This document shows positions 1-64,000 of a stretch of 64,000 nucleotides of DNA, one piece after another. The DNA is taken from positions 62,001-126,000 of the forward strand of contig JAIOZK010000010.1 of assembly GCA_021740625.1 (NCBI GenBank), given 5' to 3'. Position numbers and translations under genes: made by a program. The stretch's first letter is position 1. Each line of letters begins with the position of its first letter. Under the pieces are notes generated by a model. That model worked only from the letters and a program-made list of their open reading frames with translations, was not told the DNA's origin and searched no databases. The stretch comes from Bacteroidales bacterium. Its GTDB lineage: Bacteria; Bacteroidota; Bacteroidia; Bacteroidales; JAIOZK01.

Positions 1-1187
1 GTATAGATTACACCATCGGCAAGTTTTCTTTCGCCCAGTTCAACAAATTTTTCGTTGATGGTGATGGCATCCTTGCTCTCGTGAATGGTTTCTTTCACAA
101 TGTAAGCCACCGGATCAACAACCAGTTCGGAAGCGTTCATGCCTTGTTCGTAAGGAAATTTGTCGGTGTATGTGAATGTGCCACCAGTTTTGCTGTTGAT
201 AACTGTGCCTTCGCCAACAACATCTTCTCCTTTGAGGGTCATTGGTTTCAGCACATATTCACCACCGTCCTCATATTTCAACACTGGCTGGAAGAGCATG
301 GCTGCTTTGCTGTTGAAATATTTGGGGGGAAAGGTACCCTCGATAGTAACTTCAACCATTTCACCTTTTTCAACAAGTACTTCGGGTGTGGTTTTCAGGG
401 TAATCTGGTCAAAGTCTTTCTGCATTTTATTCAAGCTTGCACCTGCACCGATTTTGTAAGTAACACCAATTCCGGTATAGCTAAACATATCCTGTTTTAT
501 AGCTTCGGCTCCGGCAACGTGACCATCCACAATGTCGGAATCAGCAAACTTAAATGTATAATCGAGATTGAGATCCCATTTTTCGGCTATGGCATAGCTG
601 AAACCAATGCCAACGGGTAAAATTGCCACAACCCTTCTGTCAGCCAGTCCGTTTCCAACAGCATTATCCGGGGGAGAACTGTCTTCGTAACCAAGGGTGA
701 ACAATGGAGCACCTGTTTTATGGTTGTAAATGTTTGACTTGTATTGGATTTGTCCGTAACCAATGGATCCCCAAATGTTGAATTTTCTGTCTTTGTAACC
801 AGCAAAAAGGTTGCTGAAATTAATGGGTGCACGGAATGCAAACTCAAAATAATCTCCCTTGTAAGTCAGGTTCAGGTCCGGTTCCTGTGCTTCAAGGAAT
901 CCTCTGTTGAAATATCCTCCAAAACCGACAACTGGTGTAAATTGTCTTCCAAAACCGATCTGACCGGCAGGTTGTATCATCTCAAAGTCTGGGGCCATTT
1001 TGTAGCGATTCAGGTCGCTGTGATCAAAGGAGGCTCCGAAAGAGGCTTTCAGATACCAGTAAGGTGAAAAGGAACTGGATTTGGTGCTTTCGGCTTCGCC
1101 TTCTTCCTGTCCATAAAATGTAAAGGGCAATGCTGCCAGGACGGCAATGGCGAAGCACTTCAAAATTAGTTGATAAGCTTTTCTCAT
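1..1187 (-). CDS. Outer-membrane protein, OmpA-like (3' part outside window)
   Basis: The reading frame opens with ATG at 1185-1187 and runs off the left edge, giving about 395 residues. It starts with a signal peptide (MRKAYQLILKCFAIAVLAAL, cleavage near FYG-QEE). It continues with a glycine- and aromatic-rich stretch of alternating short segments (FGRQFTPVVGFGGYFNRGF, FNIWGSIGYGQIQYKS), typical of an outer-membrane beta-barrel. The later part (TIEGTFPPKYFNSKAAMLF, GEYVLKPMTLKGEDVVG) resembles the periplasmic beta domain that precedes an OmpA peptidoglycan-binding domain in many Bacteroidales OmpA proteins. The OmpA domain itself would lie beyond the window, so the family call is inference. 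A near-perfect phylum-type promoter sits just upstream. Confidence 0.7.
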   Translation of the reverse strand, partial: MRKAYQLILKCFAIAVLAALPFTFYGQEEGEAESTKSSSFSPYWYLKASFGASFDHSDLNRYKMAPDFEMIQPAGQIGFGRQFTPVVGFGGYFNRGFLEAQEPDLNLTYKGDYFEFAFRAPINFSNLFAGYKDRKFNIWGSIGYGQIQYKSNIYNHKTGAPLFTLGYEDSSPPDNAVGNGLADRRVVAILPVGIGFSYAIAEKWDLNLDYTFKFADSDIVDGHVAGAEAIKQDMFSYTGIGVTYKIGAGASLNKMQKDFDQITLKTTPEVLVEKGEMVEVTIEGTFPPKYFNSKAAMLFQPVLKYEDGGEYVLKPMTLKGEDVVGEGTVINSKTGGTFTYTDKFPYEQGMNASELVVDPVAYIVKETIHESKDAITINEKFVELGERKLADGVIY

Positions 1188-1228
1188 AACTCAATGTATT
1201 ATTGTTAATAAAAAATTTCTAAGAAACA

Positions 1229-1259
1229 CAAAAATATACCTAAATATCAATAAATCAAA
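1229..1259 (-). promoter_or_regulatory. Bacteroidota sigma-A type promoter of the outer-membrane protein gene
   Basis: On the minus strand TTTG (1256-1259) is followed after exactly 19 nt by TATTTTTG (1229-1236). This matches the phylum consensus TTTG-N19-TAnnTTTG at every fixed base. Transcription should begin near 1222, about 35 nt before the ATG. This is the best promoter match found in the window. Confidence 0.75.
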
Positions 1260-1442
1260 ATAACCTAACATAAAATTAACAAATATTGCTTTGATTTAGC
1301 CTGTATATTTGCAAATTTTTCGATTTTTAATATTTAATGCGTTAACATTTTATTAATTTGAGATTACTTTTTAGTGATTTATTGCTTGATTTTTAAATAG
1401 ATTTTTAAAACTGCCCTCTTATACGGTATTGTTTCATATTGG

Positions 1443-1976
1443 TTACCTGTTTGATGTTTTCAGGAAATAATCCCATAAAACAATACCTGCTGACACCGAT
1501 ATGTTGAATGAATGTTTGGTACCGAATTGCGGTATTTCGATGCAGTCATCGGATAAATTGACAACTTCCTGGTCAACACCTTTTACTTCATGTCCGAAAA
1601 TAAAAGCGATTTTTTGATTGTGGGATATTTCAAATTCCTGCAGCATTACTGCTTTATCGGCCTGTTCAATTGAAATAATTTTGTAACCTGATTCTCTCAG
1701 CGAATTAATTGCTTCAGAAGTTTTGTTAAAATATTTCCAGTAGACAGATTCTGTTGCTCCAAGAGCGGTTTTTTGAATATCCTTGTGGGGGGGTGTTGTG
1801 CTGATACCACATAAATAAATACCTGCTACCCTGAATGCATCGGCTGTTCTGAACACAGAGCCGATATTGTTCAGGCTCCGGATATTGTCCAGAACAATAA
1901 CCACCGGTATTTTGTCCGCATTCCTGAATTCTTCTGGAGTCAGTCGTTTGAGTTCTTCATTTTTCAGCTTTCTCAT
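1443..1976 (-). CDS. SpoU/TrmH-family RNA 2'-O-methyltransferase
   Basis: This 177-residue protein of the SPOUT superfamily would transfer a methyl group from S-adenosylmethionine to a ribose 2'-OH of tRNA or rRNA. The three family motifs are present in order: NIGSVFRTADAF (about residues 37-48, substrate Arg), FGHEVKGV (about 126-133) and IEIPQFGTKHSFNISVSAGI (about 146-165), which forms the SAM-binding knot. It is shorter than E. coli TrmH (229 aa) and lacks the extra N- and C-terminal helices, as do many Bacteroidota members. The target nucleotide cannot be told from sequence. It is divergent from mutS and starts at ATG 1974-1976. Confidence 0.85.
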   Translation of the reverse strand: MRKLKNEELKRLTPEEFRNADKIPVVIVLDNIRSLNNIGSVFRTADAFRVAGIYLCGISTTPPHKDIQKTALGATESVYWKYFNKTSEAINSLRESGYKIISIEQADKAVMLQEFEISHNQKIAFIFGHEVKGVDQEVVNLSDDCIEIPQFGTKHSFNISVSAGIVLWDYFLKTSNR

Positions 1977-2003
1977 TTTTCAACAAAAAAGATATTTTTT
2001 CAA

Positions 2004-2011
2004 CAAAATTA
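2004..2011 (-). promoter_or_regulatory. Putative -7 element for the SpoU methyltransferase gene
   Basis: The minus strand reads TAATTTTG, matching TAnnTTTG, 28 nt upstream of the ATG. No TTTG lies at the expected -33 spacing, so the promoter is only half supported. Confidence 0.4.
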
Positions 2012-2053
2012 GACTTAAATCGTGGATTCGGAAATACTTAGATTTATATATTT

Positions 2054-2061
2054 TACTTTTG
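2054..2061 (+). promoter_or_regulatory. Putative -7 element for mutS
   Basis: TACTTTTG matches TAnnTTTG. The predicted start of transcription, about 2068, leaves a leader of about 11 nt to the TTG at 2079 or about 32 nt to the ATG at 2100. There is no clear -33 TTTG. Confidence 0.4.
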
Positions 2062-2078
2062 CTTGAAACAAACAGGAT

Positions 2079-4703
2079 TTGGCCGGTAAAAAAGAAATAA
2101 TGGAAACTCCTTTGATGAAACAGTACAATGTCATCAAAGCGAAATACCCGGATGCGCTTTTGTTATTCCGGGTAGGGGATTTCTATGAAACCTTTGGCGA
2201 AGATGCGATCAAAACATCCAATATCCTGGGCATCATCCTGACAAAGCGGGCAAATGGTGCAGCTTCTTATGTTGAGCTGGCCGGCTTCCCACATCATGCT
2301 CTTGATACTTACCTGCCAAAGCTTGTAAAGGCCGGTCAGCGTGTTGCTATCTGCGATCAACTGGAAGATCCCAAGCTTGCCAAGAAAATAGTGAAAAGGG
2401 GGGTGACGGAACTTGTTACGCCCGGTGTATCATACAACGATAAGATACTCGAACAAAGAGAGAATAATTTCCTTGCGGCAGTTCATTTTGAAAATAAGAT
2501 CTCCGGAGTTTCCTTCCTGGATATTTCTACTGGCGAATTTTATGTTGCCCAGGGTGAGAATGAATACATCGATAAATTGCTACAGAGCTTTAAGCCCAGC
2601 GAGGTGATCGTTCAGAAGAACAAAAGGGAAAAGTTTTTCGAACAATTCGGCAACAAGCATTATACCTATACTTTTGAAGACTGGGTTTTCACGATTGATT
2701 TCACCTATGAGCTCCTTATCAAGCATTTCCGGGTAAACTCACTCAAGGGTTTCGGGATAGAAGAGTTTGAAAAATCCATTGTTGCAGCCGGAGCTGCTAT
2801 GCATTATCTTTCGGAAACCCACCACGACAAGCTGAAACATATCAGCCAGATCGCAAGAATTGAGGAGGACAGGTATGTGTGGCTGGATAAATTTACCATT
2901 CGAAATCTTGAACTGATCTTTTCACCCAACCCGGATGCAGTAACTTTGCTTGATGTGATCGACAAAACTATTTCTCCCATGGGTTCACGCATGCTGAAGA
3001 AATGGATCGTGATGCCGCTCAAGGAAAAACAACCCATTGAAGAAAGACTCGATATTGTTGAGTATTTTATAAAAACGGCCGAATTCTCCGATCTAATAAA
3101 ATCCAATTTTAAGATCATAGGTGATCTGGAGCGTATTATCTCGAAAGCCGCCTTTGGAAAAGTCAATCCCAGGGAACTGGTGCAACTCAAAAAAGCCCTT
3201 TTTGCTGTAGAAGAAGTAAAAGAAGCCTGCTCCAAGGCAAAGAATCCCGCCATCAGAAAGATCGGGGAACAACTTAACTTTTGTGAATCCATACGTGGAC
3301 GAATCGAACAACAGATCAATGAAGATTCCCCGGCCCTCGTGCAAAAGGGCAATGTGATAAAAAAAGGAGTTTCAGGCGAACTGGATGAATTGCGCGATTT
3401 AGTATTCAGTGGAAAGGACTATCTCAAGCATATCCAAAAAAGAGAAATTGAAAGAACAGGTATACCATCATTAAAAATAGGTTACAACAACGTATTCGGC
3501 TACTACCTGGAAGTAACCAATACACACAAGGACAAGGTACCGGAAGAATGGCACCGCAAGCAAACGCTTACGAATTCTGAAAGGTATATCACAGAGGAAC
3601 TCAAGGAATACGAACAAAAGATATTGGGGGCCGAGGAAAAGATCCTGGTGCTGGAGCAGCAATTGTATGAAGACCTTGTGGTGAGCCTTTCGGATTATAT
3701 TCAACCCATGCAATTAAATGCCAGCCTGGTCGCCCGCTTGGATTGTTTGTTGGCCTTTGCTGCCATTGCCAGTGAGAATGATTATCACAGGCCGATGATC
3801 AACGATTCCTACAAACTTGAAATCAAAGACGGCAGACATCCGGTGATCGAAAAGCAGCTTCCGGTGGATGAAGATTATATTAGCAATGATGTGTTCCTGG
3901 ATGACAAAAAGCAACAGATCATCATCCTGACTGGGCCCAATATGTCAGGAAAATCGGCATTGCTTCGTCAGACCGCGCTCATAGTTTTAATGGCCCAAAT
4001 GGGAAGTTTTGTTCCGGCGAAGAGTGCAAAAATTGGATTGGTGGATAAGATCTTTACACGTGTGGGAGCCTCGGATAATATTTCTTCAGGTGAATCCACC
4101 TTCATGGTTGAAATGAATGAAACGGCCAGTATTCTGAACAATGTTTCAAACAGGAGTTTGATCCTTCTGGATGAGATTGGCCGTGGTACCAGCACCTACG
4201 ACGGGATCTCCATTGCCTGGGCTATTTCAGAGTTCCTGCATGATCATCCCATGTTCCGGCCCAAGGTTTTGTTTGCGACCCATTACCATGAACTGAATGA
4301 ACTGGCGGCCTCCAAGCCGAGAATAAAGAATTTCCATGTAAGTGTTAAGGAGATCAAGAACAAAATCATCTTCTTACGCAAAATAAAGGAAGGTGGAAGC
4401 GAGCACAGTTTTGGCATCCATGTAGCCAAAATGAGCGGCATTCCCAATACCATCATCGGCAGGGCCAATGCATTGCTCGAACAACTGGAAAAATCGCATG
4501 CAGGTGAAGTTTTGAATGTGAAGGAAAAAGGAAAAAGGAAAAAGGCAAAAGAAGATAAATACCAGCTCAGTTTTATCCAGTTGGATGATCCTTTGCTATA
4601 TCAGATCAGGGATGAGATCCTGAACACCAATATCGATACCCTGACCCCGGTGGAGGCCCTCATGAAACTCAATGAGATCAAAAAATTGCTGGGTAAAGAT
4701 TGA
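2079..4703 (+). CDS. mutS: DNA mismatch repair protein MutS
   Basis: MutS recognises base mismatches and small loops and recruits MutL. The protein has 874 residues, a normal MutS1 length. The mismatch-wedging Phe-x-Glu is F35-Y36-E37 in [10 protein letters not shown]. The connector, lever and clamp regions follow, then the C-terminal ATPase with Walker A GPNMSGKS (from about residue 619) and Walker B/signature [15 protein letters not shown] lysine-rich linker follows the ATPase before the dimerisation tail. The start is uncertain: TTG at 2079 gives MAGKKE..., which aligns with typical homologue starts, while ATG at 2100 gives METPLMKQ and a longer leader. The gene stands alone, divergent from the SpoU methyltransferase. 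Confidence 0.97.
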
Positions 4704-4743
4704 TGACCAAGGGATCAATGTAGTTCAAATTTTTTCGGAAATT

Positions 4744-4775
4744 GTTGCCCGAGATTTTAAAAAATATTATATTTG
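4744..4775 (+). promoter_or_regulatory. Promoter of tRNA-Gly(GCC), possibly also tRNA-Leu
   Basis: GTTG at 4744-4747 and TATATTTG at 4768-4775 are 20 nt apart, giving a full -7 match and three of four bases at -33. Transcription would start near 4782, about 50 nt before the tRNA. Confidence 0.5.
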
Positions 4776-4830
4776 CACGCCCTAAGACAAGCGAAACGAA
4801 ACGGTTCTGATTGTTGAAAGGCAAAAATAC

Positions 4831-4903
4831 GCGAAAGTAGCTCAGCTGGTAGAGCATAACCTTGCCAAGGTTAGGGTCGCGAGTTCGAATCTCGTCTTTC
4901 GCT
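4831..4903 (+). tRNA. tRNA-Gly(GCC)
   Basis: A 73-nt cloverleaf. The acceptor GCGAAAG pairs with CTTTCGC, the D stem GCTC with GAGC, the anticodon stem TAACC with GGTTA around loop TTGCCAA (anticodon GCC), and the T stem GCGAG with CTCGT around TTCGAAT. The discriminator is T and CCA is not encoded. Confidence 0.97.
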
Positions 4904-4912
4904 CAAAAGCAG

Positions 4913-4951
4913 AATCCCGATATTGACCCGCAAAGGGAGTCGGGATTTTTC
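4913..4951 (+). terminator. Rho-independent terminator after tRNA-Gly(GCC)
   Basis: AATCCCGA (4913-4920) pairs with TCGGGATT (4940-4947) and is followed by a T run. A large loop makes it only moderately strong, so some transcripts may read into tRNA-Leu. Confidence 0.6.
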
Positions 4952-4994
4952 TTTGAGAGGCAGGTTCTTTTTATTATTCAGGATTTTAAGATAT

Positions 4995-5079
4995 GCCCGG
5001 GTGGTGGAATTGGTAGACACGTTGGACTTAAAATCCAATGGCCATTGCGGCCGTGCGGGTTCAAACCCCGCTCCGGGTA
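4995..5079 (+). tRNA. tRNA-Leu(UAA)
   Basis: An 85-nt type II tRNA with a long variable arm (GGCC...GGCC). The anticodon loop CTTAAAA reads UAA, and the T arm is GCGGG-TTCAAAC-CCCGC. The acceptor GCCCGGG pairs with TCCGGGT including wobble pairs at both ends. CCA is not encoded. Confidence 0.96.
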
Positions 5080-5086
5080 CCTTGCC

Positions 5087-5119
5087 AAACCCTGTCTTCA
5101 TCAAAGATGGGGTTTTTTT
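5087..5119 (+). terminator. Rho-independent terminator after tRNA-Leu
   Basis: AAACCC (5087-5092) pairs with GGGTTT (5110-5115), followed by a run of seven T. Confidence 0.6.
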
Positions 5120-5222
5120 ATATCTCTTCACCAACAGGAATCGTCATCAAAGCGTTATCTTTAATATAAAGGCTGAAACCACCGGCGAACAGATCATTCA
5201 TAAAAAACTATGATAGAGGAAG

Positions 5223-5729
5223 TCAATAACTTTTGATAAAAACGCTAACATCAAGCTTTTCCCCTTTGTTTACCCTGACACGCCATTCCCCTGTTTTGGA
5301 TTGTCCCGGATCAAGGCCCAGACCGATGATCCTGCTTTCGTATGTGTCGTTTTTAGCTTTGGGATTGCATTTGAAGGGAAACATCATTTGATATGTATTG
5401 GGATAAATGTATCCTTCTCTTGATGAAAATCCTTTACCCGTGGCATTGGTAAACCGGAAATGCGCCCAGGCATTTTCGGGTTCTTCGATAAAGGTGTAGA
5501 TCGCCTGGTTGAACAAATGTATGATCCTGTCGCCGCTGTTGGAAAGGGTAGCTGTTACCTGGTATACATCCTGTCCTTTTACTTCTTTGATATATGAAGT
5601 AATGTAACTGATGTCAAGTCCCTGGACATGCAATGTCTTGCCTTCTTCAATGGTCTGCCATGACTGGGCATGCATTGAAACCGCGATCAGGCCGGGGATA
5701 AGCATGCTAATAATTTTTCTCATTTTCAT
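5223..5729 (-). CDS. Exported protein of unknown function
   Basis: The protein has 168 residues with an N-terminal signal peptide (MRKIISMLIPGLIAVSMHAQ, cleavage after the Ala-x-Ala-like HAQ). The mature part is predicted mostly beta (QVTATLSNSGDRIIHLFNQ, SRIIGLGLDPGQSKTGEWR). The phrases about sums of neutral and charged beta segments suggest an immunoglobulin-like sandwich, but I recognise no family. ATG occurs at 5727-5729 and, two codons later, at 5721-5723; the second gives the more usual MRK start. It is a single gene with no obvious partner. Confidence 0.7.
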   Translation of the reverse strand: MKMRKIISMLIPGLIAVSMHAQSWQTIEEGKTLHVQGLDISYITSYIKEVKGQDVYQVTATLSNSGDRIIHLFNQAIYTFIEEPENAWAHFRFTNATGKGFSSREGYIYPNTYQMMFPFKCNPKAKNDTYESRIIGLGLDPGQSKTGEWRVRVNKGEKLDVSVFIKSY

Positions 5730-5838
5730 TTGAGATTGATGAATACGCGATAAATATAGGGATTTTATTTTATTGGTGGATAACTGAAAGGATGTGCCAT
5801 GGTGACAAGGATGGCCAATAGAAATAATCCAATGAATT

Positions 5839-6741
5839 CTATATTTGATTCATTTTGGTTTTTCGCAATATATTGATCTGGGCAATGATGATCCCGGCGA
5901 ACATCAGCAGACAGCCAATGATGCTTTTCAAAGAGAAGGTTTCGCCCAAAAACAGCCAGCCACCGATGGCGGCAAAAACGGCTTCAAAACTCAATATGAT
6001 CGCGGCGTGTGAAGGCAATGCAATCTTCTGTCCTACTATTTGAAGGGTAAAGGCAAGTCCGGTGGAGAGAATTCCAACATATAACAAAGGTATCAATGCT
6101 TTTTCGATCAGATGCCAGATAACAGGTTCCACCAATATTGCGGCAAAAGAACTCATCATGCCTGCAACAAGAAATTGCAGCAGTGCCAGTTTATAGCTGC
6201 TAAATTGTGGCGATAGCCATCCGATCACATGAACATGAACGGCATAAAATAGCGCACAGATCAACACAAGTAAATCCCCAGGGGCAATTTCTAAATTCCC
6301 GTTAACAGTAAGAAGGTACAATCCGATGGTAGCCAGGATTGCTCCTATCCAGACCCTGAATTTCGGGATCATGCCCAGGAAGATACCCAGGATAGGAGTA
6401 AAGATCACATAAAGGCTTGTAATAAAACCAGCATTCCCGGCGGAAGTATATTTGATCCCGATTTGCTGGAAAGTGGCCCCAAGAAAAAGTGCTGTCCCCG
6501 CGATCAAGCCGGCCTGCATGAGGGTGATCCTTGGTTTTACCTTGGTTTTTGCACTTGCTCTGTTATTCAAAATATACAGTACAGGCAGGAGAGTCAGGCT
6601 TCCCAGTATAAAACGGATCGCATTGAATGTAAAAGGACCAATGTATTCCATACCCTCCTTTTGCGCCACAAAAGCAAAACCCCAGATCAGGGCCGTGGAA
6701 AAGAGGATAAAATCGGATTGTATGATCTTTTTGCGCTCCAT
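5839..6741 (-). CDS. DMT-superfamily transporter, EamA family
   Basis: This 300-residue inner-membrane protein has about ten hydrophobic helices arranged as two EamA repeats. The first starts at LIWGFAFVAQKEGMEYIGP and the second at GDLLVLICALFYAVHVHVIG. It ends with a short basic tail (RKTKMNQI). The length, the repeat, and the charged N terminus (MERKKIIQSD) fit the drug/metabolite transporter family. Members export amino acids, nucleobases or other metabolites, and the substrate cannot be inferred here. It is not part of the upstream sugar operon: an 87-nt gap separates it from the beta-galactosidase stop. Confidence 0.85.
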   Translation of the reverse strand: MERKKIIQSDFILFSTALIWGFAFVAQKEGMEYIGPFTFNAIRFILGSLTLLPVLYILNNRASAKTKVKPRITLMQAGLIAGTALFLGATFQQIGIKYTSAGNAGFITSLYVIFTPILGIFLGMIPKFRVWIGAILATIGLYLLTVNGNLEIAPGDLLVLICALFYAVHVHVIGWLSPQFSSYKLALLQFLVAGMMSSFAAILVEPVIWHLIEKALIPLLYVGILSTGLAFTLQIVGQKIALPSHAAIILSFEAVFAAIGGWLFLGETFSLKSIIGCLLMFAGIIIAQINILRKTKMNQI

Positions 6742-6828
6742 AAAAGAGATGCAAGATAAGGAAAAAGGGAAAAGTTATAAGGGTATAAAGTAATAAAGAT
6801 ATAAGGGTATTAGAGAATATTTCAATGC

Positions 6829-11047
<4,219 letters not shown>

Positions 11048-11057
<10 letters not shown>

Positions 11058-11953
11058 AGATTTTCCGGATAAATCCCCTGGTCAACAAGTTCTTTGATCC
11101 TGTCGATGGTAATATCTTTGTCTTCTTTATAAGTTACGCCGAACCACTGGTCCTTTGATTTCAGGACTCTGACCGTTGCGTCCATACTGTTGATCAGTTC
11201 AGTTACTACCGAAGGTATGAAATATTCTGCTTTTGGCTTATATGCATTTGCACGAATAAATTCATTGAAACCTTTTTCAAGAAAATCAAAAATCCCGGCT
11301 GTGAATCCCCAGAAATTCATGGAGACATATGTGTTTTCCGGTAAAAGATCCCAGTTGCCTTCTTCATCCCTGAAACCAATATTGTTGTCGATTTTTTCAA
11401 TTTTTGTATGTTCAACAACTTTTCTCAGGAAGTCTTCATGATCAATGCTGCACACGCCCCTGGAAACGGATCCGTGCTCTGACAAGGTTTTACCCAACTG
11501 ATAGGCCACCATGGCATAGCGGTTTGAGGTGGGATCAATGCTTTTAAAGAATTCCGCAATGAGTTCATATGCCCCTGCACCGTAAAAGTCATCCGCATTG
11601 ATCACGGCAAAAGGCTCTTTTATCTTATCCCTGGCCACCAAAACGGCATGCGCAGTACCCCAGGGTTTTTTGCGGTCAGGGTGGATCTCAAAATCCGGAG
11701 GAACATCTGTTACTTCTTGCAGGACATATTCCGTTTCTATCCTGCAGTTCAGTTTCTTTTCGAAAATGCCCTTAAAATCCTTTTCAATTTTCCTGTTGAT
11801 CACAAAAACGACTTTTCCAAATCCTGCACGAATGGCATCATAAATTGAATAATCAATGATGGATTCTCCGGATGGACCCACCTGGTCCATTTGTTTGACT
11901 CCACCGTAGCGGCTTCCGATCCCTGCCGCCAATATCAATAATGTTGGTTTCAT
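11048..11953 (-). CDS. Sugar-1-phosphate nucleotidyltransferase
   Basis: This 301-residue protein begins with the nucleotide-binding signature MKPTLLILAAGIGSRYGG, the GxGxR loop of the glucose-1-phosphate thymidylyl/uridylyltransferase fold. Further conserved patches are GESIIDYSIYDAIRAGF, HPDRKKPWGTAHAVL and AVINADDFYGAGAYEL, which supplies the metal-binding Asp. It would couple a sugar 1-phosphate to a nucleoside triphosphate, releasing pyrophosphate. ATG at 11951-11953 is preferred because longer frames intrude into the symporter gene. Only 2 nt separate it from that gene and it overlaps the kinase by 10 nt. The kinase, directly downstream, could supply its 1-phosphate substrate. NTP and sugar specificity are unknown. 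Confidence 0.85.
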
Positions 11954-11955
11954 AT

Positions 11956-13746
11956 TTATCTGATTTTTAATTTCGACCATGTTTTCGTCAGCAAATATGT
12001 CGATATCACGAATATGACCGACAGTATTGCCGCTAATTGATATTTTCCGTAAATCCAGTTGCCTGTTGCGAACAATGCGCTGTAAATGGCAAAACAACCC
12101 AGTACCATGGCCAGGATTCCATGGGGGACATCCCAGCCTTTTTTCTTTTCTTCAATGGGAATGCCTTCGTTTTCCGCTGCAATCAATATCCTCTTCCATC
12201 CTGGACCACCTGGAAAGACCAGGTTGTAGAAAGCCACAAGTGTTTTAGTATTTTCAGGAGCTGTTAGAAAAGTGACCAACAGCCATGCAGCAGTTGTTAT
12301 TCCTACGCCAATCACAAGTTGCATTCCTGTTCCCAGGGCGGGTAAATTCGTGTAGGGATGAACAAACTGGAAATATACAGCTATCAAAAAAGAAACGACC
12401 ATGGCTGTAATTTCACTGTAGGCGTTGATGCGCCACCAGAACCATCTCAGGATAAAGATGAGCCCTGTGCCGGCCCCGATTTGCAGCAGGATGTTGAAGG
12501 CCTGCAAGGCATTTCTTAGCAGCAGTGCCACCATCACGGTAATGATCATTAAGAGTACGGTTGATATCCTACCTGCAAAAACAAGTTCTTTCTGGCTGGC
12601 TTCGGGCTTTACAAATCTTTTGTAGAAATCATTCACCAGGTAACTCGATCCCCAGTTCAGATGGGTTGATATGGTGGACATAAAGGCAGCGATCAGCGAG
12701 GCAACCACAATGCCCAGGAATCCGTTGGGCAGGAAGCTCAGCATGGCAGGATAGGCAAAATCGTGCCGGATGAGATCCGGATCGGTATTTGGAAAAGCAG
12801 CTTCCAGGGATGCAAGGTCCGGAAATACGACCAGGGATGCCAGGGCAACAATGATCCAGGGCCAGGGTCGCAGGGCATAATGTGCAGCATTGAAAAAGAA
12901 AGTGGCTCCCATGGCTCCTTTTTCGGTGCGGGCTGACAACATGCGTTGTGCGATATATCCCCCGCCTCCGGGCTCAGCTCCCGGGTACCAAACACTCCAC
13001 CACTGCACAGCCAGGGGAAGAATGAATAACAATATCAATGAATTTGTATCGGAAAAATCAGGCAAAAGGGAAATTTTGCCGGAAACTTCCGGGTGGCTGA
13101 TCAGGGATTGCATGTTGCCAATCTCCGGCATATTGAGCAGGATGAGTGCCGCCCCTACAGCACCAACCATGGAGATCAGGAACTGAAAAAAATCCGTCAG
13201 CACAATGCCTCGTAATCCACCTAGGGTGCTGTAGACTGCCGTAATCAACATGGCGATGATGAGTGTCTGAGCAGCCGGCCATCCCAGCATTACCGCCCCG
13301 ATCTTGGTGAGAGCAAGCGATACGGATGCCATAACGAGGATATTAAAAAAGAATCCCAGATAAACAGAGCGGAATCCCCGCAGGAAAGCTGCCATTTTTC
13401 CGCTGTAGCGTATTTCGTAAAACTCAAGGTCGGTATTGATGCCGGATCTGCGCCAGAGCTTGGCATATATGAAAACTGTCAGCATGCCGGTGAGCAGGAA
13501 GGCCCACCAGGCCCAGTTGCCGGCTACTCCGTTTTGCCTTACAATGTCCGTAACCAGGTTGGGCGTATCGCATGAAAAAGTAGTAGCCACCATGGAAACA
13601 CCCAGCAACCACCAGGGCATGTTACGACCCGACAGGAAAAACTCTGCATAGTTTTTACCGGCTTTTTTGGATGTGTATATCCCGATCAGCAGGGAAAGCA
13701 GAAAAAAAGAAAAAATAATGATCCAGTCTGATGTGTTTAATACCAT
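11956..13746 (-). CDS. Sodium:solute symporter (SSS family), first gene of sugar operon
   Basis: This 596-residue inner-membrane protein has about 14 hydrophobic helices. Family features are the early SDWIIIFSFFLLSLLIGIY helix, SGRNMPWWLLGVSMVATTFS (core helix with the Ser/Thr-rich sodium site), and the long VASLIAAFMSTISTHLNWGS helix, where Ser-Thr residues bind sodium in SGLT-type transporters. The 550-600 length matches the sugar-related SSS members of Bacteroidota. It leads the symporter-nucleotidyltransferase-kinase-GH2 operon, so the cargo is probably the sugar released or trimmed by the beta-galactosidase. The exact sugar is not readable from sequence. Confidence 0.88.
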   Translation of the reverse strand: MVLNTSDWIIIFSFFLLSLLIGIYTSKKAGKNYAEFFLSGRNMPWWLLGVSMVATTFSCDTPNLVTDIVRQNGVAGNWAWWAFLLTGMLTVFIYAKLWRRSGINTDLEFYEIRYSGKMAAFLRGFRSVYLGFFFNILVMASVSLALTKIGAVMLGWPAAQTLIIAMLITAVYSTLGGLRGIVLTDFFQFLISMVGAVGAALILLNMPEIGNMQSLISHPEVSGKISLLPDFSDTNSLILLFILPLAVQWWSVWYPGAEPGGGGYIAQRMLSARTEKGAMGATFFFNAAHYALRPWPWIIVALASLVVFPDLASLEAAFPNTDPDLIRHDFAYPAMLSFLPNGFLGIVVASLIAAFMSTISTHLNWGSSYLVNDFYKRFVKPEASQKELVFAGRISTVLLMIITVMVALLLRNALQAFNILLQIGAGTGLIFILRWFWWRINAYSEITAMVVSFLIAVYFQFVHPYTNLPALGTGMQLVIGVGITTAAWLLVTFLTAPENTKTLVAFYNLVFPGGPGWKRILIAAENEGIPIEEKKKGWDVPHGILAMVLGCFAIYSALFATGNWIYGKYQLAAILSVIFVISTYLLTKTWSKLKIR

Positions 13747-13772
13747 GTTTTGGCTTTGGTAAAATTTGGCTT

Positions 13773-13780
13773 CAAAGATA
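13773..13780 (-). promoter_or_regulatory. Putative -7 element of the sugar operon
   Basis: The minus strand reads TATCTTTG, 26 nt upstream of the symporter ATG. No good -33 element is seen. Confidence 0.4.
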
Positions 13781-13824
13781 TAACTAATGGGCGAAAGAAT
13801 AATCCCTTTCTGGTAAAGGAATCA

Positions 13825-14400
13825 TTAACCGGCAAGGCAGTTTTCGTAATAGGAATTAAAATCCTCATACTGAAAAACATTTGATATCTTTTCCTTCAGA
13901 CTTGTTTTGGCCCGGTTGAGCTGTGATTTGGATGTGTTTTTGGAAATATGCAGCATTTTTCCGATCTCTTTGTGGGTATAACCCTGGACAGCACTCAGCA
14001 TGAATACTTTTTTGTATCCTTTGGGCAATTCTTCCACCAGGCACGAGATATCTTTCTCAGCGATCAGGTCCAGCGCATCAGCAGGTTTATGACGGGGAAT
14101 GCTTATTTTTTCGAAATCCACCTCCTGGAAAGAGGGGTATTTTCTTTTGTAAAAGTTGAATGAGGTGTTGATCATGATGCGGCGCATCCAGCTTTCCAGG
14201 CTTCCCTCATTTCTGAATGATTTCAAATTGGCAAATACCTTGATGAATCCTTCCTGCAAAATGTCGTCTGCATCCATATTGTTTTTGGCAAGTCGCAGGC
14301 AAATTATGTACATCCTGTTGAAATACTTCCTGAAAAGTTTGGCCTGCGCTTTGGGATCGTTTTTCAAACAGGCTTCAATGTATTTTTGATCGGAATTCAT
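13825..14400 (-). CDS. ECF-type RNA polymerase sigma factor
   Basis: This 191-residue extracytoplasmic-function sigma factor has region 2 (LFRKYFNRMYIICLRLAKN, then DADDILQEGFIKVFANL) and region 4 with the helix-turn-helix YTHKEIGKMLHISKNTSKSQ. The basic stretch SWMRRIMINTSFNFYKRK joins them. ATG at 14398-14400 is preferred over an upstream TTG. No anti-sigma factor follows: the gene downstream is the SSS symporter, 78 nt past its stop. It is therefore an orphan of the group that Bacteroidota often use with a physically separate regulator. Whether it controls the sugar operon is unknown. Confidence 0.9.
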   Translation of the reverse strand: MNSDQKYIEACLKNDPKAQAKLFRKYFNRMYIICLRLAKNNMDADDILQEGFIKVFANLKSFRNEGSLESWMRRIMINTSFNFYKRKYPSFQEVDFEKISIPRHKPADALDLIAEKDISCLVEELPKGYKKVFMLSAVQGYTHKEIGKMLHISKNTSKSQLNRAKTSLKEKISNVFQYEDFNSYYENCLAG

Positions 14401-14595
14401 AATGCAATAATTCTGCGGCAATTTTATCTGAAAAGTGTCAAACAGAGAAGCAATTGAACTCTACCTTTCCTCTACAAGGCATTGTTAAACATATGGAATC
14501 GTTTTGAATAACTCTACAGGCTAATTGTTAATATGCAAATAATCAGCAATAAAAGACATGTTAGCTTACTACAAATGATTGCCCGGGAATGATCT

Positions 14596-16374
14596 TTATA
14601 ACTTCTGCAAAAAATCCGTCAGGCTGTCATTGGTTTCCAGCAGGATCTTTTTTCTGAGCCGGTACCGTCCCATTTCAACCGCTTTGATAGAGATGTTATT
14701 CAGGGTTGCGATTTCCTTGGATGACAGGTTAAGGCGCAAAAGCGCTGAGAGGCGCTTTTCATTTTCGGTGAGATTGGGAAATTTGTTTTCCAGTTTATGA
14801 AAAAATTCACGATTGACCTGATCCACATTCTTCTGGAATTGTTCCAGTTCGGTGCTCATCCTGAGGTTTTGGTTGACCTTCAGCAAGAGTTCGTTGATCT
14901 TTTGTGGTTGTTCTTTTTCGTCGCACCTGGCTTTGATTATTTTCAGATCATTTTTCACTGCCTGCAGGAAATCATTTTTCTGCACAATGTGCAAAGCGAA
15001 ATTCATCAATTCGTTGTTTTTGATGTTCAATTCGCTTTTCATCAGCTTTTGCTGGGTATGATGAATTTCCCGGTTTTTATCCATGAGTTCTCTGTCTTTC
15101 CTGATCTTGCCCTTCTGCCGTCCATACATCAGCAAACCGATGATGATAAAGAGCACCAGGCCACCGATGGCCATGATCATCTGCAACCGGATGATTCGCT
15201 CGTTTCTTTCATAAAGTTCTATTTCCTGGTCTTTGAGTATTAATTCCTGTTTCTGCCGGTCGGCTTCGAAACGGGCTTCCATTTCTGCGATCTGCCTGGC
15301 TTTTTCAACATTGAAAAGCGAATCGTCAATGCTTGAGTGCATCTTGAAAAACTTCAGGGCCTTATCGAAATTTCGCATATTGCTCTGGGCCTCGCTACTG
15401 CCCAGTGCGGATGCCGAAACCACCCTCGGATAATTATGTTTTCTTCCAATCTCCAGGGCGATGCGAAACAGTTCAAGGGCTTTGCGCGGATTTTTGATCT
15501 TAACATAATAATTGCCCAGCCAGATATTTGAGTTGGCAATGCCTTTCTGGTTTCCAATCTTCTGGTTTATTTCCAGTGCTTTTTGAAAACTTGCAAAAGC
15601 CTCATCATAATTATTACTTGCAAGATGCACATTTCCAATGTTCAGATAATTGATGGCCAGCCAGTCCTGTTTGTCCAAAATCTTGTTCATGCCAATGCTA
15701 ATCTCGTAAAGATTCAGGGCTTTGTCGAATTCTTCGCGCAACCTGTATATTTCGGCTACATTGTTATAAGAAGCTGCCATGCCTATGGTGTCCTGGATTT
15801 CTTCCCTGATCATCAGGCTTTTCAAGTAATATTCATAGGCCTGATCATAATTGGTCTCATCGAAATGAATGCTGCCAATATTATTGAGAGCATTTGCTTT
15901 GTGGTAACGGCTGGAGGCTTGTTCGGCCAGTTGCAGTGCCTTGTTGAAATGATCCAGTGCCTGGCGCTGACTGCCCTGGCTTTTGTAGATCTCGCCAATT
16001 TTGTTGTAGGCCTCGGCGCTCTGGTCGAAACGGCCTATTTCGTTGTAAATCTTAATGCATATTAAATAATAATTGATGGCTGGTTGAAAATTGTTGCCCT
16101 GTAAAAATGCATAAGCCAGGTTCCTGTTTGAAAGTGCAATACCATAACGGTAGTTGATTTTGTTGGCAAGATTGAGTCCCTGACGGGCATATTGTGTGGA
16201 AATATCTACATTGGTATCACTGAAGGCAAGGGCAAGCTTGTTGAGCAGTAATACTTTGCTGCTGTCCTCTGAAGCATGCTTATATTTTTTGATCAGCATA
16301 TCAATGGGCTCCTGGGCAAAAACGGTCTGTATGCCCAGTAAAAAAAATACAATTATTCCTGAAAAATTCCTCAT
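14596..16374 (-). CDS. TPR membrane protein with C-terminal LuxR-type helix-turn-helix
   Basis: The protein has 592 residues: a signal peptide (RNFSGIIVFFLLGIQTVFA), about seven tetratricopeptide repeats (for example AEAYNKIGEIYKSQGSQRQA and ASYNNVAEIYRLREEFDKA, residues about 30-350), a coiled linker, one transmembrane helix (LQMIMAIGGLVLFIIIGLLM, about 395-415), and a coiled coil. It ends in a LuxR/GerE-like DNA-binding domain (LTENEKRLSALLRLNLSSKE, then IATLNNISIKAVEMGRYRLR). The topology puts the TPRs in the periplasm and the DNA-binding domain in the cytoplasm, so it may be a one-component membrane-bound regulator. The ligand and target are unknown. A 9-nt gap links it to the small gene upstream. 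Confidence 0.85.
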   Translation of the reverse strand: MRNFSGIIVFFLLGIQTVFAQEPIDMLIKKYKHASEDSSKVLLLNKLALAFSDTNVDISTQYARQGLNLANKINYRYGIALSNRNLAYAFLQGNNFQPAINYYLICIKIYNEIGRFDQSAEAYNKIGEIYKSQGSQRQALDHFNKALQLAEQASSRYHKANALNNIGSIHFDETNYDQAYEYYLKSLMIREEIQDTIGMAASYNNVAEIYRLREEFDKALNLYEISIGMNKILDKQDWLAINYLNIGNVHLASNNYDEAFASFQKALEINQKIGNQKGIANSNIWLGNYYVKIKNPRKALELFRIALEIGRKHNYPRVVSASALGSSEAQSNMRNFDKALKFFKMHSSIDDSLFNVEKARQIAEMEARFEADRQKQELILKDQEIELYERNERIIRLQMIMAIGGLVLFIIIGLLMYGRQKGKIRKDRELMDKNREIHHTQQKLMKSELNIKNNELMNFALHIVQKNDFLQAVKNDLKIIKARCDEKEQPQKINELLLKVNQNLRMSTELEQFQKNVDQVNREFFHKLENKFPNLTENEKRLSALLRLNLSSKEIATLNNISIKAVEMGRYRLRKKILLETNDSLTDFLQKL

Positions 16375-16383
16375 TCGGAGATC

Positions 16384-16662
16384 TTATTCGTAGGGATCCG
16401 TAACCGGCAGAACGTAAAACTGTCCTGTACGAGGATCTTTGTAAAATTTAGCATAACCGTTGATACTCTCCAGGTTGGCATCCACTTTACCTTTAACAAA
16501 AACAATATCATCTATCCTAACCGATCCGCTAATTTGCAAAGCTGAATCGGCCCTGACTACAGTTGGTGTTATTTGAGGAATGATGCCTGCATTCTGGAAA
16601 ACGATAAACCAGATTCCCACAGCGATGGAGATTAAAATATTTCTGAGTGTTTTATTTTCCAT
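16384..16662 (-). CDS. Small single-pass membrane protein of unknown function
   Basis: The protein has 92 residues with ATG at 16660-16662. One hydrophobic helix (LRNILISIAVGIWFIVFQN) near the N terminus anchors a short extracytoplasmic domain (ADSALQISGSVRIDDIVFVK) that looks beta-rich. It lies 9 nt upstream of the TPR/LuxR regulator and is very likely cotranscribed with it, which makes it a candidate sensor partner. I recognise no family. Confidence 0.65.
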   Translation of the reverse strand: MENKTLRNILISIAVGIWFIVFQNAGIIPQITPTVVRADSALQISGSVRIDDIVFVKGKVDANLESINGYAKFYKDPRTGQFYVLPVTDPYE

Positions 16663-16686
16663 AATTGTTGAATTTGATTGCTTTGT

Positions 16687-16718
16687 CAAAAATATTAAGA
16701 ATGAAGCTTATTTACAAT
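16687..16718 (-). promoter_or_regulatory. Putative promoter of the small-membrane-protein/TPR regulator operon
   Basis: The minus strand has TATTTTTG (16687-16694), with ATTG (16715-16718) 20 nt further upstream. The predicted transcription start is near 16680, a short leader before the ATG at 16662. Confidence 0.5.
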
Positions 16719-16731
16719 TTAATTTTAAGGC

Positions 16732-16763
16732 AAAAAAAAAGGCATCTGCCGAAACAGATGCCT
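16732..16763 (-). terminator. Rho-independent terminator after the C1B peptidase gene
   Basis: On the minus strand GGCATCTG (complement of 16755-16762) pairs with CAGATGCC (complement of 16741-16748), followed by nine T. Confidence 0.85.
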
Positions 16764-16785
16764 GATGTCTTTTTAATAGGCTGAA

Positions 16786-17991
16786 TCAAAGCTCAAGTTT
16801 TTTTCTGATGTTCTTGGGCAATGCCTCTTTGTTTACCATGAAGTTCATGGTTTTATAGGCAACATAAGGTTTTGAAACGTAGAGGTACCCATCGTAAATA
16901 TGGTCCTCGGTACCCCATGAGTTTTTCACCTTGTAATAAATATTGCCTTTTTGGTCTTTGGCTTTTCCAACGATGAGCATGCCATGGTCGTCGGTTGTTT
17001 CATAATTATCGTAAGCCTCCTGACGCATTTCCTGGGTGATTTCTTTTTCCGGAACGATCTCCTCGAAACTGTACATGGCTTTTTTCCTTTCTTTATCCGT
17101 AAGGTCTTCCCAGCGTTCCTTTTCAGTGCCGCTGAGGTCTTTGGTTTCCGTGTCGGGGATGATGGCGACACCATTCTTCCAGCTAAAACCCTTATCACTC
17201 ACATCAGCACCCCAGGCGATGGTGTATCCGTTGTCGACGGCATAATCGATGATCTCCATCATTTCCTCCATGGGTACATTGTAAGTTTCGCTCCACATCC
17301 AGTTATCGGGTATCTGCATAATAAAGTGCTCATAAAAGGGGACATGTGTGTAGGAAGTAATCTCGATATAATCATCCGGATTGAGCCCCAGTTCTGCGTC
17401 AAAACTTTCGGGTGTATATTCTTTTCCTTCATATTCAAATGTTTCGGGATACTCACCCAGGTAAGCATCCAGCAGGCTTTCGAAGCCATCGTGCCAGACA
17501 GGTGTTAATTTCCGGTTCTTATTCTTGATCACGGCATCGGTATATGCTTTGAAAACGGCATCCATTTCGCCATGAACGTGATTTTCTTCCCCGATTACCT
17601 TACCGCTGTATACTTCTTCCGGAACCAGCCCATAATTGTCCATTACATAAATGTCGTCGCTAAAGCCACCACCACCGGCCATATTGAGGTTGCCATGCAG
17701 GCGCACATATTTTTTGGCTTTGTCGGAATAAGCATTGCGAACAATATACATCTCGGAAAGATCGTATTCTCCTTTGCCTTCCCGGATCAGTTCTGCTTCG
17801 AGCATCCCGAGTCCGGAAAAGCTCCAGCATGTTCCCGAGCGATACTGGTTTTTAACCGGTGTATGCGGGATCTCTTTGATTTCTGTGAACTGATAGGTGT
17901 TTTCTTTTTCGGTTTCATCCTGTGCAAAGGTATTGCTAAAGAACAGGACAAAAGCTGTGATCATAAAATAAGCGAATCCTTTTTTCATCAT
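16786..17991 (-). CDS. Exported C1B-family cysteine peptidase (bleomycin hydrolase/PepC type)
   Basis: This 401-residue papain-fold peptidase carries a signal peptide (KKGFAYFMITAFVLFFSNTFA). The catalytic triad is visible: Cys55 in NQYRSGTCWSFSG, His336 in DDHGMLIVG and Asn357 in VKNSWG. PepC and bleomycin hydrolase are usually cytoplasmic hexameric aminopeptidases of about 450 residues, so this is the exported variant found in Bacteroidota. It is flanked by terminators and stands alone. It probably trims peptides in the periplasm. Two in-frame ATG codons at the start make the first residue uncertain by one. Confidence 0.9.
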   Translation of the reverse strand: MMKKGFAYFMITAFVLFFSNTFAQDETEKENTYQFTEIKEIPHTPVKNQYRSGTCWSFSGLGMLEAELIREGKGEYDLSEMYIVRNAYSDKAKKYVRLHGNLNMAGGGGFSDDIYVMDNYGLVPEEVYSGKVIGEENHVHGEMDAVFKAYTDAVIKNKNRKLTPVWHDGFESLLDAYLGEYPETFEYEGKEYTPESFDAELGLNPDDYIEITSYTHVPFYEHFIMQIPDNWMWSETYNVPMEEMMEIIDYAVDNGYTIAWGADVSDKGFSWKNGVAIIPDTETKDLSGTEKERWEDLTDKERKKAMYSFEEIVPEKEITQEMRQEAYDNYETTDDHGMLIVGKAKDQKGNIYYKVKNSWGTEDHIYDGYLYVSKPYVAYKTMNFMVNKEALPKNIRKKLEL

Positions 17992-18050
17992 AATTTAATT
18001 TGAATTGATTAACAGTCGGTAAAATTAATGAATTCGGTTTAACCGGAATA

Positions 18051-18078
18051 AAAAAAGGGAAACCCATCCGGGCTTCCC
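18051..18078 (-). terminator. Rho-independent terminator after the DUF1761 gene
   Basis: On the minus strand GGGAAGCCC pairs with GGGTTTCCC around a 4-nt loop, with one mismatch, followed by seven T. Confidence 0.75.
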
Positions 18079-18107
18079 GTAAATTAAATAAAAGTTATAT
18101 CAGGATA

Positions 18108-18530
18108 TTATCTCCACAGTCCTAAAATGATGGCCATGATCAGGATCATGATAAACCGATAACCGGCAGTGATCCACCAAAACTTCAGCGGATGCCTGGA
18201 ATACAGGTTTTCCGAAAGCATATTGCCTGCCACCACAAACAAACCGATCAGGATGCCTACCATGATGGCCTGACCAATGAAATTTGCCTGGAGTCCCACG
18301 ATGAAGATTTCAACAACCAGAACTGTTAAAAATGTGGTGATGAAAGTCACGATCATGGCTGATGCCCAGCCTTTTTTCAAGTTCTCTTCGCTCAGATTTT
18401 GTATGCTTGCCCAGGTGTTTCCAAATAAAACAGGTGAATACCAGAGCGCTCCGAAAGCATAACTGGCTATCGTTGCCACCACTATGGCCCACCAGTCGAA
18501 ATCGCTGATGTTAATAATACATTCTTCCAT
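18108..18530 (-). CDS. DUF1761-like integral membrane protein
   Basis: The protein has 140 residues and four hydrophobic helices. The start of the first (WAIVVATIASYAFGALWYSP) carries the ALWYSP-LFG pattern of the DUF1761 family, a small four-helix group with no known role. Its C terminus is short and hydrophobic. It is a single gene with its own terminator. Function is unknown, and I infer the family only from the helix pattern and the ALWYSP motif. Confidence 0.75.
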   Translation of the reverse strand: MEECIINISDFDWWAIVVATIASYAFGALWYSPVLFGNTWASIQNLSEENLKKGWASAMIVTFITTFLTVLVVEIFIVGLQANFIGQAIMVGILIGLFVVAGNMLSENLYSRHPLKFWWITAGYRFIMILIMAIILGLWR

Positions 18531-18723
18531 AAGAAATTGATTTTGGTTAATATGCTGTCATTTATGCAGCGAAAGTTAAGAAAGGAATGGGAACTATTTT
18601 GTTATCAATATGTTAATTAGTGGTTGTTCATGAAGTTATTCTCCTTCTCACGCTCCGCTAAATCTCTGAAAGGGAGCACCGGACAGTTCCGCATCCGGCC
18701 TTGGTCAGAAGCTGCTTTAAGGA

Positions 18724-19779
18724 TTACTGCAATACTTTAACCGAGGATGCTTTGAAAGATGCCCAGATGCTTTTGCCTTGTTCAATGTTCAGCTTTTTCA
18801 ATGATTCGGCACTGATCAGTACCGAAAGCATGAAACCGATATCCAGGGTGACTTCATATCCCCTGATAGCTGGGATGATTTCTGTAATCAAACCTTTAAA
18901 ATTATTAACAGCCGAAGTATCAGGTTTTTCACGGCTCAGGAAAATATCACGACAAGCCAGAACAATGGCTCCCGTTTGTTGTTTGGGTTCTCCCAGGATT
19001 TTAATGGAAATATTCTCGTTCAGAACTGCCAGGAAGTTATCCCCGCTGGTATCTTTCATAAATTTTACCCTGAAGAAATTTTTGACACCTGTAAAGTTGG
19101 CCACAAATTCGTTGATGGGCTTTTGAAAAACCTCCCTGGTTTTACCACTCTGTATAATGCTGCCATGATGGATCACGGCAATTTTATCTGCCAGTAAAAT
19201 TGCCTCTTCATGATCGTGGGTAACATGGATTACGGTCTGGCCCGACTGGTTGATCCTTCGGAGTAATTTGCGGGTGCCCTGTCTGAGCTGAACGTCCAGG
19301 CTGGTCAAAGGTTCATCAAGCAAAAGAATTTCCGGTTCCATGGCGAGGGTTCTGGCAAGGGCAAGTCTTTGTTTCTCACCACCGCTTAGATTCTGCGTTT
19401 TCCTTTTCAGCAAATGGGAGATCCCGAATTCTTCTGCCAGGTTGTAAACCTTGGTTCTGATTGTTTTACCAGGTTTTTTGGCAGACCGCATTGCATAGGC
19501 TATGTTGTCAAAAACATTCAGGTGTGGAAAGATTGCATAATCCTGGAAAAGCAACCCGATCTTTCTTTTTCTAATGTCAAGCCGCGTAATGTCTTTCCCT
19601 TGCAGGATGATGTTTCCGGCGTCCGGGAATTGCATCCCGGCCAGGATCTCAAGCAGCAAACTTTTACCGGATCCCGATTTACCAAGCAGCATAAAATATT
19701 CTCCCTTTTCAATTTCCAGGTGAATATTCTTTAACTGAAAGGATTTGAAGTTTTTATGGATTCCCTTAATCTTCAGCAT
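18724..19779 (-). CDS. wtpC: Tungstate/molybdate ABC transporter ATP-binding protein
   Basis: The protein has 351 residues. The nucleotide-binding domain shows Walker A LLGKSGSGKSLLLE, signature LSGGEKQRLALARTLAMEPE, Walker B ILLLDEPLTSLD and switch His in VIHVTHDHEEA. A C-terminal TOBE-like domain (from about residue 230, NFFRVKFMKD) is typical of the ModC/WtpC/CysA branch and can bind oxyanion or regulate. ATG at 19777-19779 is chosen over an upstream TTG and overlaps the permease by 14 nt. The substrate is inferred from the WtpB-type permease next door and the WtpA protein about 7 kb away. Confidence 0.88.
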   Translation of the reverse strand: MLKIKGIHKNFKSFQLKNIHLEIEKGEYFMLLGKSGSGKSLLLEILAGMQFPDAGNIILQGKDITRLDIRKRKIGLLFQDYAIFPHLNVFDNIAYAMRSAKKPGKTIRTKVYNLAEEFGISHLLKRKTQNLSGGEKQRLALARTLAMEPEILLLDEPLTSLDVQLRQGTRKLLRRINQSGQTVIHVTHDHEEAILLADKIAVIHHGSIIQSGKTREVFQKPINEFVANFTGVKNFFRVKFMKDTSGDNFLAVLNENISIKILGEPKQQTGAIVLACRDIFLSREKPDTSAVNNFKGLITEIIPAIRGYEVTLDIGFMLSVLISAESLKKLNIEQGKSIWASFKASSVKVLQ

Positions 19780-20554
19780 GGCTTCCTTTTTTGGCAATCA
19801 ATCTAAGGATCATAAAAAATATCAGACTAACCAGTATAAAAATCACTGCCACCGGGCGGGCGTATTCCAGTCCAAAGGATCCGAATCTTTCATAAATCAT
19901 TACCGGGGCGATCATCGGATGATAGGCGATGATCACTACGGCACCAAATTCACTCATTCCACGGGCAAACATCATGATCAGACCACTGAGAATATTTCTC
20001 CATGCCAGGGGAACGGAAATGGTAATGAAAACCCTCCAGCGAGAGGCTCCGAGATTCATGGCAGCTTTTTCAAGTTTTTCGGGCACCGAAGCAAATCCAT
20101 CCCGGGCAGCATTTATCAGGAATGGCAGGCTTACAAAAGCCATGGCCAGGGCGATTCCGGCAGGATGTCCAACGAAGTCTATGCCCAGGACCTCTGCGGT
20201 CTTTCCCACCCAGGTGTCTCTCGATATGCTGCCAAGCAATGCTATTCCTGCCGCAGTATGGGGTATTACAATGGGCAGGTCGATGATGCCATTTACAAGG
20301 TTTTTCAGGGGAAATTCTCTTCTTGCCAGCAAATAGGCAAAAGGGATGGCTGCAATGGCAAAGATAAAAGTCCCGGCCATGGAGGTCCACAACGTCAGCC
20401 AGATGCTTCGGAGCACTTCTGGTTCGCGGGAAGTTTCAAACAAACTGTTGGGAGTGGAGGACAAAAACAGGGATACCAGCGGACCCACCAGAAATAGCAA
20501 AATGATCCCACCGAGAAAGGAAAATATGAGATATGTTGTTTTGGTTCTGATCAT
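19766..20554 (-). CDS. wtpB: Tungstate/molybdate ABC transporter permease
   Basis: This 262-residue inner-membrane permease has about six helices. IDLPIVIPHTAAGIALLGS and RGMSEFGAVVIIAYHPMIAP are characteristic of the ModB/WtpB branch. The EAA coupling loop is EKLEKAAMNLGASRWRVF. ATG at 20552-20554 begins MIRTKTTYLIF; the longer frame adds an unlikely leader. The gene pairs with wtpC downstream, but the binding protein is not adjacent: an intact WtpA lies at 26.8-27.7 kb on the same strand. The split arrangement is unusual, since the three genes normally form one operon. Confidence 0.88.
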   Translation of the reverse strand: MIRTKTTYLIFSFLGGIILLFLVGPLVSLFLSSTPNSLFETSREPEVLRSIWLTLWTSMAGTFIFAIAAIPFAYLLARREFPLKNLVNGIIDLPIVIPHTAAGIALLGSISRDTWVGKTAEVLGIDFVGHPAGIALAMAFVSLPFLINAARDGFASVPEKLEKAAMNLGASRWRVFITISVPLAWRNILSGLIMMFARGMSEFGAVVIIAYHPMIAPVMIYERFGSFGLEYARPVAVIFILVSLIFFMILRLIAKKGSHAED

Positions 20555-20753
20555 TTGCAAAGACAAAATTATTGAAATATTTTGTTTCCAAATATTTGTG
20601 AATAAATTAATACAAGTTATGAAGATTATTGTCAATTAAGGCCTGCAGAAAAAACTTAAATGATAAATTTGCCAGTTCTGGTTTCTCAGAATAAATTATC
20701 TGCTATGCATGACTATTAATCAACTATAAATTACACACCAAAAAATTGACATT

Positions 20754-22853
20754 ATGCGAAAAAATTTGATTTTGATGCTGGGCATTATCATGCCGGCAAT
20801 GCTGTTTTGCCAGATGAATGAAAAATGGGAAAGCAAGACAGGTGCACGTATTACATGGAATGAATTTGCTCCGGATGGCACACTGGTCACTGGAACTGAT
20901 GACAACACAACAGTTGCCATGGATGCCGAAAACGGAAATGTATTGTGGAAGAAGGATTTTAACTATGGAAAGTTCAAGGTTCTTAGCAACACACCTTATG
21001 TTTACTTCGAGCATTCTCCCTCTGAAACAGAACTATTTGTAATAAACCCTGCAAACGGGGAAATCCTCTGTGATCCCAGATCACTGGGCATGGAAGAAAT
21101 ACAGGCATTTTATCCCATCCGTGCAGGAAATAATTTACTTGTTTACACCCAAATGAATGACAAGGAGCAATTCTGGATGATTGGCCTTAATTCGGGTAAA
21201 TTGCTGTGGAAGCAGGATCTTGACTTGGACAAGGATGTGGAAATTGGTGGCGGACTCATTTCAATAGAGGAAAAAGAGGAAAACAAAGGTCTCATGTGCG
21301 ATCCCATCGGTGATGGCAAGGGAGGTGTTTTTGTTGCTGTGCATGAAAGACTGATGCATATTGACAAAAATGGAAAAGTGAACTGGAATATTGAATATCC
21401 TTCACAATTCGGCGACCAGAAAGGTTTTTTTAAGGCTGTGACGGTTGATCATTCAAGAATATTTCCATCGAAGGATGCTGAAAAGATTTATGTCTTCAGC
21501 GGTCCCTATATGACATGTCACAGTGCGACTTCCGGAGCACAAGTTTGGTCAAAACCGGTAAAGGTTTCCGGTCCGGTAACCAGCCTGATCTTTCAGGAGG
21601 ATGGAATTGTTCTGATCCCCGCCGACAATGAAAATATGTTTTCATCCAACAAGATGAACATGATCGATCCCGAAACCGGAAAAACTTACTGGGGCGAAGG
21701 CATTGAATACAAAGGGGGCTATTATCAATCTTCCTTCTGCAAAAAGGGGATCGTTTTTATCACGAAGGCAGGTATGGCTGATAAATACTTCTTCAATATC
21801 GTTGATCCCGAAAGCGGGGAGTTTGAACTGAGAAAGCCGGAAAAACTGTTCGCCGGGCCATACCAGTTTGAAGAGGTGAATGGTGGTTTGATGATCACTT
21901 CCAGGAATGGTGCCAATATCTATAAATATGATTCCAAGGAATTTGTGGTTGACAAAGAACTCAAACTGGGATCCAATGATCAATTGATAAAACTGAATGC
22001 CGGGAAAAAGGCTTATTTCTATAATTCCGGCAAAAGAAATATTTATGAGTTTGATAAAAGCAGACTGACAGCAAAGGAGTTTACCCATGACAAGATAAAA
22101 CTTGATGGTGGTGATGAGGCAAAAGGCATGGATCTTTACCATGATGGCATTGTGCTTTATTCCGATCAGAATGTGATGAAGTTTGATAAGGAAGGTAATG
22201 TAATCTTTGAAAAGTATTACAGGGCTCCGGGCGAGTCAGGATTTAATATTGCCGGACAGGTGCTGGGTGCTACTTTCAAGGCACTGGGAAGCCTGGCAAC
22301 GGTTGCCGGAGCAGCCGTTTCGGCAGAAATGGTGGAACAAGCCGATCAGTTCAATCGAGAAATGATGCATGGTATGGGCAATGCTTATGCTCAAAGCTCA
22401 CAGATGGATCCTCAAAAACTGAAAGAATGGAACGAAGCCACTGAGAATTACGAAAAAGGCATGGATGTGGCAAAAGCAGAATACAACAAAGAAATGAACC
22501 AGATGGCGGCAATGGGTGTAGCCAATCTGTCTTCCATCAGCAAAAATGTGGATGCCATTGCCAAACGCTTTAAAAATTCAAAAGCGACTAAAAACTATCT
22601 TATCATCAATACCAAAACAAAAGAGGATGGTGTTGGTCTGGCCATTGTTTCAAAGCTTGATGGGGAAATCAAAGGTTTTATCCCGACAGACTTCAACAGA
22701 AAAAATCCCTGTTATACAGTTGATCCTTTTACCAATCATTTGTTCTGGATGCCAAACCTCGACAATAAAAGTATCAATATTTTTGGTAAGAAAAGAGATA
22801 TACGGGCTTTGATGGAATCGGGTACTGTTTTCTGTTATGATTTAAATCAGTGA
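20754..22853 (+). CDS. Exported PQQ-like beta-propeller protein
   Basis: The protein has 699 residues with a signal peptide (MRKNLILMLGIIMPAMLFCQ). The body is a run of WD/PQQ-type blades with the recurring pattern of a dated value then W (VAMDAENGNVLWKKDF, IGLNSGKLLWKQDLDL, SATSGAQVWSKPVKV, DPETGKTYWGEGI). This predicts a propeller in the periplasm. A glycine/alanine-rich stretch (about 505-530) and a polar helical segment (about 530-600) interrupt the propeller. It has none of the residues of quinoprotein dehydrogenases that I could confirm, so it is more likely a scaffold or binding protein. The last three codons and the stop fall inside a dispersed repeat. Confidence 0.75.
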   Translation: MRKNLILMLGIIMPAMLFCQMNEKWESKTGARITWNEFAPDGTLVTGTDDNTTVAMDAENGNVLWKKDFNYGKFKVLSNTPYVYFEHSPSETELFVINPANGEILCDPRSLGMEEIQAFYPIRAGNNLLVYTQMNDKEQFWMIGLNSGKLLWKQDLDLDKDVEIGGGLISIEEKEENKGLMCDPIGDGKGGVFVAVHERLMHIDKNGKVNWNIEYPSQFGDQKGFFKAVTVDHSRIFPSKDAEKIYVFSGPYMTCHSATSGAQVWSKPVKVSGPVTSLIFQEDGIVLIPADNENMFSSNKMNMIDPETGKTYWGEGIEYKGGYYQSSFCKKGIVFITKAGMADKYFFNIVDPESGEFELRKPEKLFAGPYQFEEVNGGLMITSRNGANIYKYDSKEFVVDKELKLGSNDQLIKLNAGKKAYFYNSGKRNIYEFDKSRLTAKEFTHDKIKLDGGDEAKGMDLYHDGIVLYSDQNVMKFDKEGNVIFEKYYRAPGESGFNIAGQVLGATFKALGSLATVAGAAVSAEMVEQADQFNREMMHGMGNAYAQSSQMDPQKLKEWNEATENYEKGMDVAKAEYNKEMNQMAAMGVANLSSISKNVDAIAKRFKNSKATKNYLIINTKTKEDGVGLAIVSKLDGEIKGFIPTDFNRKNPCYTVDPFTNHLFWMPNLDNKSINIFGKKRDIRALMESGTVFCYDLNQ

Positions 22854-23077
22854 GACTGATTTTTTAGGAGCGTAAGCGAACTAAAAAAAACATAGTCGGA
22901 CTGCGTGCCCGTCTGGGATCCCGAGCTTCCGCGAGCGCTGAAGCTGCTCAGCGGAGGCGCGGTCGAGGGATCTCAAGGGTCATAGCTTGCCTGTCGGCCA
23001 GGTTCCCAGCCCCTTGGGGCGAATCAAATGAATAGTTCAAATTGATACCCCGCAGGCTTGCCTCGGGGTAATTCATT
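22842..23077 (+). repeat. Dispersed ~240-bp structured repeat, copy 1
   Basis: The copy opens with TTAAATCAGTGAGACTG and shares long blocks with the stretch at 38259-38504, including GATCCCGAGCTTCCGCGAG and the hairpin end GATACCCCGC...CGGGGTA. The start lies inside the last codons of the PQQ-propeller gene. The end hairpin TACCCCG/CGGGGTA is near-perfect with an 11-nt loop. No ORF or transposase is present, so it is a non-autonomous intergenic element. Confidence 0.75.
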
Positions 23078-23110
23078 GATTAATAGAATTTTTGCCTGCC
23101 TAAGGATGAT

Positions 23111-23147
23111 AAAACCTGACAGATCGGTGACGCTGTCAGGTTTTTTT
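23111..23147 (+). terminator. Rho-independent terminator of the PQQ-propeller gene
   Basis: AACCTGACAG (ending at 23122) pairs with CTGTCAGGTT (from 23133), followed by a T run. It is a strong hairpin placed after the dispersed repeat, so the repeat would be part of the 3' UTR. Confidence 0.85.
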
Positions 23148-23293
23148 GTATCATAAAAGTTAAGCTTGTCCAAAACACTTACAAATTCTGAATGCTTTCA
23201 AGTTTCTTTGGCTGATAATATCAGTTGCTTGTTTTCCATGAAGATTCCATCTGGTCGATTGCAATATGGAACGGTGAAGTCTTCACTTCCCGG

Positions 23294-24307
23294 CTAGTCC
23301 AACATCCTGTAGTAAATTCCATTCACCGATTTGATAGCACGGTCGGAAAAAAAATCAAATGCCGGGAACAAACGGAATTTGCCACCGTCGGTATCTCCTT
23401 CATCGATCAGCAGTAGTTCTGCCTGATCGTTGCGGTTCATGATCTCGCTGAAGGTGAATACAGCGCGATATCCATCTTCGGCTGAAATGATGAAATATCC
23501 TTTTGCAATGTTTTCGGGCTTTAAAGGAAATTCTTTTCGCAATATGTCTTTTACCATAACACCCTTAAAAGGAGTGGTACTGTGAATGCCTCTGCCTCTT
23601 CCGTAAAAAGTGGTTTCATAAGTTAATTGGCAAAAGTCTTTGGGCAAGGCATCAATCTTCATGACCTTTTTTTCCTGATCCTCCACAATAATACTGGAGG
23701 CAAACATGGGGCTCATGCCCTTTTCAACTTCAAATGCCTTGTTTGCTGAGCGGACTGTGATTTTCACAGGATTGGAAATATTCCTTTCGGTGATAAGATC
23801 TGAGGCCACCACCAGTTTTGTGTTTTCGGGCAAAGGCCAGAGTTCCTCGGTTTTGGAAGGAACAATGCGGGTTACTTGGGTGGCGATCAGAATCTCATCG
23901 TGATGCACAGGATAATAGATCTCCCCCCAGCTTAAAATAGCTTTTTCACCTTCCATATTTTCAATTTCCACATACAGGTCGATGATGGGGTTGAATTTGT
24001 TTTTATTCTTTTTATCCAGAATAAAAAGGTTTAGAATGTCATAAAGTGAAACACCATCATAACGGTATGCACCAATGAATTGATTGTCATTTTTCGTAAG
24101 CATGGCTTCTTTTACGATAACTGAATGAGCTGGGAAGTCTGCAAGATCAATCATTCCGGGATTTTCTATTTCACCGCTAATTTCTATGGTTCGCGGACCA
24201 AAAAGATAATAGGGTTCTGCATCATCATAAAAATCATTGCTTTGATCCTGTCCGTATGACATTACAAACAGGGTCATGGCCATCAATAATAAAGTTGTTT
24301 TTTTCAT
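23294..24307 (-). CDS. Exported sulfite-oxidase-fold (Oxidored_molyb-like) protein, probably without cofactor ligand
   Basis: The protein has 337 residues with a signal peptide (MKKTTLLLMAMTLFVMSYGQ). Two copies of a sulfite-oxidase-like fold element can be seen: FIGAYRYDGVSLYDILNLF (about 75-95) and GIHSTTPFKGVMVKDILRKE (about 240-260), each after a beta segment. In sulfite oxidases a conserved Cys binds the molybdenum. Here only one Cys exists (PKDFCQLTYE) and it is not in that context, so a bound molybdopterin looks unlikely. It may bind another ligand or act as a chaperone. The neighbouring tungstate genes make a metal-related role possible but unproven. Confidence 0.65.
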   Translation of the reverse strand: MKKTTLLLMAMTLFVMSYGQDQSNDFYDDAEPYYLFGPRTIEISGEIENPGMIDLADFPAHSVIVKEAMLTKNDNQFIGAYRYDGVSLYDILNLFILDKKNKNKFNPIIDLYVEIENMEGEKAILSWGEIYYPVHHDEILIATQVTRIVPSKTEELWPLPENTKLVVASDLITERNISNPVKITVRSANKAFEVEKGMSPMFASSIIVEDQEKKVMKIDALPKDFCQLTYETTFYGRGRGIHSTTPFKGVMVKDILRKEFPLKPENIAKGYFIISAEDGYRAVFTFSEIMNRNDQAELLLIDEGDTDGGKFRLFPAFDFFSDRAIKSVNGIYYRMLD

Positions 24308-24653
24308 AATTTTTGATTGATTAATTTTTTTATTCGTTTTATAAATTTATTGATCATTCCAGATCATAAGGCAATACATTCCGCTTTCAATCATTGCTTA
24401 TACTGATTTTTGCTATAAAAAAGTATCGTATTTAACAAGAAGCAGTTGCTTGCAGACTTTTTAGATATTTATTACTGCTCTCACTGATTGGTGCAAAGAT
24501 ATGATTTTGCCAAAACAACATTCTTCTATCATCCTGGCAAGTTGGCAACATTGTAGCTGTTTCCACAGCTATCCATGTTGTTCGTTTCATCTATGCCCTA
24601 CGATGTAATGCATTTTTTTTGCATATCCAGGTATAAACTTACATTCAATTTAC
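24308..24653. other. AT-rich intergenic stretch without recognised gene
   Basis: No credible ORF or RNA gene is seen. A minus-strand TATCTTTG at 24494-24501 could be a -7 element, but it is about 190 nt from the gene to the left and lacks a -33 match. Confidence 0.5.
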
Positions 24654-24661
24654 TAAATTTG
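24654..24661 (+). promoter_or_regulatory. Putative -7 element reading into the tRNA-like array
   Basis: TAAATTTG matches TAnnTTTG and would start a transcript near 24668, only about 5 nt before the first tRNA-like unit. The real tRNA-Gly(CCC) might therefore be made as part of a long precursor. No -33 match is present. Confidence 0.4.
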
Positions 24662-24672
24662 CTATCGTTATT

Positions 24673-24983
24673 GCGAATTAGCTCAGCAGGTAGTCCGCCA
24701 GCCGGCGGATTGCAAGCTGAGGTTAGCAGTATAAGAAATTAGTAATAAAGCGGAAGTAGCTCATTAGGTAGTCCGCCAGCCGGCGGATCGCAAGCTGAGG
24801 TTAGCAGTATAAGAAATTAGAAATAAAGGGGAATTAGCTCAGAAAGTAGTCCGCCAGCCGGCGGATCGCAAGCTGAGGTTAGCAGTATAAGAAATTAGAA
24901 ATGAAGGGGAATTAGCTCAGTAGGTAGTCCGCCAGCCGGCGGATCGCAAGCTGAGGTTAGCAGTATAAGAAATTAGTAATAAA
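24673..24983 (+). repeat. Tandem array of four 77-78-bp tRNA-derived pseudo-units
   Basis: The units start at 24673, 24750, 24828 and 24906 (lengths 77, 78, 78, 78), and the real tRNA-Gly begins exactly one unit later. Each has the tRNA 5' part (acceptor strand, D arm to GGTAG), then the palindrome TCCGCCAGCCGGCGGA in place of the end of the D arm and 5' half of the anticodon arm. It then keeps CAAGCTGAGG of the anticodon arm and replaces the T arm and 3' acceptor with AT-rich sequence (TTAGCAGTATAAGAAATTAG). CTCAG of the D arm could pair with CTGAG downstream around the palindrome. The units cannot form functional tRNAs. Confidence 0.9.
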
Positions 24984-25056
24984 GCGGAAGTAGCTCAGTA
25001 GGTAGAGCATCAGCTTCCCAAGCTGAGGGTCGCGGGTTCGAGTCCCGTTTTCCGCT
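24984..25056 (+). tRNA. tRNA-Gly(CCC)
   Basis: An intact 73-nt cloverleaf. Acceptor GCGGAAG/TTTCCGC has one wobble, the D stem is GCTC/GAGC, the anticodon stem TCAGC/GCTGA with loop TTCCCAA gives anticodon CCC, and the T arm is GCGGG-TTCGAGT-CCCGT. It is followed by a T run (CTCTTTTTT) and lies directly after the tRNA-derived array. Confidence 0.97.
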
Positions 25057-25061
25057 CTTTT

Positions 25062-25163
25062 TTAAACGCAGCGAACGCAAAGAAAAGTAATAGCTGCAAG
25101 GACCTGACAGTCAGTTTTCTTTTCTTTGCGTTCCTTGCATGACCTTACGAAGGTTACGTTTAA
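25062..25163. repeat. 102-bp nested fold-back element (copy A)
   Basis: The outer arms TTAAACG (25062-25068) and CGTTTAA (25157-25163) enclose AACGCAAAGAAAAG (25074-25087), which is exactly inverted at 25119-25132. A further pair is GCAAGGA/TCCTTGC. A similar element of the same length occurs at 51211-51312, with shared CGCAAAGA blocks. Confidence 0.65.
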
Positions 25164-25190
25164 GAACCCCTATTAAACAAGTTCTTCACT

Positions 25191-26750
25191 TTAATCATCA
25201 AAAACATCAAATTTGATCCCCTGTGCCAGGGGCAATTCCATACCGTAATTGATGGTATTGGTTTGCCTCCGCATATATGCTTTCCATGCATCCGAACCGG
25301 ATTCACGGCCACCGCCAGTCTCTTTCTCTCCTCCGAATGCACCACCAATCTCTGCACCGTTCGTAGCAATGTTCACATTGGCAATGCCGCAATCCGATCC
25401 TTCGTGGGAAAGGAATTTCTCGGTTTCGTGTATATTCTTTGAGAAAATGGCTGAGGACAATCCCTGCGGAACAGCATTGTGCATCTCAATGGCATCTTCA
25501 ATATTTTTGTACCGGATCAGGTACAGGATTGGGGCAAAGGTTTCTTCCTGCACGATGGGGTAGTGGTTTTCCACTTCTGCTATGCAGGGTTGTACATAAC
25601 ATCCCGATTCAAATTTCTCTCCTTCGTACACTTTGCCTCCGTAAATGATTTTTCCACCCTGATCCCTGATTGCTTGCTGCGCATCTTTGAAAGCATCAAC
25701 AGCTTTTTTATCGATTAGTGGTCCTACTACCGTGTTTTCATCCAATGGATGGCCGACCCGGATTTGTTCATAGGCCTTCATGAGCTTGTCTTTGAAGAGA
25801 TCATACATGCAATCGTGGATGAGTAAGCGTCTGGTGGAAGTACAGCGTTGTCCGGCCGTGGCAATGGCCCCGAACATGCTGGCTCGCAGCGCCATTTCCT
25901 TGTTGCCGTATTGAGAGATGATGATGGCATTGTTGCCACCCAGTTCCAGGATGGTTTTACCAAGCCTTTCTCCAACGATCTTTGCAACCCTTTTTCCAAC
26001 GGGTATGGAGCCTGTGACCGAAACCAGCGGTATTCTTTTATCTGCCAGAAAATCATCCCCGACATATTTGGAGCTAGCAGCAATTAGGTTTACCGTGCCC
26101 TCCGGTACATTGTTCTCTTTCAATACCTTTTGAATGATGTTATGCACTGCAATTGAGCATAACATCACCTTCGAAGAAGGTTTCCACAATACAACATTGC
26201 CGGCTATAAGTGCAATCAGTGCATTCCATGACCATACAGCAGTCGGGAAGTTAAAAGCTGTGATTACGCCTACGATTCCCAGCGGATGGTACTGATCATA
26301 CATCCTGTGATTCTTCCTTTCGGAATGCATGGTAAAACCGTAAAGCTGACGCGACTGTCCCACTGCAAAGTCGGCGATATCAATCATTTCCTGCACTTCA
26401 CCCAGGCCTTCCTGGTAGATTTTCCCCATTTCGTAACTGAGCAGTTTGCCGAGAGGCTCTTTGTATTTTCTCAGTTCGTTACCGATCTGTCTGACGATTT
26501 CTCCTCTTTTGGGTGCAGGGATCATTCGCCAAATTTTAAATGCCTCCTGGGCCCTGGCAATGATCTTTTCGTAATCATCCAAGGTGCCCTGTTTTATCTT
26601 TCCGATCAGTTGACCATCAGCAGGGGAGTGGCTTTCGATGTTATCCCCCTGGGTGTCGAACCATTCGGTACCTGTGGTTGCCCCGGGATTTACCTCTTTA
26701 ATCCCGAGCATTTTCAATGCTTCTTGTATATTATATTTGTCTTTTCTCAT
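25191..26750 (-). CDS. Aldehyde dehydrogenase, ALDH7 (aminoadipate-semialdehyde dehydrogenase-like)
   Basis: This 519-residue NAD(P)-dependent dehydrogenase has the catalytic Cys in [16 protein letters not shown], where ALDH7A1 has GTAGQRCTTARRL. The cofactor-binding and general-base regions are [19 protein letters not shown] and [17 protein letters not shown]7 enzymes oxidise alpha-aminoadipic semialdehyde and related omega-semialdehydes in lysine catabolism. Here the gene follows wtpA with a 9-nt gap, so it may be cotranscribed with the tungstate-binding protein. The physiological substrate in that setting is not clear. Confidence 0.9.
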
Positions 26751-26759
26751 AATGATTAA

Positions 26760-27743
26760 TTATTTGTTGTTTGCAAATTTCCTGAGTTCATCTGGTAATT
26801 TGTTATAAGTTTTGGTGTAAGCGGGTATCACAGAGGGTTGCCCGTTCATTTCCATGATTTTCATTCCTGAGTTTTGAGAAAGAAGGTATTCAAGGAATTT
26901 CATGGCTGTTTTTTTATTGGGTGCAGCCCTGCAGATGGTCACTCCGTAAACCATGGGCTCTCCTTTTTGTGTGATAACACTCCCGGGTTTGTTTCCATGT
27001 ATTTCAACTTCAGCCGTCTGGTAAAAAGAAGTCAATTCGGGTTTCTTCAGGTTGATAGAATCTGGCAAGGAAACATACTTTAATTGGTGTTGCTGGGCAA
27101 CCGAACGATAAATGAACATGTAATCGATTGAGCCGGTTTGGAGCAGTGCAATCAAATCTGTTTCCTTTGGGCGTATATATTCGTTGTCTTTGGCCAATAA
27201 TTTTGCTTTCAATTCCGGGAGATCATAATAATCTGAAGCAAGATCAGCCAGCAGCACAGTGCGGTAACCGCAAGGGTCGGAGTTTGGGTCGGAGCGGCCG
27301 TAGATAACATCCTCTTTGTTTAAAATCTTATACCAGTTTTGCTCGTGGATCTGATCGCTGTATCTCGAATGATTCTCATAAGCGATTACCATTTCATTGG
27401 AAGCAAACTTTATTGCCCAGTCGGTATATTCCGGGATTAGCAATTTGTTAATTACCTGATAATCGGCGGAGGCCATGATATCACAAGGCTTATTCAGCTC
27501 TGTGATTTTCCTGGCACAAGCTACACTGCCTGCTGCTTCACGTAAAATGTTCACATGCGGGTGGATTGATTGGAAGGAATCAGCAATTTGCTGAAAAGGA
27601 ACCGACAGACTGCCAGCATGAAAAATGATCAGGTCACCGGAAATTTTGCCTGGTGTATGTTCCTGCCGGGAATCGTTGTTGCGGCAGGATGCTGTGATCA
27701 CCGTTACCAGAAGCAATATGATTTGAAAGCTGCGGTTTCTCAA
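26760..27743 (-). CDS. wtpA: Tungstate/molybdate-binding lipoprotein
   Basis: This 327-residue extracellular solute-binding protein has a lipobox ending at Cys20 (VTVITASC), so it is anchored to the outer face of the inner membrane. WtpA features are IFHAGSLSVPFQQI near the mature N terminus, DIMASADYQVINKL, and YGRSDPNSDPCGYRTV, the oxyanion-site motif region of the family. It would capture WO4 2- or MoO4 2- and hand it to WtpBC. Its membrane partners are not adjacent but about 6-8 kb downstream on the same strand. It starts 6 nt after the ModE-like gene stop. Confidence 0.88.
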   Translation of the reverse strand: MRNRSFQIILLLVTVITASCRNNDSRQEHTPGKISGDLIIFHAGSLSVPFQQIADSFQSIHPHVNILREAAGSVACARKITELNKPCDIMASADYQVINKLLIPEYTDWAIKFASNEMVIAYENHSRYSDQIHEQNWYKILNKEDVIYGRSDPNSDPCGYRTVLLADLASDYYDLPELKAKLLAKDNEYIRPKETDLIALLQTGSIDYMFIYRSVAQQHQLKYVSLPDSINLKKPELTSFYQTAEVEIHGNKPGSVITQKGEPMVYGVTICRAAPNKKTAMKFLEYLLSQNSGMKIMEMNGQPSVIPAYTKTYNKLPDELRKFANNK

Positions 27744-27749
27744 TTTCTT

Positions 27750-28136
27750 TTAGTTGTTTTCTCTAATTTTACGCTGAAATTCCCGGAAAGCCTCTTCCAC
27801 CGAGTCATCGAACTTTTCCTGAAGGGCTTCGTAAGCTTCGATGAGTTTTTCACCTTTGGCGGTGAGAACAGTTGTGCCGCCGTCCTTTCCACCACGCTGC
27901 TTTGTGATGACCTGGTATCCAAGATGTTCTTCAGCAATTTTCAGGTCTCCCCAGGCTTTGCGATAGCTTATTCCAGCTTCTTCAACAGCGGCCTTTAGAG
28001 ATCCTTTTTCTTTGATGAGTTTTAACAATTTATATTTATCATCATCTATGATACCTTGCCCGGTAATTGTGGAAAGCCAGACTTTATAATTGAAAAGGTA
28101 ATTTTTATATCTGGAACCGTCTTTTTTCTTTTTCAT
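27750..28136 (-). CDS. ModE N-terminal-like winged-helix regulator, without oxyanion-binding domain
   Basis: The protein has 128 residues. The N-terminal winged helix shows the ModE/LysR-like pattern KLLKLIKEKGSLKAAVEEAG, then ISYRKAWGDLKIAEEHLGYQ and GGKDGGTTVLTAKGEKLI. E. coli ModE carries a C-terminal di-mop domain that binds molybdate (total 262 aa); it is absent here. The protein may bind DNA alone and sense metal in another way. It is the first gene of the ModE-wtpA-ALDH series, suggesting autoregulation of tungstate uptake. Confidence 0.85.
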   Translation of the reverse strand: MKKKKDGSRYKNYLFNYKVWLSTITGQGIIDDDKYKLLKLIKEKGSLKAAVEEAGISYRKAWGDLKIAEEHLGYQVITKQRGGKDGGTTVLTAKGEKLIEAYEALQEKFDDSVEEAFREFQRKIRENN

Positions 28137-28171
28137 AATTCAAGATCCGATATGTTTGGTATAACACAACG

Positions 28172-28179
28172 CAAAAGTA
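28172..28179 (-). promoter_or_regulatory. Putative -7 element of the ModE-wtpA-ALDH operon
   Basis: The minus strand reads TACTTTTG, 35 nt before the ModE-like ATG. Just downstream of it lies CCGATATG (28147-28154), the same 8-mer that forms one end of the dyad upstream of the aldehyde oxidoreductase gene. Confidence 0.4.
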
Positions 28180-28304
28180 TAAGATAAATTTGTCATGATA
28201 AAGAATCTTCTCATGTGGTATTATTTTGTAAACAAATTACTTTGTTGATATGTTAAATTTACCTTAATACTAAAATCGCTAGATATAGACATAAATAGAT
28301 TTAT

Positions 28305-28312
28305 TATATTTG
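28305..28312 (+). promoter_or_regulatory. Putative -7 element of the NiSOD gene
   Basis: TATATTTG lies 41 nt before the sodN ATG. No clear -33 TTTG is present. An A-rich stretch (AAAATTAAAAAAAGAATAAG) precedes the start codon, as is usual for Bacteroidota genes without Shine-Dalgarno sites. Confidence 0.4.
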
Positions 28313-28353
28313 TAGCAATCAACCAGATATAAAAATTAAAAAAAGAATAAGAA

Positions 28354-28860
28354 ATGAAGAACATCAGTAAATTTTTAGTTACAGCATTGATTCTTTTTGC
28401 ATTTGCGAACAAGGGTTATTCACATTGTGAGATTCCCTGTGGGATTTATCATGATGAATTGAGGATAGAAATGCTGAAAGAGCACATTCAAACCATCGAG
28501 AAGTCAATGAAGCAGATCGCAGAACTGCAAAGCGCAGAAAACATCAATTACAACCAGCTCGTTCGCTGGATCGATAACAAGGAGTTGCATGCCAACAAGA
28601 TGCAGGAAATTGTATACCAGTATTTCATGAATCAGCGGATCAAACCGGTTGAACCAACAGAAGGTGAAAAATATGAAAAGTACATCAAGCAGATCACCCT
28701 GGCACACGAACTGCTGGTTTATTCAATGAAAGCCAAGCAATCCATCGATCTGGATGTAATTGATAAGCTAAGCGAAACCCTGAAAGCATTCGAGGATGCG
28801 TACTTTGAAGATAAGGATCACAGGCATAAGGTGGGGGATGATAAAGAACATAAGCATTAA
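28354..28860 (+). CDS. sodN: Exported nickel superoxide dismutase
   Basis: The protein has 168 residues. The signal peptide (MKNISKFLVTALILFAFANKGYS) would be cut after Ser23, making His24 the new N terminus. The mature N terminus then reads HCEIPCGIYHDEL, the nickel hook of NiSOD: His1, Cys2 and Cys6 (H24, C25, C29) bind Ni, and Tyr9 (Y32) is kept. The rest is helical, consistent with the NiSOD four-helix bundle. The mature protein is about 145 residues against 117 in Streptomyces, and the extra C-terminal tail is His-rich (DKDHRHKVGDDKEHKH). No SodX protease gene is nearby, so signal peptidase may do the N-terminal processing. It would dismutate superoxide outside the cytoplasm. Confidence 0.93.
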   Translation: MKNISKFLVTALILFAFANKGYSHCEIPCGIYHDELRIEMLKEHIQTIEKSMKQIAELQSAENINYNQLVRWIDNKELHANKMQEIVYQYFMNQRIKPVEPTEGEKYEKYIKQITLAHELLVYSMKAKQSIDLDVIDKLSETLKAFEDAYFEDKDHRHKVGDDKEHKH

Positions 28861-28880
28861 TGAAATGATAATTAATAATT

Positions 28881-28907
28881 GGCGGCTCCTCAAGGGCTGC
28901 CTTTTTT
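28881..28907 (+). terminator. Rho-independent terminator of sodN
   Basis: GGCGGCTC (28881-28888) pairs with GGGCTGCC (28894-28901) with two G-U pairs and a 5-nt loop, followed by six T. Confidence 0.75.
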
Positions 28908-28999
28908 ATTGAACCGAACACAAGATTATTCTCATAAAAAAAAGTAGCTGGGGCTAAGATAAAAAGCCTTTTATAAGGTTTATTGCTTTATCTTTGGTT

Positions 29000-29800
29000 A
29001 TGTTTCAAGATGTAAATTATTATTTGCCGGGTACTGATCTTAATTGGCTTATCACCCAGTATGAAACCATTCAGTTTGAAGGTAAGATGATACTCACTGA
29101 TCGCTTTGTTCCCCGTGTTGATATTGCGTTCGTGTTTCATTTCAAAGATACCCCCACTATACTGGAACCAAAGCAAACAAAACTGCCCTTGTTTTTTCTT
29201 GCACCTGTCTTGTCCAATTCCCTGAAATTGGAAATTAATGGAAAGCTGGATACATTGATCATTGCTTGTTCTCCTTCTGTGTTGTCAAGAATTTTGAAAA
29301 TTGATCTGTCTCCTGCTGATCGTTTAAATATCCAATTAGATTATGATAGGTTTTATCCCCTGTGGAACAAGATGAGAAAATTTAAATCCACAGAAAAGAG
29401 AATCGATTGTTTCTCAGAATACATAAATAGCTGCCATGATCATCCATACTGCCCAGATATCATAGATATTGCGTTCAGGGAAATTGTTAAAGATTGTATT
29501 TCAATGCCACTGTCTGAAACCCTTAAAAATATTAACATGGATGAGAGAACATTGCAACGCTGTTTTTTAAAACGGATAGGTGTGAGTCCAAAAATATTAG
29601 CACGGATTGCGAGGGTGAATTATCTGTGGGAATTAATAAGCAGGCAGAAAGCAACAACATACCAGGATTTGGTGTTTATTGGTAATTATTTTGACCAGAC
29701 ACATTTTATTAAAGACTTTAAAAAACTTGTTGGAGAAACCCCTTCTCACTTTTTCAAACGCAATCTTAAGATTGTTAAAATGATCTCTGGCAGGCAATAA
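29000..29800 (+). CDS. AraC-family transcriptional regulator
   Basis: The protein has 266 residues, with ATG at 29000-29002 chosen over an upstream TTG. The C-terminal AraC DNA-binding domain shows the first helix-turn-helix at MDERTLQRCFLKRIGVSPKI. The second is at QDLVFIGNYFDQTHFIKDFK, ending in VGETPSHFFKRN. The N-terminal half (about 1-150) is a beta-rich sensing domain, perhaps of the DUF6597 kind, with an unknown ligand. The gene is 86 nt upstream of the OmpA-containing secreted-protein cluster in the same direction and is a candidate regulator of it. Confidence 0.85.
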   Translation: MFQDVNYYLPGTDLNWLITQYETIQFEGKMILTDRFVPRVDIAFVFHFKDTPTILEPKQTKLPLFFLAPVLSNSLKLEINGKLDTLIIACSPSVLSRILKIDLSPADRLNIQLDYDRFYPLWNKMRKFKSTEKRIDCFSEYINSCHDHPYCPDIIDIAFREIVKDCISMPLSETLKNINMDERTLQRCFLKRIGVSPKILARIARVNYLWELISRQKATTYQDLVFIGNYFDQTHFIKDFKKLVGETPSHFFKRNLKIVKMISGRQ

Positions 29801-29886
29801 TTGGGGACATAATTTTGTCGCTTTTTTACTATTTTTTGAAAATTTCCGGCTTTACTTTTAGCAAATATTTAATACGGTAAAATAAT

Positions 29887-30966
29887 ATGAAAACGACCAA
29901 ATCTTTATGGCTTTTTATTTTTTTGCTTGTCCCGCATTTATTTTTTTTAAATGGTCAGGCCCAGGAGCAGAAACTCCAATCATTTACACAATACGATTTT
30001 GTCCCGGGGGACGAGATTTTGTTCTATGATGACTTTTCGCAGGACGCCATAGGTGACTTTCCAGCCTTGTGGACAACAAATGGCAGTGGAGAAGTGAAAA
30101 CCCTTAACATAGTATCCGGGAATTGGTTTCATATGAATGGAGATGAAGCTGTTTATTCTGTTATTCAGCCAATAAGCTTTCCTGATAATTTTATTATAAC
30201 CTTTGATTTGGTTGTGGATGACGAATTCACAGAATTCGAATTGACCTTATATGAAGGAGATGTAGATATTGAAATGAATACCGATTATTATCCCGGCCTG
30301 AGAGGCCTGCAAATCTGGCCATGCTCTGAGTATGGAGGAGGCTGGAGGTCCAAAGGCTTTGATGAGGAAAACTGGTTGGAAGGTAGCTCGGAGAAGAATC
30401 CGATACTCAGCGGAGAACTTAATCATGTTATTATATGGATACAAAACAGACGGGTTAGAATTTATCACCGGGGAGAAAAAGTACTGGACGGACCTACTAC
30501 AATTGTTAAGGGCACAAAGTTTAACCGCTTGCGGTTTTGTTGCTGGGATTCGGAAAGTAAACCCTTCCTTACAAACCTTCAAATCAGCACTGCCGCTCCC
30601 GATACAAGAAGCAAACTCATCACCGAAGGGAAGTTGATTTCGTACGGAATTTATTTTGATAGTGGAAAGGATTTAGTAAAACCCGAATCCTATGGTGCAT
30701 TAAATGATATTGCCAATGTGTTGAAAGAGAATCCTGGTGTGCGTGTAAATATCATTGGTCATACCGACAGCGATGGGGATGAGGCAATGAATCTCGACTT
30801 ATCCAGGCGGCGTGCCGAATCTGTAAAAAGTGAATTGATCAAGACTTTTAATGCCGATGCTGCGATGCTGGAAACCGATGGTGCAGGCGAAAGTCAGCCG
30901 CTTGCTTCAAATGCAAGCCCGGAAGGAAAAGCCAAAAACCGCAGGGTGGAATTCATCAAATTATAA
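29887..30966 (+). CDS. Exported protein with lectin-like N-terminal domain and C-terminal OmpA domain
   Basis: The protein has 359 residues and a signal peptide (WLFIFLLVPHLFFLNGQAQ). An N-terminal region from GDEILFYDDFSQDAIGDFP to about residue 235 looks like a concanavalin-type beta sandwich (NFIITFDLVVDDEFTEFELT). The C-terminal OmpA domain is clear: IYFDSGKDLVKPES, then NIIGHTDSDGD, ending LSRRRAESVKSELI and KNRRVEFIKL. It should bind peptidoglycan and sit in the outer membrane or periplasm. It is the first of four similarly oriented secreted-protein genes. Confidence 0.85.
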   Translation: MKTTKSLWLFIFLLVPHLFFLNGQAQEQKLQSFTQYDFVPGDEILFYDDFSQDAIGDFPALWTTNGSGEVKTLNIVSGNWFHMNGDEAVYSVIQPISFPDNFIITFDLVVDDEFTEFELTLYEGDVDIEMNTDYYPGLRGLQIWPCSEYGGGWRSKGFDEENWLEGSSEKNPILSGELNHVIIWIQNRRVRIYHRGEKVLDGPTTIVKGTKFNRLRFCCWDSESKPFLTNLQISTAAPDTRSKLITEGKLISYGIYFDSGKDLVKPESYGALNDIANVLKENPGVRVNIIGHTDSDGDEAMNLDLSRRRAESVKSELIKTFNADAAMLETDGAGESQPLASNASPEGKAKNRRVEFIKL

Positions 30967-30986
30967 ACTAATTAAAATTAAACTAT

Positions 30987-31646
30987 ATGAAAAATCTTCG
31001 TGAGTATTTGATCATGAGCATTTTGTCTTTGTTGATGGTAAATTGTTCGGGCAATACAAATGAAAAGGAAATTGTTTCCGTAGCTGAAACAGAAAGCAAT
31101 GAAGTCACTCTTGCAGCGGCAGAGCAAAATCAGGTTCCGGTAAAACCTTATGATATTAAATCGGGCTACATTAAGTACAAAAGCAAAGCATCGGGCTTTG
31201 ATCTTATCACCGAAAGATGGTTCGATGATTACGGTGCACTTCAATATGAAGAAAATTATATGATACTTGGTGGAGAGAAGAGTGGGTCATCCACATTGAT
31301 CAGGGATGGAAGCAGGTATACCTGGGACTTTGATAGTTCGGAAGGCCAATGTTTCAAAAATTATACGACCCCTAAAAATTCTTATGATGAACTCACACAA
31401 AGGGAAATTGACCGATACGGAATTAAGATGCTTGGAGAGGAAGAAGTTATGGGCAAAATTTGCCAGAAGCTGAGTACAGAGAAGCCGGCTAAAACCCTGC
31501 AATGGATCTGGAAAGGGCTTGCCCTGAAATCTGTATCCGAATTTGGTAAACAGGAAATTTCTATTGATGCAATAGAATTGAAAGAAGGTGAAGTTGATGC
31601 TTCGAAATTTGTTATGCCTGATGGTATTGCTTTTCAGGATATGTGA
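30987..31646 (+). CDS. Lipoprotein with DUF4412/LolA-like beta domain
   Basis: The protein has 219 residues. The lipobox is SLLMVNCSG, so Cys is at the start of the mature protein, followed by a short Thr/Asn/Glu linker. The domain includes AGFDLI-type strands and a typical end, EEVMGKICQKLS then WIWKGLALKSVSEFG, like DUF4412-type proteins, which often have LolA-like folds. The family is inferred. It starts 20 nt after the OmpA-domain gene and is probably cotranscribed. Confidence 0.75.
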   Translation: MKNLREYLIMSILSLLMVNCSGNTNEKEIVSVAETESNEVTLAAAEQNQVPVKPYDIKSGYIKYKSKASGFDLITERWFDDYGALQYEENYMILGGEKSGSSTLIRDGSRYTWDFDSSEGQCFKNYTTPKNSYDELTQREIDRYGIKMLGEEEVMGKICQKLSTEKPAKTLQWIWKGLALKSVSEFGKQEISIDAIELKEGEVDASKFVMPDGIAFQDM

Positions 31647-31686
31647 TCCTGATAGTTCTTCTTTTTATTCCTTAAAAAATGTAAAT

Positions 31687-32439
31687 GTGGAAAGAATATT
31701 GATTCTCTTGGTATTGTCCTTCTCCTGTTATGTGGTGAAAGCCCAGGCAACTGCTGAATCCTTATTGAATGAACTTCCACCCATTCCTGAAAACCTATGC
31801 ATTGCGTCCACAGATGCTATGGACAATTTTGAGAAAGGCATAAGGGCTGTTGAGGTTAAGATAGAAAATATTCAATTGCAGGAGAAAAGCAAAAGAGAAA
31901 AAGCCGAGGAAGAAATAGGATTTAATCAATCCATCTTCCAAAACCCTGCAGCAGAGGCCAGGTTGACAGCTATTGGGGCAGATATTGAAAAATGTCGCAT
32001 AAAACTTAATGATGCCTATGGTAAATACATTGAGGAAAAAATTGCAGTGCAGGAGAAGATCGGGCTTGGTTTTCATCAAAGAAGTTATGATTTAAGCCAG
32101 GAATACTGGGAAGCCAAACAAAACGGAGGAAATACCCAACATATACAGGATAAAATAATTGCTTTTGTGCAATTCCGCTGTGATACACTTTCTCAAATTC
32201 AGCGCAGGAATATTGAAACTGCACATGACTTATTGCTGAATCAATGGGAAATTTATGAGAAAATGAATGCCATGCAGGATGAGTCAAGCCGGATCATGTT
32301 CACAGGCTATCCGCATTCAACCCAGAATGGAGGCTTCCTGTTGGACGGGATTAAGTTATACATTGAAGAATTGCGCAAAGCCTTTGAATGGAATCCTGCA
32401 AATGTGGTAATGGACGAACTCGGAGTCGGATCACAATAA
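31687..32439 (+). CDS. Exported alpha-helical protein of unknown function
   Basis: The frame also extends upstream into the preceding gene, but GTG at 31687-31689 starts a clean signal peptide (MERILILLVLSFSCYVVKAQ), so that start is preferred. The mature part, about 230 residues, is rich in charged helices (EVKIENIQLQEKSKREKAEE, DIEKCRIKLNDAYGKYIEEK) with several predicted coiled coils and a proline-rich N terminus (LPPIPENLC). I recognise no family. It follows the lipoprotein by 40 nt and is probably part of the same transcript. Confidence 0.7.
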   Translation: MERILILLVLSFSCYVVKAQATAESLLNELPPIPENLCIASTDAMDNFEKGIRAVEVKIENIQLQEKSKREKAEEEIGFNQSIFQNPAAEARLTAIGADIEKCRIKLNDAYGKYIEEKIAVQEKIGLGFHQRSYDLSQEYWEAKQNGGNTQHIQDKIIAFVQFRCDTLSQIQRRNIETAHDLLLNQWEIYEKMNAMQDESSRIMFTGYPHSTQNGGFLLDGIKLYIEELRKAFEWNPANVVMDELGVGSQ

Positions 32440-32476
32440 AGTCAATCAATTTAAAGTGCCCCTAAAATAATTAATT

Positions 32477-33748
32477 ATGAAATTCAAGTTTAAAGTAACT
32501 GTTTTTCTCTTTTACATTTTTTCTGTTTCTGGTTTTGCCCAGCATAAACCATTTTCAAACGAGGTGGTTATTAGCAAGGCCGGAAATGAAATGATGCCTT
32601 ATGTGAAAGGGGAAGTGGTTTTAGAAGATTTTCATAATGATGCCCGTTCTTTGTCACTTTTTTCAAAACCGCATATTGATGAGTTCCGGGAAAGAATTGA
32701 TCAGCTAACCAGCATTATTTCTTCATGGGATAAGCTTAATCCCCCGCAAGGATTTAAAGTGATTTTTGGCAAATCTGTTAATACATGGGAATATAGCAAT
32801 GAGTTTAAGCTATTGACAGATGATTCCTGGTCGGTAACTGCTGCAAGTGTCGAGCTGTATTTTCATCCTTACTTCAAGGGCGTCGACGGCAATCCGTTTA
32901 TTAACCGGAAAATATCTTCGGCTGCATACATTTACTTTAACAATCCATTTGTTTTGGCAGGTGCACCGCTTATCGAGGATATTTATCCCGGTCCGCGCAA
33001 AGCTGCCGATTTTCATGGTTTCCCTGTATTTCGAACCAACCGCCAGGAAGTTACTATTATCAGTAAAAAGAGCATTCCCCTTTTTATACCTGTTTCGCAG
33101 GAAGACTATCTGCATACATTGATTGCCAACCTGGAAAGGCGCATTGAAAATGACCGTCAATTCCAGGATGAACCGGAAAACAAGCAAAACATGAAAATGC
33201 TGGCTGCCGGGAAGGCTGAGCGACAGGCCGAGATGGAAAAAGCCTATCAGGAATTGTTTAAATACGATAAAAATGCAGCAGAGAATTTGAAAAAAAACTT
33301 TTTTGAAATAGAAGAAATGATTTTAGCCGAATCAATGGGCAATGATGGCGAAGTATCAGGTGAGGCGGCAGCAGGAGGAAGCATTACATTTATGCAGGAG
33401 ATTATTCATGAATTGGAATCGGAACTTGCATCTCTCTCTCCCGAAGAACGGCAACGGCAAGCATTTTATGATGTCAACGCCATGGAGGATTTCAATAATC
33501 AATCGGGACTTGTTCCAAATGGGAACCTTACGAATTCAGATCCCCTGGTGCGAATAAACAAAGGGCTTGTCGATCCGGCAAACCCCAATCTTCAACTGAT
33601 TGCCATTCGCTGGTTTGTGGGTACAAGAGCAGATATCCCCCGTTTATACAACGAAGGGAAAGATGGCCATCTCCTGGCCGATTTTAACATGGCTGAACTC
33701 TACAAGCAAAATAGCATCTGGAAGCAAATTAGCGGGATGTTGTTTTGA
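32477..33748 (+). CDS. Exported protein of unknown function
   Basis: The protein has 423 residues with signal peptide KFKVTVFLFYIFSVSGFAQ. The mature N-terminal part has short beta/aromatic segments (SWSVTAASVELYFHPYFKGV, FRTNRQEVTIISKKSIPLFI), and the middle has a charged helical region (FRERIDQLTSIISSWDK, GKAERQAEMEKAYQELFKYD). No domain is recognised. The C terminus is acidic/hydrophobic and lacks a T9SS motif. It closes the four-gene secreted-protein cluster, 37 nt after the helical protein. Confidence 0.7.
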   Translation: MKFKFKVTVFLFYIFSVSGFAQHKPFSNEVVISKAGNEMMPYVKGEVVLEDFHNDARSLSLFSKPHIDEFRERIDQLTSIISSWDKLNPPQGFKVIFGKSVNTWEYSNEFKLLTDDSWSVTAASVELYFHPYFKGVDGNPFINRKISSAAYIYFNNPFVLAGAPLIEDIYPGPRKAADFHGFPVFRTNRQEVTIISKKSIPLFIPVSQEDYLHTLIANLERRIENDRQFQDEPENKQNMKMLAAGKAERQAEMEKAYQELFKYDKNAAENLKKNFFEIEEMILAESMGNDGEVSGEAAAGGSITFMQEIIHELESELASLSPEERQRQAFYDVNAMEDFNNQSGLVPNGNLTNSDPLVRINKGLVDPANPNLQLIAIRWFVGTRADIPRLYNEGKDGHLLADFNMAELYKQNSIWKQISGMLF

Positions 33749-33886
33749 ATTGTAGTGATGGTGTGGTAGTTGTCTTTTTAGAAAGCCTCTCAGAATTGAA
33801 AAAAATGCTCATCTGCGGCTGTAACCGATTTTTCTCCTCTTTGTTTTGTTATTGAATTTGGAAGTTGCATAGCTGTGGGAGAATTT

Positions 33887-33944
33887 ATCCGATCAATCGC
33901 TAATTGCGGTTTATTTGACCAAACGGCCTTTCAATTGATCGGAT
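33887..33944. repeat. 11-bp inverted repeat with 36-nt loop
   Basis: ATCCGATCAAT at 33887-33897 is exactly inverted at 33934-33944 (ATTGATCGGAT). It is not followed by a T run in either direction, so it is not a typical terminator. Confidence 0.5.
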
Positions 33945-34000
33945 CACTTACCTGGGCACAACAAAAACCGTCTAAAATGCGGTCGTCCCTGCTAGTAACA

Positions 34001-34029
34001 AAAAAAGCAGCCCTAAATAAGCTGCCTTT
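34001..34029 (-). terminator. Rho-independent terminator after the aldehyde oxidoreductase gene
   Basis: On the minus strand AAAGGCAGC pairs with GCTGCTTT around a 9-nt loop, followed by a T run. Confidence 0.75.
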
Positions 34030-34050
34030 CATCATCTTGTTAATTAACTT

Positions 34051-36219
34051 TTAGAATTTGTCACCTTGCAGTGGTTCCACAATTTCTATGAGTTCGGGAA
34101 GGTCCATTCCAAGTTCATTGAGATGTTCAATGGTTGGGACACCGTTTTTCGTCCAGCCGCGGCGTTTGTAAACCGCATCTAACAATTGTTCGTATTGATC
34201 TTCACGATATTTCCGTGTGATCTTTAGTTTCTCTTCCGTTGATTTTCCTTCCGGATCAATGCCCATCTTTTCCTTCAACTGTTTATCATAGCGCTCTGCC
34301 CTGGATTCATATTCCTCAACGGTAACCGGTCCGGCTGCACGGAAGGGTTGCTTGTCATGTTTTCTCAAACCATATCCCCTGCGGATATTAAAGATCCGCT
34401 GGAAGTTGTACACCCTTTCTGATTGTCTGATCATTTCGTGCTTGTCGAAAGGTTTTCCGGTGACGGCGGTGTAAAGCGTAACATAATTGTCAACATGCTC
34501 AGGTACTTTTTCCGGTTCGTCCTGTTCTGCATTGTCAGCAGGTTCCACATCGTTCCATGGGAGTTTGCAAAGCCCTTGCAATCCAAACCAGGTTCTGAAC
34601 ATTGGAAAATAGTGCAATGCATTGGCTTTATCTTCGAATGAGGGAATCTGGTTGTTTACCATGTCCATGAAGATCAGCCAGGCTTCGTCATGCTGTGGGC
34701 CTTTGTTGGTCATAGCAAAACCGCCTTGTTGTGCCAGAGATTCCTTTGAAACATATTCCGAGTATTCCAGGCCTTTGTTTTCCATGGCGATGTCCTGCAG
34801 GTAGTCGGGATCGCCCCAGCCTTTCTCGCTGAACATTTCTTTCATCTTTCTGGTTCCCATGCCAGCAATCTTTCCGAATCCCTCTCCGCGTGCGAGTTGG
34901 TGCATGAGTTCCATGGCAGAATCGGCATTGCCGAAGTTGAGTTTTAGTCCACCTGTCCTTTCGTCATTCAGAATGCCCGCTTCATAGCATTCCATCACGA
35001 AGGCGACGATGGTTCCCCATGAAATTGTACAGATACCGTATGTATCGCAATAAAAATTAGCCTCAATGATATAGTCCGGATTGAAAATACCACAATTGGA
35101 TCCGAGTCCGCCTGCGTTTTCATATTCCGGTCCGTCTACGATCACCTTTTGTCCTTTGTAAGGACCTGTCCTCAATTCATACTGATCGACTCCTTTGGCG
35201 CAGCTCATGTTACAACCGATCCAGCATCCATCTGGTATTCCCTGGGTAAATCTGGATTTCCAAACCTCTGAATGGATAGCATCTGCTTCGGGGTGGCTAC
35301 CGAATTTGTAGTTGTTTACAGGAAGCAGGTCGTAATCATTCATGATGTTGACCAGGTGTGCCGTGCCTTTGGTCCTCATTTCAGCCTGTTCGTCATCCAG
35401 CTCCCGCATTTCTTTGTTAAACCGTTTGCCTCTTTCGATGATGGCCTGCATATCTGCAACATTGTTCAGGTTGCCTTTAACACCCGGGATTTTAGCAACA
35501 ATGGCTTTCACCTTTTTGTCTCTGAAAACAGTGCCAATGCCTCCACGGCCAGCCTGCTTCAGGCGCACCAGTTTACGTTTCGAATCATAAAAGCTGAAGT
35601 TCAGCATGCCGATGAGTGAATTTTCTGCAGCCGCACCCGAAGAAACCACCCCGATATTCCGTTTGTCTTTTTCGTTATCCGCATACATTTCGGTAAGTCT
35701 TTCGGCGAGTTCATGGCTATCGACCACACCATCATAATCCACTTCGTTGATTTCTACTTTGTGGTTAACACCATCGATAAAGATCACCACATCTTTTTCA
35801 GCTTTTCCCTGCAATTCGAGTGCATCAAATCCGGCAAATTTCAGATAAGGACCAAAAAATCCACCGACATTGCTGTCGATCGGAATATCCGTCTGTGGAG
35901 AAATGGAAACGCAAATTGCTTTTCCTGTCCCCGAATACTGGGTAATTCCACCAATGGGGCCTGAGGAGATATTGATCTCATTTTCAGGATCGTTCCATTT
36001 GGTATCTGGTTTTGTGGCATCCCATAAAAGTTTGAGGTCATATCCGCGTCCGCCAATAAACTTTTCTTTCATCTGCGGATCGACGTCTTTTTCCTTAATC
36101 TCTTTGCCTGAGACGTTCACATAGAGTATTTTATCGGTATATCCCCTGTAAAGTGGCTTCCAGTCATATTTCCATTCCTTCAGCAGCTTGTGGCTCTTTT
36201 TCATTTCTTCAGCGGTCAT
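34051..36219 (-). CDS. Aldehyde:ferredoxin oxidoreductase (tungsten-pterin family)
   Basis: This 722-residue member of the AOR family oxidises aldehydes to acids with a tungstopterin and a [4Fe-4S] cluster, passing electrons to ferredoxin. The N-terminal cofactor domain shows FIGGRGYDLKLLWD, SSGPIGGITQYSGTGKA and SNVGGFFGPYLKFAGFD, the family pterin-binding pattern. Cluster ligands are probably Cys332, Cys336 and Cys340 (GCWIGCNMSC) and Cys551 (LQGLCKLPW). The spacing is Cys-x3-Cys-x3-Cys rather than the Cys-x2-Cys-x3-Cys of Pyrococcus AOR. The length, about 100 residues more than Pyrococcus AOR, includes a long N terminus. WtpABC in the same region could supply tungstate. Confidence 0.9.
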   Translation of the reverse strand: MTAEEMKKSHKLLKEWKYDWKPLYRGYTDKILYVNVSGKEIKEKDVDPQMKEKFIGGRGYDLKLLWDATKPDTKWNDPENEINISSGPIGGITQYSGTGKAICVSISPQTDIPIDSNVGGFFGPYLKFAGFDALELQGKAEKDVVIFIDGVNHKVEINEVDYDGVVDSHELAERLTEMYADNEKDKRNIGVVSSGAAAENSLIGMLNFSFYDSKRKLVRLKQAGRGGIGTVFRDKKVKAIVAKIPGVKGNLNNVADMQAIIERGKRFNKEMRELDDEQAEMRTKGTAHLVNIMNDYDLLPVNNYKFGSHPEADAIHSEVWKSRFTQGIPDGCWIGCNMSCAKGVDQYELRTGPYKGQKVIVDGPEYENAGGLGSNCGIFNPDYIIEANFYCDTYGICTISWGTIVAFVMECYEAGILNDERTGGLKLNFGNADSAMELMHQLARGEGFGKIAGMGTRKMKEMFSEKGWGDPDYLQDIAMENKGLEYSEYVSKESLAQQGGFAMTNKGPQHDEAWLIFMDMVNNQIPSFEDKANALHYFPMFRTWFGLQGLCKLPWNDVEPADNAEQDEPEKVPEHVDNYVTLYTAVTGKPFDKHEMIRQSERVYNFQRIFNIRRGYGLRKHDKQPFRAAGPVTVEEYESRAERYDKQLKEKMGIDPEGKSTEEKLKITRKYREDQYEQLLDAVYKRRGWTKNGVPTIEHLNELGMDLPELIEIVEPLQGDKF

Positions 36220-36254
36220 ATCACTTGTTTTTTAATGTTTTACAAACCCTTTTG

Positions 36255-36262
36255 CAAATTTA
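36255..36262 (-). promoter_or_regulatory. Putative -7 element of the aldehyde oxidoreductase gene
   Basis: The minus strand reads TAAATTTG, 35 nt before the ATG. No clear -33 element is present; the dyad at 36295-36316 is immediately upstream of it. Confidence 0.4.
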
Positions 36263-36294
36263 TGTATTGTTAACGAATTAACACACAGCATTTT

Positions 36295-36316
36295 GATATG
36301 CAAACAGGTGCATATC
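36295..36316. promoter_or_regulatory. Candidate operator dyad upstream of the aldehyde oxidoreductase
   Basis: GATATGCA and TGCATATC form a perfect 8-bp dyad around AACAGG. The right arm extends to CATATCGG, and its reverse complement CCGATATG also occurs in front of the ModE-like gene. It could be a site for a metal-responsive regulator; no known consensus was checked. Confidence 0.4.
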
Positions 36317-36504
36317 GGTCAATCTATCTTAAAATATTGCCCAGTATGGGATTACAGGGGAAATTTAGACGGATTATAAATTAACGCGTTTGACAATGTT
36401 TCATTGGATGATCATATCGAAACTGAAAACGAATCATGAAGAACTTGATGTGCAAAAAGTATTCAGTAAAATATTGAGTTTAAAACCATGTGTTTGATAA
36501 TGCT

Positions 36505-36512
36505 TACTTTTG
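36505..36512 (+). promoter_or_regulatory. Putative -7 element of the two-component operon
   Basis: TACTTTTG lies 21 nt upstream of ATG 36533. This supports the shorter start of the kinase, since the longer frame would begin upstream of the predicted transcript start. Confidence 0.4.
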
Positions 36513-36532
36513 TCGTGAACGTTTACAAAAAT

Positions 36533-37480
36533 ATGTATACCCTGATTGCTCTGATCATATCGATCATACTGCAATTCATTGCGGCAGTGATCGCGTTGCG
36601 TCTGACAAAAAAAACAAAGTACAGACTTTCCTGGATCCTAATTTCAGTTGGATTTTTATTCATGGCGATCAGGCGTTTTCTGGAGCTTTTATCTTTCACC
36701 CGGGAGGAATATTCGGCAAAGCTGAATGATTTCAATGCCTGGTTAACGGTGCTTACATCTCTCGTAATTACTGCGGGTGTAATCCTGATCAGTGAATTGT
36801 TCAATTACCTGGGCCGGGTGGAAAGGATCAGGAAGGAAGCCCAGAAAAGAGTACTTGATGCCATTATCAAAACCGAGGAGAATGAAAGAAAACGTTTTGC
36901 CAAAGACCTGCATGATGGCCTCGGCCCCATTTTATCAAGTGTAAAAATGTCAATATCACATCTGGCCAAGCTTGAGAAAGACAATCAAAACAAGGAAATC
37001 ATTCTGAACACGGACATGGCCATCAATGAAGCTATCAAAAGCCTGAAAGAGATCTCAAATAACCTGAGTCCTCATATATTGAGTAACTTTGGCCTGGTAA
37101 GCGCCGTCAGGAATTTTACGAAGAAACTTGAGGAAGCTCAGTCTGTGCGGATTTCTTTTAAGACGAACCTGGAAAATGAAAGGCTGGATGAAAATATTGA
37201 AGTGGTCATTTACAGGGTGATCTGTGAACTGTTGAATAATACCCTGCAGCATGCGGGGGCGAAGAATATTACGATCGTGTTGAACAAGGAACAGAAACAA
37301 CTGATGCTTGCATACCGGGATGATGGTAAAGGTTTCGATGTCGAAAAGATTCTGGGTGGAGAACGCAGTGGTATGGGGTTTTCAAACATGATTTCCCGCA
37401 TTCATACCATCAAAGGTAGTTTTGATGTGCAAAGTGAAAAGAATAAAGGAACTGAAGTAATGATCAGAATTAAACTGTAA
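36533..37480 (+). CDS. NarL-type sensor histidine kinase (HisKA_3)
   Basis: The protein has 315 residues. It begins with about three hydrophobic helices (MYTLIALIISIILQFIAAVI and following) and a signalling helix. The HisKA_3 phosphorylation motif is KRFAKDLHDGLGPILSSVK (His in LHDGLGP), followed by a HATPase domain with NNTLQHAGAKNITIVL (N box) and a G box near GMGFSNM. No periplasmic sensor domain is visible, so sensing may occur in the membrane. An upstream ATG at 36488 is possible but lies before the predicted transcription start. The response regulator follows with a 3-nt gap. Confidence 0.88.
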   Translation: MYTLIALIISIILQFIAAVIALRLTKKTKYRLSWILISVGFLFMAIRRFLELLSFTREEYSAKLNDFNAWLTVLTSLVITAGVILISELFNYLGRVERIRKEAQKRVLDAIIKTEENERKRFAKDLHDGLGPILSSVKMSISHLAKLEKDNQNKEIILNTDMAINEAIKSLKEISNNLSPHILSNFGLVSAVRNFTKKLEEAQSVRISFKTNLENERLDENIEVVIYRVICELLNNTLQHAGAKNITIVLNKEQKQLMLAYRDDGKGFDVEKILGGERSGMGFSNMISRIHTIKGSFDVQSEKNKGTEVMIRIKL

Positions 37481-37483
37481 ATC

Positions 37484-38125
37484 ATGGATAAGATCAAGAT
37501 CGTGCTGGCAGATGATCACAAGCTATTCAGGAACGGACTGAAATTGTTGCTGAATTCATATCCCAATATTGATGTTATTGCCGAATATGCCGATGGTAAG
37601 AGTCTTGTTGAAAAGATACATCATTATCAGGACAGCATAGTGTTGATCGATATCGACATGCCCTTTTTGAATGGAATAGAAGCAAGTAAAAAAATCATTG
37701 CTGAATTTCCGGCCATGAAGATCATTGCGCTTTCAATGTATGGGGAAGAGGAGTATTATTATAAAATGATCGATGCTGGGGCCAGGGGTTTCCTGCTAAA
37801 GGATTCCGATATCAACGAAGTGAGGGAAGCCATTGAAACAGTGAAGAGCGGCGGGAGTTACTTTTCTCCGGAAATCCTTTACAAAGTGGTCAGGAATATC
37901 AAAAACATGCAGCCCGTACAAAATGATTTTAATCTGTCAGAAAGAGAATACGAAGTGTTGTATCACATCTGCAAAGGGTTCAACAATCAGGAAATCGCAG
38001 ACAAACTTTGCATCAGCAAAAGAACTGTGGATAAACACAGGTCCAATTTGCTTAGCAAAACAGATTCAAAAAATACAGCCAGCCTGGTGATGTTTGCCAT
38101 TAAAAACAAAATTGTAGAAATCTGA
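37484..38125 (+). CDS. NarL/FixJ-family response regulator
   Basis: The protein has 213 residues. The receiver domain has acidic residues in KIKIVLADDHKLFRN and the phosphoacceptor Asp in VLIDIDMPFLNG; the conserved Thr/Ser and Lys regions are IALSMYGEEE and GFLLKDSD. The C-terminal LuxR DNA-binding domain shows LSEREYEVLYHICKGFNNQE and IADKLCISKRTVDKHRSNLL. It pairs with the upstream HisKA_3 kinase. Target genes are unknown; the pst operon is downstream but has its own promoter-like sequence. Confidence 0.92.
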   Translation: MDKIKIVLADDHKLFRNGLKLLLNSYPNIDVIAEYADGKSLVEKIHHYQDSIVLIDIDMPFLNGIEASKKIIAEFPAMKIIALSMYGEEEYYYKMIDAGARGFLLKDSDINEVREAIETVKSGGSYFSPEILYKVVRNIKNMQPVQNDFNLSEREYEVLYHICKGFNNQEIADKLCISKRTVDKHRSNLLSKTDSKNTASLVMFAIKNKIVEI

Positions 38126-38218
38126 TCCAAACAGGTTTTCCCTCGTGGGTATAAACGCGTAGGTATTTTTACTTATATCTTTTGGTGTTTTTAATTCTCA
38201 ATTTAAGTATTTGACGGG

Positions 38219-38249
38219 TTTTCCAAAGGCAATAGCCATCCTAATTTTG
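38219..38249 (+). promoter_or_regulatory. Putative promoter of the pst operon
   Basis: TAATTTTG (38242-38249) matches TAnnTTTG, with a TTTT exactly 19 nt before it (38219-38222). Transcription would begin near 38256 and include the repeat. Confidence 0.45.
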
Positions 38250-38258
38250 TTCCTGTTA

Positions 38259-38504
38259 TTAAATCAGTGAGACTGTTATTTTCAGGAGTGTGAGCGAACT
38301 GAAAAAACAAAGTCGAACTATTTGCCTGCCGGCGAGGCAGGGATCCCGAGCTTCCGCGAGTGCTGAAGCTGCTCTGCGGAGAGGCTGTCGAGGGGTTTAC
38401 AGGGTATTACTTGCCTGACGGCAGTCAGGTTCTCCGCTCCTTGGTGCGAATCAATCGAATATTTCACCTCGATACCCCGCAAGCTTGTCTCGGGGTAGTT
38501 CATT
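38259..38504 (+). repeat. Dispersed ~240-bp structured repeat, copy 2
   Basis: It begins with the same TTAAATCAGTGAGACTG as copy 1 at 22842 and ends with the same GATACCCCGC...CGGGGTA hairpin. Differences are small substitutions and one inserted palindromic patch (GCCTGCCGGCGAGGC, near 38321-38340). Its end lies 4 nt before the ATG of the next ORF. Confidence 0.75.
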
Positions 38505-38507
38505 ACA

Positions 38508-38819
38508 ATGCAGGCTATGTTGTACAAAAAGTTAACAATTCCGGTACTGCTGATTTTAATGCTGGTATTGGCATTGAACACATCACCCGGATATTTAAGC
38601 AGTGAGGATGCTTCACTGCAATATAGGGATACAACTCATTTGTCCGTCAGGCAAACGGATACAATCGTGCTTATCAATGCAAATGGGCATGAACAAAGTA
38701 TGGGCATTGTTCACGATACAGCAAAAATATCGGGTCCAAAAAAGGAACCCAGTCTCTTTATCAGGTATATGACCTATTATTATATGATTGTAAATGCAAC
38801 GATACACAAAAACTTATGA
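38508..38819 (+). CDS. Small exported protein preceding pstS, unknown function
   Basis: The protein has 103 residues, or 100 if ATG 38517 (MLYKK) is used. A signal-anchor helix (KLTIPVLLILMLVLALN) is followed by a polar extracytoplasmic part ending in an aromatic segment (FIRYMTYYYMIVNATIH). It overlaps the pstS start by 4 nt (ATGA), which suggests translation coupling. I recognise no family. The overlap and the signal-like helix make it more likely real than chance. Confidence 0.55.
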   Translation: MQAMLYKKLTIPVLLILMLVLALNTSPGYLSSEDASLQYRDTTHLSVRQTDTIVLINANGHEQSMGIVHDTAKISGPKKEPSLFIRYMTYYYMIVNATIHKNL

Positions 38820-39784
38820 AAAAAATTAACACAATTTCCGTGTTGTTCACCATTTTCTTTTTGATGGTTTCCTGCAATTCCCGAACCGGAGATAATACAG
38901 AGAAGAACGGGAAAAATGTAAAAGGAGAAATCTCTATTTCGGGTGCATTTGCGCTTTATCCGCTCACCGTGATGTGGGCGGAAGAATTCAATGTTGAATA
39001 TCCCAACATAAGAATTGACATTTCGGCAGGAGGAGCAGGCAAAGGCATGGCTGATGCCCTTTCAGGCATGGTCGATCTGGGAATGTTCTCCAGGGAAGTC
39101 AGTCCCGAGGAGGAAGCAAAGGGTGCATGGAAAATTGCCGTGGCACGAGATGCGGTGTTGCCAACCTGCAATCCGGCGAATCCACTCATAGATGCAATCA
39201 TGGAACAGGGATTGCAAAAAGATCAATTCCGGGAGATTTTTCTGAAAACGGAAAACCATAACTGGAAAGATTATTTTAAATCGGATAGGCCCGAACACAT
39301 GAATGTGTATACCCGTTCGGATGCCTGTGGGGCTGCTCAGATGTGGGGTGAATATCTCGGAGAAAACCAGGAAGAATTGAACGGGATCGGTGTGTATGGC
39401 GATCCGGGCATGGCAGATGCCGTAAAAAACGATCCAATGGGCCTGGGATACAACAATGTTATATACATCTATAATATTAAAACCAGGGAAAAGTATAAAG
39501 GCATTTCCGTGATACCCATTGATCTGAATGAAAATGATACTATCGATCCTGAAGAGGATTTTTATCATTCACTTGATTCAGTGATGACTGCCATTAAGAA
39601 CGGCATGTACCCTGCTCCTCCGGCACGTGATCTTTATTTTGTCGCCAGGGGCACCCCCGAAAAGCCGGAGGTTACTTTATTCCTTGAATGGATCCTGACC
39701 AAAGGCCAGAACTTTGTCAGAAAAGCCGGGTATGTTCAGCTTCATGAAGAAAAGCTCAGCGAGGAATTATCAAAGATCCAATGA
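38816..39784 (+). CDS. pstS: Phosphate ABC transporter substrate-binding lipoprotein
   Basis: The protein has 322 residues with a lipobox (FFLMVSCNS). The PstS-type binding site is recognised from SISGAFALYPLTVMWAEEF, followed by ISAGGAGKGMADALSGMVDL and TRSDACGAAQMWGEYLGE. It would bind phosphate in the periplasm and deliver it to PstCA. The family also includes close binders of other oxyanions, but the downstream PstC, PstA and PstB genes favour phosphate. The stop overlaps pstC (ATGA). Confidence 0.9.
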   Translation: MKKINTISVLFTIFFLMVSCNSRTGDNTEKNGKNVKGEISISGAFALYPLTVMWAEEFNVEYPNIRIDISAGGAGKGMADALSGMVDLGMFSREVSPEEEAKGAWKIAVARDAVLPTCNPANPLIDAIMEQGLQKDQFREIFLKTENHNWKDYFKSDRPEHMNVYTRSDACGAAQMWGEYLGENQEELNGIGVYGDPGMADAVKNDPMGLGYNNVIYIYNIKTREKYKGISVIPIDLNENDTIDPEEDFYHSLDSVMTAIKNGMYPAPPARDLYFVARGTPEKPEVTLFLEWILTKGQNFVRKAGYVQLHEEKLSEELSKIQ

Positions 39785-40701
39785 AAACAGGGAACAGATA
39801 CAGAAGTATTCAGGTGAACAGATTGTGGCGTGAGAAATTACACAGTTTGTGGATGAATATCGCCCTTGGTATTGTGATCATATTGCCTTTTTTGATCGCT
39901 ATTGGATTGTTGTGGAAGTCGGAAATGCTTTTGGAGGAACATTCGCTTCTGAACTTGCTCTTTAGCAGGGAATGGAAACCCCTTTCGGGAAAGTTCGGGT
40001 TTTACCCTTTTATTATCAGCTCGCTATGGGTAACCATCCTGGCGCTTTTAATCGCCGCGCCCATTTGTTTGCTGACAGCCATTCATCTTACCCAGTATGC
40101 AGACACATGGGTGCTGAAAGTCATGCATCCGGTAATTGATATTCTGGCAGGCATACCATCTGTTATATATGGAGTATGGGGAATTCTGGTAATTGTGCCT
40201 TTCATTTCGGATTACCTGGGGCCGCTATTCGGGAAGCAGATTTCCGGTTATTCCATCCTGGCGGGAGCCATTGTTCTCTCCATCATGATCATCCCATTTA
40301 TCCTGAACATCCTGATCGAAGTCTTTAAGACCATTCCAAATGAGCTTTCCGAATCATCCCTTGCACTGGGAGCCACCCAATGGCAAACCATCAAATATGT
40401 ATTGATCAAAAAAGGAATGCCGGGTATAATTTCTGCTTTTGGCCTCGGACTTTCCAGGGCTTTCGGTGAAACCATCGCAGTGCTGATGGTGGTCGGCAAT
40501 GTCACCCGCATCCCGACCGGGGCATTTCAACCCGGTTATCCCCTGCCGGCACTGATCGCAAATAATTACGGAGAAATGATGTCCATCCCCCTGTACGACT
40601 CGGCATTGATGCTGGCAGCGCTTATCCTCTTCCTTGTCGTGCTCATTTTCAATTTCGCTTCCAGAATTCTGATCATTAAAATGGAAAAAAGATCTCAATA
40701 A
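39781..40701 (+). CDS. pstC: Phosphate ABC transporter permease PstC
   Basis: The protein has 306 residues with six or seven helices. The PstC pattern includes SLWVTILALLIAAPICLLTA, DILAGIPSVIYGVWGILVIV and the EAA coupling loop ELSESSLALGATQWQTIKYV. It is an inner-membrane partner of PstA. It overlaps pstS by 4 nt and shares one base with pstA (TAATG), as in tightly coupled operons. Confidence 0.93.
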   Translation: MKTGNRYRSIQVNRLWREKLHSLWMNIALGIVIILPFLIAIGLLWKSEMLLEEHSLLNLLFSREWKPLSGKFGFYPFIISSLWVTILALLIAAPICLLTAIHLTQYADTWVLKVMHPVIDILAGIPSVIYGVWGILVIVPFISDYLGPLFGKQISGYSILAGAIVLSIMIIPFILNILIEVFKTIPNELSESSLALGATQWQTIKYVLIKKGMPGIISAFGLGLSRAFGETIAVLMVVGNVTRIPTGAFQPGYPLPALIANNYGEMMSIPLYDSALMLAALILFLVVLIFNFASRILIIKMEKRSQ

Positions 40702-41564
40702 TGTTTTTGCAAAAATTAAGAAAAGGAGAAGAAAAGTTTTTCAGGGTTGTGATGTTCCTGTCAACCCTCACAATTGCCATGGTGTTGTTGCTGATCATTT
40801 TCAGTGTACTGTATAAGGGCCTGCCATCAGTTTCCTGGGAAATGCTGACACAGGTTCCAAAAGGAGGGTTTTATTTCGGAAAGGAAGGCGGAATCCTGAA
40901 TGCTATTATTGGATCGATATACTTGTCCCTGGGGGCCACCCTGCTGGCATTTGTTGTTGGCTTGCCGGTGGCCCTTTATATGAATGTGCATCTTATCAGG
41001 AGACAAAAACTGGTCAATACCATACGTTTCTTCCTGGATCTTTTGTGGGGCATTCCTTCGATTGTCTATGGGGCATTCGGTTTTTCCATCATGATTTATC
41101 TTGGTTTGCGCGTATCTCTGCTCGCCGGGATTATAACAGTTGCTTTGTTTATCATACCGATCATGGTCCGTTCGATGGATGAAGTTCTGAAGTCCGTTCC
41201 CCGCGGACTGCTGGAGGCTTCACTTTCCCTGGGATCAACGCGTTCAGAAATTTCCTATATCGTATTTTTCAAGCAATGCATCCCCGGTATCATGACAGCA
41301 GTTTTATTATCTTTCGGAAGAGCCATCGGCGATGCAGCCTCCATTCTTTTTACCGCCGGTTTTACAGATCATATTCCCACCAGCCTCAGTCAACCAACAG
41401 CCACCCTGCCGCTTTCTATCTTCTTTCAGCTTACCTCACCCATACCCGAAGTGCAGGAAAGGGCTTATGCCTCCGCTGTTGTATTGATTGCTTTTATTTT
41501 AATCATAAGTATTTTATCGAGAATTTTCTCTCAGCGTTTTAATAAAAACAAAATTGACTTCTGA
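40701..41564 (+). CDS. pstA: Phosphate ABC transporter permease PstA
   Basis: The protein has 287 residues. Typical PstA segments are LNAIIGSIYLSLGATLLAFV, DLLWGIPSIVYGAFGFSIMI and the EAA loop RGLLEASLSLGSTRSEISYI. About six helices form the inner-membrane channel with PstC. The last base of its stop codon overlaps the pstB start (TGATG). Confidence 0.93.
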   Translation: MFLQKLRKGEEKFFRVVMFLSTLTIAMVLLLIIFSVLYKGLPSVSWEMLTQVPKGGFYFGKEGGILNAIIGSIYLSLGATLLAFVVGLPVALYMNVHLIRRQKLVNTIRFFLDLLWGIPSIVYGAFGFSIMIYLGLRVSLLAGIITVALFIIPIMVRSMDEVLKSVPRGLLEASLSLGSTRSEISYIVFFKQCIPGIMTAVLLSFGRAIGDAASILFTAGFTDHIPTSLSQPTATLPLSIFFQLTSPIPEVQERAYASAVVLIAFILIISILSRIFSQRFNKNKIDF

Positions 41565-42325
41565 TGGAAAACAATGCGAAAATAGAAATAAAGGACCTGA
41601 ACCTGTCTATCGGGAAACATCATATTCTGAAAAATATCAATGCCAGTATTCCATCCAATAAGATCACCGTAATTCTCGGCCCTTCCGGATGTGGAAAAAC
41701 TACTTTGCTGAAAAGCCTGAACAGGCTTACCGAGCTTTACCCGGATGTTAAAATGCATGGAGAGATATGCCTGGATGGGCAGAATATCCTGAACGGAAGG
41801 CATGATGTAACCCAGATCAGGAAAAGAATGGGCTTGCTTTCACAGAGGCCTTATCCACTTCCGATGAGTATTTACAAAAATGTTACCTATGGTTTGAGGA
41901 TCAGCGGACGGAAAAATAAGCTCTTTCTGCAAAAGAGGGTGGAGCATTATTTGCGTGAGGTCAACCTGTGGGAAGAGGTTAAAGACCGCCTGAAGGAGCC
42001 TGCCGGAAGCCTGAGTATCGGTCAGCAACAACGTCTTTGCCTGGCCCGGGGACTGGCTGTTGATCCTGCAATCATTCTTGCCGATGAGCCTACCTCGGCC
42101 CTTGATCCGGTTTCAAGCCAGGCCATTGAAAATATGTTCCAGCATCTGAAACAAAGATATACCATCATTCTGGTAACCCATATTCTGCGACAGGCAAAAC
42201 GTATTGCAGATAATGTTATCTTTATGTACCTGGGAGAAGTGGTTGAACAGGGGCCGGCAGATGCTGTTTTTGAAAATCCCAGTAAGGAAAAAACAAAGGC
42301 TTATTTAAATGGTGTGTTCTATTAA
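41564..42325 (+). CDS. pstB: Phosphate ABC transporter ATP-binding protein PstB
   Basis: The protein has 253 residues. Walker A is LGPSGCGKTTLL, the PstB-specific Q-loop region is LLSQRPYPLPMSIYKN (E. coli has MVFQKPNPFPMSIYDN), the signature is LSIGQQQRLCLARGLAV, Walker B is IILADEPTSALDP, and the switch is LVTHILRQA. No phoU follows, and no PhoB/PhoR-type genes are near, so regulation differs from the E. coli pst model. Confidence 0.95.
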   Translation: MENNAKIEIKDLNLSIGKHHILKNINASIPSNKITVILGPSGCGKTTLLKSLNRLTELYPDVKMHGEICLDGQNILNGRHDVTQIRKRMGLLSQRPYPLPMSIYKNVTYGLRISGRKNKLFLQKRVEHYLREVNLWEEVKDRLKEPAGSLSIGQQQRLCLARGLAVDPAIILADEPTSALDPVSSQAIENMFQHLKQRYTIILVTHILRQAKRIADNVIFMYLGEVVEQGPADAVFENPSKEKTKAYLNGVFY

Positions 42326-42328
42326 TCT

Positions 42329-43585
42329 ATGCTTATGAAGAAAAGAGGAATATTAGTGGTGTTGCTGGTCTTTGCCAGGCTGGCAATCTTTGCTCAATTT
42401 CAGATCTCTGCCGAATTCAGGCCGAGAGCCGAAATGAGAAGTGGTTACAAAATGTTAAAGGCGGATACATTGGATGCGGCCTGGATCGTGAGCCAGAGAA
42501 CCCGGCTGATCGCCGATTTTAAAAAATCTTTTTACAGCTTCAGAGTTTCCATACAGGATGTTAGATTGTGGGGTGATGAAACAATCGTTTCTTCAACCGG
42601 AGTATTCGGAGATGAAGCCAGTCTTGACCTCAACGAAGCCTGGATGGAATTGAAGTTCCTGAAATACTCTTCCCTCAAAATCGGCCGGCAATATTTCGCA
42701 TATGATGATTACCGGCTCTTATGGCACAGAAACTGGAACCAACATTCCCTTTCGTATGATGCATTGCTGTATCGCTTCGATCATCCCTTTCTGACCGCTG
42801 ATCTGGGTTTTTCGTGGAACAACACCATGGATCTGCTGTATGAAAACTTTTTCCCTGCGAACAGGATTAAAAGTCTGAACTTTCTGCATCTTTCGAAAAG
42901 CTGGAATGATCATTTTCGCTCCAACATACTGATCATGCTTACCGGCTATGAAAAATCAGATACAAGCAATATTATTAACTTCAGGAATACTTTTGGGGCC
43001 TATCTTGATTATGAAAAGGGAATTCTCTCACTTGATGGAAGTCTTTATCGACAGAATGGGAAAAACACTGCAGGATTTGATGTGGATGCCTGGTGTATAT
43101 CCGCCAATGCCAGGGTTGATCTCGGCATTGTTGAAGCAAGGATAGGAGGGGTTGTGCTTTCGGGGAATGACGCTTATGCTGGCGGAACCGATCACTTATT
43201 TGATGTGTTTTACGGGGCGCGCCATCGTTATTACGGATACATGGATTATTTCAGCAACATTCCCAAGTCCACCAGGAAGGCTGGCCTGGAAGATTATTTC
43301 GCGGGTCTGGATGTACATCTTTCTCAAAAGCTTAAAATGGCAGTCGATTATCATTATTTCCGCCTGGCCAATAGCATCATCCTAAATGGTGTAAAAATGA
43401 AAAGGGACCTGGCTTCCGAAATAGATCTTACATGCAAATGGGGTTTGTACAGTGATATCAGCCTGCAAGTCGGTTATTCCATCATGCTGCCGGAAGCAAC
43501 ACTCGAAAAACTCCAGGGATTTGATGAGGGTGAGTCTTCCTTTTCTTCCTGGGCATGGATGATGTTATCAGCAAAGATCCGGTAG
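42329..43585 (+). CDS. Outer-membrane porin, alginate-export-like family
   Basis: The protein has 418 residues with a signal peptide (RGILVVLLVFARLAIFA). The mature N terminus QFQISAEFRPRAEMRSGYK, followed by alternating strands (TRLIADFKKSFYSFRVSIQD, SLKIGRQYFAYDDYRLLWH), is typical of the beta-barrel porins of the alginate_exp type found throughout Bacteroidota. It follows pstB by 3 nt, so it is probably the outer-membrane entry partner of phosphate uptake. Phosphate selectivity is inference from position. Confidence 0.8.
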   Translation: MLMKKRGILVVLLVFARLAIFAQFQISAEFRPRAEMRSGYKMLKADTLDAAWIVSQRTRLIADFKKSFYSFRVSIQDVRLWGDETIVSSTGVFGDEASLDLNEAWMELKFLKYSSLKIGRQYFAYDDYRLLWHRNWNQHSLSYDALLYRFDHPFLTADLGFSWNNTMDLLYENFFPANRIKSLNFLHLSKSWNDHFRSNILIMLTGYEKSDTSNIINFRNTFGAYLDYEKGILSLDGSLYRQNGKNTAGFDVDAWCISANARVDLGIVEARIGGVVLSGNDAYAGGTDHLFDVFYGARHRYYGYMDYFSNIPKSTRKAGLEDYFAGLDVHLSQKLKMAVDYHYFRLANSIILNGVKMKRDLASEIDLTCKWGLYSDISLQVGYSIMLPEATLEKLQGFDEGESSFSSWAWMMLSAKIR

Positions 43586-43596
43586 AAAGCAGGACT

Positions 43597-44349
43597 TTAT
43601 CCGGAAAACTCCACTGTCTTGAAATCGTATTCTTGGGTCTTTCCGCTTTCCTCCTCTATCTGTAATTGCCCATATTCCGTTATGCCGGTGATCCTGCCTT
43701 TGAAAGTTCTGTTTTCGGTTTTAAATTCCGACCAGTTTTGGTAACGGTACAATACATTCAGGTAATCACCGTCAAGAGATTGACTCTTCTCCACTTTCAA
43801 TTGCTCATACCTGCTGTTCAGGTAATGCAGCAGGGATTGCAGGCATTCTTCCAGATTCAGTTCTTTGTTTGTGTGATGAATCAGGGAAACAGGATTGGGA
43901 GCATCTGACTTGAATGTTTTCTGATTGATGTTAAGACCAATCCCAAGGACGACGTATTCGAAATGCTTACCGATAATGGTATTGTTGATCAATATGCCCG
44001 CAACTTTTTTATCATCTATGTATACATCATTGGGCCATTTCACCGTCACATTTTTATCGGGCAGGACGTGTTTAACAAAATCATACACCGCCAGAGAGGC
44101 AAACTTGTTCAGGTAAAACTGGTGAGCTGGTTCCAGGAATACCGGTTTTAAGACCAAAGAAAGGAGAAGGTTTTTATCTTTCTCACTTTCCCAGCGATTT
44201 TCTCCCATCCCTTCACCATGGGTCTGGAATCCTGCAATAACAATGGTTCCCTCATTAAATTTTCTTTCTTTCAATGAACCTAATACAAACTCATTTGTTG
44301 ATTCCAGTATCTGGTATCGTATCTTTGGGTCACCAAGTTTGCGTTCCAT
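43597..44349 (-). CDS. birA: Biotin--[acetyl-CoA-carboxylase] ligase
   Basis: The protein has 250 residues; ATG 44347-44349 is chosen because the longer frame needs GTG and adds a short unrelated leader. Catalytic-domain motifs are ILESTNEFVLGS, the biotinyl-AMP loop GFQTHGEGMGENRWESEKDK (the usual GRGRxGRxW reads differently here), VKWPNDVYIDDKKVAGILIN and VLGIGLNIN. No DNA-binding domain is present, so it is a ligase only. It activates biotin with ATP and attaches it to carboxylase carrier protein. It converges on the porin gene. Confidence 0.93.
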   Translation of the reverse strand: MERKLGDPKIRYQILESTNEFVLGSLKERKFNEGTIVIAGFQTHGEGMGENRWESEKDKNLLLSLVLKPVFLEPAHQFYLNKFASLAVYDFVKHVLPDKNVTVKWPNDVYIDDKKVAGILINNTIIGKHFEYVVLGIGLNINQKTFKSDAPNPVSLIHHTNKELNLEECLQSLLHYLNSRYEQLKVEKSQSLDGDYLNVLYRYQNWSEFKTENRTFKGRITGITEYGQLQIEEESGKTQEYDFKTVEFSG

Positions 44350-44460
44350 TTTGTTCTGCTTTGAATGAAGCACAAAGAAACAAAATTTTACATTTTAACA
44401 AGAGTTAATATAGGGGGGCTTATCATAAAAGATATTGATTAAGGTCTTGAAAGCCTTATA

Positions 44461-44490
44461 TTTGATAAAGCCTAAAAATGTTTATTTTTG
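44461..44490 (+). promoter_or_regulatory. Promoter of the rsfS-ftsH operon
   Basis: TTTG (44461-44464) and TATTTTTG (44483-44490) are separated by 18 nt. This matches the phylum consensus apart from one missing spacer base. The predicted transcript start is about 44497, with a short leader. Confidence 0.65.
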
Positions 44491-44512
44491 CAATCTAAGC
44501 GGAAAGTCGCGT

Positions 44513-44881
44513 ATGATAAATTCAGAAAACAATTCAACAGAACAACTGGCCGAAACAATCATCCATGCGGTACAGGATAAAAAAGCAGAGAAAGTGATCA
44601 GTCTGGATCTGAGTAAAATACCCAATGCTGTTTGCAGCAGGTTTGTGGTTTGTCATGGGAATTCAAAAACCCAGGTTGATGCCATTGCGGATGAGGCCAT
44701 CAGGAAGGTAAAAACAGAAACAGGTGAGAAGCCATGGCACACCGAAGGATATGAAAACGCGGAATGGATTTTGATAGACTACGTCGACGTTGTGTTACAC
44801 ATCTTCCGCAAAGAAGTCAGGGATTTCTATAAATTAGAGGATTTGTGGGCTGACGTGGACATAACAAGATATGAAGAATAA
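44513..44881 (+). CDS. rsfS: Ribosome silencing factor RsfS
   Basis: The protein has 122 residues, with ATG 44513-44515 giving MINSENNST. The RsfS fold signature is visible in KVISLDLSKIPNAVCSRFVV, CHGNSKTQVDAIADEAIRKV and WILIDYVDVVLHIF. It binds ribosomal protein uL14 and blocks subunit joining when growth slows. It leads a transcript that continues to ftsH (40-nt gap), an order common in Bacteroidota. Confidence 0.94.
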   Translation: MINSENNSTEQLAETIIHAVQDKKAEKVISLDLSKIPNAVCSRFVVCHGNSKTQVDAIADEAIRKVKTETGEKPWHTEGYENAEWILIDYVDVVLHIFRKEVRDFYKLEDLWADVDITRYEE

Positions 44882-44921
44882 ACTAAGAATTTAGATACTA
44901 CCTATTTGGAAGGAAGACATA

Positions 44922-47069
44922 ATGGCAGAAGAAAAGAATACCAATACGAATAACTCCCAGGATTCTCCCAAAGGCAACAAGCCCAAGGGAAAATTTAATT
45001 TTTACTGGATTTACGGTTTGCTCGCGGTCATCATCATTGGATTGCAGTTCATGGATCTGGGAGGTGATGCCACCAAAACTACATGGGGCGAAGTTAAGGA
45101 GATGCTCGCCGATGGTGATGTGAAACGCTTGGTTTTGATCAATAAGGAAAAGGCTGAAATCTATATCAAGAGAGATGCGCTTAACAAAGAAAGATACCAG
45201 GAAGTCAGAGATAAGCAGGGTACTTTTGGTGAAAACGTTCCACAGTACTATTATAATATTACCTCCCCCGAATCATTTGATGACAAGGTAATGGAAGCCC
45301 AGAAAGGGATTGAAGATCCGGTTTATGTTGAGAATGAAACCAGGAGGAACTGGGGCATGGAAATTCTGGGATGGGTCATCCCGATCGGAATATTGCTGCT
45401 CGTGTGGTTTTTTATCATGCGCATGATGAGCCGCGGAGGAAGTGGTCCCGGCGGACAGATATTCAACATTGGAAAATCCAAAGCACAACTGTTTGACAAA
45501 AGCCAGAGTGTGAGCATCAATTTCGACGATGTCGCCGGCCTGAACGAAGCCAAAGTTGAAGTAAAAGAACTTGTCGACTTTCTAAAGAATCCCAAAAAAT
45601 ATACTGAACTTGGCGGGAAGATCCCCAAAGGTGCTTTGCTGATAGGCCCTCCCGGAACCGGAAAAACCCTGCTGGCAAAAGCTGTTGCCGGAGAAGCCCA
45701 GGTTCCGTTTTTCTCCATATCGGGTTCCGACTTTGTGGAAATGTTCGTGGGAGTGGGAGCTTCCCGTGTAAGAGACCTTTTCAAACAGGCCAAGGAAAAG
45801 GCACCCTGTATCATATTTATCGATGAGATCGATGCCATCGGAAGAGCCAGGGGTAAGAATCCCATGACAGGTGCAAACGATGAAAGAGAGAATACCCTCA
45901 ACCAGTTGCTTACAGAAATGGACGGATTCTCCAGCAATACCGGGGTGATCATCCTGGCAGCCACCAACAGGGCCGATATTCTCGATCGTGCCTTGCTCAG
46001 GGCAGGAAGGTTCGACAGGCAGATACATGTGGAATTGCCCGACCTGGAAGAAAGGAAAGCAATTTTCAAAGTACACCTCAGACCTCTGAAAAAGATCTCC
46101 AAAAATATTGATGTGAATTTTCTGGCCAAACAAACACCTGGTTTTTCAGGGGCAGATATAGCCAATGTTTGCAATGAAGCCGCCTTGATCGCTGCCCGTA
46201 AAGACAAAAAGGAGGTCGACCGGCAGGATTTTATGGATGCCATTGACCGAATTATCGGCGGACTGGAAAAAAGGAACAAGATCATTTCAAGACACGAAAA
46301 GAGAACCATTGCTTTCCATGAAGCCGGACATGCCTCTGTAAGCTGGCTGCTGGAACATGCCCATCCACTGGTTAAGGTTACCATTGTTCCGCGTGGTAAA
46401 GCACTGGGTGCTGCCTGGTATCTCCCCGAGGAAAGGCAGATCACTACCTTCGATCAAATGTTCGATGAAATGACTGCTGCGCTGGGTGGCAGGGCATCGG
46501 AAGAGATTAATTTCGGAAAAGTCTCTACCGGAGCATTGAACGACCTGGAAAAAGTTACCAAGCAAGCATACAATATGGTTGTTTATTTTGGACTGAATGA
46601 AAAGATCGGAAATATTTCTTACTACGATTCTACAGGCCAGCAGGAATATTCCTTTACAAAACCATACAGCGAGAAAACAGCCGAAGTGATTGACCAGGAG
46701 GTGAAAAAAGTGGTTGAAAGAGCATACAAAAGAGCCAGGGATCTTCTTAGCAAGCATAAAGAACAACTTGAACGCCTGGCCAATAAACTGCTCGACAAAG
46801 AAGTTATTTTCAGCAACGACCTGGAAGATATCTTTGGAAAACGCCCCTGGGATGACAAAAAGGATGAGACCTTAAATGGTAATGGTGAAAATTCAGAAGA
46901 ATCCCGGAAATCGCTTAAAGAAAAAAAGGAAGAAAAGAAGGACGAAAAAAAGGAAAAGAAGGAAAAAGCCGATGATACCGCAGAATTGAAGAAAACGGAT
47001 AATAAAACTTCCAGGAAAAAGAGCAAAAAGGAAGCGGAAATAAAACCTGATAATAAAGACAAAGCATAA
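44922..47069 (+). CDS. ftsH: ATP-dependent zinc metalloprotease FtsH
   Basis: The protein has 715 residues: an N-terminal helix (FYWIYGLLAVIIIGLQFM), a periplasmic segment, a second helix (GWVIPIGILLLVWFFIMR), then the AAA domain with Walker A GPPGTGKT from residue 242, Walker B IIFIDEID and the SRH region DRALLRAGRFDRQIH. The zinc protease site is HEAGH (His466, Glu467, His470). The C terminus is a lysine/glutamate-rich tail (KEEKKDEKKEKKEK) of no set structure. It degrades misfolded or regulated membrane proteins. Confidence 0.97.
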   Translation: MAEEKNTNTNNSQDSPKGNKPKGKFNFYWIYGLLAVIIIGLQFMDLGGDATKTTWGEVKEMLADGDVKRLVLINKEKAEIYIKRDALNKERYQEVRDKQGTFGENVPQYYYNITSPESFDDKVMEAQKGIEDPVYVENETRRNWGMEILGWVIPIGILLLVWFFIMRMMSRGGSGPGGQIFNIGKSKAQLFDKSQSVSINFDDVAGLNEAKVEVKELVDFLKNPKKYTELGGKIPKGALLIGPPGTGKTLLAKAVAGEAQVPFFSISGSDFVEMFVGVGASRVRDLFKQAKEKAPCIIFIDEIDAIGRARGKNPMTGANDERENTLNQLLTEMDGFSSNTGVIILAATNRADILDRALLRAGRFDRQIHVELPDLEERKAIFKVHLRPLKKISKNIDVNFLAKQTPGFSGADIANVCNEAALIAARKDKKEVDRQDFMDAIDRIIGGLEKRNKIISRHEKRTIAFHEAGHASVSWLLEHAHPLVKVTIVPRGKALGAAWYLPEERQITTFDQMFDEMTAALGGRASEEINFGKVSTGALNDLEKVTKQAYNMVVYFGLNEKIGNISYYDSTGQQEYSFTKPYSEKTAEVIDQEVKKVVERAYKRARDLLSKHKEQLERLANKLLDKEVIFSNDLEDIFGKRPWDDKKDETLNGNGENSEESRKSLKEKKEEKKDEKKEKKEKADDTAELKKTDNKTSRKKSKKEAEIKPDNKDKA

Positions 47070-47080
47070 TACAGGTTTTC

Positions 47081-47731
47081 ATGGAAGAAAGTACCTCCAG
47101 GGAAAAGATCTTTAAAAAGATCAGGGATGCACTGATCAACAAATCGGATAATCCATATCAGGTGAAAGATTGGAGTACATCCGTTTTTGCCCGTCTGGAA
47201 GATAGTCCGGATGTGAGCTTTGCCAAAGAGTTCACCCGCATTGGAGGCAAGTTTATTTACTGTGAATCTGAAACAGATTTTGTTGCTTCCTTCCGCCAGT
47301 TCATCAATGATTTTCCGGGTGAGATACCGGTTTGTACCGACCAAGGATTAATACAAGTGTTTGAAGAGAACAGTATTCATGTAAAGCAGGAATTGGAGGA
47401 TGCTGATGATCTGAAGATCGGGATCACCCGTTGTGAATATCTCATCGCCCGACTGGGAAGTATCATGGTTTCTTCTGCACATGAGAGTGGCCGCAGGCTG
47501 AATGTGTATCCCGAAATACACGTGGTTGTAGCCCATCCTTCACAGATTGTGCCCGATATGAAGGATGCACTTTCGGCCATCCGTAAAAAGTACAACAATA
47601 AATTGCCTTCCATGATTACAAGTATTGCTGGCCCCAGCAGAACGGCCGACATTGAAAAAACACTGGTGATGGGTGCACATGGGCCAAAGGAATTGTATTT
47701 GTTCTTAATCGAAGACAGGAATCTTAAATAA
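47081..47731 (+). CDS. LUD-domain (LutC/YkgG-like) protein
   Basis: The protein has 216 residues. The LUD fold appears in GITRCEYLIARLGSIMVSSA, VVVAHPSQIVPDMKDALSAI and SIAGPSRTADIEKTLVMGAH, the last being the family signature close to the GPSxTxDIE motif. In lactate utilisation, LutC acts with LutA and LutB, neither of which is nearby. It sits between ftsH and the phospholipid genes in this phylum-typical order, so the role may be housekeeping, still unknown. The gap to ftsH is 11 nt. Confidence 0.85.
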   Translation: MEESTSREKIFKKIRDALINKSDNPYQVKDWSTSVFARLEDSPDVSFAKEFTRIGGKFIYCESETDFVASFRQFINDFPGEIPVCTDQGLIQVFEENSIHVKQELEDADDLKIGITRCEYLIARLGSIMVSSAHESGRRLNVYPEIHVVVAHPSQIVPDMKDALSAIRKKYNNKLPSMITSIAGPSRTADIEKTLVMGAHGPKELYLFLIEDRNLK

Positions 47732-47737
47732 AAAAAT

Positions 47738-47941
47738 ATGGAAGACTGGGTAAAAGTATATTCTACGGACAAGAAGTACAAAGTGAACTTGCTGAAAGGC
47801 GTGCTGGCCGAAAATGATATTGAAAGCAGCGATATAAACAAAAAGGACTCTTCCTTTCTGATTGGTTCAATTGAAATTTATGTTCATCAGGATGATGCCG
47901 AAAAAGCAAGGGAACTTATAGAAAACCATAAGGAACTTTGA
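47738..47941 (+). CDS. DUF2007-family small protein
   Basis: The protein has 67 residues (MEDWVKVYSTDKKYKVNLLK...). The pattern of a short strand, a helix, and IYVHQDDAEKARELIENHKE at the end fits DUF2007, a ferredoxin-like small domain called a putative signal-transducing protein. It overlaps the following cdsA start by 4 nt (TTGA). Function is unknown. Confidence 0.8.
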   Translation: MEDWVKVYSTDKKYKVNLLKGVLAENDIESSDINKKDSSFLIGSIEIYVHQDDAEKARELIENHKEL

Positions 47942-48762
47942 CCGATTTTCTGAAAAGATCGATTAGTGGGATTATCTTTGTGGGTGTGTTGACTGCATCT
48001 GTTTTCTGGAGCCAGTTCGCACTTATTATATTATTTCTATTGATTTCCGTGCTTGGATTGCATGAGTATTTCAATTTTTTCCCAAAAATCGACAAGACAA
48101 AACCATTCAGGCTGATCAGTTTTGCCGTCGGGATACTGAGCTATTTGATCATCAGCTTGCAAGCCACACCTTATGTTCCAGCAGTTTTTCTGGTGATCAT
48201 TCCACTACTTTTTGTCCTTTTGATAATGACGTTTTTGTTTTCTCATGGAAGTAAACCAGTGATAAACGCTGTAATAAGCATTGCAGGGATCATTTATGTG
48301 AGCATGCCTTTTGCCCTGATGACCTTGATTGGGAAGCCGGGTATTAGCACCGGGGATTACCAGCCCTGGAGCATCATGGGGTATTTTATACTGATGTGGG
48401 TATATGATGTGTTTGCATATCTGACAGGATCGCTGTTTGGTAAACACTCACTTTATCCATCCGTGTCGCCCGGCAAATCTTGGGAAGGTGTGATCGGAGG
48501 ACTTGTTTTTACGTTGATCGCTGCATATCCCGTCTATCTTTTATCGGGTGAATTTAATTTGTTTCACTGGGCCGTTATTGCTGTAATTATTGTTACTTTT
48601 GGCACCCTTGGAGATTTGACCGAGTCCAGGCTGAAAAGACAGGCAAATGTCAAGGATTCTGGGCATATCCTGCCGGGACATGGCGGAGTGCTCGACAGAT
48701 TTGACGGGGTATTGTTTAATGCTCCAGCAGTCTTGTGTTATATTTTAATTTTTGCAGCATGA
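47938..48762 (+). CDS. cdsA: Phosphatidate cytidylyltransferase CdsA
   Basis: The protein has 274 residues and about seven helices. The C-terminal CDS signature is KRQANVKDSGHILPGHGGVL, followed by DRFDGVLFNAP, which has the metal-binding Asp. It makes CDP-diacylglycerol from phosphatidate and CTP at the inner membrane. The start is TTG at 47938-47940 inside the DUF2007 stop region; no better ATG is found upstream of MTDFLKRSISGIIF. It overlaps psd by 4 nt. Confidence 0.92.
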   Translation: MTDFLKRSISGIIFVGVLTASVFWSQFALIILFLLISVLGLHEYFNFFPKIDKTKPFRLISFAVGILSYLIISLQATPYVPAVFLVIIPLLFVLLIMTFLFSHGSKPVINAVISIAGIIYVSMPFALMTLIGKPGISTGDYQPWSIMGYFILMWVYDVFAYLTGSLFGKHSLYPSVSPGKSWEGVIGGLVFTLIAAYPVYLLSGEFNLFHWAVIAVIIVTFGTLGDLTESRLKRQANVKDSGHILPGHGGVLDRFDGVLFNAPAVLCYILIFAA

Positions 48763-49424
48763 GAATTCATCCGGCGGGAACCTGGCCAATCATAGTGATT
48801 TTTCTGTTGGTAGCAGGAATCTTGTATGTTCTGAACCTGGTCTATCCGGTACAATCCCATATCCATTATTTCCTGTATTTCGTCGCTGTGGTTTTCCTTT
48901 TCCTCGTTGTCAGGTTTTTCAGGCGACCGGATAGGAAGCTGGTGAAAAATGATAACTTTGTTTACAGTGCTGCAGATGGTCATATTGTTGCCGTTGAGGA
49001 GGTTTATGAAAAGGAATACTTTAATGAAAAACGACTACAGGTGTCTGTTTTTATGTCACTCGTGAATGCTCATGTTAACTGGTTTTCCATTTCAGGTAAG
49101 ATTAAATACAATCATCATAAGAAGGGGCGTTTTTATGCTGCATATCTTCCGAAATCTTCCGAAGAAAATGAACGAAATTCCATTGTGGTAGAAGATCGCA
49201 AAGGTCGCGAGATCATGATCAGGCAAATTGCGGGAGTCGCTGCCAGGAGGATCATCACAAAGGCCAGGGTAGGGGATGATGCTGTTCAGGGAGATGAACT
49301 GGGTATGATACGTTTCGGCTCCCGGGTTGATCACTTCCTGCCACCCGACTCCAAAGTGCTGGTCAAGATCAACCAGGAAGTGAGGGGGAAGATCACGGTG
49401 CTGGCTGAGCTTGAGGACAAATAG
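48759..49424 (+). CDS. psd: Phosphatidylserine decarboxylase-related protein (short form)
   Basis: The protein has 221 residues, with ATG 48759-48761 overlapping the cdsA stop (ATGA). One or two N-terminal helices (TWPIIVIFLLVAGILYVLNL) are followed by the catalytic domain (VYSAADGHIVAVEEVYE, FMSLVNAHVNWFSISG, GVAARRIITKARVGDDAVQG). The self-cleavage site is in IRFGSRVDHFLP, where the Ser becomes the pyruvoyl group (the usual LGST reads FGSR). It makes phosphatidylethanolamine from phosphatidylserine. Confidence 0.9.
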   Translation: MRIHPAGTWPIIVIFLLVAGILYVLNLVYPVQSHIHYFLYFVAVVFLFLVVRFFRRPDRKLVKNDNFVYSAADGHIVAVEEVYEKEYFNEKRLQVSVFMSLVNAHVNWFSISGKIKYNHHKKGRFYAAYLPKSSEENERNSIVVEDRKGREIMIRQIAGVAARRIITKARVGDDAVQGDELGMIRFGSRVDHFLPPDSKVLVKINQEVRGKITVLAELEDK

Positions 49425-49477
49425 TAGCAGTTGCAGTAAGTAGCAGCAAATCCTTGCTTCATTCCTTTTGCCTTATA

Positions 49478-50185
49478 TTATAGTAGCTCCCGTAGTCCTT
49501 GAAGATCAGCAACTTCAAACGTGGGAACCAGTTCATGATCAATTCCTGCGTGATTCACCAGCAACTGGTCCATCTCGATGTTTTTTGCACCCTGGATATC
49601 AACATCGATATCGTCGCCAATCATCAATGATTCGGATAAATTTGCACCTGTTTTATCGAGGGCATATTCAAAGATTCTTTTTTCCGGCTTCTTTGCACCC
49701 GCTTCTTCAGATGTAATGATCTGTGTAAAATATTTCCGTAAATCCCCGGCAGTAAGTTTTGTTTGTTGCACTTCAACAAAACCATTGGTGATCACATGAA
49801 GATAATAGTGGTCTTTCAGATATGACAGTATTTCATGGGTGTAAGGGAATAAATTAACTTTCAGGGGGCTTCTTTCGATATAATGTATACTGATCCGGGT
49901 TGCAAGTTCTATATCGTCGATGTTAAAATCATGCAATGTGATTTCCCAGCGTTGCAAAGACAGTATCTCTTTTTTGATCTCCCCCCTGCGGTAATATCGC
50001 CACAACATATCATTGTTTTTCCTGTATTGTGAAACGAATTCGGCAAATGAGTCAATGCCTTTTTCCTTCAACTGATAATCATCGAAAATTTCTTCAAAGG
50101 TCTGGAAAGCACTTTTGTCGAAATCCCATAAAGTCCGGTCCAGGTCAAAAAAGATATGCTTGTATTTTTTCTTTTTTCCTTTCAT
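49478..50185 (-). CDS. HAD-superfamily nucleotidase, YjjG type
   Basis: The protein has 235 residues, with ATG 50183-50185 (MKGKKKKYKH). The HAD motif I is FFDLDRTLWDFDKSAF, motif II/III regions include VITNGFVEVQQTKL and EEAGAKKPEKRIFEYALDK, and motif IV is MIGDDIDVDIQGAKN. YjjG members dephosphorylate 5'-nucleotides, including non-canonical pyrimidines, and help avoid their misuse. It is a lone gene between two plus-strand clusters. A -7-like TACTTTTG is at 50196-50203 on the minus strand. Confidence 0.88.
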   Translation of the reverse strand: MKGKKKKYKHIFFDLDRTLWDFDKSAFQTFEEIFDDYQLKEKGIDSFAEFVSQYRKNNDMLWRYYRRGEIKKEILSLQRWEITLHDFNIDDIELATRISIHYIERSPLKVNLFPYTHEILSYLKDHYYLHVITNGFVEVQQTKLTAGDLRKYFTQIITSEEAGAKKPEKRIFEYALDKTGANLSESLMIGDDIDVDIQGAKNIEMDQLLVNHAGIDHELVPTFEVADLQGLRELL

Positions 50186-50299
50186 AGCAAGGTGGCAAAA
50201 GTACAAATAAGCCTGTAATAATTGTTAAAAAACTTGACATCGCATCAAAAATATATTAGTATTGTGATATCAAAATGATATTATATTAAATAAAAAATT

Positions 50300-51166
50300 A
50301 TGAAAAACGAAAACATTTATTCAGCGGGTTCAGGATATCTTGCCTTATTTATTATCCTGACTTTGATTGCCATTTCAGTGCTGGGCATCATATTCATTAA
50401 AATGATCCTGGCCATTGTATTATTCATCGTTCTGCTGGCTGTCACTCTTTTCTGCGTTGCCGGCTTTGTGATAGTAAATCCGAACGAATCCAGTGTGCTC
50501 GTGCTTTTCGGAGCATACAAAGGAACCATTAAGAAAAACGGTTTTTTCTGGGTTAATCCCTTTTTTACCAAACGAAAAATTTCGCTCAGGGCCAGAAACT
50601 TGGACAGTGAAGCATTGAAAGTGAATGACAAAATGGGAAATCCTGTAATGATCGGTATCGTGCTGGTATGGAAAGTGGAAAACACTTACAAGGCTGCTTT
50701 CGAAGTGGATGAGTTTACGCATTTTGTTGATATTCAGACAGAATCTGCCGTCAGGAAAATTGCAGGTCATTATCCATACGATAACCTTGAAGATGAGGAT
50801 GCAGATGTTACTTTACGTTCGGGGGTGGAAGAGGTAAATGAAGAACTGGAGAAGGAAATTGCCGAAAGACTGGAGATTGCCGGTATCCATGTGATAGAGG
50901 CCAGGATCAATTACCTTGCTTACGCCTCGGAAATCGCAGGTGCCATGTTGCGTCGCCAGCAGGCCACAGCCATTGTTGCTGCCCGTAAGAAGATCGTTGA
51001 AGGAGCTGTTGGCATGGTAGAGATGGCTTTGGAGGAGTTGTCACATAAAGAGATTATCGTGCTTGATGAAGAACAAAAAGCGACCATGGTCAGTAACCTG
51101 ATGGTTGTGTTGTGTGCTGATAAAGATCCGACACCGGTTCTTAATACAGGTACTTTACATCAGTAA
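50300..51166 (+). CDS. SPFH (band 7/stomatin-like) membrane protein
   Basis: The protein has 288 residues. A long hydrophobic N terminus (about 15-60, ALFIILTLIAISVLGIIFIK and more) is followed by the SPFH domain with NPNESSVLVLFGAYKGTIKK and IGIVLVWKVENTYKAAFEVD. The C-terminal helical part contains GVEEVNEELEKEIAERLEIAGIHVIEA-type coiled coil and YASEIAGAMLRRQQATAIVA. It probably forms oligomers on the inner membrane. It heads a small cluster with an RHH protein and a protein of unknown function. Confidence 0.88.
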   Translation: MKNENIYSAGSGYLALFIILTLIAISVLGIIFIKMILAIVLFIVLLAVTLFCVAGFVIVNPNESSVLVLFGAYKGTIKKNGFFWVNPFFTKRKISLRARNLDSEALKVNDKMGNPVMIGIVLVWKVENTYKAAFEVDEFTHFVDIQTESAVRKIAGHYPYDNLEDEDADVTLRSGVEEVNEELEKEIAERLEIAGIHVIEARINYLAYASEIAGAMLRRQQATAIVAARKKIVEGAVGMVEMALEELSHKEIIVLDEEQKATMVSNLMVVLCADKDPTPVLNTGTLHQ

Positions 51167-51210
51167 AGGAATATTATGATTGAGACTGTCTTAAAAACAA
51201 TAAAACACTA

Positions 51211-51312
51211 AACCGCAATGACCGCAAAGACTTATGCTATGGACGCTAAATTGCTCTTTATGTTTAGTTTATCTTTGGCGAACTTTGCTAAAACTTTGCT
51301 GGCGTTGCGGTT
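51211..51312. repeat. 102-bp nested fold-back element (copy B)
   Basis: The outer arms AACCGCAA (51211-51218) and TTGCGGTT (51305-51312) enclose GCAAAG and CTTTGC pairs. It has the same length as copy A at 25062-25163 and similar ACCGCAAAGA-type blocks. It lies between the SPFH gene and the RHH gene. Confidence 0.6.
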
Positions 51313-51354
51313 AAAATGACTTTTGGGGCAGTCAGAATAAATCAATCTGGCGAT

Positions 51355-51540
51355 ATGGCAAAGAAGAAAACATTTGTATTGAGGATCAATCCTGAAGTAT
51401 TCAGGGAGCTTGAGAAATGGGCCGTGGATGAAATTCGCAGCACCAACGGGCAAGTGGAATGGATTATCTCGAAAGCATTGAAGGAAGCCAGGAGATATCC
51501 AAAGAATGAATCAGGGAAGGGTGAAAAAGAAAAATCATGA
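51355..51540 (+). CDS. Arc-like ribbon-helix-helix DNA-binding protein
   Basis: The protein has 61 residues. ATG at 51355 gives MAKKKTFVLRINPEVFRELE, the ribbon strand (FVLRI) and first helix of an RHH domain, then NGQVEWIISKALKEARR for the second helix. RHH proteins of this size are often antitoxins or repressors. Its stop overlaps the next gene (ATGA), so a two-gene unit is likely, but the downstream product does not look like a known toxin. The SPFH gene upstream is separated by about 190 nt containing the fold-back repeat. Confidence 0.8.
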   Translation: MAKKKTFVLRINPEVFRELEKWAVDEIRSTNGQVEWIISKALKEARRYPKNESGKGEKEKS

Positions 51541-51905
51541 CGAATTATGTTAACCAATTGAAAAAGCTGGCCGGTGAGATGGGTCTCAAACTGCAAGGAT
51601 ATGACACGAAGACCTTCCGTGGCAACTACCGCAAAAAATTTTATTTAATCGAACGCGATGATAAGAATCCCATCGTATACCTGTTCGCTGATCCGGGTGG
51701 AAATAAAATATACAGTGGACTGGCCATCCCCCTTAATCTTAAATATAATTTGCAATTAAGCATTTCGCCCGAATTCCTTCCCGGCTGCTTAAGCCTGTTA
51801 TTTTTAGATGGATGGAGAATTGACAAGGAAATCCTTCTTGATGCAAAGCGCATATTACTCACAGCATGTGAGTACTTACTACATCGCAGGTTTGTAAATC
51901 CCTAA
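51537..51905 (+). CDS. Protein of unknown function coupled to the RHH protein
   Basis: The protein has 122 residues with a mixed alpha/beta pattern (NYRKKFYLIERDDKNPIVYL, SGLAIPLNLKYNLQLSISPE). No signal peptide or membrane helix is seen. The end is basic/aromatic (HRRFVNP). It overlaps the RHH gene by 4 nt (ATGA) and is followed by a terminator, so the pair is probably one transcript. Function is unknown; a nuclease-like or toxin role is possible but not supported by a motif. Confidence 0.7.
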   Translation: MTNYVNQLKKLAGEMGLKLQGYDTKTFRGNYRKKFYLIERDDKNPIVYLFADPGGNKIYSGLAIPLNLKYNLQLSISPEFLPGCLSLLFLDGWRIDKEILLDAKRILLTACEYLLHRRFVNP

Positions 51906-51906
51906 T

Positions 51907-51943
51907 AAAAAAAGCCATATTCATAGCTGAATATGGCTTTTGC
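51907..51943. terminator. Bidirectional Rho-independent terminator
   Basis: AAAGCCATATTCA (51911-51923) is exactly inverted at 51928-51940 with a 4-nt loop, flanked by A and T runs. It serves the convergent unknown gene and the T9SS gene. Confidence 0.9.
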
Positions 51944-51958
51944 ATAAATAAGATAAGT

Positions 51959-54157
51959 TTATTCAACGATCAGTTTCCTTGTTTCTATTCCATTGTTCGT
52001 TTTTGCTTTCAACAAATAAACGCCTGTTTTAAGGCCCTGGATATCCATTTGTATTTCTTTTCCATTTACTTGCTGATCCAGAACAAGCTGTCCGAGGCTG
52101 TTGTATACAAATACCTGTTTGATGTTGCTGTTACTGTTGAGGTAGAAGTTATCCTTTACAGGATTCGGGAATATGGTAAGATCTAAAACTTCTGCAGAAA
52201 CTTCTTCCTTACCAACCCAGGTTAACTGTTCAAAGCATACATCATCGATCCAGAACATGGGTGAGGAATTGCCCTCCCAGGCATAAACATTCATACTGCC
52301 CAGTGTTAAAGCACCCGGATCGCCGAATGTACCGAGTGTCCACTGCCATGTGTGCAGGAGGTCATCATCTATGTAAATTTCTGCCAGGTCGTTGTCGAGA
52401 TCTACGGTCATTTCAATGAAATACCATACATCGAAATCATAATTGAATGTTGCTGCACCTTCACCTCCGGCATCCAGGGTAGCAACACCATCGTTTTCAA
52501 ACATCATCTGCATACCCCATTCAACACCGGGTACGATGTCTTTCTGAAGGTTGAAATAACCTGTATGCCCGTCGGCTACCATGATCCAAAATGAAATTGA
52601 ATAAGAATTTTCTGTCAGGTTCTGGTAACTGAATGGACGAACCAGGTCGGATGTACCTTCAATCAGCACGGATGTATAAGGATCTGTCCAGTCAATCATG
52701 GCATCTTCGGAAGAACCGGGGTCTTCGCTCCAGGTTGTCCAGAAGGGTGACTGAAGTCCAAGATACTCTCCCACAATATACTCTTCAAAGAGTTCACAGC
52801 CGTCATCTTCATAATAGTAAATATTGTCGAAGTAAAAACCTACATCATCGCCGGTTGGTGCTGCGGCAAAAATATCCATGGCACCCAATTGGTTCATTCC
52901 GGGATCGCCTGTGGATTGCATGCTCCATTGCCAGTCGAAAACATACTCATCATTTACCAGATATGTAGCATGATCGATGTCCAGGTCAATTTCAACCCGA
53001 GCATTGAACCATTCGCCGTTCGGGTAGTTGAATACCGTGGGATTACCATCATTGGCAGCATAGAGTTCACCTGTACCATCCGAAGCAAAATAAACTTCCA
53101 TGGCCCATTCCGAATTCTGACCGTCAAATAAATGCAGCAGGTTGTAATAACCTCCCATACCTTCTTCTACCATAATATCCATACTAACAATGTATTTTCC
53201 TTCTGTTTTATTTCCAAAAGGAAGGATGAGGTCGGTTGTGGATCCTTCGATTTTTACTGATTGTGTACCGCTGTATGCCGCTTCATCTACGATCATGGCA
53301 TCTTCACCTGATCCGGGGCTGCCGCTCCAGGTTGTCCAGAAAGGAGATTGCAGTGCCAGGTAATCATCAACAGTATAATCTTCGAAGGGATCGAAATAAG
53401 GAGGAATATTCAATCCTGCCAGCCAGTCAACGATCTCCGCCAGTACCTGTGTCTGCATGTCAGGATCTGTAATTGCGGCAAAGGAAACCGTGGTAAAAAC
53501 TGTCTTGAATGCATCCCACTCAAACTGGATTCCACCTACTCCTTCTGGTGTTGGCATGGTAACGATAAATGCATCATCACCGTCATGATCCAGGATCTCG
53601 TCGATGTAAAGGCCTTCCCTTCCTGAGGTAAAGATATCCTGTACATCAAATGTATATCCACCGATCACGTTTGCACCGTCAATGGTTCCCATATCGGGTG
53701 AGAAAACACCCCAGTTGTCCTGGGCTACTTCTACCACACCGAGATAATCATAGGGGAAATCTCCGGGCCCCAGTGTTCCGGCAGCCGGGAATTTGTCGTA
53801 CAAATAATCCTGGCCGGAGAAAAACAAGGTTCCACCATCGTCAAGATAATCTCTCAGATTCGCTTCATCGTTGGCCGTCATGGTCTGATCATCACTCCAT
53901 ACTTCCCCGGTATACCAAATGATCACATCATGATCCATCATGGTTGTAAGATCAGGTCCGTCATCGGCACCGTCCATTACTTCATAATAGGTGTAGTTGT
54001 AAGCGTTGGCGTCCAGAGCTGCCTCATAATAAGGCCAGCAATCCGTAAAATCCGCTGTCCATGCACTACCGTCACGGTCAACGACAAGAATGTTCTGTCC
54101 AATACCTGTTAAAATAAAAACAAGTATGAACGAGATTAAGAAAGTAAACTTTTTCAT
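51959..54157 (-). CDS. T9SS-secreted protein with two repeated WTTWS domains
   Basis: The protein has 732 residues, with ATG 54155-54157. A signal peptide (KKFTFLISFILVFILTGIGQ) is followed by a domain of about 230 residues with the shape of a gliding- or DUF4350-type glutamine-amidotransferase-like fold (DHDVIIWYTGEVWSDDQ, DDGGTLFFSGQDYLYDK). Two copies of an about 190-residue domain follow, beginning YTVDDYLALQSPFWTTWSG (about 254) and EEYIVGEYLGLQSPFWTTWS (about 451). The C-terminal sorting domain is LTIFPNPVKDNFYLNSNSN...GLKTGVYLLKAK. It should be exported through the type IX system and attached to the cell surface or released. Confidence 0.85.
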   Translation of the reverse strand: MKKFTFLISFILVFILTGIGQNILVVDRDGSAWTADFTDCWPYYEAALDANAYNYTYYEVMDGADDGPDLTTMMDHDVIIWYTGEVWSDDQTMTANDEANLRDYLDDGGTLFFSGQDYLYDKFPAAGTLGPGDFPYDYLGVVEVAQDNWGVFSPDMGTIDGANVIGGYTFDVQDIFTSGREGLYIDEILDHDGDDAFIVTMPTPEGVGGIQFEWDAFKTVFTTVSFAAITDPDMQTQVLAEIVDWLAGLNIPPYFDPFEDYTVDDYLALQSPFWTTWSGSPGSGEDAMIVDEAAYSGTQSVKIEGSTTDLILPFGNKTEGKYIVSMDIMVEEGMGGYYNLLHLFDGQNSEWAMEVYFASDGTGELYAANDGNPTVFNYPNGEWFNARVEIDLDIDHATYLVNDEYVFDWQWSMQSTGDPGMNQLGAMDIFAAAPTGDDVGFYFDNIYYYEDDGCELFEEYIVGEYLGLQSPFWTTWSEDPGSSEDAMIDWTDPYTSVLIEGTSDLVRPFSYQNLTENSYSISFWIMVADGHTGYFNLQKDIVPGVEWGMQMMFENDGVATLDAGGEGAATFNYDFDVWYFIEMTVDLDNDLAEIYIDDDLLHTWQWTLGTFGDPGALTLGSMNVYAWEGNSSPMFWIDDVCFEQLTWVGKEEVSAEVLDLTIFPNPVKDNFYLNSNSNIKQVFVYNSLGQLVLDQQVNGKEIQMDIQGLKTGVYLLKAKTNNGIETRKLIVE

Positions 54158-54304
54158 AAGATGTCTGTTTTGGTTATACTTAAGTTTAAAATTTGGTTTT
54201 GCACACACTAAGGAGCGTAAATATAATGAAATATTGAATTATAAGCAAATTTTGAAAAAATGTTGCTTATGAATCAGGAAAAGTGAAAAAGTGCAATTAT
54301 TGAA

Positions 54305-54341
54305 AAAAAAACTGGTATTTGTTGCAAATACCAGTTTTTTA
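54305..54341 (-). terminator. Rho-independent terminator after the second T9SS gene
   Basis: ACTGGTATTTG (54311-54321) is inverted at 54325-54335 with a 3-nt loop and flanked by A/T runs; the minus-strand T run follows the stem. Confidence 0.85.
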
Positions 54342-54404
54342 AAAGTTTACAGCTGCTCAATACAGCCTGTTATTCCTGTATTATGAGAGTATGTTCAAAT
54401 AATT

Positions 54405-56549
54405 TTATTTGATCATAAGTTTTTTACTCTGGATTCCCGCAGCTGTGTTGATCTGAACTACATAAACACCTTTGACAAAATCGAAGGTATTGATTCTGAA
54501 ATTTTCGGAACCCGGTTTTGCAAAGTAAACCATTTGACCAATTCCATTATATATCCTTACTTCATTGATGGCCTGTTCAGAAACAAGATTTACAATTTCT
54601 GTGGCCGGATTTGGGTATACCTTCAGTTTGCTTCCTGAAACAGGATTTTCTATTCCAGTTGGTGTTGTGAGTACGCACATTTCATCAAGCATGAAAATAA
54701 AAGCATCGAAAGATACACATTGTATGGCAACATACACATTCTGGTTATCGTAATCGGAGAGATCATAGGAATACTCTGTCCATTCAATCGGTGCCTCAAG
54801 ATAGTCATCTCCGTTGAGGATGGTGAAATCTTCGGGATCAATGCCGGTGGTTGAGATACCTACATTGAATCTTTCGAGTCCCCATTGATCTGTATAGGAT
54901 TTCGCGAAGAAATTCAGCATGGATTCTGTTCCGAGCGAGATCATGGGGGATATCAGCCAGTCATTATTGCCCTGTCCACCTTCAGGTATGGATGAGAAAC
55001 AGGCAGCGAATTTATCACCTTCATAAGGCTGAATTGCAGGGTCGTCTGTCAAGGGTGGATCCGTCTCATCTGGATTGAATGCTATGTATGCCATTGGTTC
55101 ACCAGCGTGTGGGAATGAAACATCTGTGATACCGTAAGTAGGCAATCCATCCACGTCAAGCAGTGTCCACGGATCGAAATTAATGGCGAAATCTTCGTAT
55201 TGTTCGAAATAGTTGCAGTTTCCTGCCGGTACGACATATTCATCGAAACAAACATCATCGAAATAGGCAATGTTGTCGGCCTCATCATTCCAGGCCCAGT
55301 AATTGGCACCGCCCAGGCTGATCAGGGATCCGTCGCCGCTCGCACCGAGATGCCATTCCCATGCAGCGATCATTTCACCATCTGCATAAAACTCTGCCCA
55401 GTCATTGTCCAGGTCAACGATTACTTCATTGAACAACCAGGTTTCTGGATCAAAATTGAATGTATATGGTGTTTCGCTTCCTGCATAAACTTCAGCAGTA
55501 CCATCCGGATAATAATACACTTCTATGCCCCACTCAACACCTGGTTCTGTGTCCTTTTGCAGGTTCCAGTAACCGGCTGCATCTGGAGCAACATTGATAT
55601 AATTGGAGTAGGAATATGCTCCTTCTGTAAGGCTTGCATCGGAGAACAACTGAACGAGGTCGGTAGATCCCGTCGATACAAATGAGTTTTCGGGGCTGTT
55701 GGAGACGACATTTGTTATCATGGCATCCTCATCCGATCCTGGGGTTCCGCTCCAGGTAGTCCACATGGGAAGTTCTTCTGCAACATATGAATCAACGGGC
55801 AGTTCATCAAAATTTTCACAAGCCGAAGGACCTGTTCCGGGATCAACAACGATATCGTCGATCATAAAGATGAAGGCATCATAAGAAACACATTGAATTG
55901 CTACGTAAATTTCCATCCCTGCATAGTCAGACAGGTCGAAGTTATATTCCGTCCAGGCCATGGGTGCTTCCAGGTAATCATCTCCTGAGATCACTTCAAA
56001 ATCTCCAGGATCGTTGCCTGTCGTTGAAACAGCTACATTAAACCTTTCCAGTCCCCATTGGTCGGTATAAGATCTGGCCCAGAAATTAATAAATGAACCG
56101 TCTTCAATGGTAATCTGGGGCGTCATCAGCCAGTCATCATTTCCCTGTCCGCCTTCGGGGATTGAAGAGAAACAGGCTCCGTATCTTTCACCGCTGTGCG
56201 GTTGAATTTCAGGATCATCCGAGAGGGGAGGATCCGTTTCATCAGGGTTGAAGCAGATAAAAGCCATGGGTTCTCCTGCATGGGGAAATGAAACATCGGT
56301 TATGCCGTAAGTTGGCAAACCATCCACATCCGCTGTTGTCCAGGGCGTGAACTCAAGGCTGAAATCTTCAACATCTTCGAAATTGATCTCGTAATCCGTG
56401 GCCCTGTAGATGCTCCTGATACTTTTTTCCTGCTCGGAAGCTTTGAGTTGCACTGGATCAGAGATTACTTTGGTTTTGGTGTTCAATGATTGACCAAACG
56501 TCATTGAAGCCATCAGCATCAATGATAATAAAATCGTAAAATTTCGCAT
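54405..56549 (-). CDS. T9SS-secreted protein with anchor-J-like domains around one WTTWS domain
   Basis: The protein has 714 residues. After a signal peptide (RNFTILLSLMLMASMTFGQ) two very similar choice-of-anchor J-like domains (about 45-235 and 450-640) share PWTTADVDGLPTYGITDVSF-type and RSYTDQWGLERFNVAVSTTG-type segments. Between them (about 240-448) is one copy of the WTTWS domain (YVAEELPMWTTWSGTPGSDE, VEWGIEVYYYPDGTAEVYAG). The C terminus is a sorting domain (LKVYPNPATEIVNLVSEQA...FVKGVYVVQINTA). The duplicated domains suggest recent internal duplication. It is probably a surface adhesin or carbohydrate-binding protein. Confidence 0.85.
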   Translation of the reverse strand: MRNFTILLSLMLMASMTFGQSLNTKTKVISDPVQLKASEQEKSIRSIYRATDYEINFEDVEDFSLEFTPWTTADVDGLPTYGITDVSFPHAGEPMAFICFNPDETDPPLSDDPEIQPHSGERYGACFSSIPEGGQGNDDWLMTPQITIEDGSFINFWARSYTDQWGLERFNVAVSTTGNDPGDFEVISGDDYLEAPMAWTEYNFDLSDYAGMEIYVAIQCVSYDAFIFMIDDIVVDPGTGPSACENFDELPVDSYVAEELPMWTTWSGTPGSDEDAMITNVVSNSPENSFVSTGSTDLVQLFSDASLTEGAYSYSNYINVAPDAAGYWNLQKDTEPGVEWGIEVYYYPDGTAEVYAGSETPYTFNFDPETWLFNEVIVDLDNDWAEFYADGEMIAAWEWHLGASGDGSLISLGGANYWAWNDEADNIAYFDDVCFDEYVVPAGNCNYFEQYEDFAINFDPWTLLDVDGLPTYGITDVSFPHAGEPMAYIAFNPDETDPPLTDDPAIQPYEGDKFAACFSSIPEGGQGNNDWLISPMISLGTESMLNFFAKSYTDQWGLERFNVGISTTGIDPEDFTILNGDDYLEAPIEWTEYSYDLSDYDNQNVYVAIQCVSFDAFIFMLDEMCVLTTPTGIENPVSGSKLKVYPNPATEIVNLVSEQAINEVRIYNGIGQMVYFAKPGSENFRINTFDFVKGVYVVQINTAAGIQSKKLMIK

Positions 56550-56646
56550 AGTGTGTAATTTTTAATGAATAAATAGAAAGTATAAGCCTAACAAATGTAG
56601 GATTTATTTATATAACAAGGCTAAAAATCTGCTTCATTGTAGGATA

Positions 56647-56680
56647 AAAAAAAAGAGGGCTTCTGTGAAGCCCTCTTTTT
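56647..56680 (-). terminator. Rho-independent terminator after the third T9SS gene
   Basis: AAGAGGGCTTC is inverted as GAAGCCCTCTT with a 3-nt loop (56653-56677); the minus-strand T run follows the stem. Confidence 0.9.
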
Positions 56681-56699
56681 CAGTAAAATTATATCATAT

Positions 56700-59129
56700 T
56701 TACCGAACCACGATCTGGTGGTTGGAAGTTCCTGCGGTTGTTTCAACCTGAATGATATACATTCCGTTTGTGAAATCGGAAGTAATGACCTTGGTCAGTT
56801 CATTCGGATTGTTGTTTTCGTAAACAAGTTGTCCTACATAATTCACGATGCGGATATTGGTAACTTCGTGATTTGCCTGGATATTGATATGATCCTGTAC
56901 CGGGTTGGGGTAAATGAGAATTCCGTTATTTTCTCCATATTCATTTACACCTGTAACAATATCCAGCATGGCTTCCACTTCCGTGATCGGAGCATTGGGG
57001 TCATTGCTGTTAATTTCCATGGTTGCGAAGTATGAACCATTGTCGAGTCCTGTTCCGTCAAATGTAACAGTGAGTTCTTCCGACTCACCCGGGGCAACAG
57101 TTCCTGCTTCAGGAGCAACTGACAACCAGTTTGGCATTGCTGTACCTGTGAGGTAACCCTTGATGGTCCAGTTATAATTCAGGTCGGGATTGCTGGAAAG
57201 ATGTGTCCAGGCCACGCCTGATTTAATCCAGTCACCATTGGGATCGGCCGGTCCTTCATCATTTCCGGCGGGGAAAGTTCCGGGTTGGGTCTGGTTGATC
57301 ATATAACCAACCCAGAGGTCTTCACCGGTCACAACAACTGGATCATCCAGTTCAATGTTGACCCAATCACCGAGTATCGGTGTAAAATTCTGAGATGTAA
57401 GCAGGTCACCGGCCTGGTTGTTCATGCCTTCGCCATAAATCCTGGCCTGGAAGTTATCAGCATCTTCGTTAATGTGCACATCCATGCTGGTAAGTTCCAT
57501 GCCGGCATACTGAACGATCATGTCGTTGGGGAATCTGGCTGCAACTTCCCAGATACCGCCATCGGTAAGTCCAATGCCACCTGCAGGATCACCTGCATAG
57601 GTAAGTGTAACATCATCTCTTGCAGGAGCAGCCGGGCCCGGCTTTGGATTTGGCATTTGCTGAATATCCAGCACAATGCTCTTGATCTTTGTCGTGGGTG
57701 CCGGAGCAGGTGCACTTGTTTTCTTACTGTCCAGGTCGTAAATAATGTCTACATCGAATTCCAGATCGGCAAAACCAACATTTTCCACAGTCAGCATCTG
57801 ATCTTCGGTCTGACCTTCTTCAAGAGCAGCGCTCATGGAAGTGGGGTCGACAGCAATGAGGGGATCTGATGGAGCCGAGAGTTCTGTCCATTCAAAATCG
57901 TCGAAATAGAACATGGGTGTTTCCCCTGACTGCGCACCGGCAAAGATATCAATACCACCCAGTTGCAAGGTGCCGGGTTCATTGCTATTGGCTTGCTGGC
58001 TGAACTGGAATTCATGCACGAGGGTGCCATCGATATAAACTTCAGCCCAGTCAGCATCAAGGTCTATATCATTTTCAACATAAACCCATTCGTCATGATT
58101 ATAAAAAAACGAATAGTCTTCGCCTCCAACTGTCAATATTCCCTCATCCAGTTCAAAGAAGTATACTTCATAGGCCCATTCGATACCGGGTTGCTCGAAG
58201 TGCTGGATGTTATAATAACCACCAAAACCGGAAGGAACATAAATATAGAAATTGACCTCATAAACACCTGAGGTTTTGTTTCCAAAAGGACCTACCAGGT
58301 CGGTCACACCTTCTACAAGTGCTGAATTTGTGGGGCTGTATGCCTGTGCATCAGAGATGAGTGCATCTTCATCACCTCCGGTTGCACCGCTCCAGGTAGT
58401 CCACCAGTCTGATTGCTCTGCAAGATATTCGCCGGCATTGTATGATTCCATGTCATCGAAGAACAGGACAACCGGCAGTTGTTCATAGTTGTAATCATCG
58501 AAGTAGTATTTGGCTGTCATACCTGAAGTAGCACCTGCATAATGGTTCATGCCACCGAGCTGCAGTTCACCGGGTTCTCCATCAGATGTAAGGCTGAACT
58601 GCCAGCTATGAATGAAATTTCCTTCAATGTATAATTCTGCATTGTCATTGTTCAGGTCGATGATGTTCACAACTTCAACCCATGCATCCATGGTGTATGC
58701 AAAAGTTGCAGCATTTTCACCGCCAGCATGAATATAGCCGGTTCCGTCATCATCAAAATAGCATTCCATGGCCCATTCAATACCGGGTTGTTCGTAATGC
58801 TGGATATTGTAATATCCTCCAAAACCCGAAGGGACATAATAATAAAATGATACCTCGTATCTGCCAGAGGTTTTGTTGCCCAGTGGTAAAACCAGGTCGG
58901 TGATATCTTCAACCAAAACTGAATTGGAACCACTCATGGCCTGGTCATCGCTGATGATACCATCTTCATCTCCACCCGGGGCTCCGCTCCAGGTTGTCCA
59001 TTCTGCAGATTGTTCTGCAAGATATCCGCCTACCGTGTAGCTATCAAAGTCATCTTCATAAATGACCTGTGCATTTGCGGTAAACAAAAACATAAAAAAT
59101 GTTGCTGAAAGAAGTAGAACTTTTTTCAT
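56700..59129 (-). CDS. T9SS-secreted protein with two WTTWS domains and an abnormal-spindle-like repeat domain
   Basis: The protein has 809 residues. After a signal peptide (KKVLLLSATFFMFLFTANAQ) come two WTTWS domains (about 24-216, DSYTVGGYLAEQSAEWTTWS; about 220-415, ESYNAGEYLAEQSDWWTTWS). An Ig-like region follows (VDPTSMSAALEEGQTEDQML, about 422-465), then a domain with WVNIELDDPVVVTGEDLWVG and WTHLSSNPDLNYNWTIKGYL (about 490-660), like gingipain cleaved-adhesin domains. A second Ig-like part (WLSVAPEAGTVAPGESEELT) and a C-terminal sorting domain (ILIYPNPVQDHINIQANHE) end it. It should be cell-surface or secreted. A minus-strand -7-like TAAATTTG is at 59170-59177. Confidence 0.85.
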   Translation of the reverse strand: MKKVLLLSATFFMFLFTANAQVIYEDDFDSYTVGGYLAEQSAEWTTWSGAPGGDEDGIISDDQAMSGSNSVLVEDITDLVLPLGNKTSGRYEVSFYYYVPSGFGGYYNIQHYEQPGIEWAMECYFDDDGTGYIHAGGENAATFAYTMDAWVEVVNIIDLNNDNAELYIEGNFIHSWQFSLTSDGEPGELQLGGMNHYAGATSGMTAKYYFDDYNYEQLPVVLFFDDMESYNAGEYLAEQSDWWTTWSGATGGDEDALISDAQAYSPTNSALVEGVTDLVGPFGNKTSGVYEVNFYIYVPSGFGGYYNIQHFEQPGIEWAYEVYFFELDEGILTVGGEDYSFFYNHDEWVYVENDIDLDADWAEVYIDGTLVHEFQFSQQANSNEPGTLQLGGIDIFAGAQSGETPMFYFDDFEWTELSAPSDPLIAVDPTSMSAALEEGQTEDQMLTVENVGFADLEFDVDIIYDLDSKKTSAPAPAPTTKIKSIVLDIQQMPNPKPGPAAPARDDVTLTYAGDPAGGIGLTDGGIWEVAARFPNDMIVQYAGMELTSMDVHINEDADNFQARIYGEGMNNQAGDLLTSQNFTPILGDWVNIELDDPVVVTGEDLWVGYMINQTQPGTFPAGNDEGPADPNGDWIKSGVAWTHLSSNPDLNYNWTIKGYLTGTAMPNWLSVAPEAGTVAPGESEELTVTFDGTGLDNGSYFATMEINSNDPNAPITEVEAMLDIVTGVNEYGENNGILIYPNPVQDHINIQANHEVTNIRIVNYVGQLVYENNNPNELTKVITSDFTNGMYIIQVETTAGTSNHQIVVR

Positions 59130-59202
59130 AGTTTATTTGTTTTAAGTTAGTAATTAGGTTTACTCATAGCAAATTTAAGGAATGTTTGGATAAATTAAAA
59201 GA

Positions 59203-60153
59203 TTAATTGCCGCTTTTAAAGTATTTCCCCTGCCAGATGTTTCTTTCTTTTAGTTTTAGTTCAATCCTGTTCAGGATTTGGTCGTTCCTGATATGCCCCC
59301 AACCCGGACCTGCGAGAAACCTGGGTGGTACCTCACCAGCAAATCTTTCAACCACAATCAGTGGGCTCAGCCTTACCAAAAAATCGATTATAAACTCAAT
59401 GTATTCTTCCAGAGAAAAAAAAGTAAATTTTCGGGGGTTTTCCAGAAACTCTTTTTCCATGGGGGTACCTTTGATGATCTGAAGCTGATGAAACTTAATG
59501 TTGTTCAGTGGCAATTTGGAAATGACCTCAGCTTCTTTAAGCATCTTGCTTTTGCTTTCTCCCGGCAATCCGAAGATCAGATGTGCTCCTGTTTTAATCC
59601 CTTTTGATGCTGTTTTCTCAATGGCCTCAACCGTTTGTTCAAAGCGATGTCCACGGTTGATCTTCTGCAGTGTTTCATTGTATATGGATTCAATACCATA
59701 TTCGAGGATGATATATTTGCTTTTGGCGAGATGCTGAAAATAGTCAAGTTTTTCATCATCAATGCAATCGGGCCTGGTGCCGATCACAAGGCCGACCACT
59801 TCCTGGAACCGCAGGGCCTGGTCGTAAATTTTTTTCAGATAATCCAGCGTAGCATAAGTGTTCGAATACGCCTGAAAATAAGCCAGGTATTTGCTTGCTT
59901 TTCTGTAACGGTTCTTGTGGAATTCTATTCCCTCTTTGATTTGCTGGGCAACTGATTTGGAAGGATGGCAATAAGAAGGATTAAAAGCATCGTTGTTACA
60001 ATAGGTGCAGCCTCCTACGGCAATGGAACCATCCCGGTTCGGACAGGTAAAGCCTGCATCCACAGTTAATTTCTGTATCCGCTCGCCGAAATGTTTTCTG
60101 AAATAATTTGCATAAGCATTAAACCTCCTTTGATGTCCCCATTCAAATTCCAT
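59203..60153 (-). CDS. Radical SAM protein, TIGR01212/YhcC family
   Basis: The protein has 316 residues. The cluster-binding motif is GFTCPNRDGSIAVGGCTYCN, Cys-x3-... with the later CxxC, in the unusual spacing of the YhcC group. SAM-binding strands include YGIESIYNETLQKINRGHRF and THLIFGLPGES-like AHLIFGLPGESKSKML. The C terminus (VERFAGEVPPRFLAGPGWGH) is family-typical. The substrate is unknown for the family. It is a single gene between the T9SS genes and the transporter. Confidence 0.88.
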   Translation of the reverse strand: MEFEWGHQRRFNAYANYFRKHFGERIQKLTVDAGFTCPNRDGSIAVGGCTYCNNDAFNPSYCHPSKSVAQQIKEGIEFHKNRYRKASKYLAYFQAYSNTYATLDYLKKIYDQALRFQEVVGLVIGTRPDCIDDEKLDYFQHLAKSKYIILEYGIESIYNETLQKINRGHRFEQTVEAIEKTASKGIKTGAHLIFGLPGESKSKMLKEAEVISKLPLNNIKFHQLQIIKGTPMEKEFLENPRKFTFFSLEEYIEFIIDFLVRLSPLIVVERFAGEVPPRFLAGPGWGHIRNDQILNRIELKLKERNIWQGKYFKSGN

Positions 60154-60162
60154 GGGGTAAAA

Positions 60163-60200
60163 TTAAAAAAACCTGCCCACAAAGTTGTGAACAGGTTTTT
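60163..60200 (-). terminator. Rho-independent terminator after the POT transporter gene
   Basis: AACCTG (60170-60175) pairs with CAGGTT (60192-60197), with inner CACAA/TTGTG. A/T runs flank the stem on both sides. Confidence 0.8.
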
Positions 60201-60229
60201 CAGATTATCCATTGCACTTCTATAGTTGA

Positions 60230-61918
60230 TTATGAGCTAGTTGTTCTTTCCAAACGTTTTAGGATTGAGAATATGAAGATAGCAGAGAGGATACACAATA
60301 CGACGAGTACGGCCCACACACCCCAGAGCGGGATGATATCCCAGAGCGAACCCGGAACTACAATGAGGTAGTTACCAATGGCAGTGGCTGCCAGCCATCC
60401 GCCCTGCATCAAACCCTTGTATTTAGGGGGTGATACTTTGGATACAAATGAGATACCCATGGGACTAAGGAACAATTCTGCTACCGTCAGTGTAAAGTAG
60501 GTCGAGATCAGCCAGTATGGAGAAACGAGTTTGTCCACTGGGGCAACTGTACCTCCGATTTCGCTGGGGCTATAGCCCATGAGACTGAGTGAACCTATCA
60601 GCATAATAACGAAAGCAAGTGAAGTGATCAGCATACCGATCCCGATCTTTTTTGGAGCGGAGGGCTCTCTGTTCACCCTGTTCAGATAACTGAATATTGC
60701 AACAATTATCGGAGTGAGGGCAACGATAAAGAAGGGGTTGAAATGCTGAAATTTCTGCGGTGAGAAAGGATTTACATCTGCGTAAGTTGTGTATCTCAGG
60801 TAAGCCAGCACGGCAAACACGACAAATGCTATTCCTCCAATCAGACGTGTTTTCCCTTTGCTTTGCTTTCTGAACAGGAATACCAGGCCGATTACCGAAA
60901 GGAATATTGGCAGGAGCCCGAATAGATCGAAAAACAGGTTGGTTGCCTTTCCAACCGTTGACTGTGTATAATCACGTGCAAAGAAAGTAAGTGTCAAGCC
61001 ATTCTGATGGAAAGCCATCCAGAAGAAGATCACCACAAAGAACACCAGACCAAGGGCGGTAAGGCGATCTTTGGTTTGTTTGGGTGTCAGGGTTATCATC
61101 TGGTCTTTCATGTCGGCATTGGCTGCCTTTTGTTTTTCTGTAAAGTCAGCGCTCTTGTAATATTTTCTAAAGCCCCAGAATATCAGCATGGAAGCGATCA
61201 GGGAAATACAGGCCACGCCAAAACCAAAGTGGTAGGAACGGCTCAGGGCATCGATATAGTCGGTTGAAAACTGACCAAGGGATGAAAGGCTTACTGAAGG
61301 ATCTTGCATTTGGGCAATATCCAGGTATTTTGATGCATCCGTCAGTTCGCCATCCACAAATTTATGAGCAAGGGCAGGGATGCGGGCATCGTATACGAAA
61401 TTGAATTTTGCCAGAACCCAGTTACTCACGGCTTCGGCTGTAGTGGGAGCAAACATAGCGCCGATATTAATACCCATGTAAAAAATATTAAAGGCAATAT
61501 CACGCTTTTTGCTGTATTTGGGATCGTCGTATAAGTTGCCAACCAGTGCCTGCAAGTTCCCCTTGAACAAACCGGTCCCCAATGAAATCACTGCAAGAGC
61601 ACCTACAACCAGTGCAAAGCCTGCATTCATTTTGGTAGGGATGGCCAGCATCAGGTAACCGACAAACATCACCACCATACCGATACCGATGGTTTTTCCA
61701 TACCCTAATACTTTGTCAGCCAGAAATCCTCCTAGCAAAGGAAGAAAGTAAACGAAGAACAGGAATATCCCATAAACCTGGCTTGCCTGGCCCGGTGTAT
61801 AGCCATATTTTGCCTGCAGGAAAAGTACGAAAATAGCGATCATGGTATAAAACCCGAAGCGCTCTCCCATGTTGGCAAAAAATGCTACAAACAAACCTCT
61901 TGGATGATCTTTTAACAT
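60230..61918 (-). CDS. POT-family (proton-dependent oligopeptide) MFS transporter
   Basis: The protein has 562 residues and about 14 hydrophobic helices. The first helix reads FANMGERFGFYTMIAIFVLF, where the family proton-coupling motif ExxERFxYY has its first Glu replaced by Asn (N-x-x-E-R-F). LLGGFLADKVLGYGKTI is the MFS A motif after helix 2, and GTGLFKGNLQALVGNLY is the family signature for helix 4-5. It should import di- or tripeptides; the altered motif may change coupling. It is a single gene with its own promoter and terminator. Confidence 0.9.
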   Translation of the reverse strand: MLKDHPRGLFVAFFANMGERFGFYTMIAIFVLFLQAKYGYTPGQASQVYGIFLFFVYFLPLLGGFLADKVLGYGKTIGIGMVVMFVGYLMLAIPTKMNAGFALVVGALAVISLGTGLFKGNLQALVGNLYDDPKYSKKRDIAFNIFYMGINIGAMFAPTTAEAVSNWVLAKFNFVYDARIPALAHKFVDGELTDASKYLDIAQMQDPSVSLSSLGQFSTDYIDALSRSYHFGFGVACISLIASMLIFWGFRKYYKSADFTEKQKAANADMKDQMITLTPKQTKDRLTALGLVFFVVIFFWMAFHQNGLTLTFFARDYTQSTVGKATNLFFDLFGLLPIFLSVIGLVFLFRKQSKGKTRLIGGIAFVVFAVLAYLRYTTYADVNPFSPQKFQHFNPFFIVALTPIIVAIFSYLNRVNREPSAPKKIGIGMLITSLAFVIMLIGSLSLMGYSPSEIGGTVAPVDKLVSPYWLISTYFTLTVAELFLSPMGISFVSKVSPPKYKGLMQGGWLAATAIGNYLIVVPGSLWDIIPLWGVWAVLVVLCILSAIFIFSILKRLERTTSS

Positions 61919-61972
61919 AAGCTTAGCTTTTGATTAATAATTAATTGACCTTCTTTTTTTTCTCAGAGCCTA

Positions 61973-62003
61973 CAAAAATAAATAAATAAGTAAGCCGTGC
62001 AAG
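61973..62003 (-). promoter_or_regulatory. Promoter of the POT transporter gene
   Basis: The minus strand has CTTG (62000-62003), 19 nt, then TATTTTTG (61973-61980): exact spacing and a full -7 match, with three of four bases at -33. Confidence 0.6.
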
Positions 62004-62130
62004 CAGATTCGGATCGAGGGTAAATAATTTAGAAAGGCTAAAAATAGGAGGGGTTGGTAGTCTGCAATCGGCACTTGGCAGTCGGCAGTCATTTTACCTT
62101 CGTTGTTAAACATTTCTTTGCCTGTTTTTT

Positions 62131-62943
62131 TTACAAGCTGATGATTACATCTTTCAGCAATTTAACCAGTTTCTTTTCGGCGATGCCCGCCACTTCCAGT
62201 ATATCTTTAATATCAACTTTTTCCAGATGATCCGGGTCGCATTCATCGGTGAGTACGGAAATTGCAGCCACAGGCAGTTTCATCTGGTTGGCTACGATCA
62301 CCTCGGGTGCTGTGGACATGCCAACCACATCGGCTCCTGCATTCTTCAGGTAGCGGTATTCGGCCCGGGTTTCCAGGTGCGGTCCGGAAACGGCAACATA
62401 CACCCCTTTGTGGAGCTGGATGCCCAACTTTTTTGCACTTTCCCTGATCTTTTTGTTGAGGCTTTCCGAATATGGGTTGGAAAGATCCACGAAACGCGAT
62501 CCGAATTCTTCGTGTTCCTTACCACGCAGGGGACTGCCCGGAATCATGTTGATATGGTCCTCGATCAGCATCAGGTCTCCTTTTTTCATGCTGAGGTTCA
62601 TGGCACCTCCGGCATTGGAAATAAACAGATATTGGATCCCCAGCATCCTCATCACCCGGATTGGGTAGGTAATCTCATCCAGTTCATAACCTTCATAATA
62701 ATGAAAACGGCCCTGCATGGCCAGAATGGTTTTGCCGTTGAGTTTGCCATAAATCAATTTTCCGGGATGAAATTCTACTGTGGATACGGGGAAGTGTGGA
62801 ATGTCTTCATAACCAATGGTATCGATGATATCGAAATGATCCATCATATGCCCGAGCCCTGTTCCCAGGATAATACCGATCTCAGGGTCTGATATTCCCT
62901 GTTCCTTTAAAAAGGCAATGCTTTCTTTGATCTTATCTGTCAT
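62131..62943 (-). CDS. Purine nucleoside phosphorylase (trimeric, PNP/MTAP family)
   Basis: The protein has 270 residues. The phosphate-binding loop is GIILGTGLGHMMDHF, followed by AMQGRFHYYEGYELDEITYP, LFISNAGGAMNLSMKKGDLM (base-binding region) and VVGMSTAPEVIVANQMKLPV (substrate site). It splits inosine and guanosine by phosphate to base and ribose 1-phosphate. It is a single gene beside the repeat region. Confidence 0.93.
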   Translation of the reverse strand: MTDKIKESIAFLKEQGISDPEIGIILGTGLGHMMDHFDIIDTIGYEDIPHFPVSTVEFHPGKLIYGKLNGKTILAMQGRFHYYEGYELDEITYPIRVMRMLGIQYLFISNAGGAMNLSMKKGDLMLIEDHINMIPGSPLRGKEHEEFGSRFVDLSNPYSESLNKKIRESAKKLGIQLHKGVYVAVSGPHLETRAEYRYLKNAGADVVGMSTAPEVIVANQMKLPVAAISVLTDECDPDHLEKVDIKDILEVAGIAEKKLVKLLKDVIISL

Positions 62944-63592
62944 GTGTTGCAGTTTTTTTGGTTTTCAAAAGTAAGAAAAAGGGGGAGATTGGATGTTGGC
63001 GGTATGATATAAAAAAGTAGTTGCTGAAAAGATCTCTCCGCTCAGCTCCTGTGAAATACTTACCCCACGCTTCAGCGTGGGGGTTAAGACGGTTAGCGGC
63101 CGCTTGACTGTGCTTTAGCCCAAAAAACATGCATTTCAATTTTGGATGGGGCTAAAGCCCCTGAAATGTTTTTATCGTTTTGCCCCCACGCTGAAGCGTG
63201 GGGAAATTTAACAATTTGGGACATGAAAGCGGATGCTTTATACCGGATATAGGCGGTATGATATAAAACAGTAGGTGCAGAATAGATCATTCCGCTCAGC
63301 TCCTGCGAAATACTTACCCCACGCTTCAAGCGTGAGGGTTAAGACGGTTAGCGGCCGCTTGACCGGGCTTTAGCCCAAAAGGTATGCATTTCAGCTTTGG
63401 TTGGGGCTAAAGCCCCCTGAAAAATTTTTATGGTATTTGTGCCCCCCCCTACGCTGAAGCGTGGGGAAAGTAGGATGCATCCAGCCCCACATCACTACGT
63501 TTACGGGATTTCGCTTCGCTCAACATCCAGTATCCTTAAAATACCGGCATGAATTTCTCGTTATTTAGAATGTATCAAAGAAAAAGTTCAAA
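62944..63592. other. Intergenic stretch with palindromic tandem repeats
   Basis: About 650 nt with no credible gene: open frames on the minus strand here are within repeats. The tandem element covers most of it. The end (63476-63592) is AT-rich and includes a short sequence TTTCGCTTCGCTCAAC of the type seen in REP-like repeats. Confidence 0.6.
62991..63475. repeat. Two tandem ~254-bp units with nested palindromes
   Basis: The units are offset by 254 bp (GGCGGTATGATATAAAA at 62998 and 63252). Each holds a hairpin CCCCACGCTTCAGCGTGGGG-like, an inner GGGCTTTAGCCC / GGGGCTAAAGCCCC pair and a second hairpin CCCCACGCTGAAGCGTGGGG. The two outer hairpins of copy 1 (63063-63082 and 63184-63203) are each self-palindromic and are reverse complements of each other. 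The second unit is slightly degenerate. This resembles non-autonomous REP/BIME-type elements; no transposase is present. Confidence 0.85.
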
Positions 63593-64000
63593 ATGTCAAT
63601 TACAAAGATTTTACTCATCAGTGCAATGGTGCCGCTCATGTTTGTTGCAAGAGCCTGCGAACAGAGTGAACCGGATTCATTGATGAAAGGTGATCAAAAA
63701 AACACGAAAAAAATGAAAGAACATAAATTTAAAATTCAAAAATCCGAGGAGGAGTGGAGGATAGTACTTGGCGAGCAGGAATATCATATTTTGCGGGAAA
63801 AGGGAACAGAACCTGCATTTACCGGAAAGCTATATGACAATAAGCAAAACGGTATTTATTTGTGTGCTGCCTGTTCGGAGCCGCTTTTCAGCTCAGAAAC
63901 AAAATTCGAATCGTGTACTGGCTGGCCAAGTTTTTACAAGCCACTGGCTGATTCTGCAGTGCTTGAAGAAAGTGATGATCGTTATGGCATGAAAAGAACC
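63593..64000 (+). CDS. msrB: Exported peptide-methionine (R)-S-oxide reductase MsrB (3' part outside window)
   Basis: The first 136 residues are in the window. ATG 63593-63595 begins an N-terminal hydrophobic segment ending in Cys (LISAMVPLMFVARACEQSE), so it may be a lipoprotein, although the Arg before Ala-Cys is unusual. The MsrB domain follows from KSEEEWRIVLGEQEYHILRE, with KGTEPAFTGKLYDNKQNGIY, the first zinc pair in CAACSEPLF, and FESCTGWPSFYKPL, a strongly conserved block. The catalytic Cys would lie beyond the window. It repairs oxidised methionines of exported proteins. Confidence 0.9.
   Translation, partial: MSITKILLISAMVPLMFVARACEQSEPDSLMKGDQKNTKKMKEHKFKIQKSEEEWRIVLGEQEYHILREKGTEPAFTGKLYDNKQNGIYLCAACSEPLFSSETKFESCTGWPSFYKPLADSAVLEESDDRYGMKRT

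Follow-up and report, generated by a model that had tools for sequence, protein, structure and literature searches.

Four tandem 78-bp units derived from tRNA-Gly lie directly 5' of the intact tRNA-Gly(CCC) gene in a 64,000-nucleotide stretch of Bacteroidales DNA, here called the window, and each carries a 16-bp palindrome, TCCGCCAGCCGGCGGA, in place of the end of the D arm and the 5' strand of the anticodon arm. This array is one case of a widespread Bacteroidota pattern that is apparently undescribed: a search of the open-access literature for palindrome-marked tRNA arrays found no earlier description, only SegB and mitochondrial work. On balance, the array is probably an ORF-less relic of repeated invasion of the tRNA gene by a GIY-YIG homing system. 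Because no GIY-YIG gene accompanies the window array, this origin is proposed by comparison with a sister species, whose tRNA-Asn and tRNA-Pro loci combine 5' units with such an ORF.

The array at tRNA-Gly(CCC)

The original prediction of tRNA-derived tandem units in exact register with the real tRNA-Gly was confirmed by a repeat search, which gave a spacing of exactly 78 bp over positions 24672-24983, and by alignment to the tRNA (Table 1). Tandem Repeats Finder (TRF) scores the array at 578 with 93% matches. The described replacement by a palindrome and loss of the 3' part of the tRNA also held in all four units: tRNA nucleotides 1-22 and about 33-45 are kept with TCCGCCAGCCGGCGGA between them, while the T arm and 3' acceptor strand have given way to an A/T-rich spacer. 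Within the window, TCCGCCAGCCGGCGGA occurs only in the four units (at most 2 mismatches, both strands; 0.05 in shuffled sequence). The contig that carries the array (C6) has no PF01541 match, so there is no GIY-YIG gene at the array, and reading the ORFs of at least 120 aa around the locus (20.7-27.7 kb) revealed no integrase. An Rfam scan of 24500-25200 returned only the tRNA above threshold, with no intron core and no other RNA family. The inverted repeat beyond the tRNA is a possible terminator or repeat element.

Table 1. Features of the tRNA-Gly(CCC) locus, in window positions
Feature	Position	Strand	Evidence
TAAATTTG, Bacteroidota-type -7 promoter-like motif (TAnnTTTG)	24654..24661	+	Pattern scan; 10 nt before unit 1
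Unit 1: tRNA-Gly 5' part, palindrome 24694-24709, 3' anticodon strand, A/T-rich spacer	24672..24749	+	Repeat search, alignment to tRNA
Unit 2, palindrome 24772-24787	24750..24827	+	Repeat search, alignment to tRNA
Unit 3, palindrome 24850-24865	24828..24905	+	Repeat search, alignment to tRNA
Unit 4, palindrome 24928-24943	24906..24983	+	Repeat search, alignment to tRNA
Intact tRNA-Gly(CCC), parent of the units	24984..25057	+	ARAGORN; Rfam RF00005, 70.7 bits
23-nt inverted repeat 3' of tRNA-Gly(CCC)	25068..25138	+	Repeat search; arms 87% complementary

Is the array transcribed? The -7-like motif noticed ahead of unit 1 is real, although it lies twice as far away as the 5 nt first reported. No TAnnTTTG motif stands just before tRNA-Gly(CCC) itself, and the proposed cotranscription of array and tRNA is likely because the promoter-like motif precedes the array rather than the tRNA. 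A sigma-70 promoter scan found nothing above chance on the + strand. The arrangement recurs elsewhere. Of 26 tRNAs preceded by units, 13 have the motif no more than 60 bp from the first unit, and 1 has it that close to the intact tRNA; at other loci it lies some 10-17 nt before first units, or before tRNAs without arrays, and in array-less relatives it often sits about 10-13 nt before the Gly-CCC gene. As the motif is found before first units far more often than before intact tRNAs, the arrays sit inside the transcription unit. A position between tRNA promoter and intact tRNA would be expected if the original tRNA had been split and the intact one placed downstream.

Marked tRNA copies in two genomes and across the phylum

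The source organism's draft genome (G000; 4.0 Mb in 52 contigs) contains the exact 16-bp palindrome at 17 sites, and the genome of the sister species (G001) contains it at none. Reading of the contexts places 13 of the 17 in partial tRNA copies, namely, those of Gly (n = 4, the 78-bp window units), Ser-GCT (n = 3, 82-bp units), fMet (n = 4, 125-bp units plus one downstream copy), and Met (n = 2). The suggested search for the unit elsewhere thus had a divided outcome: in G000 the palindrome also marks broken copies of three further tRNAs, most of them at contig ends, whereas the window unit itself was not found in 40 relatives, nor was a Gly-CCC array in the order-level relatives examined. About 5 of the 38 tRNAs in G000 are affected. 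A T9SS sorting domain encoded on a contig other than that of the array is consistent with Bacteroidota. The fMet units have a second palindrome, TCCCGATAGCTATCGGGA, in the D-loop. tRNA-Arg(CCG), with copies bearing CCTGCCTGCCGGCAGGCAGG in the D-loop, is flanked by two GIY-YIG genes (87 and 83 aa) whose Pfam domain is near complete (58-61 bits). One palindrome-bearing tRNA-Arg copy (G000:C18:2604-2698; L177, 1604-1698) is an annotation trap, called "tRNA-???" by ARAGORN and scored above the family cutoff by Infernal.

In the sister species, nine tRNAs follow this pattern: Ser-GCT, fMet, Met, Val, Tyr, Asn, Pro-GGG, Lys-CTT, and Gly-GCC. In its Asn units, nearly the same segment is replaced as in the window Gly units, with a different palindrome (GGTTAG-AGTCCCGATCTTTCGGGATT-AATCAG), and both the tRNA-Asn and tRNA-Pro loci combine 5' units with a GIY-YIG ORF. 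Of the Gly-GCC units, spaced 63 bp apart, three have the anticodon arm deleted and no palindrome, and one has TCCGCCTGAGGCGGA. At tRNA-Gln(TTG) and tRNA-Arg(TCT) of this species (L306 and L282), downstream copies comprise the last 17-18 nt only, and a CGATATCGGG-like sequence immediately precedes three of the four.

The Ser arrays of the two species, with three units each, can be aligned over their full length, and the palindrome loop reads AGCC in all three G000 units versus TTA in all three G001 units. More generally, TCCGCC palindromes of the anticodon region have AGCC/GGCT loops in G000 and TTA, TCA, or TGA loops in G001. Other loops occur elsewhere in both genomes, including TGA/TCA in G000, and the change is therefore turnover within tRNA copies rather than one loop per genome. 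From these sequences, turnover of the palindromes in tRNA copies seems to be concerted.

Palindromes with the same arms are also found away from tRNAs, at 59 sites in G000 and 26 in G001. Another family with these arms, TCCGCCTACTGGCGGA, is dispersed over about 15-20 G000 sites; most share one orientation, and those whose contexts were read lie at gene ends. At one contig end (G000:C22:1-1000; L018), units of about 346 bp, GGGAGAGTATAGAGCCTGCC ... AGGGGCTTTTTT, are repeated in tandem, and the exact palindrome or a one-mismatch form is present in two. An exact copy lies in the spacer of an apparent rpmI-rplT pair, as judged by reading (G000:C49:31451; L022, 1501-1516). At G000:C9:19702 (L052, ~1455-1500), TCCGCCGATGGGCGGA and a second palindrome-like stretch stand between a promoter-like motif and a tRNA, with no evident tRNA copy.

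How far does the pattern extend? A GTDB-wide scan for a Met anticodon loop joined to the palindrome pattern returned 112 stretches, against a chance expectation of about 2 estimated from the size of the collection. Nearly all are from Bacteroidota, with some from Balneolota, Chlorobiota, Fidelibacterota, and KSB1. By a loose rule applied to draft genomes, 84 of the 112 have tRNA-like flanks; 63 of these 84 have a tRNA-Met, 49 have a GIY-YIG ORF within 1 kb, and the palindrome center is often 20-25 bp past that ORF. At tRNA-(f)Met, a frequent layout is an intact tRNA, then a GIY-YIG gene of 80-110 aa, and then a palindrome-bearing half-tRNA. Partial copies are mirror images of each other: 54 of 57 upstream copies have no 3' end, and 98 of 110 downstream copies are missing at least the first 8 nt. 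Perfect stems of at least 6 bp are present in 70% of partial copies, versus 10% of random windows and 39% of parent tRNAs, in a comparison of loci not chosen by palindrome, or chosen by tRNA only, that includes G000's own loci. Among 30 fMet loci chosen by tRNA similarity only, 2 have a GIY-YIG ORF, with a palindrome-marked copy at 1 of these, and the trait is therefore patchy. Similar arrays are present in records that bear the names of strains, such as Niastella soli, Longitalea luteola, and Pedobacter helvus.

GIY-YIG genes, a proposed homing model, and rival explanations

The GIY-YIG genes can also be approached without reference to the palindrome. In a sample of this kind, drawn from 148 genomes of the phylum, 9 of the 30 top-scoring PF01541 loci have an intact same-strand tRNA close by (Lys, Leu, Pro, Ser, Met, Leu, Asn, Val, and Lys). 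The tRNA is 5' of the ORF at eight of the nine, and reading found a palindrome-bearing partial copy at seven. In a tree of 111 GIY-YIG proteins, those associated with Met cluster together (SH-aLRT 95), those associated with Lys make up a second group, and 27 without a tRNA a third; the alignment has few columns, inner branching is weak, and most Met rows, unlike the others, were gathered via the palindrome. In G000 and G001 together, all three tRNAs flanked by a GIY-YIG ORF have 5' units, which occur at about 12 of 79 tRNAs overall; arithmetic from these counts puts the overlap at a chance of about 0.003. An intact ORF is missing at 9 of the 12 5'-array tRNAs. Small GIY-YIG ORFs also occur away from tRNAs (L193, L195, L199, and L200), among dispersed GTCATTCCGA...GGAATCTC repeats and with direct repeats on both sides; their proteins group separately in the tree.

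How might such loci arise? In the proposed model, a small free-standing GIY-YIG endonuclease with specificity for one tRNA group would cut the tRNA gene at the anticodon arm or close to it. Repair would then insert or tandemly duplicate a cassette with an intact tRNA beside it, an event suggested by the anatomy of the loci. The displaced tRNA half remains and, as seen in the arrays, has lost part of its anticodon arm, either to a short palindrome or by deletion. The altered arm would destroy the cut site and shorten the homology able to excise the cassette, and the marked half would be immune to recutting. The order of tRNA, ORF, and marked 3' half could supply both homology arms for break repair in a recipient tRNA. 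In autonomous cassettes, the ORF would lie on the 3' side of the tRNA and precede a 3' half marked by a palindrome, and ORF-less units would accumulate 5' of the tRNA, between promoter and intact gene, as in the window.

Several points count in favor of this homing model. (i) The same palindrome is in copies of four G000 tRNAs. (ii) An ORF and marked copies are together at G000 tRNA-Arg and at G001 tRNA-Asn and tRNA-Pro. (iii) The nine affected tRNAs of G001, the GTDB-wide Met stretches, the PF01541 loci with tRNAs and marked copies, the overlap of ORF-flanked tRNAs with 5' units, the mirror-image copies, the promoter position, the clustering of proteins by tRNA partner, and the SegB precedent (described below) agree with it. 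Counted against it are the absence of a GIY-YIG gene from the window array and its contig, the 9 of 12 5'-array tRNAs in the two genomes that lack an intact ORF, and the homogeneity within arrays, which plain unequal exchange would give equally well. Intact tRNAs also keep the presumed cut site, so the model leaves self-protection unexplained. The wider proposal is more tentative: Bacteroidota and neighboring phyla may harbor a class of tRNA homing in which target-specific GIY-YIG lineages invade at the anticodon arm, the tRNA is regenerated, the displaced half's anticodon arm is overwritten by a palindrome from a genome-specific, concertedly changing family, and some dispersed palindromes are scars.

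Could simple duplication suffice instead? Slippage or unequal exchange might have tandemly duplicated the 5' half of the tRNA together with its leader. A Y1/RAYT-type transposase or gene conversion would later have carried REP-like palindromes into these nonfunctional copies, and the GIY-YIG genes would be separate passengers that also favor tRNA loci. Units of one array are indeed nearly identical and change together between species, same-arm palindromes do lie away from tRNAs in both genomes, and Y1_Tnp is encoded in both (two PF01797 matches in G000, neither near the window array, and three matches in G001). We nevertheless hold this account unlikely. GIY-YIG ORFs abut the marked half at a near-constant distance in dozens of genomes, their proteins cluster by tRNA partner, and palindromes strike the same segment in unrelated tRNAs. 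Nor was a constant GTAG/CGTC-type tag seen in the contexts read: at the 17 exact G000 palindromes, GTAG precedes the Gly copies only and is the tRNA's own GGTAG. The replication slippage first suggested may have multiplied the units, but alone it explains neither the palindrome swap in many tRNAs and species nor the adjoining GIY-YIG genes.

It is less probable still that the units have a function within the tRNA transcript, as hairpin leaders that insulate its fold or tune its processing, or as decoys for tRNA enzymes. Each window unit is predicted to fold as a single long hairpin (fold z, -1.6 to -6.1) with the palindrome at the tip. The enclosing CTCAG/CTGAG stem proposed earlier is at its base in the minimum-energy fold of all four, although unit 2 reads CTCAT, leaving CTCA/TGAG, and so loses a pair without compensation. 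In the predicted fold of the 414-nt array transcript, the intact tRNA-Gly is still a cloverleaf. A leader role agrees with the position between promoter and tRNA and with the persistence of orthologous three-unit Ser arrays, palindrome arms kept, in two species. In three of five arrays, the predicted folding of the tRNA is better when the native palindromes are kept than when the anticodon segment is restored; the other two show no such effect, and modeling thus gives a weak indication that palindromes insulate tRNA folding. Further against a function, the window units revealed no covariation or compensatory changes, the unit is missing from the 40 relatives, and three G001 Gly-GCC units do without any palindrome. 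A decoy is unsupported, given the missing anticodon and 3' acceptor strand, the array's absence from order-level relatives, and the lack of compensation. A conserved functional RNA was rejected on the same lack of covariation and of the unit in relatives, and of any Rfam family except tRNA.

There is next to no chance that the array is an assembly artifact; the draft is in 52 contigs and several sister arrays end contigs, but the four window units are not identical and stand within a single contig, and like arrays are in named-strain records.

Known systems and significance

Cyanobacterial SDR, which are very small mobile repeats, and Rickettsia palindromic elements are likewise palindromes, some 20 bp long, that reside within genes for structural RNAs or proteins. 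Those described here differ in residing in nonfunctional tRNA copies beside an intact tRNA and a nuclease gene. Group I introns of tRNAs likewise involve homing nucleases that exploit the anticodon arm; by contrast, the window locus has no intron core, and the tRNA would be restored by duplication, not splicing. REP/RAYT systems (PMC3733652) share short dispersed palindromes, some in tandem, in or near genes, as well as the Y1_Tnp matches in both genomes, whereas the present palindromes are concentrated in partial tRNA copies with a GIY-YIG ORF adjoining and show no constant tetranucleotide tag in the contexts read. Integrative elements that target tRNAs (PMC9897764) also keep the gene intact and leave a fragment. 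Here, however, the junctions are in the D, anticodon, and T arms, the units measure 63-350 bp, and the ORFs read at 20.7-27.7 kb of the window include no integrase.

SegB of phages T4 and T6 is a free-standing GIY-YIG homing endonuclease of a tRNA region, and tandem repeats of a tRNA plus nuclease-gene segment depend on this nuclease, with microhomology between the tRNA 5' end and the nuclease 3' end (PMC13096335). How the intact tRNA escapes its own nuclease is called open there (PMC13096335). The Bacteroidota loci resemble this system in having free-standing GIY-YIG genes beside tRNAs of many isotypes and tandem repeats containing tRNA sequence, the latter represented by the four 78-bp units and the other arrays. 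A GIY-YIG ORF at the locus is lacking at the window array and present at G000 tRNA-Arg, at G001 tRNA-Asn and tRNA-Pro, and in dozens of genomes. In the phage genomes, whole tRNA genes are amplified, and PMC13096335 describes no exchange of an anticodon arm for a palindrome and no half-tRNA remnants; the Bacteroidota loci, in contrast, involve chromosomal tRNAs, proteins of 80-110 aa, and marked halves.

The pattern explains some breaks in assemblies at tRNAs as well as at least one doubtful tRNA call. If the homing model is true, the many small GIY-YIG genes, dispersed short palindromes, and tRNA fragments of Bacteroidota would be joined in one mechanism, and homing nucleases would be seen to inhabit essential tRNA genes on cellular chromosomes with no intron involved.

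Follow-up and report, generated by a model that had tools for sequence, protein, structure and literature searches.

The 64,000-nucleotide stretch of Bacteroidales DNA that we analysed (hereafter referred to as the window) contains a gene for a predicted exported nickel superoxide dismutase (NiSOD), the features of which are collected in Table 1. The coordinates and the translation of the open reading frame given in the earlier note match exactly. The translated precursor begins with MKNISKFLVTALILFAFANKGYS, followed by HCEIPCGIY at the start of the predicted mature protein, and ends in DHRHKVGDDKEHKH. Judging by the terminator-like hairpin 3′ of the coding region, the gene is probably transcribed alone. 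A profile search of the source genome (4.0 Mb, 95% complete) gave this single Sod_Ni copy.

Table 1. Coordinates (window numbering) of the NiSOD gene and its features.
Feature	Position	Strand	Basis
Exported nickel superoxide dismutase precursor gene, 168 aa (predicted export)	28354..28860	+	Pfam Sod_Ni 102.5 bits; PDB NiSODs first by fold
Predicted signal peptide, residues 1-23, MKNISKFLVTALILFAFANKGYS	28354..28422	+	No twin-Arg, no lipobox; type kept in 17 Bacteroidota relatives
Ni hook His1-Cys2-x-x-Pro5-Cys6-Gly7-x-Tyr9 of the predicted mature protein	28423..28449	+	Conservation in relatives
Body of the mature enzyme, predicted to form four helices	28450..28815	+	AlphaFold2 model, pLDDT >90 over most of the body
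His-rich C-terminal tail DHRHKVGDDKEHKH, predicted disordered	28816..28857	+	4 His in last 20 residues; pLDDT <50 at 161-168
Intrinsic-terminator-like hairpin and T run, 3′ of the stop codon	28881..28911	+	8-bp stem (hairpin 28881-28901), then TTTTTT

Genes for a ModE-like regulator and the tungstate-binding protein WtpA lie divergently upstream of the NiSOD gene, an arrangement otherwise confined to loci of the same genus. No conserved partner gene of NiSOD was found; every neighbour family was limited to 11 or fewer of the loci compared, and those shared between loci follow lineage. The window also holds a set of tungsten or molybdenum genes (18724-20635, 26760-28136 and 34051-36219) encoding WtpA (389.5 bits, NCBIfam), the ModE-like regulator, an ABC ATPase and permease, and an aldehyde ferredoxin oxidoreductase-like protein. 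The WtpA and ModE-like genes are located about 6 kb from those for the ATPase and permease, the binding protein being set apart from its presumed transporter.

As the earlier note had supposed, the protein belongs to the NiSOD family: Pfam Sod_Ni (PF09055) matched residues 23-154 with 102.5 bits (E 3.1e-29), against a curated cut-off of 25. With the sodN equivalog model TIGR02753 it scored 35 bits, below the cut-off of 90, whereas the classical sodN controls from Nonomuraea and Novosphingobium scored 163.2 and 155.7 bits, respectively. These profile scores place it within the NiSOD superfamily and outside the classical sodN equivalog. A sequence search of the PDB matched Streptomyces NiSOD weakly (E 0.3), and the best 16 structural matches of the AlphaFold2 model (mean pLDDT 84) were NiSOD chains (TMt about 0.75-0.80, Foldseek E 0.01-0.09); the modelled protein has the four-helix NiSOD fold. 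It thus has in common with classical SodN of the Streptomyces type (PDB 1T6U, 1Q0D) the Sod_Ni domain, His1, Cys2, Pro5, Cys6 and Tyr9, and the fold; the hook residue Gly7 is an exception, not being common to the classical enzymes. The protein has other residues at the positions aligned with Glu17 and Arg47 of classical SodN, a comparison made against the Nonomuraea row of the alignment. The Nonomuraea Arg at position 47 aligns with a His that is invariant in the exported branch, and the SOD activity could be altered. In three genomes of one genus, open reading frames of 389-418 aa gave weak Sod_Ni matches of about 22 bits (L017, L018 and L019) and had no Ni hook.

We gathered Bacteroidota relatives, from the same order and from the phylum, by a Pfam search that was blind to the leader, and aligned 17 of them. 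Scanning genome contigs yielded 572 confirmed relatives; we kept 80, from phyla that include Bacteroidota, Calditrichota, Planctomycetota, Aquificota and Lentisphaerota. In all 17 aligned Bacteroidota copies the leader is hydrophobic, its last residue (-1) is A or S, and HCE[IV]PCGIY follows, so that the boundary pointed out in the earlier note is conserved. The leader stood immediately ahead of His1 in every one of 92 distinct sequences from many phyla; His1, Cys2, Pro5, Cys6 and Gly7 were kept in all 92, and Tyr9 in 91. Residue -1 was A, S or G in 90/92 and residue -3 was small or aliphatic in 91/92, although one of the two contig-scan patterns requires A or S at -1 and the unbiased evidence is that of the Pfam-based set. 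The export signal joined to the hook is the regular arrangement in a widespread branch, not a peculiarity of the source genome. In a tree of this branch that included only two classical sequences for judging a single origin, both lay on very long branches. One MAG with an exported-type NiSOD has a truncated second Sod_Ni gene (L020, 6-194; G130:C52) with a short non-hydrophobic leader, MKKLFRTHTAEA, directly ahead of HCDIPCGVY; its contig may be a contaminant.

The C-terminal tail is enriched in histidine. The protein itself has 4 His among its 20 C-terminal residues. Across 91 complete relatives, the frequency of His is 20% in the last 14 residues and 4.5% in the body, and HH, HxH or HxxH occurs within the last 16 residues in 78 of them. 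The tail noted earlier is thus real and recurs in most relatives, but it is not universal, four of the 91 having no His in the last 14 residues; in these sequences it is a common mark of the exported branch. That it holds nickel is a guess. The tail, together with the residues near the active site that differ from those of the classical enzymes, also accords with a different function for the exported NiSOD fold, that of a metal-binding protein carrying nickel or copper instead of catalysing dismutation; exported proteins with an N-terminal His that bind, and perhaps move, metals are described in passages of a 2025 paper (PMC12537917). We regard such a carrier as improbable, for the full hook of His1, Cys2, Pro5, Cys6 and Tyr9 is kept almost without exception, which goes beyond the need of metal binding alone.

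Work on NiSOD has dealt with a cytoplasmic enzyme matured by a protease of its own, SodX, which is related to the S26 signal peptidases. The leader at the present locus is of a different kind. Its first 23 residues have two Lys in the n-region and the 10-residue core LVTALILFAF (mean hydropathy 2.86), with G and S at -3 and -1, respectively, and the sequence GYS stands directly ahead of the HCEIPCGIY hook, as read in the earlier note. A simple rule-based test (n-region charge, hydrophobic core and (-3,-1) motif) classed the leader as a signal peptidase I substrate; the two other sites allowed by the (-3,-1) motif, at residues 16 and 18, fall within the hydrophobic core or at its end. Core hydropathy was at least 2.23 across the 92 relatives, in contrast to 0.14 and 0.43 for two classical leaders, which are short, non-hydrophobic propeptides. 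Export through Tat was rejected from sequence, since a twin Arg was found in none of the leaders of the 92 distinct relatives.

The earlier note had stated that sodX is missing from the vicinity of the gene, and this was borne out at the locus; a TIGR02754 search for a SodX-like protease elsewhere in the source genome, 95% complete, likewise found none. The best TIGR02754 match there (21.8 bits) was confined to the C-terminal box and fell within signal peptidase I (TIGR02227, 129 bits), which is the genome's sole S26 peptidase. None of 17 Bacteroidota genomes had a SodX over the TIGR02754 cut-off, and only one of 49 further genomes or records did, namely a Holophagae MAG whose NiSOD is of the exported kind. 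The cut-off is strict: at two classical sodN loci (Nonomuraea and Novosphingobium) a full-length SodX-like gene adjoins sodN, and these genes score 54.6 and 44 bits over their full length. The SodX-like gene of the Holophagae MAG (L143, 1243-1803; G706:C177) scores 76 bits, and this MAG has no other Sod_Ni gene than the exported-type one.

If the enzyme were cytoplasmic and its leader a propeptide removed there by SodX or by some other protease, as happens in Streptomyces, the SodX-like gene of that one relative would fit, and classical propeptides likewise end in A directly before HC. We nevertheless hold this to be very improbable: every relative's leader has a strong hydrophobic core, unlike the two classical leaders, SodX above the cut-off was found in none of the 17 Bacteroidota genomes, and the TIGR02753 score of 35 bits contrasts with 156-163 bits for classical sodN. 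That the protein is a lipid-anchored lipoprotein, with signal peptidase II cutting ahead of Cys25, is hardly conceivable even with a Cys so close to the end of a hydrophobic leader, given that an invariant His, which no lipobox permits, takes the place of the A, G or S before Cys25 in all relatives, that this cut would delete His1, and that bona fide lipobox-like ends are seen in neighbouring genes.

Exported proteins encoded elsewhere in the window offer a contrast at the cut site. Eleven of them expose Gln after the predicted cut, in agreement with the published Bacteroidetes Q-rule for signal peptide cleavage (PMC5837995), whereas the NiSOD branch keeps His, which suggests selection for this residue.

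The source genome has two Fe/Mn-SODs, both without a signal peptide, and a CuZn-SOD was not found in it, leaving NiSOD as its only predicted extracytoplasmic SOD. An Fe/Mn-SOD is present in 16/17 Bacteroidota genomes carrying an exported-type NiSOD. A replacement of CuZn-SOD by the exported NiSOD was also considered; the comparison proved uninformative and the idea was rejected, given that CuZn-SOD turned up in 0/78 order members lacking NiSOD as well as in only 3/45 genomes with it.

Computed support for coupled export and maturation comes from the family, the fold, the signal-peptide architecture, the conservation of the boundary and the failure to find SodX; together with the intact signal peptidase I, all of these agree with the earlier proposal that a signal peptidase cut would give the His N terminus. 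We consider it very likely that the protein is an extracytoplasmic NiSOD, exported by Sec, exposed at His1 by a single signal peptidase I cut and loaded with nickel outside the cytoplasm. The precursor would pass through Sec in an unfolded state, and ordinary signal peptidase I would presumably cleave the Ser23/His24 bond, releasing the amino group and imidazole of His1. In solved NiSODs the His1 amine is a nickel ligand, so that the metal site would be unable to form before the cut and nickel would be inserted into the exported protein, most likely in the periplasm; the His tail may gather nickel or another metal. The enzyme would then clear superoxide outside the inner membrane, with the two Fe/Mn-SODs acting in the cytoplasm. 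Against an extracytoplasmic NiSOD, Cys2 and Cys6 would need to stay reduced or be metallated quickly in the oxidising periplasm. Against a SodX-free route, a sodX could have been missed in a genome that is 95% complete, and in the Holophagae MAG a SodX-like gene accompanies an exported-type NiSOD. More speculative, and on balance doubtful, is a generalisation in which signal peptidase I matures the whole of a large exported branch, nickel is loaded outside the cytoplasm, the His tail gathers it in cis, and export and active-site formation coincide in a single event.

The exported NiSOD is a variant of a known enzyme, within a widespread uncharacterised branch; it differs from classical SodN in its signal peptide, its His-rich tail, its low TIGR02753 score and the absence of a detected SodX. 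Records of NiSOD with a signal peptide are already in print: passages of PMC12537917 describe a Sod_Ni protein of the planctomycete Roseiconus lacunae (WP_230780104.1), the signal peptide of which was used as a search probe. It too has a signal peptide ending directly before His; it belongs to Planctomycetota and served there as a signal-peptide donor, and those passages report no maturation study of it. The same passages describe exported His1 metalloproteins (LPMO, CopC, DUF4198 and Ang-1) in which a signal peptidase cut likewise creates an N-terminal His metal ligand; these have folds unrelated to that of NiSOD and bind copper or nickel without a Cys hook. We found no study of the maturation of a signal-peptide-bearing NiSOD in the literature searched, mostly papers open without subscription. 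If the proposed route is true, the dependence of so broad a branch on the general signal peptidase would mean that SodX is dispensable, and it would raise the questions of how nickel reaches a periplasmic enzyme and how its two cysteines are kept reduced.
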